DNA of 25,450 nt, from positions 1 to 25,450 of the IMG/VR virus record IMGVR_UViG_3300006916_000342; one strand, written 5' to 3'. Below are positions 1 through 25,450 of the stretch, one piece after another. The notes below the pieces were generated by a model. The model made no database searches. It saw only the letters and a list, made by a program, of their open reading frames with translations, and was not told where the DNA came from. How positions within the stretch are numbered: position 1 is the first letter of the stretch; every line of letters begins with the position of its first letter. Both the position numbers and the translations under genes were made by a program. Source of the stretch: a virus.

Positions 1-2
1 AA

Positions 3-83
3 GGAAACGGCAACATAAGGGGCGGGGTGGTGTTTATGCTGTTCATAATAGCTCTACTTGCCGCATACGGGGTGCTGGCATGA
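3..83 (+). CDS. C-terminal end of a small membrane protein (partial)
   Basis: An open frame enters from the left edge and stops with TGA at 81-83, sharing ATGA with the next start codon. The visible 26 residues contain a hydrophobic stretch (FMLFIIALLAAYGVLA), so this is either the last membrane helix of a longer protein or a very small membrane peptide starting inside the window at a GTG near 27. The translational overlap with the annealing protein suggests it belongs to the same operon. The function is unknown. Confidence 0.4.
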   Translation, partial: GNGNIRGGVVFMLFIIALLAAYGVLA

Positions 84-790
84 GTGATGTACCAAACCAA
101 TTGCCAGATACTGTAGTGGCAGACAATGCAATGCTATCAGTCATAGAGCGTGTTGCATGTGATCCTAACTCAGACGTTGAAAAGCTTGAAAAGATGCTTG
201 ATATGCAAGAGCGCATCTTGGCCAAAAACGCAGAGATTGCATTCAATCAGGCTATGGCTCGTTTACAGCCTAAGCTTCCTGTAATCAAGAAGAGTTCAAA
301 GGCGCATAACAGCACTTACGCGAAGTATGAGGATATAGACCCTAAAATAAGACCGTTATACACGTCAGAGGGATTTAGTATCTCATTCAATAGTAAGCGT
401 GAAGGTGATTTGACCTATTACTATGGAACTTTGAAGCACTCTGAGGGGCATAGCGTTACGGCTGAAATTGATCTGCCAAACGATACTTCTGGCAGCAAAA
501 ACCCGATACAGGCTAAAGCTTCTACTATCACGTATGCCAAGCGCTATTTGCTTACCATGCTTCTTAATATCGTCACAACAGATGAAGATGACGATGGCGC
601 TACAGGCGGAGCAAAGCTCATTACCGAACAAGAAGAGAAAGTCCTTTTGGATTTAATAAAGAGGTCAGGAGCAGATAAGAAAAAGTTCTTGGCACATATG
701 AAAGTTGACGAGCTGAATAGTTTACCCTCTTCACAATTTAAAAAAGCCGAAAACGCATTAATGGCAAAAATAAGGGCAGGTAAGAAATGA
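80..790 (+). CDS. erf: ERF-family single-strand annealing recombinase
   Basis: This 236-residue protein resembles the ERF superfamily of phage single-strand annealing proteins, which pair complementary single strands during recombination and genome circularisation. The core spans about residues 40-165 and includes LPVIKKSSKAHNSTYAKYEDID, a central YYYGTLKHSEGHS segment and the family-typical QAKASTITYAKRYLL block, followed by an acidic DEDDDG run. The C-terminal 60 residues are charged and probably act as a protein contact or linker region. The ATG overlaps the preceding stop (ATGA), and the stop overlaps the exonuclease start. Annealing protein, exonuclease and SSB in a row form the usual exonuclease-coupled annealing set, as with lambda Exo/Bet or P22 Erf. 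I am confident of the family. The exact partner contacts are inferred. Confidence 0.88.
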   Translation: MSDVPNQLPDTVVADNAMLSVIERVACDPNSDVEKLEKMLDMQERILAKNAEIAFNQAMARLQPKLPVIKKSSKAHNSTYAKYEDIDPKIRPLYTSEGFSISFNSKREGDLTYYYGTLKHSEGHSVTAEIDLPNDTSGSKNPIQAKASTITYAKRYLLTMLLNIVTTDEDDDGATGGAKLITEQEEKVLLDLIKRSGADKKKFLAHMKVDELNSLPSSQFKKAENALMAKIRAGKK

Positions 791-1395
791 TAGTGCATGA
801 TGTTATACAGGGCTCTCAGGAGTGGCTTGATATAAGGGTTGGGGTTATTACAGCCTCAGAATTTAACAAAGTTCTAACACCTAAAACTAAGAAGCTATCA
901 GAACAGGCAAAGTCCATAGAAAGAAAAATTGCTGCACAACGTCTTATTGAAGAGGATGAAGTTGAGTTTTTTGGCAATGCGTGGACAGACAGGGGTAATG
1001 AATATGAAGACGAGGCCGTATCTTTATATGAAATACTCAAAGAGTGTGAGGCGCAAAAGGTCGGTTTTATCACAAATGATGATCTGACTATCGGGTGCAG
1101 TCCAGACAGGCTTATAGGAGAAGATGGCGGTTTAGAAATTAAGTGCCCATCAGCGCATAACCATATCAACTTTCTATTAGATAAGAACGTTGAGGAGGAG
1201 TACAGGTGTCAAGTTCAGGGGTGCTTGATGGTGACTGGCCGTAAGTGGTGGGATGTCATGTCCTACCATCCTAAATTACCACCAGTCATTAAACGTGTAG
1301 AGCGCGATGAAGAATTTATAAACGCGCTTTCCGAGGCTTTAGAACAATTACTAATCAATATCAATGAAACAATAGAAAGAGTGGAGGCAGCATAA
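787..1395 (+). CDS. YqaJ-family (lambda Exo-like) recombination exonuclease
   Basis: This 202-residue protein has the layout of the YqaJ/lambda exonuclease family of PD-(D/E)XK nucleases, which resect double-stranded ends to give single strands for the annealing protein. The motifs run QGSQEWLDIRVGVITAS (residues 8-24), then WTDRGNEYEDEA (66-77), then the catalytic block with D107 in GCSPDR and E117-x-K119 in GGLEIKCP, then QVQGCLMVTG (142-151) and WWDVMSYHP. All key residues are present and the length is typical. The start ATG at 787 overlaps the erf stop by four bases. The stop TAA (1393-1395) shares its last base with the SSB start. A DNA-end-resecting role beside the ERF protein is the strongest reading. 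Confidence 0.9.
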   Translation: MIVHDVIQGSQEWLDIRVGVITASEFNKVLTPKTKKLSEQAKSIERKIAAQRLIEEDEVEFFGNAWTDRGNEYEDEAVSLYEILKECEAQKVGFITNDDLTIGCSPDRLIGEDGGLEIKCPSAHNHINFLLDKNVEEEYRCQVQGCLMVTGRKWWDVMSYHPKLPPVIKRVERDEEFINALSEALEQLLININETIERVEAA

Positions 1396-1820
1396 TGGCT
1401 GGATCAGTAAATAAAGTAATAATCGTTGGAAATTTGGGTAAAGATCCGGATATCCGCACAATGCAATCAGGTGACAAGGTGTGCAACCTATCGATTGCTA
1501 CCAGTGAAAGCTGGAAAGATAGCAACGGAGATCGTAAAGAGCGCACTGAATGGCATCGCGTGGTTATTTTCAATAAGGGGCTAGTAACTCTAGCTGAGAG
1601 TTACCTAAAGAAAGGCTCTAAGATTTATCTTGAGGGGCAATTGGAAACGCGCAAATGGACAGATCAGCAAGGCGTTGAAAAGTCCTCAACTGAGGTTGTT
1701 CTAAGACCATTCAAGAGTGAACTAACCATGCTTGATAGTAGGGGCGGTGAGTATGACCAGTCTCAACCCCAGGATAGCTACAATCAGGTAGATGAGCTTG
1801 AAGATGAAATTCCGTTCTAA
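1395..1820 (+). CDS. ssb: Single-stranded DNA binding protein
   Basis: This 141-residue protein is a bacterial-type SSB. Residues 1-110 form the OB fold, opening with AGSVNKVIIVGNLGKDPDIR, followed by TEWHRVVIFNKGL and the YLKKGSKIYLEGQLETRKW strand. A short Q/S/D-rich linker leads to an acidic tip ending in DEIPF, the motif that recruits recombination and replication partners. It would coat single strands produced by the neighbouring exonuclease and hand them to the ERF annealing protein. It starts one base inside the exonuclease stop, so translational coupling is likely. Phage SSBs of this size are common beside erf and yqaJ genes. Confidence 0.95.
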   Translation: MAGSVNKVIIVGNLGKDPDIRTMQSGDKVCNLSIATSESWKDSNGDRKERTEWHRVVIFNKGLVTLAESYLKKGSKIYLEGQLETRKWTDQQGVEKSSTEVVLRPFKSELTMLDSRGGEYDQSQPQDSYNQVDELEDEIPF

Positions 1821-1826
1821 GTTTAT

Positions 1827-1918
1827 GGGGCTGCGGCGTGGAAAGCAGACACCCGCTAGTAAAGTGGTACGGTTCTGAGATGTCAACCGTGTAGCAGGAG
1901 TAGCGCCCTGCCAGCCCC
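1827..1918 (+). ncRNA. Cloverleaf-like structured RNA, C4 antisense RNA-like (copy 1)
   Basis: GGGGCTG (1827-1833) pairs perfectly with CAGCCCC (1912-1918). Between them are three hairpins: GCGGcGTG (1833-1840) with CACCCGC (1850-1856), one base bulged; ACGGTT (1869-1874) with AACCGT (1885-1890); and GCAGG (1894-1898) with CCTGC (1907-1911). The stretch lies between ssb and the HNH-like gene and contains no convincing coding frame. A closing stem around several hairpins in an early phage operon, starting GGGGCTGCGG, resembles the C4 antisense RNA class known from P1 and P7, but that match is from memory. The closing stem is followed by ACCA, as in a tRNA, yet tRNA D- and T-loop motifs are missing. 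The structure was read by eye and not folded computationally. Confidence 0.5.
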
Positions 1919-1966
1919 ACCAGAATAGAGTAACTACTGAACAAATACGCATCGCGTATATGTGAG

Positions 1967-2001
1967 GGTGGGGAACTTGATGTCCGTCTTGTTCCCCCAC
2001 C
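1967..2001 (+). other. Strong hairpin upstream of the HNH-like gene's ribosome binding site
   Basis: GGTGGGGAAC (1967-1976) pairs with GTTCCCCCACC (1991-2001) with one C bulged, around a 14-base loop. The hairpin ends nine bases before the Shine-Dalgarno GGAGGA (2010-2015). No T-run follows, so it does not look like a terminator. It may insulate or tune translation of the downstream gene, or be a processing site for the upstream structured RNA. The role is inferred from position only. Confidence 0.5.
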
Positions 2002-2021
2002 TGCTCCCCGGAGGATTAATG

Positions 2022-2363
2022 ATGCAAATGTGTTTAAACAAGCCGAATAGAGAAAAATTTCCTGAAAAGGCAAAACTAATAAAGCAGCTTAATTGCCTAA
2101 CACCAAGATGGCATGGCTATCCGTGTTGTGAGGTTGTTGACCCTGCGCATTTTCGCTCTGGCTTATTCTTGGGCGCAAACATTAAAGACGATAAGTACAT
2201 TAATCCGCTTTGCAGGGTTCACCATACTCTTCAAGGCCATATGGGCGAAAAGGCATTTTGGGGAGATAGATTGATGGATGCAAAGGTTCAATCACTACTC
2301 ATACACATTGCTTACTTAAACAACGATATAGACGAAATGCATAGGCTATCGAGGTTATTCTAA
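2022..2363 (+). CDS. HNH-like nuclease (DUF968/Ref-like family)
   Basis: This protein of about 113 residues has a compact cysteine/histidine pattern of phage HNH-type nucleases: CC at 35-36, PAHFRSG around 41-47, NPLCRVHH at 61-68, H73 and a KAFW end at 77-80. Such proteins are common in recombination regions next to NinB and are thought to cut or process DNA. The family is my reading of the motif and is close to DUF968 and P1 Ref-like proteins. The start at 2022 is chosen because GGAGGA (2010-2015) lies six bases upstream. ATG at 2019 and an in-frame GTG at 1962 are alternatives, but the latter would run coding sequence through the strong hairpin. The stop TAA overlaps the ninB start by one base. 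Confidence 0.65.
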   Translation: MQMCLNKPNREKFPEKAKLIKQLNCLTPRWHGYPCCEVVDPAHFRSGLFLGANIKDDKYINPLCRVHHTLQGHMGEKAFWGDRLMDAKVQSLLIHIAYLNNDIDEMHRLSRLF

Positions 2364-2794
2364 TGGAAGAACGTATAAACATTCAGACAGCGGATTCACT
2401 ACCTGATGCCATTGCTAGAATACTTAGCACGGACATTACGTACCCTGCCGAGATCACCATACAGAAGCTAAATAGAAAAAGGTCTAACTCGCAAAATTCT
2501 CTTTACTGGAAATGGCTTACAGAAATATCACAGCAAATGGAAGTGCCTAACGAAGATGGGGTATTTACCAAGCTATCAAGAGAAGATTGGCACGATCTAT
2601 GCCGCATGAAGTTTTTAGGTGTGAAGGTCATCAATCTAAGGGGAAAAGAGTTCCCAAGACCTGCCAAGAGTACAAAACAATTAAAAGTCGGAGAGTTTGC
2701 TGAATACCTTACAGAGATTGAATCACATTTTTTGCAAGAAGGTGTAAGGCTTACGTTTCCACAAGAATACGGACTAGCAATGGGGAAATCATGA
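2363..2794 (+). CDS. ninB: NinB-like recombination mediator
   Basis: This 143-residue protein matches the NinB family (lambda Orf), which loads or helps recombinases on SSB-coated single strands. The hallmarks are the basic RKRSNSQNSLYWKWLTEI segment around residues 38-55, the WHDLCRMKFLGVKVIN segment in the middle, and the C-terminal half KQLKVGEFAEYLTEIESHF..GVRLTFP. The length agrees with the family. It begins one base into the stop of the HNH-like gene and its own stop overlaps the next start (ATGA), so it is translated within the recombination operon. Its position after erf, exonuclease and ssb fits a mediator role. Confidence 0.85.
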   Translation: MEERINIQTADSLPDAIARILSTDITYPAEITIQKLNRKRSNSQNSLYWKWLTEISQQMEVPNEDGVFTKLSREDWHDLCRMKFLGVKVINLRGKEFPRPAKSTKQLKVGEFAEYLTEIESHFLQEGVRLTFPQEYGLAMGKS

Positions 2795-3075
2795 ATAAAT
2801 ACATAGATATATGCATATGGGCGATGATTGCAATGCTCGCAATAGCAACAGTGATGCACATTAATCAAGTTGTTGGTGCTGAGTTTTCACCGCAAGCGCA
2901 GATAGTCGAACATCACAGAAAGATGGATGATGAAAGGCTCACCAAGGCGTGTGTTAACGCACATCTTCAAGGTGATTACACAATGGAAGATTATTACTGT
3001 GATGCACTGGAAGAGCGCAAAGGCAACCTAACAATCACAGAAGAAGACGGAATAGTAATTATTAATTTTGAATAA
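2791..3075 (+). CDS. Small membrane-anchored or exported protein, unknown function
   Basis: This 94-residue protein has a hydrophobic segment at about residues 6-28 (ICIWAMIAMLAIATVM) preceded by only one lysine, and then a charged domain with C54 and C70. The N-terminus could be a membrane anchor or a signal peptide cleaved after VVGA. In either case the rest, including the possible disulfide pair, would face the periplasm. It overlaps the ninB stop by four bases and is followed by the second structured RNA. I recognise no family. A role in superinfection exclusion or envelope modification is possible for small exported proteins in such operons, but nothing in the sequence shows it. Confidence 0.65.
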   Translation: MNKYIDICIWAMIAMLAIATVMHINQVVGAEFSPQAQIVEHHRKMDDERLTKACVNAHLQGDYTMEDYYCDALEERKGNLTITEEDGIVIINFE

Positions 3076-3083
3076 CCCCACAA

Positions 3084-3154
3084 GGGCTGCGTGCTGTTAC
3101 GCGAACAGCAGCGGAGTGATGATCCGCAACAACGGTAAGCAATCTTACCAGCCC
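3084..3154 (+). ncRNA. Cloverleaf-like structured RNA, C4 antisense RNA-like (copy 2)
   Basis: GGGCT (3084-3088) pairs with AGCCC (3150-3154) around three perfect hairpins: TGCTGTT/AACAGCA (3092-3098 with 3104-3110), GCGGA/TCCGC (3111-3115 with 3123-3127) and GGTAAG/CTTACC (3134-3139 with 3144-3149). The layout matches the element at 1827-1918: the same GGGCTGCG opening, the same CAGCCC closing followed by CCAGA, and a similar 3' flank (TAAC, ACTG, then CAA). Both end shortly before a GAGGAT Shine-Dalgarno. The stretch has no coding frame. C4-like identity is from memory of the phage RNA class. That this is a conserved, repeated structure is seen directly. Confidence 0.5.
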
Positions 3155-3191
3155 GCCAGATAACGACTGGTTCAACACGAGCGAGGATACA

Positions 3192-3641
3192 ATGACCAAG
3201 ATTGAAAAAGTAAAGCAGAAGATAGCGGATGCGCGAATAAGGCTAGGTGTTCTAAGCAACAAAGATTATCCGAACAACAAATACGAAACAATGGGCGGTG
3301 CTGACATTGAAACAATCCAAGCCTGCCTAATCCTAGCGCAAGAGATTAGCGAGAAGGGTATGTATTGGAAGCCGATTGAAAGCGCGCCGAAGGATGAGGT
3401 GGTTTTCTTGAAATTGGAAGATGAAACCCTAATAAAGGCTTCTTTGCGGGGCGGCTTTATGGATAGTGACGGTGAAGATTGTTTTTGCTGGGTCGCAGAA
3501 CAAGAATACTTCCCAGAGTGTTGGAGTTGCGGGGAATGTTATGAATATAACGCAGATGGTAATAGGTCTATCCACCCAACCGCATGGCAACCTTTACCAA
3601 CGAACACAATACTTGAACTACTAGAGAAGATAGGTGAGTGA
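3192..3641 (+). CDS. DUF551-like small phage protein
   Basis: This 149-residue protein carries the pattern of DUF551-type phage proteins: WKPIESAPKDEVVFLKL at about residues 59-75, a central variable part, and a HPTAWQPLP close at 128-136. The function of this family is unknown. In this copy the middle has a cysteine cluster (CFCW, CWSCGEC), which may bind metal or form disulfides. A 55-residue N-terminal extension is helical and charged. The start ATG follows GAGGAT (3182-3187) and the second structured RNA. The stop is one base before the next start codon region, so it is part of the same operon. Confidence 0.7.
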   Translation: MTKIEKVKQKIADARIRLGVLSNKDYPNNKYETMGGADIETIQACLILAQEISEKGMYWKPIESAPKDEVVFLKLEDETLIKASLRGGFMDSDGEDCFCWVAEQEYFPECWSCGECYEYNADGNRSIHPTAWQPLPTNTILELLEKIGE

Positions 3642-3642
3642 G

Positions 3643-3987
3643 ATGGCAGAGTTTATAACAAATGCAATTATTGAAAGCGTGTCTATTGATGACGCAGATA
3701 GAGGGCTGTTAACGGCTTGGCTTCATCTTAATTATGATGGTTCTGGTCAAGGGTTTGGCGGTCATGCGCTGTACTTGCCGAGCAATTTTAAGGCACATGA
3801 GGTTAAATCCTATGCAGGACATTTTATATGGCGTTGCATGGAAATTGCAGGTGTAAGTTCTTGGGATAAAATTAAAGGAAAAGCAATTCGCGTCAAAAAG
3901 ACGGATGAATTCGGCAGTATTATAGCCATAGGACACATCACAAAAGACGACTGGTTTAATCCAAGCGAGGATTTTTCAAATGACTAA
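3643..3987 (+). CDS. Conserved phage protein of unknown function
   Basis: This 114-residue protein contains DDADRGLLTAWLHLNYDGSGQGFGGHALYLP (about residues 15-46), then a HFIWRCMEIAGVSSWDKIKGKAIRVKK stretch. I have seen this combination in small hypothetical proteins of many proteobacterial phages, but it has no assigned function that I know. The ATG at 3643 follows a GGTGAG ribosome site. A GTG nine bases upstream (3634) is possible but overlaps the previous gene. It overlaps the next gene by eight bases. It has no membrane segment and is probably cytoplasmic. Confidence 0.72.
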   Translation: MAEFITNAIIESVSIDDADRGLLTAWLHLNYDGSGQGFGGHALYLPSNFKAHEVKSYAGHFIWRCMEIAGVSSWDKIKGKAIRVKKTDEFGSIIAIGHITKDDWFNPSEDFSND

Positions 3988-4561
3988 AGACATAGAAACA
4001 CTAAAGGCTCTTGTTGAAGCAGGTAAATATTTCCCTGATATGAAAGAACTAGAAAATGTTGGCTATTGCAAGCTTTGTTACAAAGAACCAAAAAAGATGC
4101 CGCAATATAACAGGGGATGTATAGAGGTTCCTTATTGGAGTAACGGACAATGGGGACAAGGTGAAGATGCTGCACGTAAAATCTTAGAGTTTATTACCCA
4201 AGCAGCCAATTCACGACAAGCCCTAAAATCCGTTATTGAGGAGAACGAGAGTATGAAAGCGGAGAATAATAAGCTTAAGTCTGCGCTTGGATATCACATT
4301 AATGCAGATAGCTATGCCTCGACCTTTCCAGATGATGAGCAAGATGAAGCAAGTCTAAGAAAACAAGAAACTTGGAACAGGTTTACAGCAAGAACGCTTA
4401 TTGATGAAAAGCTTGAAAGTGAGTGTGTTGAAAAAATGAAGGAACGTCACAGGCATGAGTGGGATAAGGATGGCGAAAGATGTGTTAAGTGCGGCGATAA
4501 GGACTGGTTCGCAAGCCCCATTTGCAAACCAAAACAAGCCCTAAAACGAGAGGACGATTAG
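3980..4561 (+). CDS. Hypothetical protein with coiled coil and possible zinc site
   Basis: This 193-residue protein is not recognised. It has a CKLC pair near residues 30-33, a glutamate/lysine-rich coiled coil around 82-105 (VIEENESMKAENNKLK), and near the C-terminus a HRHEWDKDGERC-VKC arrangement (C168, C171) that could bind a metal ion like a small zinc ribbon. The stop abuts the next start (TAG then ATG). Position in an early operon of accessory genes suggests a host-takeover or DNA-related role, but this is a guess. Confidence 0.62.
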   Translation: MTKDIETLKALVEAGKYFPDMKELENVGYCKLCYKEPKKMPQYNRGCIEVPYWSNGQWGQGEDAARKILEFITQAANSRQALKSVIEENESMKAENNKLKSALGYHINADSYASTFPDDEQDEASLRKQETWNRFTARTLIDEKLESECVEKMKERHRHEWDKDGERCVKCGDKDWFASPICKPKQALKREDD

Positions 4562-4939
4562 ATGGATATGCCAGAAGAGATATGGACAGAAAAGCCAATC
4601 CCTAATGAGTGGGGAACAAAATACGGCGCTTACTCTGATATTAAAATCGGTAAAGATGAAACAAGCTACACCCGCACAGACATCCACCAAGCCGAGATAG
4701 CAGAGAAAGAGCATGTTATTCAAAAACGAAAAGACTTACATCGCGTTGAAAGAGATTATTTGCTTGATGAGATAGCCAAGCGCGATGCGGTTATTGCGGA
4801 TATGCGGGGTGTTATATCAGTTTGGGAAGGCGCACTTATGCATTACAGACACCTTGACCACTTGGCTGGGGTAACAAACAAGGTGGCAGACAAAGCCATA
4901 ACCAAAGCAAACGAGATACTGGAGAGCAAAGATGAATGA
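4562..4939 (+). CDS. Hypothetical early protein, coiled coil
   Basis: This 125-residue protein is not recognised. It opens with a W/P-rich segment (PEEIWTEKPIPNEWGTKYGAY), then an SYTRTDIHQA motif of the kind often found in small accessory proteins of tailed phages. A long charged helix follows (about residues 45-80, with EIAEKEHVIQKRKDLHRVERDYL), probably a coiled coil. A purine-rich AGAGGA site about eight bases upstream supports ATG at 4562; ATG at 4568 is an alternative. It overlaps the next gene by eight bases. It is probably cytoplasmic and of unknown role. Confidence 0.6.
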   Translation: MDMPEEIWTEKPIPNEWGTKYGAYSDIKIGKDETSYTRTDIHQAEIAEKEHVIQKRKDLHRVERDYLLDEIAKRDAVIADMRGVISVWEGALMHYRHLDHLAGVTNKVADKAITKANEILESKDE

Positions 4940-5351
4940 TATTGAACAGGCTATTGGGGTATTGATTAAGATAGCAAATACGGCTTGGGTAAAAGAAAAA
5001 CCACAAGTAGAAAAATGGGCTGACGAAGCCCTAACCTACATCCGCGCCGTGCAGGAACGGCAAGCGGTTGATGTTTGGGGGGTGAGATATGCTGCCCAAC
5101 ATGAAGAAATACCAGATGATGATTATAGCGAAGGCTATGAAGTTGGCTGGAACGACTGCCTTGACCACCTAGCCGAACAAGGCCACATCTTAACAAGCGA
5201 TTATGTCGCGCCAGCAGTAACCAAAGAAGAAGCACAGGCGGCTTATGATTGGTATAAGGGCTTTCTCAACGAAGGAGACAGCGTTTACGATTTAGATAGA
5301 TACGCAGGAGAAACAATCAAAAAACTACTAAAGCAAGCAGGGGCAGAGTGA
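4932..5351 (+). CDS. Hypothetical early protein
   Basis: This 139-residue acidic protein has no recognised domain. It begins with a helical stretch (NDIEQAIGVLIKIANTAW), has a central YSEGYEVGWNDCLDHLAEQG motif of the kind seen in small phage accessory proteins, and ends with a helix (YAGETIKKLLKQA). The start overlaps the previous gene by eight bases, and the TGA stop overlaps the excisionase-like ATG by one base. Tight coupling suggests expression with the integration genes, but the role is unknown. Confidence 0.6.
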   Translation: MNDIEQAIGVLIKIANTAWVKEKPQVEKWADEALTYIRAVQERQAVDVWGVRYAAQHEEIPDDDYSEGYEVGWNDCLDHLAEQGHILTSDYVAPAVTKEEAQAAYDWYKGFLNEGDSVYDLDRYAGETIKKLLKQAGAE

Positions 5352-5734
5352 TGGAGCTGAATAATTTACCTGATATGTGTACGCCTGGTCACGTTGCGGA
5401 CTTCCTGCATGTGGATAAACGCCATGTAAAAGACTTGTGCAAAAGCGGAAAGCTGTCATATCTTAAAATTAACTCGCATCATATCAGAATACCCAAAAAC
5501 AGTATCAAGGTTTATATCGAAAGACACCTATGCCAAGAAAAAACAAAGGAATACAAGTCAAGTACAGAAAAGACCGAGAGTGTTGGGAACTCATCGAGTA
5601 TATCGGAGGAAAGCGTAAGCGACACGCAACTGGCTTCAGCTGCCGTGAACATGCTGAAGAAAAACTTGCAGAAATCATCGTCCAAAGACAAAAACCACAA
5701 AAAGGCGAACATCTATCAATTGGCAAGGTCATAG
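5351..5734 (+). CDS. xis: Excisionase-like helix-turn-helix protein
   Basis: This 127-residue protein starts with a winged helix-turn-helix of the excisionase/MerR type: CTPGHVADFLHVDKRHVKDL (residues 10-29), then GKLSYLKINSHHIRIP with a basic wing, ending near residue 59. Proteins of this kind directly before an integrase act as recombination directionality factors, bending attachment-site DNA to favour excision. From residue 60 onward the chain is rich in lysine, serine and glutamate (KSSTEKTESVGNSSS), and all of it is encoded by DNA that also encodes the integrase start, in another frame. The tail may be disordered. The start ATG at 5351 is preferred over the GTG three bases earlier. The excisionase role is inferred from fold and position. 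Confidence 0.7.
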   Translation: MELNNLPDMCTPGHVADFLHVDKRHVKDLCKSGKLSYLKINSHHIRIPKNSIKVYIERHLCQEKTKEYKSSTEKTESVGNSSSISEESVSDTQLASAAVNMLKKNLQKSSSKDKNHKKANIYQLARS

Positions 5735-6585
5735 CTTATTACATCAATGAGCATGTACCTACATTAGCAAACCCCAGAACAGCTATACTATGCTTTGAGC
5801 GCCTTATTCCTTATTGGAGCGAGATAAAAGTAAAAGACATTAGGAAATCGCTCTGCCTTAACTACCTAGAACACAGAAGAACAGAATTTAATGCTTGGCA
5901 AGAAGAGGGCGGCTACAGCAAGCGCAGAACTTTATCCGATGAAACAGTCAGGCGTGAATTAGAGCAGCTACAGGCGGCTATACGCTATGCACATAAAGAC
6001 AATATCCTTGATACGTACCCGGCAATATGGAAGCCCAGAAAATCTAAATCCCGTAGTCGATGGCTAACCAAAAAAGAAGCGGCAAAGCTACTAAGAGCTA
6101 CAGATCAATTAAGGTCTGCAAGTCACTACATGAAGCTATTCATACTTATAGGCCTATACACTGGCGCTAGAAGCGATGCAATCCTGTCTTTAAGATGGGA
6201 GAATATAGATTTGGATAGAGGATTTATTGATTTTAGGAACGCGCAGAAAAGCGCTAACAAACAAGCTGCTATAGTTCCTGTACCTAAAAGGCTTATGCGA
6301 GAGCTTGGGGCAGTTAAAAATGATGTTGGGTACGTTATAACATTAGATGGTAAGAAGATAGGGTCTGTTAAGACGTCATTTAGACGCTGCTGCGCTATAG
6401 CAGGGCTTGACGATGTGACACCGCATACTCTAAGACATACGGCTGCATCGTGGATGGTGCAAAAGGGAGTGCCGCTTTTTGAAGTTGCAAAATACCTTGG
6501 ACATTCAACATCAATGATGATAGAGAAAACCTACGGACATTTAGCGCCAGATCATTTAAGAAGAGCAAGCGAATCTTATGGGTAA
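5530..6585 (+). CDS. int: Tyrosine-family site-specific integrase
   Basis: This 351-residue tyrosine recombinase integrates and excises the phage at attP/attB. Residues 1-55 (GIQVKYRKDRECWEL, GGKRKRHATGF) form the arm-binding domain, 60-165 the core-binding SAM-like domain, and 170-345 the catalytic domain. Catalytic residues are R214 (GLYTGARSD), probably K240, H299-x-x-R302 (HTLRH), H325 (LGHST) and nucleophile Y335 (TYGHL). The set is complete, so the enzyme should be active. The next in-frame methionine is residue 201, so ATG 5530 must be close to the true start. This puts the first 205 bases inside the excisionase-like gene. The stop at 6583-6585 overlaps the first arm-type repeat of attP. 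Confidence 0.94.
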   Translation: MPRKNKGIQVKYRKDRECWELIEYIGGKRKRHATGFSCREHAEEKLAEIIVQRQKPQKGEHLSIGKVIAYYINEHVPTLANPRTAILCFERLIPYWSEIKVKDIRKSLCLNYLEHRRTEFNAWQEEGGYSKRRTLSDETVRRELEQLQAAIRYAHKDNILDTYPAIWKPRKSKSRSRWLTKKEAAKLLRATDQLRSASHYMKLFILIGLYTGARSDAILSLRWENIDLDRGFIDFRNAQKSANKQAAIVPVPKRLMRELGAVKNDVGYVITLDGKKIGSVKTSFRRCCAIAGLDDVTPHTLRHTAASWMVQKGVPLFEVAKYLGHSTSMMIEKTYGHLAPDHLRRASESYG

Positions 6586-6605
6586 CAGCCCCAGATACTG
6601 CCCCA
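6585..6605. repeat. Left pair of probable integrase arm-type sites
   Basis: ACAGCCCCA (6585-6593) and ACTGCCCCA (6597-6605) are nine-base direct repeats differing at one base, with starts 12 bases apart. The same word occurs as a pair on the far side of the tRNA half. Paired direct repeats, one helical turn apart, on both sides of a core site are the usual layout of arm-type binding sites for tyrosine integrases. Confidence 0.6.
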
Positions 6606-6624
6606 ATAATGATTTTAAAAGCTT

Positions 6625-6653
6625 TTGAGTGTCTTATAACTTATTGATTTTAT
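6625..6653 (+). promoter_or_regulatory. Candidate promoter for the tRNA half
   Basis: TTGAGT (6625-6630) and TTTTAT (6648-6653) are spaced by 17 bases and lie six bases before the tRNA-like sequence starting at 6660. Such a promoter would drive the tRNA gene restored after integration. Both boxes are imperfect and the region is AT-rich, so chance is possible. Confidence 0.35.
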
Positions 6654-6659
6654 TAATAA

Positions 6660-6703
6660 GGGCCTGTAGCTCAGTTGGTTAGAGCAGTCCGCTCATAACG
6701 GGT
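6660..6703 (+). other. attP: attP core: 5' half of a tRNA with anticodon CAT
   Basis: The sequence reads as a tRNA up to the end of the anticodon arm: acceptor strand GGGCCTG (6660-6666), TA, D-arm GCTC (6669-6672) with loop AGTTGGTTA and GAGC (6682-6685), then anticodon stem GTCCG (6687-6691), loop CTCATAA (6692-6698) and CGGGT (6699-6703). The variable loop, T-arm and 3' acceptor strand are absent downstream. The anticodon is CAT, and the body is more like an isoleucine tRNA than a methionine one, so this probably matches tRNA-Ile2(CAT) or elongator tRNA-Met of the host. Flanking arm-type repeats and the adjacent integrase mark it as the phage attachment core, with crossover probably in or near the anticodon arm. 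It is not a functional tRNA gene as it stands. Confidence 0.75.
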
Positions 6704-6782
6704 TTATTACCCTTACAAGCCGCAGAAAACCTCACATCTGATAACGAGAAACAGCCTCAAAGAATCGGAAATATAGGTTTTT

Positions 6783-6802
6783 ACTGCCCCATAACTGCCC
6801 CA
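6783..6802. repeat. Right pair of probable integrase arm-type sites
   Basis: ACTGCCCCA occurs at 6783-6791 and again at 6794-6802, with starts exactly 11 bases apart and the same orientation as the left pair. Together with 6585-6605 this gives two pairs around the tRNA core. A weaker related word, ACAGCCTCA, lies at 6751-6759. The arm-site role is inferred. Confidence 0.6.
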
Positions 6803-6846
6803 ACTTTACTTGCAGGTTGTTCTTATTTTGTTCTTGCGTCTCAAGT

Positions 6847-6870
6847 CTTTTGGTTCAATTTGAACTAAAG
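6847..6870. repeat. Palindrome in the attachment region
   Basis: GTTCAA (6853-6858) and TTGAAC (6860-6865) form a 13-base palindrome around one T, flanked by CTTT (6847-6850) and AAAG (6867-6870), which are also complementary. The rest of 6704-6909 holds no gene or other signal I can see apart from the arm repeats. The palindrome could be an operator or accessory-protein site. Confidence 0.35.
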
Positions 6871-6904
6871 AGCACTTCGATAGATTACTCTACGGTGATT
6901 TTGA

Positions 6905-6937
6905 GTAAAATGGCAGGGGTTGTCGCCCCCGCCATAT
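6905..6937 (-). terminator. Rho-independent terminator of the late operon
   Basis: Read on the - strand, ATGGCGGGGG pairs with CCCCTGCCAT (6926-6935 with 6910-6919) with a single mismatch around a six-base loop, followed by TTTTAC. It sits just past the stop of the last late gene (6941), so it probably ends the long right-to-left operon and protects attP and int from late transcription. Confidence 0.7.
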
Positions 6938-6940
6938 AAT

Positions 6941-7360
6941 TTAAGCTACTGTTAAAATACCACTGCCGCTAAATGATATTGTAAAGGTTTCTGTGTCGGA
7001 TAAGTCAACCGCAGAACCATTATCCCAGTAACAAATAAGCTCATCGTTACTCGCAGTATCGTTGTAAAGCACCGCATATCGGAACTGTGCAATAGCACCT
7101 CCGGAGGCTGTGAACGTTACATCATCACCATCAAGTGTGGCTGTACCAGAACTTTCTGTGTAAGTGACACTGCCAACAGTAGCGCCGCCAGTTGTGTAGC
7201 CATTACCCGCACTGATTTGGGTAATATCAGATAGTTGTGTATCAGTTCCCGCAGTTGGCGCGGAGTTAGTTAGTGCCACCTTTAGGGTATCACTTTCGAA
7301 ATTGTGGACTTCCTCACCGAGAGCCTCCACGAAGCTTTCAAATTTAACAGCAGTTGCCAT
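6941..7360 (-). CDS. Conserved phage protein, possible virion decoration protein
   Basis: This 139-residue protein opens with MATAVKFESFVEALGEEVHNFESDTLKVALTNSAP, a start I know from many small proteins in phages of proteobacteria, where it is mostly annotated as hypothetical. The rest is threonine- and serine-rich beta-type sequence (GNGYTTGGATVGSVTY, DDVTFTASGG, FRYAVLYND, ETFTISFSGSGILTV), consistent with a small jelly-roll or immunoglobulin-like virion protein. AAGGAG lies a good distance before ATG 7360. It is the last gene of the late operon and is followed by the hairpin terminator. A structural role beside the esterase tail protein is likely but inferred. Confidence 0.65.
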   Translation of the reverse strand: MATAVKFESFVEALGEEVHNFESDTLKVALTNSAPTAGTDTQLSDITQISAGNGYTTGGATVGSVTYTESSGTATLDGDDVTFTASGGAIAQFRYAVLYNDTASNDELICYWDNGSAVDLSDTETFTISFSGSGILTVA

Positions 7361-7394
7361 GATTAATTCTCCTTTTAGTAATTGCTGGTTAAAG

Positions 7395-9236
7395 TTATTC
7401 TACAGTAATTCCTCTAGCTGCTAGGCGTGTTACAGTTCGATCATATATCGATGTAAGCGCCGCTGAATTTTTGGCAGTATCGAATATAATAAATTCTGCG
7501 TAATCACAGCCGGCGGTGTACGAGGCATTATCGTACTGCACATCGCCTATACCGAAATCAACGGAAGCCTGTGCAAGATTGTTGTTAGCACCCGAAGTAT
7601 TAATGATAGGTGATGATGCATCACCAATATAATCTACGCGGCTTGTGTTGCTGGAGAACGAGATAGCCATAAACACCCATTGGTTTGTCGGAACGGGGTT
7701 AAGAACATTAACCGTTGACTGATCCCTAATATTCGACTTAATAATGTTTGACCCCACAAACATACTTCCGCCATCATCAGGACCCAAGTTGCCGAAAAGG
7801 AAACGATTGCTAGTGTTTGGCATCCTAACCACTGCGCATATTGTAAATGTTGTCTCATCCGCCCCGAACTCAGATTGCAGGCCGTTTAGTTGCTCAGTTG
7901 CCAAGGTTAAGTAACCACTGGAATTAGTCGGTGTTGATGTTACTGGTGTAAGAGCGCTTCCTGAAATAGAGTCTAAGAAAGATGTATTATCAGTACCAAA
8001 CACCCAGTGCCCTAAAGCTCCGCTTTCTGTTGAAATACTAGGGCCGGTCGCCGCCCCCGCTGATAGAGTTGCGTCATTAGCCGTTACGGTGAACGAGGCC
8101 ACCCCAGCGCCTAGCACATAGCTTCTAATTATTGTTGCAACGTTAGCTGTTACAGAGACCGCTAGAGTTCCGGCTGACAAAGCACTGTCCATCGTTAGTG
8201 TGGCATCATTAGCTGTGATGGTTATCCCTAAAGTTTCTGCGGACAGAGTGGCTGGTGTCGATATGTCAGTAGTTACATCGTTTACCGTTACAGTAACCGC
8301 TAAGGCTTCAGCTTCTAGTTCTACTGCTGTAGTTGCCGACAATGTAGCGGCATTCGCTGTTACCGTAATTGATAGCGTTTCAGCGTCTAATGTTCCGCCG
8401 TTTATTAGAGCAGAAGCTAAAGCTGTGTAATAGCGCTCCCCTAATGTTCTTTGTGCGGCTGCGCTAAAATGCAGGCTATCGCCGCCGTCTGATAAATCAT
8501 CAGTTTCAACAAAAGCGGTGTATGGAACTCTGTTAGGCGTGTCTTCTATTGCCGCGCTTATGTCCGCGTCATATCCTGTTGACCAGTCCGCGATATCACC
8601 TGCAATAAATGGTGTTGAACTTGTCGCTCCGTCTATGTCTGATCTCCAGCCGGAAATCAATGCATCAAGTTGCGCTGCATACTGGGCTTCTGTGTAATCG
8701 CCATTATCATCTTCGCCTTGATGCCATAGGATAGCCACAAGATTTGTACCGCTATCGCCTGCTGCGATTGCTGCTTCTACTTGTGTAATTGCACCATTGT
8801 AACCTGTGCCGCCATCTTGCCAATACGTGTCTTGAAATCCTGTCGCCCCCTTGGCTGTAGGAACTAATAGTATCTTTCTGGTTGGGTTATCTGCTAAGTA
8901 TTGCTTTGCGAAGGTCATACCCATACCGATAGTGTTTGCTGTTTCACCATCATGGTCTAGTGGGTCATTTGCTAGGACTACCTTATGGCCGTTCCACCCG
9001 TATTGGAATATACGTTCATCGGGTGCGTCTAGAACTTCATCTATAGAACCGTTCCTCCCAATCATATTAGATTGTCCGGCCAATAGAATAACATCGTAAT
9101 CTGTATTTGCAGGAGAGTATAGAACTGCGTCATTTATTGTAACGTCTATACTTAAGCCGCTTGCTGAAAGAGTAAAAGGGTCACCTGAATTTATCGACCC
9201 GACTCCATTTATCCCCAGCCCTAAACCTAATCTCAT
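7395..9236 (-). CDS. Tail protein with SGNH carbohydrate esterase domain, tandem repeats and LamG-like domain
   Basis: This 613-residue protein has three parts. Residues 45-280 resemble sialate O-acetylesterase/carbohydrate esterase family 6: GQSN with nucleophile S56, WHQGED at 171-176, and D253-x-x-H256 in GDSLHFS. This enzyme would remove acetyl groups from a surface polysaccharide. Residues 281-400 hold five repeats of about 23 residues with consensus LsAetLavtVTaNDATL, and a sixth copy lies before the esterase at residues 21-40, so the enzyme appears to be set inside a repeat array. Residues 400-613 look like a concanavalin/LamG-type sugar-binding domain (GHWVFGTDNTSFLDSISG, NQWVFMAISFSS). 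Phage deacetylases such as G7C gp63.1 act in host recognition. I infer the same role here. It begins ten bases after the o-spanin stop. Confidence 0.78.
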   Translation of the reverse strand: MRLGLGLGINGVGSINSGDPFTLSASGLSIDVTINDAVLYSPANTDYDVILLAGQSNMIGRNGSIDEVLDAPDERIFQYGWNGHKVVLANDPLDHDGETANTIGMGMTFAKQYLADNPTRKILLVPTAKGATGFQDTYWQDGGTGYNGAITQVEAAIAAGDSGTNLVAILWHQGEDDNGDYTEAQYAAQLDALISGWRSDIDGATSSTPFIAGDIADWSTGYDADISAAIEDTPNRVPYTAFVETDDLSDGGDSLHFSAAAQRTLGERYYTALASALINGGTLDAETLSITVTANAATLSATTAVELEAEALAVTVTVNDVTTDISTPATLSAETLGITITANDATLTMDSALSAGTLAVSVTANVATIIRSYVLGAGVASFTVTANDATLSAGAATGPSISTESGALGHWVFGTDNTSFLDSISGSALTPVTSTPTNSSGYLTLATEQLNGLQSEFGADETTFTICAVVRMPNTSNRFLFGNLGPDDGGSMFVGSNIIKSNIRDQSTVNVLNPVPTNQWVFMAISFSSNTSRVDYIGDASSPIINTSGANNNLAQASVDFGIGDVQYDNASYTAGCDYAEFIIFDTAKNSAALTSIYDRTVTRLAARGITVE

Positions 9237-9245
9237 GTTGTTTCC

Positions 9246-9458
9246 TTATTCTGAATTATTCACGAAGTACCGCAGCGCGGTATCAACGCAATCTGTGTAT
9301 TGTCTGTTTTCCATGGAATCCGCTAGGCACTCGTCAAAATCTGCGCTAGTCACTGGCTTTACGTTTAGCTCTTGCACGTTTGCGCAACCGATTAATGATG
9401 TCAGTGCGAGTAGTGACAGAACCATTAGCTTGCCGCTGTGCTTCTCTAATTGCTGCAT
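9246..9458 (-). CDS. Outer-membrane spanin subunit (Rz1-like lipoprotein)
   Basis: This 70-residue protein has a lipoprotein signal: a hydrophobic stretch LMVLSLLALTSLIG ending in the lipobox LIGC with the modified cysteine at residue 25, followed by alanine, which favours outer-membrane sorting. The mature part of about 46 residues is short, as in o-spanins. It overlaps the i-spanin gene by 113 bases in another frame, the classic Rz/Rz1 arrangement. An internal ATG at residue 12 would give a shorter signal peptide, and no ribosome site clearly decides. With the i-spanin it should fuse inner and outer membranes in the last step of lysis. Confidence 0.75.
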   Translation of the reverse strand: MQQLEKHSGKLMVLSLLALTSLIGCANVQELNVKPVTSADFDECLADSMENRQYTDCVDTALRYFVNNSE

Positions 9459-9579
9459 CGCGTTCTCTTTCTAGCTCTTTGGCTTGTTCTTTGTTTTTTA
9501 TCCAGCCGGATACCGCCCAAAAAAAAGCCCCTGCTTTAAGCAGAGGCCAGAGTAATAGACGGATTATGTTTTCAATCAT
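9346..9579 (-). CDS. Inner-membrane spanin subunit (Rz-like)
   Basis: This 77-residue protein has an N-terminal transmembrane helix (IIRLLLWPLLKAGAFFWAVSGW, residues 5-26) and a charged helix with heptad character (NKEQAKELERERDAAIREAQRQ, 29-50), ending in a basic tail. It is shorter than lambda Rz (153 residues) but has the same plan. It starts in a TAATG overlap with the holin stop, and the lipoprotein o-spanin starts within it. A strong intrinsic terminator lies inside its coding sequence at 9519-9547, encoding residues 11-21. The spanin call rests on topology and its overlapping partner. Confidence 0.72.
   Translation of the reverse strand: MIENIIRLLLWPLLKAGAFFWAVSGWIKNKEQAKELERERDAAIREAQRQANGSVTTRTDIINRLRKRARAKRKASD
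9519..9547 (-). terminator. Intrinsic terminator inside the i-spanin gene
   Basis: On the - strand, GCCTCTGC (9547-9540), loop TTAAA, GCAGGGGC (9534-9527) and eight T (9526-9519) form an 8 bp stem with one G-T pair and a perfect T-run, in the direction of transcription. It lies inside coding sequence, so it would cut off the spanins and the esterase gene unless read through. Confidence 0.7.
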
Positions 9580-9779
9580 TAAGCGTCTTCGTTTTTGTTC
9601 TTGATGATGTTACCAGCAAGGAAATTCAGCACAGTCAAGATACCATTGATAATCTTGTCATCTGTCTTTGTCGGTGTAAGCATTGTGATAGCTGTTGCCG
9701 CTGTTACTGTGCCGGTGATAGCTGCTACCCATTCACCGAACGTAACGCCCTGAATGAAGTTTAAAATATCTGTAATCAT
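9579..9779 (-). CDS. Putative holin
   Basis: This 66-residue protein has a hydrophobic helix at about residues 16-34 (EWVAAITGTVTAATAITML) and a second, more amphipathic one at 42-59 (KIINGILTVLNFLAGNII), with a charged C-terminus NKNEDA. Small proteins opening like MITDILNFIQGVTFGEWVAAIT lie beside endolysins in many phages of alphaproteobacteria. It lies between the endolysin and the spanins, the expected place for a holin that opens the inner membrane. GGAGAA lies upstream of the ATG. The holin call is by topology and location. Confidence 0.68.
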   Translation of the reverse strand: MITDILNFIQGVTFGEWVAAITGTVTAATAITMLTPTKTDDKIINGILTVLNFLAGNIIKNKNEDA

Positions 9780-9781
9780 GT

Positions 9782-10207
9782 TTAGTTCTCCAATTTGTAA
9801 AATACGTGGTTTCCTATAGCCCCTAAAAACTTACTTTCATCACGCCAAGTAGGGCTTATTGTCTTGGTGTGGTAATGGTCAGCATCATGTGAGAATTTTG
9901 GCTCTATGTTGCCGATTAATACGTTCAATGCCGCTGATATGCATTCTTGCACCATTTCATCATCCATCATCTTGCCCTCACGGATTTTTTGACAAACGAC
10001 ATAGTTCGGGTCGTTCGCGTTCCAACAAGAAAACTGATAGGGCTTTTGGCAGACTTCCCTTATGCTCTTTCCCCACCATCTAGGACGGTCGGCGCGGTTT
10101 TTAATGACTTTACCGACTGCGATTTTACCCTCGTATGTCTCGCCCCTGGATTCTCCCCAGATAGTCGCAGCCATTAATAGTACGTCTTGCCATTCTGTCT
10201 GGCTCAT
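9782..10207 (-). CDS. SleB-type cell wall hydrolase (endolysin)
   Basis: This 141-residue protein matches the cell wall hydrolase family related to the spore cortex lytic enzyme SleB, which cleaves peptidoglycan glycan strands. It shows WGESRGETYEGKIAVGKVIKNRAD (residues 17-40) with catalytic glutamate E19, WWGKSIREVCQKPYQFSCWN (44-63), and the late DHYHT segment. Essentially the whole chain is the catalytic domain. No signal peptide is seen, so release needs the adjacent holin. It overlaps the metallophosphoesterase stop by four bases (ATGA). Confidence 0.88.
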   Translation of the reverse strand: MSQTEWQDVLLMAATIWGESRGETYEGKIAVGKVIKNRADRPRWWGKSIREVCQKPYQFSCWNANDPNYVVCQKIREGKMMDDEMVQECISAALNVLIGNIEPKFSHDADHYHTKTISPTWRDESKFLGAIGNHVFYKLEN

Positions 10208-11319
10208 TTCAACATCTCCGGTCTTATTGTCACTCGGCTTACTTCGCCGAAAGATTTCGAGTATGTAATTACAGATGCTCCACGTTGTGATTGGTACGCT
10301 CCTCTTGCTGAATACGCATCTCTTGCCGCTAAAGTGGGGTGCTGCTCAACTATCATCATCTGGTCTTCTTTAACTTCCTTATGATGATAGTGACCGATAT
10401 GCGCATATGATTTTTCTGTCCTGCCAAATATCTCTCTAAATTGCCCTACAAAGGCTTTGGAAATTTGGTTAATTCTTTGTTTGTGACCGTGGTGAAAAAA
10501 CAGGGATGTATTTCCCCACTCAAATGCGTAATAAGGGGTCTGTGATGTATCTACCGTTACCCTCGGTTCATTCTCATATAGAACCGAATAAAGCTCTCTA
10601 AGCCACACAGAAGAGGCTAGATCGTGGTTTCCCTCCGCCATGATAATATGAACGTTGTTGTGTTTTTCCAGAAGTATCTGCACAACGTCTCTTAATACCT
10701 GAATAGCCATTCTTACGACTTTTCCGTATCTTGTATCAGCATCTAAAACATGACCGGACGTAGGTGTTACAGCGTCTAATCCATCCCAGTGTAAAAAATC
10801 GCCCATTTGGGCGAGTATTGCAGTCTTTGAATTTGGCGCTGATTTAATCGCGGCGCCGAAATATTTAACCAAGGTTTCCCTTGCTATATCTATATCCCAG
10901 TCCTCGCCAGTTTCTTCGCCCCAAGATAATTGTCCGAAGTGATAATCTGTCAGTACATAACAAGATAAAAGCTCTTCGTTTATATGTGGAATAAACCTGA
11001 CCGGGCGTTCTCGAACTATATCTTCTTTAAGCTCTTCTGCGGCTATTAGTAGTAGCTCTTTTTGTTTATCGAAGTTTCTGTCGGTCTTAATCCATTGCAT
11101 CTTTACGTTACCGTCTGAATCGTAAAGTCTGGACGTTCCCTTTAAATCGTGACCTTGTGGTATATTGAACTCTGGATCTGGCGTAAGACCTAACTCAATG
11201 GCTTTGTTCTTTCTCACATTAAATGTAGACTGAGGCCATCCTAACGATGCTGCGGCTTTTCTATCGCTGTTATACTTAGTATACACATTGATAGCATCTT
11301 GGTATTTGTCAGTGTCAAT
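10204..11319 (-). CDS. Metallophosphoesterase with N-terminal helix-turn-helix
   Basis: The main domain (about residues 105-300, counting from GTG 11286) is a calcineurin-like metallophosphoesterase with all metal motifs: D114-x-H116 (LTDYHFG), GD at 162-163, GNHD at 219-222, HHGH at 265-268 and GHYHH further on. It probably cleaves a phosphodiester such as nucleic acid or a nucleotide. Before it lies an AAxxLGWPxST helix-turn-helix-like segment. The start is unclear. GTG 11286 has no good ribosome site, while GGGAGG (11331-11326) is placed for an in-frame ATT at 11319 or 11322, which would complete the helix pattern (YQDAINVYTKYN). I give the longer form. Proteins like this occur in tailed phages, but their role is not known to me. 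Confidence 0.75.
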   Translation of the reverse strand: MDTDKYQDAINVYTKYNSDRKAAASLGWPQSTFNVRKNKAIELGLTPDPEFNIPQGHDLKGTSRLYDSDGNVKMQWIKTDRNFDKQKELLLIAAEELKEDIVRERPVRFIPHINEELLSCYVLTDYHFGQLSWGEETGEDWDIDIARETLVKYFGAAIKSAPNSKTAILAQMGDFLHWDGLDAVTPTSGHVLDADTRYGKVVRMAIQVLRDVVQILLEKHNNVHIIMAEGNHDLASSVWLRELYSVLYENEPRVTVDTSQTPYYAFEWGNTSLFFHHGHKQRINQISKAFVGQFREIFGRTEKSYAHIGHYHHKEVKEDQMMIVEQHPTLAARDAYSARGAYQSQRGASVITYSKSFGEVSRVTIRPEMLK

Positions 11320-11333
11320 AATAAACCTCCCAG

Positions 11334-11546
11334 TTAGTGTTTAAAGATATCTATAATCCAATTCACACTCGCTCCTGCCGCTAGGGATGCACCTGTTGCA
11401 ATCCCTGCAAGTCTTATTGCTCCGTTTTCGAGCTTTGTTATTCTTTTGTGTTGTGTTTTAGAGCTATCAACTAACGCGTCTACGCTTGTTTTTGTTTCAG
11501 AGATAGTCTTCTGCATATCAAGTAGGATAGGGAGGTAGTCGTCCAT
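11334..11546 (-). CDS. XhlA-like small membrane protein
   Basis: This 70-residue protein has an N-terminal coiled coil (LPILLDMQKTISETKTSVDALVDS, then KTQHKRITKLENG) and a C-terminal membrane helix (AIRLAGIATGASLAAGASVNWII, about residues 43-65). This plan matches haemolysin XhlA-type phage proteins, which associate with the membrane during lysis. ATG at 11546 overlaps the tail fibre stop (TAATG). A GTG 15 bases upstream would extend it into the fibre gene and is not preferred. Its place just before the lysis cassette fits a holin-helper role. Confidence 0.6.
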   Translation of the reverse strand: MDDYLPILLDMQKTISETKTSVDALVDSSKTQHKRITKLENGAIRLAGIATGASLAAGASVNWIIDIFKH

Positions 11547-12877
11547 TATCTTAGCTCCCACCAGTAATCTATTGTTCCTGTTGTTACAGTTAGTTCATAA
11601 GTACTACCGTTTGGAATTATTAGTGAAAGTGGATAGGCGTAACTCGTATTTGCGGCCAGATTAACACCTGTAATAACAATTGATCCGTCAATCTCGAATG
11701 TATAAGAGTTATTTGAACTGCTAGTGCCTACTGTGATGGCTACCATAATTGGTGCGCCTGTGTCGTTTGTATATGTTACCCCGCTTGAGCGAGAACCGGA
11801 AACATCTGACCATGATTGTGCAACACCGCCAATCATTGCATCGTGCAGTCCATCTGGGGTGACCGCTCTATCAGTATCAGTGCCTGTTTGCGTTTCTGCG
11901 CTTGTGGAAAGCTCAACAATGCCCTTGGTTGTTGTTGATGCATCAGCAGGGTCAGCGGCAAATGTTGCCTTTACTAACCATTTAGATAGACCATCATCAT
12001 ATTGCAGGGTAACTGCGTTTTCATCGTCAGTTAATGTAATGTCTTCACCGTCCGGAGTTTCAATATTACCAGTACCATCTTTTAGTACTACTTCTCTTGC
12101 ATCATCAGCGATACGAAGCGTTAGCTCCATTCCATCAGTGCCGCCGTTAATCGTGTCCAGATCATCGCTTGAAGCGTCACTCTCTGTATCGATGATATGA
12201 TTTGAACCTGTTACAGTAATAGCGCCGCTTGCGATTGTCAGCTCACCATCATTGGCAAAGGATACCTTACCTGTAAAAGTAACATTCCCTGTGAACTTAA
12301 TGTCTTCTACGGATAGACCACCCATCATTAGCCACTTAGCACCTGTGCATACGAATATAGCACTATCACCTGCTTGCAAAGCTACCGTTGTAGCATCGTT
12401 CACCTGTTCAGATAAGTTAGGATCAATCGTTACTACGCCAGAACTATCATTAGCAACGCCAAAGGAAAAACCCTCACCTGCATCTGCTACTGCTAACAAA
12501 GATAATGTCGCTGCCGCCGTTACGCTAATCATAGAGTTTTGGTAGGCGCTTGTTATTGTCGTGTTTCCTGATAGCGAATAAGTAGTTCCCAAGAAAGAGG
12601 AGGAGGAGTCGCCGATAATATCATCACGCTCATCTATTAAGTTATCCAAGCTATCAAACACGCGGATTTTATAAGAACCCTCACCAAGCCATATTTCGCC
12701 GCGCCCCTCGCTATCTAAAATTACAGGGTTTGCGTTAGCTGTGTCTTCGCTTGCATCTGTGTAGCTTGCTTTAGGTGTGCTTGTGCCTGCTTCGTAAGTG
12801 TAAACCTTGCCACCATTAAGTGGATCGCCATTGTCATCAAATACTTGTGCATCTGGAAATGGTGTTAATTTAGCCAT
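11546..12877 (-). CDS. Tail fibre with P22-tailspike-like head-binding N-terminus
   Basis: This 443-residue protein starts with a virion-binding segment resembling the head-binding domain of podovirus tailspikes: ALTPFPDAQVFDDNG-type opening, then GGKVYTYEAGTSTPKASYTDAS and the NPVILDSEGRGEIWLGEGSYKIRVFDS run (about residues 5-75). The rest is threonine- and serine-rich beta sequence (SLSGNTTITSAYQNS, DPNLSEQVNDATTVALQAGDSA), consistent with a beta-structured fibre. No catalytic motif is visible. A variable distal end is expected for a receptor-binding protein. It is the first tail component gene after the ejection proteins, as with P22 gene 9. Confidence 0.75.
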   Translation of the reverse strand: MAKLTPFPDAQVFDDNGDPLNGGKVYTYEAGTSTPKASYTDASEDTANANPVILDSEGRGEIWLGEGSYKIRVFDSLDNLIDERDDIIGDSSSSFLGTTYSLSGNTTITSAYQNSMISVTAAATLSLLAVADAGEGFSFGVANDSSGVVTIDPNLSEQVNDATTVALQAGDSAIFVCTGAKWLMMGGLSVEDIKFTGNVTFTGKVSFANDGELTIASGAITVTGSNHIIDTESDASSDDLDTINGGTDGMELTLRIADDAREVVLKDGTGNIETPDGEDITLTDDENAVTLQYDDGLSKWLVKATFAADPADASTTTKGIVELSTSAETQTGTDTDRAVTPDGLHDAMIGGVAQSWSDVSGSRSSGVTYTNDTGAPIMVAITVGTSSSNNSYTFEIDGSIVITGVNLAANTSYAYPLSLIIPNGSTYELTVTTGTIDYWWELR

Positions 12878-12886
12878 TTAGTTCTC

Positions 12887-14923
12887 CTAATCTAATAAAA
12901 ACTCTTGAGTTTCATTGCTTGCTGAGCCGCCAGATAATGCGCCTGCCGTTCTTCCTGATGACAAGGCTTTTTCCATTGTGAAGTAAGCTTTTTGCGCTTC
13001 TTTATATTGTGATTTACTAACCTTGCTTGATAGCTCAGTAAATAATCTGAGCTTTTCGCTTGGATCAGTTTCATAGAGTATTTTTGATATTTGCTCAGCA
13101 GTGTCATCACTTAAGCCATCGAACATCTTTCTAATGCCAGCTATCATGGTATTTTTAGGCATAGCGTTAACGCCGCCATTGGCGATTTGTGCCATTTCAG
13201 CGCCGCCGCCAGCTATTTCTAGTGCTGCTTGTTGTTTTCCTGCTGTCGGGCTACCGCCTAGTATCTCATTACGCATGTCAAATATGCGCTTTTCAGCCTT
13301 TAAAGACTTCTCTAGGTTCTTGAACTCTTCAGGGCTTAATATCTTGGATAGTCGCTCTCGTTGCGTCTTGCTGCCGAATATAGAGTTGTACGGATTTGAT
13401 CCATCAATCTTGGTGTTAATTTTATCTCTTAGCTGTTTTCCGACACCGATTTTAAAGGCTATTTTTTCCTCTTCTGTAGAGTTTTTCATAGCCTTAACTA
13501 TCTCTTCTGGATCAAGCTTCATAAACTGCTTGCCAGCTTCCATAGAGTTTGAAACTTTTAGATAATCACCGGCTTTTGTTCTTGCTGTGGCATAGCTTGG
13601 GCTTGCTTCGTCCATTGCATTTACGAGAGTTTCCTTGATGCCGATACGGTCTTTCGCAAAGCCTTTTTCACCTGCTCTCATAGCCTTACTAATGTCATCA
13701 TCAAGAACGCGCTTAGCATAATCAAGAACCTTGATAGATTCAGGGCCATGGTCTTTTAGTTTAGATGGATATTTCTTATAGGCTTTTTCAATAGCTTCTT
13801 GAATTTCAGGAACTTTGAATATCTCTGTATTTTGAACAGCATCATTATAAGCTTCATCGTAGTACTTACCAGCTCTTGCGCTTCCTGCTTCCATGATGTC
13901 ATCTACGGTCTTATAGTAGTTTTCAACGCCGCTAATGTTCTTAGCTATAGCAGCTTTCATGTTCTCAGGGGCTTCGGCTACCGCATCTTCAAAGTAATCT
14001 TGAGCAACGGCTTTTCCGCTTTTGTATTGCGCAGCACCTTGGCCTAACGTTCTGGCTCTTGATCCATAAGATTCTATTAAAGCCTGATCCCCATTAAGCC
14101 ATGATTGAAACACTTCATCATGTGTGTTCGGGAAGTCCTTTTTAATAGCTTTTCTGATTTTGTTTATTGCGCGGGCTTCGGCTGCTGGTGCATCCTTAAT
14201 TGTAAGCTGACTAGCTTCATCAGCTATATCTTGTAATGCTCTATCGGTTTTTACAGGGGTTTTGTTAAGTACATTCTTGGCGCGTGTTAGTAGGTTACTG
14301 TTTCTTAGAACATCCCCAACCACTTCGCCACCACGAGCAGCAACAGGGCCAAGGGCAAGACCACCAATTCCACTATACAATCCCGCTTCGAGTCTTTCTT
14401 CGACTGTTCCATCGCTCGCTCCGAATCCATATACACCCCCCGATACTCCACCAATTCCAGCGGCTGTTCTTTTGGGGTTTTGTCTTGCATATTTAGTAAC
14501 CTTTGCAACGGCTGAAGATGGAGCGGCTTTTGCAGCTAATTTGGTAGCACCAAATCCTGTCCTTACATCACCTGCTAAATCGCCAGCAAATGTCGCTATA
14601 GGGGCTATTTCTCTATCTTCACCAAACTGAGATTGAATGTTGTTTAAATTTTTAGCATAATCACCTGCAAAGTCAATCTTATCACCTGTTACTGCGCGGT
14701 AAGCACTTGTTCCTAATGTCGCTGGCACTGCTAGAATTTCATCTGCAAACGAGCCGCCCATCATAGGCTTAGTTAATGCAGCACGTCCATAAGCACCGAC
14801 TTCATCGAGCATAGTAGGGGCTTGCGCAGGGGGTTGGACCTCTTGCTGTGGTGTGTCCTCAATTATCTCGAAGTCTGTTTCGTATTCATCAATAACTTCG
14901 AAGTCTGTTTCATAATCAGTCAC
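12887..14923 (-). CDS. Large ejection (internal virion) protein, gp16-like by position
   Basis: This 678-residue protein is third of three ejection-type genes, where P22 has gene 16. The N-terminus carries the tandem repeat YETDFEVID / YETDFEIIE, followed by glycine- and alanine-rich hydrophobic stretches (GGVSGGVYGFGA, GLYSGIGGLALGPVAARGG) and then long charged helices (KAMRAGEKGFAKDRIGIKET). Such helical, amphipathic makeup is typical of proteins that leave the capsid with the DNA and build a channel through the envelope. It starts with GTG at 14923 within the end of the previous gene (eight-base overlap). The call rests on composition and gene order; the sequence itself is not recognisable to me. 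Confidence 0.62.
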   Translation of the reverse strand: MTDYETDFEVIDEYETDFEIIEDTPQQEVQPPAQAPTMLDEVGAYGRAALTKPMMGGSFADEILAVPATLGTSAYRAVTGDKIDFAGDYAKNLNNIQSQFGEDREIAPIATFAGDLAGDVRTGFGATKLAAKAAPSSAVAKVTKYARQNPKRTAAGIGGVSGGVYGFGASDGTVEERLEAGLYSGIGGLALGPVAARGGEVVGDVLRNSNLLTRAKNVLNKTPVKTDRALQDIADEASQLTIKDAPAAEARAINKIRKAIKKDFPNTHDEVFQSWLNGDQALIESYGSRARTLGQGAAQYKSGKAVAQDYFEDAVAEAPENMKAAIAKNISGVENYYKTVDDIMEAGSARAGKYYDEAYNDAVQNTEIFKVPEIQEAIEKAYKKYPSKLKDHGPESIKVLDYAKRVLDDDISKAMRAGEKGFAKDRIGIKETLVNAMDEASPSYATARTKAGDYLKVSNSMEAGKQFMKLDPEEIVKAMKNSTEEEKIAFKIGVGKQLRDKINTKIDGSNPYNSIFGSKTQRERLSKILSPEEFKNLEKSLKAEKRIFDMRNEILGGSPTAGKQQAALEIAGGGAEMAQIANGGVNAMPKNTMIAGIRKMFDGLSDDTAEQISKILYETDPSEKLRLFTELSSKVSKSQYKEAQKAYFTMEKALSSGRTAGALSGGSASNETQEFLLD

Positions 14924-16055
14924 TTATAAACCTACCATCTTTTATTGTACCAATTTTCCCTTGGTATCGAACCTTCTTTCCTTCCGCAGAAGGTGGAAAT
15001 TTTTTACCTTGCGCGGCTTTAGCTTTCGCGCCGTACTGCTTTTGGTATAATCCTGCCGATTGATTAATCATGCCCTTTTCAGCTTCTCTTCTTAGTTCAG
15101 CTTTTTGCTTTATTACCTCATCGCCATCACCCACCACTGGGAAATATTTTGCATACTCTTGCCTCATCTCATCGGCCCCAATTACCGCACCTGACTCTTT
15201 GCGGAGATTAGCTGATAGCCAATTTTGCGCTGCATTTAAGTACTGTTGCTGCTCTGGTGTCGCTTTGGCTCTGACTCCATACTCTCCTAAAGCCGCTCCA
15301 GTATCTCCAAGCGGCAAGGCCGTCAACATCCCAGACAAGCTTCCTGCTATGCCTGTTTGCCCCCTATCTGCCTTCGGGTCTTTACCCAACATGTTATCCA
15401 TTATTTGCCTACTCTTAACCATGCGGTTAGCAAAATTAGCGGCTTGGCTTTGCCCGTCGCTATAGCTGAGAGGATTTTCTTTTCTTCGCGCCTCTTGTAT
15501 CTGAGCGAACTCATCCTTTATCAACTCCTCTTTTACTAATTGCCTCTCCTTTGGATTCATACCGTCTGTGTTTATTGTTGCTGTTAAGCTATCAAACATT
15601 GAGGAGTCTATGGGCCTTGTCCCCATCTGATTTGATGGGTCATAAGTTCCGTGCATATTAAGAGTTTCTTGCTGTACTGGCACTAAAGAATCAAAATCAA
15701 AACTACCTTTTTTGCGTGATAACGAGCCGCGTATATCAGGTGCGCCCATCATATTTCCAGTGTTCGGATCCATTGTGGGTCGCAGTTTCGCTTGGTAAAC
15801 ATCAACAGCAGCCTCTTCTTGCGGCGATAAGGGTATCCCTTGAGCTAATTTCATCATTCCTGAATCTGCTAAAGCTTTCGGATCATTTGCTTTATCGGCT
15901 TGATCTGCAAGTATTCTTTGCTTCTTCAAGTCCATTAAATCTTCACGCTGCGCCATTTGTATGCCGCGCGTAATAGCATCGAAGAAGTTTTCCTGCTGTC
16001 TTTGCTTTAATTGAGCGCCCTGCATGAATGATGAGTTATCTAGTTGAAAGCCCAT
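14916..16055 (-). CDS. Ejection (internal virion) protein, gp20-like by position
   Basis: This 379-residue protein lies where P22 carries gene 20. It is helical and glutamine-rich at the start (FMQGAQLKQRQQENFFDAITRGIQMAQ), with little hydrophobic core, and has a QQYLNAAQNWLSANLRKESGAVIGADEM stretch (around residues 270-300) that I have seen in DNA-transfer proteins of P22-like phages. The C-terminus GKKVRYQGKIGTIKDGRF looks like a small beta domain. TAATG overlaps the preceding stop. Role in DNA entry is by analogy. Confidence 0.66.
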   Translation of the reverse strand: MGFQLDNSSFMQGAQLKQRQQENFFDAITRGIQMAQREDLMDLKKQRILADQADKANDPKALADSGMMKLAQGIPLSPQEEAAVDVYQAKLRPTMDPNTGNMMGAPDIRGSLSRKKGSFDFDSLVPVQQETLNMHGTYDPSNQMGTRPIDSSMFDSLTATINTDGMNPKERQLVKEELIKDEFAQIQEARRKENPLSYSDGQSQAANFANRMVKSRQIMDNMLGKDPKADRGQTGIAGSLSGMLTALPLGDTGAALGEYGVRAKATPEQQQYLNAAQNWLSANLRKESGAVIGADEMRQEYAKYFPVVGDGDEVIKQKAELRREAEKGMINQSAGLYQKQYGAKAKAAQGKKFPPSAEGKKVRYQGKIGTIKDGRFISD

Positions 16056-17149
16056 TATACCTCTCTCATTTCTATGCCGATCTGGTCGTAATCAACATGC
16101 TTAATGCCGCTTAGCTCCATAACGGCTTCAGGTTTTACTTTCTCAACTTCTTGCGCCATAACGCCGATATATTGCTTATCGCCGCCCTTATAGTTGAATT
16201 TGTAAGTATTGAAGCCGTTTTCCTTGCCGATATATTCAATATTCTCTTTCATACGAATATCAGACATGAAATAAGCTGTACCTAACTGCGCACCTGTGCT
16301 TAGCAGAGTATCAAACATGCTCGGCTGTGATGCGTTAGCATTCGCTGCTGATTGTACCGCGCTACCTACAGATCCTAATGTTTGGCTTGCAGCATTAGAA
16401 TAGTTATTTCCTACACCTGTAAGCTGCCCTGTGGCTGTTTGTCCGATACCTGCCATAGAGGCTAGGCGGTTAAACATATTAGTCTGGTCGTTGTTATAAC
16501 GGTTGTATGAATCCATGTATGTTTGGTCAGCCATGTTCGCGTTATATTCACTCAGGGCTTTAACAGTTGATGGGTCGTAATATTGGCCTCTTGCTGCTGC
16601 CGCGCGTTCTAAAGCTTTTTGGCCTTCATCAAGCCTGAATTGATAGCCGGGGTCGGCTTCAAACTGATCCATTCCGAATGTCTGCATGAGTGAGCCAAAA
16701 CCATCAGCACTTTGTTCTGCCTCCATTTCTGCTGCTATCGCTGCGTTTAGTCCGTCTAGGTCAACTTCTGAGTTAGTTACTGTCTCGTTTGTTGAAAATG
16801 GAGTATTGTATTGGCTTGTTGTTGCTGCGTTAGAAACATCACCTATATATCGTGGCTGGGTTGTTAGCTGGCCGTTTTCATCTATATAAAGATCCTGACC
16901 ACCCATACCGCCAGTTGTTGATGTTGTTTCTGTTGTGTATGAAGGAGCTAATTCGTTGTAAAGCTGTTCTCTTGATGAGCCTATGCCCATCATGTTACTC
17001 AACATCTCCAATCCACTAAGACCTGTATCATAGTAAGGCTGGATATACTGTTTGTTCTCGTTGTAAATATCTTCTTGGATGTCTAGTGCTCTATCTCCGT
17101 ACTGGATTGCTGCACTAGCATCAAAGCCGCCGCTGCTTTTACCGCCCAT
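16055..17149 (-). CDS. Ejection-type protein with S74-like intramolecular chaperone tail
   Basis: This 364-residue protein is in the position of P22 gene 7. Residues 1-290 include a helical N-terminus (YGDRALDIQEDIYNENKQYIQPYYDTG), a T/S-rich middle, DPGYQFRLDEGQKALERAAAARG at about 165-190, and a glycine/asparagine-rich stretch. From residue 296, SDIRMKENI begins a peptidase S74/intramolecular chaperone motif ending in YIGVMAQEVEKVKPEAV and HVDYDQIG. S296 and K301 match the serine-lysine pair that performs self-cleavage in endosialidase-type tail proteins. A ribosome site AAAGGATAG precedes the ATG. The chaperone part is clear. The ejection role is inferred from order and from the residue pattern before it. 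Confidence 0.72.
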   Translation of the reverse strand: MGGKSSGGFDASAAIQYGDRALDIQEDIYNENKQYIQPYYDTGLSGLEMLSNMMGIGSSREQLYNELAPSYTTETTSTTGGMGGQDLYIDENGQLTTQPRYIGDVSNAATTSQYNTPFSTNETVTNSEVDLDGLNAAIAAEMEAEQSADGFGSLMQTFGMDQFEADPGYQFRLDEGQKALERAAAARGQYYDPSTVKALSEYNANMADQTYMDSYNRYNNDQTNMFNRLASMAGIGQTATGQLTGVGNNYSNAASQTLGSVGSAVQSAANANASQPSMFDTLLSTGAQLGTAYFMSDIRMKENIEYIGKENGFNTYKFNYKGGDKQYIGVMAQEVEKVKPEAVMELSGIKHVDYDQIGIEMREV

Positions 17150-17152
17150 CTT

Positions 17153-17596
17153 CTATCCTTTATAAAAACCGATAAAGCCACGTATTTTAAAGCCCATCAT
17201 ACCGAATATCCGCGCATGTAAGGGAACTTTACCTTTAAATAGGTAGCTTAACCGTAATGTGAGTTTGTGTTTGTCGGCAACATTGCAAACCGCTTCCTTT
17301 AGGGTTTTAGTCGCCTTGTATGATCTGTGTTCTGGCAGGATATAAAACATATAATCTGCCAACATAGTTTCGTATGACCATGCCGCTTTAACTGTGCATA
17401 GCCCCCAAAAACCTATTATCTCGCCGTTCTTTTCAAGTAATACTTGCGGGGCTTGTGTGTAAGCCTTATTAACCCATTCATATAGTAAATCAGGGTCAAC
17501 GGTTTCGGGTATAATCTCTTTTAGTTCTTTGTAGCCATCCCAAGCCATTTTATAAACAGTAGGGAGGTCTTGTCTTGTGGCATATCTAGCTAACAT
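17153..17596 (-). CDS. GNAT-family acetyltransferase
   Basis: This 147-residue protein has the outline of a GNAT N-acetyltransferase: beta-alpha start RYATRQDLPTVYKMAWDGY, then LLEKNGEIIGFWGLC (about residues 58-72), the DYMFYILPEHRSYKATKTLKEAV acetyl-CoA region (86-108), and ARIFGMMGFKIRGFIGFYKG at the end. The R/Q-x-x-G-x-G loop is degenerate (HRSYKA), as in many phage copies. Similar small GNAT genes occur in the structural operons of podoviruses; the substrate is unknown. It overlaps the 61-residue gene by 11 bases and is four bases from the next gene, so it is expressed with virion genes. Confidence 0.7.
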   Translation of the reverse strand: MLARYATRQDLPTVYKMAWDGYKELKEIIPETVDPDLLYEWVNKAYTQAPQVLLEKNGEIIGFWGLCTVKAAWSYETMLADYMFYILPEHRSYKATKTLKEAVCNVADKHKLTLRLSYLFKGKVPLHARIFGMMGFKIRGFIGFYKG

Positions 17597-17771
17597 CTGT
17601 TATTTTGCCGTTTACCACTGTAACAGTGTCACCATCGGCATTATTAAACGATCCTGTAAAACCCTCTTTGCTTTCCTTCGTTACAGACCTGAACCATTTG
17701 ATCCAAGTATCTCTAAAGCGCCCATCTTCTTCTAAGGTCACATCTTGAATAGGTGGGTTTTTAAGCGCCAT
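17586..17771 (-). CDS. Small conserved phage protein in the tail region
   Basis: This 61-residue protein reads ALKNPPIQDVTLEEDG, then a tryptophan pair in TWIKWFRSVTK, then GFTGSFNNADGDTVTVVNGKITDV. The opening and the closing segment are typical of small proteins beside podovirus tail genes, where an N-terminal peptide and a beta hairpin may attach to the virion. It overlaps gp10 by 11 bases and the acetyltransferase by 11. It takes the place where P22 has the tail needle gene, but it has no long coiled coil. The function is unknown. Confidence 0.65.
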   Translation of the reverse strand: MALKNPPIQDVTLEEDGRFRDTWIKWFRSVTKESKEGFTGSFNNADGDTVTVVNGKITDVS

Positions 17772-19167
17772 TTAAATAAGCCTCATTTAATTGAAATGCT
17801 GTAGGTGCAGAGCCTTTTAAGTGGTAGACCCTATCTCTTGATTGCCCTAGTCTGCGCCATTCTACGCGCTTTCCGTACTCACCTAATTTACCAAGTGAAG
17901 TCCATAGCTCGTTAGACCATGTAAAGCCGCCATCGTCTGAATATCTCAGCATTATTTGAGGGTCTGATCCGTCTGCTTGGCCTAAACCTACATCACAGTC
18001 CAATTCGAGTTTAGAATGAGTAATAAGCTGTTTTTCCATGTCATAATGGGGCGTTATGCGCTCCCATATCATTTCCTCGCCGTAATCATCATAATTACCC
18101 AAGGAAAGCTCATAGATATTGCCGTTTTCACGATCTCCGATAAGGTTCTTGTTATCAAATACGAAGTGACACGAGCCTTTATGCTGCTCTCTTGCGTTTA
18201 TTGTCGCATTCTGAAAGCTGCGCTCATGCCATTGCTTTGTTGCGTGGTCGTAAACTAGAGTTGTATCCAGTCCCTTAACCTGTAAGCAGTAAAAAGCGTG
18301 TCCTTGTTGGTGATATGTCCATGCATAGGACTCATCCCTTTGTGTGGACTCTGCTATTCGCTTGTCTATAGCTTGTGTTGAGATTTTAGTAGCATTGTAG
18401 CCATTTGATCTCCAAACCACTCCACGCCCTTCCTCGTCAACGCCAAGCCATACTAAAGCGTTGTCTGTTCTTTTAACTGTAAAAGGGGCTTCGCAGCCTG
18501 TCGGTATAACCGAGCCGTCTATTCTTTCAAACGGAAAGGAAGCATTGCCGGTATTGTCAAAGACCTCAACTGATCTATTGCCAAAACCCCATAAATTACC
18601 TCTATCCGCAGCTAATCCGATTAGGTTATCAGGGTTTGATGACATTACTGCAAAGTCTAAAGCGTCCCATGTAAAGCCATCATTTAAAGATGATATATAA
18701 AACGCTGCTGAATTTGCCTTATTGACGATAAAATAACCATCCAGATAAACTACAACTGACGCGTTAGGAAAATCACCGTCAGTTATCTGAGCAAATGTAT
18801 CTGTACTCTGCGTGAATATCCAACCATCCATACCATCAACAATCATTACTTGATCGCCGTTCTCAGCAATGGATACTCTGCTTGTCGCTGTGTTGAGTGA
18901 ACCTAAGTTCGTACTTCCTGTAGCTGTAATCTCGTACAGATCAAAGCCTGATACCACAAAAGCGCGGCCTCTTGATGTTGATATGCACCCGCGTATCGGG
19001 CCGCTTCCTACAGTTCTATAAACCGAAGTGCCTGGGCATTTCTTTAACGCTACAATATCCTTTGAATTTTCATTCTCAGACACTAAAGGATATAAATTTA
19101 TGGTTCTTTGGACATCAAACTTGCGCGAGTCCATTTGATAAGACGGCCCGACTATAGGAATCTTCAT
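17761..19167 (-). CDS. P22 gp10-like packaged-DNA stabilisation protein
   Basis: This 468-residue protein is almost the same length as P22 gp10 (472). It opens with PIVGPSYQMDSRKFDVQRTINLYPL, then CPGTSVYRTVGSGPIRGCISTSRGRAFVVSG, and contains WDALDFAVMSSNPDNLIGLAADRGNLWGFGNRSVEVFD, all marks of the gp10 family. The protein adds to the portal through gp4 and closes the tail channel after packaging. The C-terminal half is beta-rich (QIMLRYSDDGGFTWSNE). It overlaps the gp4-like stop by four bases. I am confident in the family. Confidence 0.88.
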   Translation of the reverse strand: MKIPIVGPSYQMDSRKFDVQRTINLYPLVSENENSKDIVALKKCPGTSVYRTVGSGPIRGCISTSRGRAFVVSGFDLYEITATGSTNLGSLNTATSRVSIAENGDQVMIVDGMDGWIFTQSTDTFAQITDGDFPNASVVVYLDGYFIVNKANSAAFYISSLNDGFTWDALDFAVMSSNPDNLIGLAADRGNLWGFGNRSVEVFDNTGNASFPFERIDGSVIPTGCEAPFTVKRTDNALVWLGVDEEGRGVVWRSNGYNATKISTQAIDKRIAESTQRDESYAWTYHQQGHAFYCLQVKGLDTTLVYDHATKQWHERSFQNATINAREQHKGSCHFVFDNKNLIGDRENGNIYELSLGNYDDYGEEMIWERITPHYDMEKQLITHSKLELDCDVGLGQADGSDPQIMLRYSDDGGFTWSNELWTSLGKLGEYGKRVEWRRLGQSRDRVYHLKGSAPTAFQLNEAYLNGA

Positions 19168-19865
19168 CGAACCTGCCCTGTATTAATATCGTATGTACCG
19201 CTTCCTAAAAATGCGCTATCAACAGCTACCTTGTTATTATTGTTTTTCTTGTTCTGCCTGCTTACCGCTGCAAGGGAGTCTTTCGCTATGGTTTTTACAG
19301 TCTGAGAAGCTTCTTTTTCATAGTCAGGTGCTAGTCTTACAGCCAAGTTGTAAATAATCGCTGTTTCGTACTCTAGCGGCATTTCAAATGTTGTCGTTAA
19401 AGAGCTAAAGCTTGTTAGTGGTTTTTCTGTAAACATCGTCAATGTGGTATAGGAATATCCTACAGGCCAGATATAGATGTTTCCTGTTGGATAATTACCA
19501 TCGAAGTAAATCTTTTCAGGTGTGCCTGTTAGGTCTTTATCCGAAATACCCGCATATTCAACATTATCCATTAAGCTTAATGGCGTATCAAAGCCATTCT
19601 CACTTACATAAGCCGCTTTAATATCTCTTGGTAGTGTAGTGTTAAAAGTCTGCCCAGAGCCTATAGTATAGGAGGTAGCCCCAGACAGACTGAATGTTTC
19701 TTTAGTTTCGGTGAAGATTAACGCACCATCAGTTGACCACTGCGCAATCATTGCGTTCATTTCATCAAAGCCGTCATTGATCTCTTCATTGGTCAGGGTT
19801 GAGCCTTGGCCTAATACCGAGATTTTCTTATGTGCTTTTTGAACCAGATCACGCGCTGTTGTCAT
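19164..19865 (-). CDS. P22 gp4-like head-tail adaptor (tail accessory factor)
   Basis: This 233-residue protein has the features of the P22 gp4 family: the N-terminal helix RDLVQKAHKKISVLGQGSTLTNEEINDGFDEMNAMIAQWS (residues 5-45), followed by FSLSGATSYTIGSG, and LEYETAIIYNLAVRLAPDYEKEAS (about 163-186). It binds the portal ring and carries gp10. It is longer than P22 gp4 (166). It overlaps the preceding gene by one base (TAATG) and gp10 by four, so the adaptor and gp10 are co-translated, as the assembly order would suggest. Family assignment is strong. Confidence 0.85.
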   Translation of the reverse strand: MTTARDLVQKAHKKISVLGQGSTLTNEEINDGFDEMNAMIAQWSTDGALIFTETKETFSLSGATSYTIGSGQTFNTTLPRDIKAAYVSENGFDTPLSLMDNVEYAGISDKDLTGTPEKIYFDGNYPTGNIYIWPVGYSYTTLTMFTEKPLTSFSSLTTTFEMPLEYETAIIYNLAVRLAPDYEKEASQTVKTIAKDSLAAVSRQNKKNNNNKVAVDSAFLGSGTYDINTGQVR

Positions 19866-20191
19866 TAAGACAGTACCTTAGTCGGGTAGTTTGTAACTGA
19901 CTCAGGGCGAACCACTAGAAAGTCCATAGTTTCGCTTGCTGCATCAACTGGACTTGCTGTTGTATTAACAACCTGAATTGAGATTGAATCATCGCCAGTT
20001 ACACGAACAGAACCGAGGATAATACCCGCGTCTAGGTCAGATTTAATCACCTGAACAATATCGCCTGTCTTAACGCCTGTTAGTGTGGCTGTTTCTTCTT
20101 CCGAAGTGTTAGCGGCAACTGAGCCTAGATCAACTGTAGCCTGCATGACTGTGATTGATTTGACGTTACCTGCAATAATACCTGTGCTCAT
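19865..20191 (-). CDS. Small head decoration-like protein
   Basis: This 108-residue protein is rich in valine, threonine and alanine (TVMQATVDLGSVAANTSEEETATLTGVKTGDIVQVIKS, DSISIQVVNTTASPVDAASETMDFLVVR), the makeup of small beta-sandwich proteins found directly after the coat gene in podoviruses. Capsid decoration is a likely role, though I cannot assign a family by name. A hairpin terminator separates it from the coat gene and AAGGAG lies before the ATG. The strong terminator upstream implies that it is made at a lower level than coat. Confidence 0.62.
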   Translation of the reverse strand: MSTGIIAGNVKSITVMQATVDLGSVAANTSEEETATLTGVKTGDIVQVIKSDLDAGIILGSVRVTGDDSISIQVVNTTASPVDAASETMDFLVVRPESVTNYPTKVLS

Positions 20192-20213
20192 ATTTTAAGC
20201 TCCTTATATAAAG

Positions 20214-20250
20214 AAAAACCCCCGCTTACGCTTCCAACGTTTAGCGAGGG
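20214..20250 (-). terminator. Intrinsic terminator after the coat gene
   Basis: On the - strand CCCTCGCT (20250-20243) pairs with AGCGGGGG (20226-20219) with one G-T pair around a 16-base loop, followed by TTTTT (20218-20214). It starts 11 bases after the coat stop and probably sets coat mRNA apart from the tail genes, with partial read-through. Confidence 0.72.
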
Positions 20251-20260
20251 CTTATTAGAT

Positions 20261-21499
20261 TTACGCAGTGATACGTGTTGACCACTCAGGACGAACCGCA
20301 TCAAAACCATACAACACGTCATAACGTGTGGTGATCTTACGGTATGTCTGGTCGTAATCGCGAACGATATTGACTGTGATGCCGTCAACTGTTTCAGAAG
20401 CTACCAGATCAACACCTTTAGGCTGGTACAGTGGAACTGTAACCATCTTGAACGCTGATTTGTGCAGAGCTAAACTCTGGTTGTAAGTTGTGGATGCTGT
20501 AGCGCCACTTAATAGCGTAATTGTCTTGCCATCAGCAGGCAGTGCATCAACGTTCTTACGACCATCAGTAGCAGCCGCATATAGTGATGGAGAAATAGGA
20601 ACATCAGCTTCGCCACTTGTGAAAGTCGTATCAGCAGTTACTACGAACTTCTGTAACTGGCCGGTAGTCTCTTTCGTGATTGGGTGAACCATGTAAATAT
20701 CTTCAACTGTGAAGACTGTACCTTTTGTCCATGTGTTGCCTGAAGTAACGCCATCAATATGAATGATTGCATCACCCTCAGAGCCAGTACCATCAGTAAG
20801 TGGTGTACCACCTTGAGAACCTGTTGTAAGGCTACCGACTAGTTGAGTTTGAACCCAATCAAAGCCATCTGCACGTCCGATGTAACCATCACGGTATTGC
20901 TTGGCAATTTCCTCAGAAGACTGGAATAGACCTTTACGGGCGTCAACCGCTTCTGCACCGTTACGGCTGTTCATAAACAACATACGGTCATTCAGAGGAG
21001 CTAGGTTTTCATCAAGCAATGTCTTAGACTCTAAGATGTCTGAAACAGTGAATTGAGTGCTACCTGCTGTACCTGATAAATTGTATGTTTTGTCAGTTGC
21101 AATCTGGAAACAACGCGCTTCGATTTGGTGAGCTAGTGCATCCGCAGCAGGCATACCAAAACGCTTAAGTGCGTTCTTAACATCAACATCTGTCGCTAGT
21201 TCTAAAGAGTCAAATTCATCAGCAGTTGTTGCTGTCTTATCAAGCGTTAGGGCTGCTTTTTCTTCTTTAGAGTCTTTGTTTAGTGAAGAAATATCCAAGT
21301 TATCTTCTTGAACAATCTTACGAGCAGGGATAGATGTGTAGATCGTATCGCCTGATTTAAAGCCGTTTTTACCGTCAAACTCTGACTCATCTGCTTTATC
21401 TACAAATGAACAGAACTTTAGGTTATCACGTAGTCTTTCTGCAACACCCTTGGCAAATAACCCAGGGCCGTCTTTTACTGTATTAATTGTATTAGCCAT
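20261..21499 (-). CDS. P22-like major capsid (coat) protein
   Basis: This 412-residue protein matches the P22 coat protein family (P22 gp5, 430 residues), an HK97-fold shell protein. The opening ANTINTVKDGPGLFAKGVAERLRDNLKFCSFVDK, SGDTIYTSIPARKI, and the helical DELATDVDVKNALKRFGMPAADALAHQIEARCFQIATD-type stretch (about residues 100-140) are characteristic. The end, TVNIVRDYDQTYRKITTRYDVLYGFDAVRPEWSTRI, is also typical. An excellent ribosome site (AAGGAGATATTAA) precedes the ATG, fitting a very abundant protein. It follows the scaffold gene by 11 bases. I am confident in the call. Confidence 0.92.
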   Translation of the reverse strand: MANTINTVKDGPGLFAKGVAERLRDNLKFCSFVDKADESEFDGKNGFKSGDTIYTSIPARKIVQEDNLDISSLNKDSKEEKAALTLDKTATTADEFDSLELATDVDVKNALKRFGMPAADALAHQIEARCFQIATDKTYNLSGTAGSTQFTVSDILESKTLLDENLAPLNDRMLFMNSRNGAEAVDARKGLFQSSEEIAKQYRDGYIGRADGFDWVQTQLVGSLTTGSQGGTPLTDGTGSEGDAIIHIDGVTSGNTWTKGTVFTVEDIYMVHPITKETTGQLQKFVVTADTTFTSGEADVPISPSLYAAATDGRKNVDALPADGKTITLLSGATASTTYNQSLALHKSAFKMVTVPLYQPKGVDLVASETVDGITVNIVRDYDQTYRKITTRYDVLYGFDAVRPEWSTRITA

Positions 21500-21510
21500 T
21501 TAATATCTCC

Positions 21511-22359
21511 TTATTTAAGCCCAAGTGCGCCAAGTACGCTCTCTGCGTCATCTAGCGTTCTCTTAGGCTTGGCTGATCCTTTTGCCTTTGCAGGCGGTTT
21601 AGGTAGTGGTTGTGGTATTTCTTTTTGTGGTGCGCTGACCTCTTTCATGTATCCCTCTAGCTTCCTCTTGATGAGGGCAGGGGGCTTACCTAAAAGGGCT
21701 TCAATTTTCTCAGGATTAGCGCCGAGGTGATTTAGCAATGCGGGAGCGTTTTCACATTCAAAAGCCATGTATTTGCCGAACTCTTGAAAGCCTGCATCGT
21801 CTTTAGGAATCATTTCGATGTATTCCTGTACGACTTGCGTATTGGCTTCATAGTCAGGATTTTCCGCTTTAAACGCGGTTTCCAGCTCTTGGAAGTTTTC
21901 TCTTGATTGCTGATATTGCTCGTTAGCGGCGGCTTGTGCCTCTTGTACTAACAGTGCCTCTTGTGCTTTGCGCGTTACGCGCTCGTCATTGTAATCCTCA
22001 AGTGCCTTTTCATAGTCGGCATCAGTATCAAAATCACTAAGCTCTGGTTTCTCAGGTTGCTTTTGCTCTTTTAATTCTTGAAGCTTCTTCTGCGCATCTT
22101 GAATTTTTTTGTTTAGCTGCCTGTTTGCTGCCTTTTGTCGTGCTGTTTTCTCTTCAACTTGCTTTTCGATTAATTCCTTTACTTTCGGATCATCTAAAAG
22201 CTTTGCTGCTTCTTCATCACTAAGGCCTTCTTCGGCATTCTCTACTTCCTCAGGTTCTCCTTGCTCGGTTACTTCTGGCTCTGTAGGTTCGGATGGTTGA
22301 TTTTCGACAGAATCCGTTGCTGTCGTTTCTTCGGCTTCTACGCCTTCTACGTTTTCCAT
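21511..22359 (-). CDS. Scaffolding protein
   Basis: This 282-residue protein lies between portal and coat, the constant place of the scaffold in P22-like phages (P22 gp8, 303 residues). It is extremely acidic at the start (EGVEAEETT, EQGEPEEVENAEEGLSDEEAAKLLDDP), continues into long charged helices (EEKTARQKAANRQLNKKIQDAQKKLQELKEQKQPE) and ends in a basic segment, PPAKAKGSAKPKRTLDDAESVLGALGLK, suited to binding the coat. It would direct procapsid assembly and leave afterwards. The call rests on position and makeup, which are convincing together. Confidence 0.8.
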   Translation of the reverse strand: MENVEGVEAEETTATDSVENQPSEPTEPEVTEQGEPEEVENAEEGLSDEEAAKLLDDPKVKELIEKQVEEKTARQKAANRQLNKKIQDAQKKLQELKEQKQPEKPELSDFDTDADYEKALEDYNDERVTRKAQEALLVQEAQAAANEQYQQSRENFQELETAFKAENPDYEANTQVVQEYIEMIPKDDAGFQEFGKYMAFECENAPALLNHLGANPEKIEALLGKPPALIKRKLEGYMKEVSAPQKEIPQPLPKPPAKAKGSAKPKRTLDDAESVLGALGLK

Positions 22360-22388
22360 TGCTGGTACTCGCTAGTTTAAGTTAAGCC

Positions 22389-24485
22389 CTAATTGGCGGG
22401 AGTTTCCCTTTCAGGCTGGGCTGTTGCCTGTTCTTCTCTTTGGAGGAATAGGTTAATGACTTCTGCGTGTTCATCAGTCTTGGCGGACTGCGCTTGCATC
22501 ATTTCATTAATGTCTAGAATTGCGTCTGCAAGATCGGCTAGTCTTTCCGACTGTATGCCCTCTGCGCTCAATCGCTTCTCTTCAATCTCGGCAAGGACTT
22601 TTAGGCGCTGCGTTTCAGCTTCGGATTCCTTGACCTTTAATTCACCTGCTTGAATTTGGTTGTCGAACTCTTCATTTTTCTTCTTGGTATCCAATGCGAT
22701 TAAGAGCTGTTCTTTTTCTTGCTCACTTGCCTGTAGCTGCTTCATGACTCCCATAAGCTTTAGTGCTGTAGGATCGTCACCCTGCATTTCAGGAGGCATG
22801 TTGGCCTTAATTCTTTCAGCGATAACATCTGCATACGGCCCGCCAGCGGCTTCGATAATCTTATCGCCTGCTATTGATGCGTATTCAGGATGTGCCTTGA
22901 TTAATTCCTTGGAGATGTCTAAGAACTCTTGTTGCTGTGTTGCGTAAGAAGATCCCACATCCACATCCACATCGTACTGGCCTGCGCCTAGATTATAGAT
23001 ACCCTGCGTTTTATCTGTCTGAGCGTTAGGGTTTACTGTGACAGTTTTTTCTCTGCCATCAGCGCCGATAATTCTTAAAACCTGCTCTTTATTGTAAAGC
23101 TTCGGTATAATATCAATTAAGATAACGCCTACATGACGGATAGAGTTTGCAAGGTTGTCAATGAAGTGGAATGTTGCCTTATCACCTCTTAGCTGGCGTG
23201 ATTTAATCGCTATGCCTGATATTGCATTGGATTCATCACCGCGATTTTCTTCATACATCCCGAGTGCGGCTGATACACCCATCTTCGCATTCATCTCAAT
23301 CTGGAATAGGGCAGGGCTTACTTGCAGGGGCTGTTGTTTAGTCGGAGGAGGAGCAAGCATTGAGTTGCCGTTCTCATCCGTAATAATGACAGGGTCGTAT
23401 TGAAGCTCCGCGTAGTTTGTTGTATTTGCGTTCTGCCAACGCTCATCCGTATCAAACTGCCCTACAGCACCTATCATTGGCTGGTTTTTAGGCTGGCTTC
23501 CGACAATCTCCGCAATCGTTGTCTTGATTGTATTCAGCATCTTCTGAGGGTCTTTTGCTTGCGTAATAAGCGAGTAAGACTTCAGCCTACCGTCATGCCA
23601 TACCAGCTTGCCGTAAACAGGAACTAAAGGGATATACTTCCCTAACCATTCCGTTTCCTCTAATACGCCGCCGCCATATAACTTGCACCACTTAACCGTT
23701 GGAAGCTTTGTGGTTCTGCTCTGTAATTCTTGCACAAAAAAACCCTCACTTTGGAGGGCTTCAATCTGGTCTTTCGTTAGCACTCTTACCGCACCATCTG
23801 GCAGTAAGCACTCATATATCTCTATTTCGTCATATTCTTTATAGAAGTATTCAACAATACGGACTTTCTCGCCGTCCGTTGTTGATGTCTGTCGCCATGT
23901 GCCTGTTTCAAAGCTCTCAGGCTCAGCGTCAGGATATTCTTTTTCAAATACGTCTTTGTCGATGTCCTTATAAATGAAACCATATTCCGCATCTGATCCG
24001 TCAGGGCGCTCATGTGATGGGTCTAGCATTACACTCTGCCAGTCAGGAACGGCTTCAATGCATGCTTCTTGATTAAATGACATAGGGTCACTGTATTTCG
24101 TGTTAACCCTAATCCATCCGTAACCTGTCATTGTCGAATTCTGTACGGCTGTATCATAAGCAATAGACGCGGCCGACTGTCTTTCAATATTACGAATTAA
24201 ACCCTTATATACTTCTGCTGTGTCTGGATCGCCCTGGTCATCTACTGGGGCTACCTTAATAGATGGGCGCATTTCTCTTGCTGTGTTTACAACCTGCTCG
24301 ATAAACGGCAAGCAAATGTTCTCAGTTAGGGCAGGGCGCTTATCATTATGGCGGTTCTTTTTATCCTGCTCGTCCCACTGCTCACCTAAAGCAAAGTCCG
24401 CGTCTTCTGTACCGCGCTCATGCTCCTCGACATAAAATGCGAGTGTATCCTCAAAGCGGCTTTTAATGTCTTCTAGCTCTGCCAT
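22389..24485 (-). CDS. P22-like portal protein
   Basis: This 698-residue protein matches P22-type portal proteins (P22 gp1, 725 residues). The opening FYVEEHERGTEDADFALGEQWDEQDKKNR, ALTENICLPFIEQVVNTAREMRPSIKVAPVDDQGDPDTAEVYKGLIRNI and WIRVNTKYSDP are standard, and the middle carries DWQSVMLDPSHERPDGSDAEYGF. The C-terminal 130 residues are a charged helix with EKEQLLIALDTKKKNEEFDNQIQAGELK, the barrel-like extension. Its first 13 bases overlap the terminase stop. An intrinsic terminator is embedded at 23736-23760 (about residues 242-250). The protein forms the dodecameric DNA gate at one capsid vertex. Confidence 0.9.
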   Translation of the reverse strand: MAELEDIKSRFEDTLAFYVEEHERGTEDADFALGEQWDEQDKKNRHNDKRPALTENICLPFIEQVVNTAREMRPSIKVAPVDDQGDPDTAEVYKGLIRNIERQSAASIAYDTAVQNSTMTGYGWIRVNTKYSDPMSFNQEACIEAVPDWQSVMLDPSHERPDGSDAEYGFIYKDIDKDVFEKEYPDAEPESFETGTWRQTSTTDGEKVRIVEYFYKEYDEIEIYECLLPDGAVRVLTKDQIEALQSEGFFVQELQSRTTKLPTVKWCKLYGGGVLEETEWLGKYIPLVPVYGKLVWHDGRLKSYSLITQAKDPQKMLNTIKTTIAEIVGSQPKNQPMIGAVGQFDTDERWQNANTTNYAELQYDPVIITDENGNSMLAPPPTKQQPLQVSPALFQIEMNAKMGVSAALGMYEENRGDESNAISGIAIKSRQLRGDKATFHFIDNLANSIRHVGVILIDIIPKLYNKEQVLRIIGADGREKTVTVNPNAQTDKTQGIYNLGAGQYDVDVDVGSSYATQQQEFLDISKELIKAHPEYASIAGDKIIEAAGGPYADVIAERIKANMPPEMQGDDPTALKLMGVMKQLQASEQEKEQLLIALDTKKKNEEFDNQIQAGELKVKESEAETQRLKVLAEIEEKRLSAEGIQSERLADLADAILDINEMMQAQSAKTDEHAEVINLFLQREEQATAQPERETPAN
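23736..23760 (-). terminator. Intrinsic terminator inside the portal gene
   Basis: On the - strand CCCTC (23758-23754) pairs with GAGGG (23747-23743) around the loop CAAAGT, extended by a G-T pair and two A-T pairs, and followed by seven T (23742-23736). It is sense-oriented and lies in coding sequence. The T-run overlaps the outer pairs, so it should be moderate rather than strong. Confidence 0.55.
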
Positions 24486-25450
24486 GAACCGCTCCGTTGT
24501 TGCATTGGTATCTTTTCTCTTTTTGGTTTCTTTGTTGTTTCTTTGATAGATAAGTACTGCGCCATGTATCTAAACGCTGCCGCACCATCACGCTCATGGA
24601 TCTCTTTCCATTTGCCTGTGCGCTCGTCTTTCTCTGCTTTTTCGTGTCTTAGTGCTTGAAGACCGTCTTTACACTTATGCTCGTCAATATAAGCCTCTTT
24701 GATTAAGCTCTTGGCTAATCGTCTGCCTGCATCAACACTAATTGCCGGGAGTACTTTTGTATTTGTTAGCCCTAATGTCTTGAGCTGGTCTTCAATAGAG
24801 CCTTTCATACCTAAACGCTTATGCTTAGCATCGTGGGGTAGGACTGTAAGACCGTTATAGCCGTTTTCCTTAACCCAGCTTGCATAATGGCTTAGCTCTT
24901 CAAAATTACCTTCTGTGTAATCAATTACTCTAGGCTGTAATCCAACCATCTGAACGACCCATATAGCGGTTGCGTCAGCTCGCCCTAAATCCCATACGTT
25001 AATAACATCAACACCCGCCTTGCGTGGTACTTCCGTTATTCTGCCGTCTGCTTTAGCTTCTTCTAATAACTTAGCGTAATAGTGACCGTGGAATGATGTA
25101 TCGTAATCACCGAGCCATATATGGTCAAAGTCTTCAGGATAGTTCTTTTTATCCAGCTCAACTTCTCTATATACTTCTTCGGTAAGGAATGGGTTATCAG
25201 TATAGTTTACGTGAATAACCAGTACATCAGGCTCGTTCCTGATCTGATTGCAAAACTCTTCAATCGCATCTTCAGGGAATTTAGAGTTCCATGTGAAGAT
25301 AATCTGTGAGCCTTTTGCCCTGATTGTCGGTCTTAATACCTTGAGTGTGTTGCGTGTAATGTTCTGGGCTTCTTCAAACCACGCTATCTTGTAATCCTCT
25401 AGGGACTTTACGCTATCAGCGTTTAGATCATTCATACCTTGAAAGTAGAA
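24473..25450 (-). CDS. Terminase large subunit, C-terminal part (cut by the window edge)
   Basis: The frame is open to the window end (FYFQG precedes the first in-window methionine), so about 325 residues of a longer protein are visible. They include the Walker B region IAWFEEAQNIT with adjacent acidic residues, the coupling segment GSQIIFTWNSKFPED, and the nuclease domain beginning at VWDLGRADATAIWVVQ (metal-binding aspartate), with a second acidic site in VLPHDAKHKRLG and a late DERTGKWKEIHERDGAAAFRYMAQY segment. This is a phage terminase that packages DNA into the procapsid through the portal. The stop overlaps the portal start by 13 bases. The N-terminal ATPase with Walker A is outside the window. 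Confidence 0.88.
   Translation of the reverse strand, partial: FYFQGMNDLNADSVKSLEDYKIAWFEEAQNITRNTLKVLRPTIRAKGSQIIFTWNSKFPEDAIEEFCNQIRNEPDVLVIHVNYTDNPFLTEEVYREVELDKKNYPEDFDHIWLGDYDTSFHGHYYAKLLEEAKADGRITEVPRKAGVDVINVWDLGRADATAIWVVQMVGLQPRVIDYTEGNFEELSHYASWVKENGYNGLTVLPHDAKHKRLGMKGSIEDQLKTLGLTNTKVLPAISVDAGRRLAKSLIKEAYIDEHKCKDGLQALRHEKAEKDERTGKWKEIHERDGAAAFRYMAQYLSIKETTKKPKREKIPMQQRSGSWQS

Follow-up and report, generated by a model that had tools for sequence, protein, structure and literature searches.

A phage attachment site carrying the 5′ half of tRNA-Ile2(CAT) that probably rebuilds the front of the host gene upon integration

Integration into the 5′ region of a tRNA gene is known, and is far rarer than integration in the 3′ mode (PMC6563490). 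The attachment site of the temperate phage in virus record IMGVR_UViG_3300006916_000342 raises the question of what becomes of a host tRNA gene when it is the front half of that gene that the phage carries. The stretch analyzed here, referred to as the window, is the 25,450-base sequence at positions 1 to 25,450 of this record, and the features on which the analysis relies are as follows.

Window, minus strand: P22-type coat protein and portal genes
Window, plus strand: ERF and YqaJ recombination genes, a helix-turn-helix (HTH) gene and a tyrosine integrase gene
5348-5734, plus strand: small HTH gene, likely the excisionase gene xis (Pfam HTH_17, E 4e-9)
5530-6585, plus strand: int, tyrosine integrase of 351 aa (Pfam Phage_integrase, E 2e-23, plus a SAM-like domain)
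6585-6605, plus strand: putative int-side arm-type direct repeat pair, ACAGCCCCA-GAT-ACTGCCCCA (3-nt spacer)
6625-6653, plus strand: weak promoter-like hexamers (8/12 match), TTGAGT at 6625-6630 and, 17 nt on, TTTTAT at 6648-6653
6660-6701, plus strand: 5′ half of tRNA-Ile2(CAT), an exact match to tRNA positions 1-42 at 17 bacterial loci
6687-6703, plus strand: anticodon stem-loop, the predicted integrase core and crossover region
6783-6802, plus strand: putative far-side arm-type direct repeat pair, ACTGCCCCA-TA-ACTGCCCCA (2-nt spacer)

The tRNA half, which begins 74 nt after the int stop at 6585 and precedes the tail-side genes that start at 6941, is enclosed by phage genes. Two direct pairs of arm-type 9-mers flank it at gaps of 81 and 79 nt from the anticodon stem-loop, and the far-side pair starts 82 nt from the end of the tRNA match, an offset that is identical in the related prophage of genome G137 described below. 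Three near-copies of ACTGCCCCA with at most one mismatch occur across the two flanks, where shuffles predict 0.02, an enrichment that is flattering because the motif was picked after being seen; a fourth unit, also with one mismatch, starts one base ahead of the counted stretch. Its position just past the integrase gene and between the arm-like pairs identifies the site as attP, as the initial annotation had proposed. The closest named relatives of the integrase are those of Rhizobium phages (35% identity over the full length), and in the Rhizobium phages 16-3, RHph_Y1_10, PPF1 and phi3LM21, whose integrases are 28-35% related, attP likewise lies just past int. Phage 16-3 has an annotated functional attP directly past int, its 23-bp core lying about 110 nt beyond the int stop; its annotated xis overlaps int by 226 nt, versus a 205-nt overlap, in another frame, of the likely xis with the start of int in the window. 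Repeated arm-like motifs occur just past int and again beyond the core in RHph_Y1_10 and PPF1, as in the window, and a similar paired layout was found in the G137 and G025 prophages. With its related integrase, its xis-int overlap, a core about 110 nt after int and putative paired flanking arm repeats, the window has the features of a 16-3-like integrase/attP module.

Several other features of the record were observed alongside the attP. A large tail-region protein encoded on the minus strand (7395-9236) contains a sialic-acid-specific acetylesterase (SASA) domain and is possibly a receptor-modifying tail protein. Between the attP and the tail genes, a GC-rich inverted repeat (GGCAGGGG...CCCCCGCC, 6911-6934) was seen by eye and is perhaps a terminator, yet it has no T-run and received no scan call. 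Three further IMG/VR fragments (L178, L179 and L181) encode a portal protein 100% identical to that of the window, so this virus has been assembled more than once; no integrase match was found in the portal-sharing records (these three and others at 31-40%), which are mostly fragments.

We then asked which gene the tRNA piece derives from. The piece is 42 nt long (GGGCCTG...CTCATAACGG) and runs from the acceptor strand through the D-arm and anticodon loop to the third nucleotide of the 3′ anticodon stem; its Rfam tRNA match of 25.1 bits is below the cutoff of 29. The initial annotation had suggested looking in host genomes for a CAT tRNA with the same first 42 bases; the exact 42-mer was found at 17 loci among 84,980 genomes and in every case makes up the start (bases 1-42) of a whole CAT tRNA of 77 nt. 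Judged from sequence identity, such a match is beyond chance. After tRNA position 42 the host genes read CGG-ATTGGTC and the phage CGG-GTTTATT, and the attP thus has the 5′ end of the tRNA gene and lacks its 3′ end. The claim that the attP holds a 5′ tRNA half was therefore borne out, whereas its extent had to be corrected, since the half occupies 6660-6701 and stops short of 6703. The carriers of the 42-mer are 17 bacterial species, of which 14 fall within the order of genome G010 (14 of its 142 genomes), labelled Micavibrio sp.; of the other three, two are of Rhodobacteraceae type and one bears the label Porticoccaceae. The host of the phage is thus likely to belong to the Micavibrio group. 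As to the identity of the gene, the acceptor stem of the matched tRNA contains C4-G69 and C5-G68, which we take to be determinants for lysidine synthetase, and on this basis the gene was called tRNA-Ile2(CAT). It is single-copy in the genomes examined, and four of these (G008, G014, G006 and G015) have an additional, different CAT tRNA of the elongator-Met type. Of the two targets that had been suggested, Ile2 or Met, the CAT gene is accordingly Ile2 and not Met.

In the reading that we favor, to which we assign a probability of about 0.88, integration through this attP rebuilds tRNA-Ile2 at the int end and leaves a dead fragment at the far end. On the int side of its core the attP carries the gene's 5′ half, and recombination would occur inside the 42-nt identity block, with the crossover presumably in the anticodon loop. 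At the int end, phage int and phage upstream DNA would be followed by the tRNA 5′ half and the host 3′ half, together forming an intact tRNA, and the expected junction would read int tail (6500-6659), 42-mer, ATTGGTC. At the far end, the host promoter and the host 5′ half would run into phage DNA as a dead fragment, with an expected junction of host DNA, 42-mer and GTTTATTACCC. Transcription of the restored tRNA would then depend on read-through from int or on a weak promoter located within the 74 nt that separate int from the tRNA half. An exact-pattern search of viral_contigs with a 38-nt core piece, the left flank and the right flank found no prophage or junction of this phage.

A related prophage allowed the outcome of 5′-type integration to be observed directly. 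Genome G137, from the same order as G010, contains a 33.3-kb prophage with an integrase 33% identical to that of the window. Downstream of its int lies a complete tRNA-Thr(GGT) in the same orientation, and at the far end, 33,315 bases off, lies a displaced tRNA fragment of 40 nt (bases 1-40), which ends 3 bases into the 3′ anticodon stem, as the window piece (1-42) does. Between the intact tRNA and the fragment are terminase, major head, tape-measure and tail-fibre genes, and putative arm pairs of the form ACCGCGCCA-2-ACCGCCGCCA were found on either side. When joined, the flanks of the prophage align as one block of about 385 bases in the sister genomes G136 and G138, covering promoter, tRNA and downstream DNA, i.e., the uninterrupted site. 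In G136 and G138 a TTGACA-type host promoter is located immediately upstream of the tRNA; in G137 this conserved promoter is left beside the dead fragment. In G137, therefore, an intact tRNA lies behind DNA of the element and a 5′ fragment has been displaced to the other end, and the earlier proposal that integration of this type rebuilds the 5′ end of the gene and severs the gene from its own promoter is directly observed there. By analogy, integration of the window phage would have the same outcome. The 42-nt exact match, the arm pairs 81 and 79 nt off, and the G137 junction with its empty site argue for the 5′ mode, while the lack of any hit to this phage's own junctions in viral_contigs, a G137 integrase that is only 33% identical to that of the window and is not its sister in the tree, and an upstream region with no convincing promoter count against it.

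The geometry of the attP implies that the restored tRNA would be transcribed from phage-side DNA, and the initial annotation had assigned this role to TTGAGT-17-TTTTAT. The hexamers are present as written, the second having no A at position 2, but their 8/12 match is at chance level, since 42% of dinucleotide shuffles of the 74-nt gap gave a match of at least 8/12 in the same position range, and the promoter scan made no call at them; they were therefore rejected as promoter evidence. The restored tRNA might be expressed without any gap promoter, if transcription of int or other transcription of the phage reads through into it, an explanation that is compatible with the favored reading and to which we give somewhat less than an even chance. 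The direction of int, which aims at the tRNA across the gap, agrees with read-through, as do the chance-level promoter score and the finding that no terminator was predicted in the 74-nt gap. Against it, int is usually silent in lysogens, whereas the sole AUA-reading tRNA is always required, and a working promoter is compatible with a weak score: host tRNA-Ile2 upstream regions reach just 6-9/12 by the same crude measure, so that the score of the gap neither proves nor rules out a promoter. There is precedent for read-through in archaeal pTN3-like elements (Cossu et al. 2017, reviewed in PMC8371274), where the restored tRNA is likewise expressed from the element side through the integrase promoter, which is uncommon in bacteria. 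These elements belong to a different domain of life from the window phage, and their integration splits the int gene, whereas int of the window (5530-6585) ends ahead of the core.

Two other readings of the attP were considered, and both are very improbable. In tRNA-dependent lysogeny, integration breaks the tRNA gene and the phage provides a whole tRNA from elsewhere in its genome; this is known in mycobacteriophages and Gordonia phages and has been discussed for tRNA-Ile2-CAT (PMC10865867). There too a tyrosine integrase acts at an essential tRNA and the lysogen depends on phage DNA, but the gene is destroyed and replaced by the whole phage tRNA, whereas here it would be rebuilt from two halves. 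The common core in such phages is short (about 10 bp) and unable to restore the tRNA, as opposed to an identity of 42 nt, the entire 5′ half, at the present site; moreover, ARAGORN detected no complete tRNA gene in the 25,450 bases of the window, although these may not represent the entire phage genome. That the phage integrates conventionally through a 3′ half, and that imprecise excision left the 5′ half at attP as the remnant of a former lysogen junction, is conceivable in that a 5′-type lysogen leaves a far-end fragment, as in G137, but is countered by the exactness of the piece, its place on the int side, where the core is expected and with arm pairs arranged symmetrically around it, the absence of a 3′ half beside it, and the G137 prophage, which shows the 5′ mode to be workable in this integrase family.

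How rare the 5′ arrangement is within the family was determined from 49 non-redundant loci that encode related integrases and in which a tRNA piece could be recognised downstream of int. A 3′ half or whole tRNA facing int was found at 25 of the 49 and a 3′ half pointing away at 22, a split that is approximate because short T-arm matches underlie some of the 22. Only the window and G137 have a 5′ half (2/49), the window, unlike the other 47, carrying no 3′ half. Two loci first taken as additional 5′ cases (L053 and L120) were dropped when their tRNA matches proved to be 3′ fragments. The attP regions of the Rhizobium phages also differ from that of the window in that the 3′ tRNA part faces int, and so the host promoter is kept; that of phi3LM21 is an annotated tRNA-Pro(CGG), with closely similar sequence in other Rhizobium phages. 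The window and G137 integrases do not group as sisters in the tree, and the tree gave no support to a shared origin of the 5′ arrangement in the two, since well-supported branches force two changes. In the conventional relative G025, the prophage carries tRNA bases 27-77, an intact tRNA-Val faces the integrase, and either arm pair is separated from the stem-loop by about 80 nt (hand-counted distances). Since arms and integrase are laid out alike in G025 and in the 5′ cases, the change lies in the direction of the tRNA core only.

Other relatives were noted in the course of this survey. Locus L019 (G008:C35) has bases 29-77 of tRNA-Ile2(CAT) about 86-134 nt past the int stop, in a genome with an intact exact-match tRNA; as only the 3′ half is carried, conventional integration is indicated, and L019 is probably a conventional island at the same target gene. 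The part shared by the window (1-42) and this fragment is 29-42, the anticodon stem-loop. Six viral contigs (L069-L073 and L075) encode integrases 37-38% identical to that of the window, with no recognisable tRNA piece within 500 nt after int, and in the tree L069 is the neighbor of the G137 integrase. Scanning viral_contigs with the integrase as a single protein yielded no relative, and nothing was gained from two more genome searches at order level that were aimed at closer integrases.

Reviews already record 5′ tRNA integration, and the Islander search strategy allows for 5′ fragments upstream of a tRNA (PMC4383910); the window is therefore a further case of a known, rare kind, and its 5′ arrangement is not new in kind, while the comparison set is unusually clear. 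In a known 5′-type element, recombination likewise takes place in the 5′ part of a tRNA gene, whose upstream region is thereby replaced; the present case is set apart from it, by description, as a P22-like phage with tRNA-Ile2(CAT) as target and a 16-3-like integrase.

Most phages leave the promoter of the tRNA gene untouched, whereas one that rebuilds its front end has to provide for the transcription of an essential RNA, and host viability is thereby tied to the prophage. G137 and its empty-site sisters offer a clean natural comparison of one tRNA behind host and behind phage upstream DNA, and the integrase family permits asking why the 5′ mode is rare. One speculative reading, which we consider unlikely, is that the near-symmetry of the attP, with arms about 80 nt to each side of a quasi-palindromic stem-loop, permits flipping of the tRNA core with respect to int, and that phages which take over the transcription of an essential single-copy host tRNA arise time and again in this way. 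If so, the supply of the sole reader of AUA codons in a lysogen could track phage gene activity.
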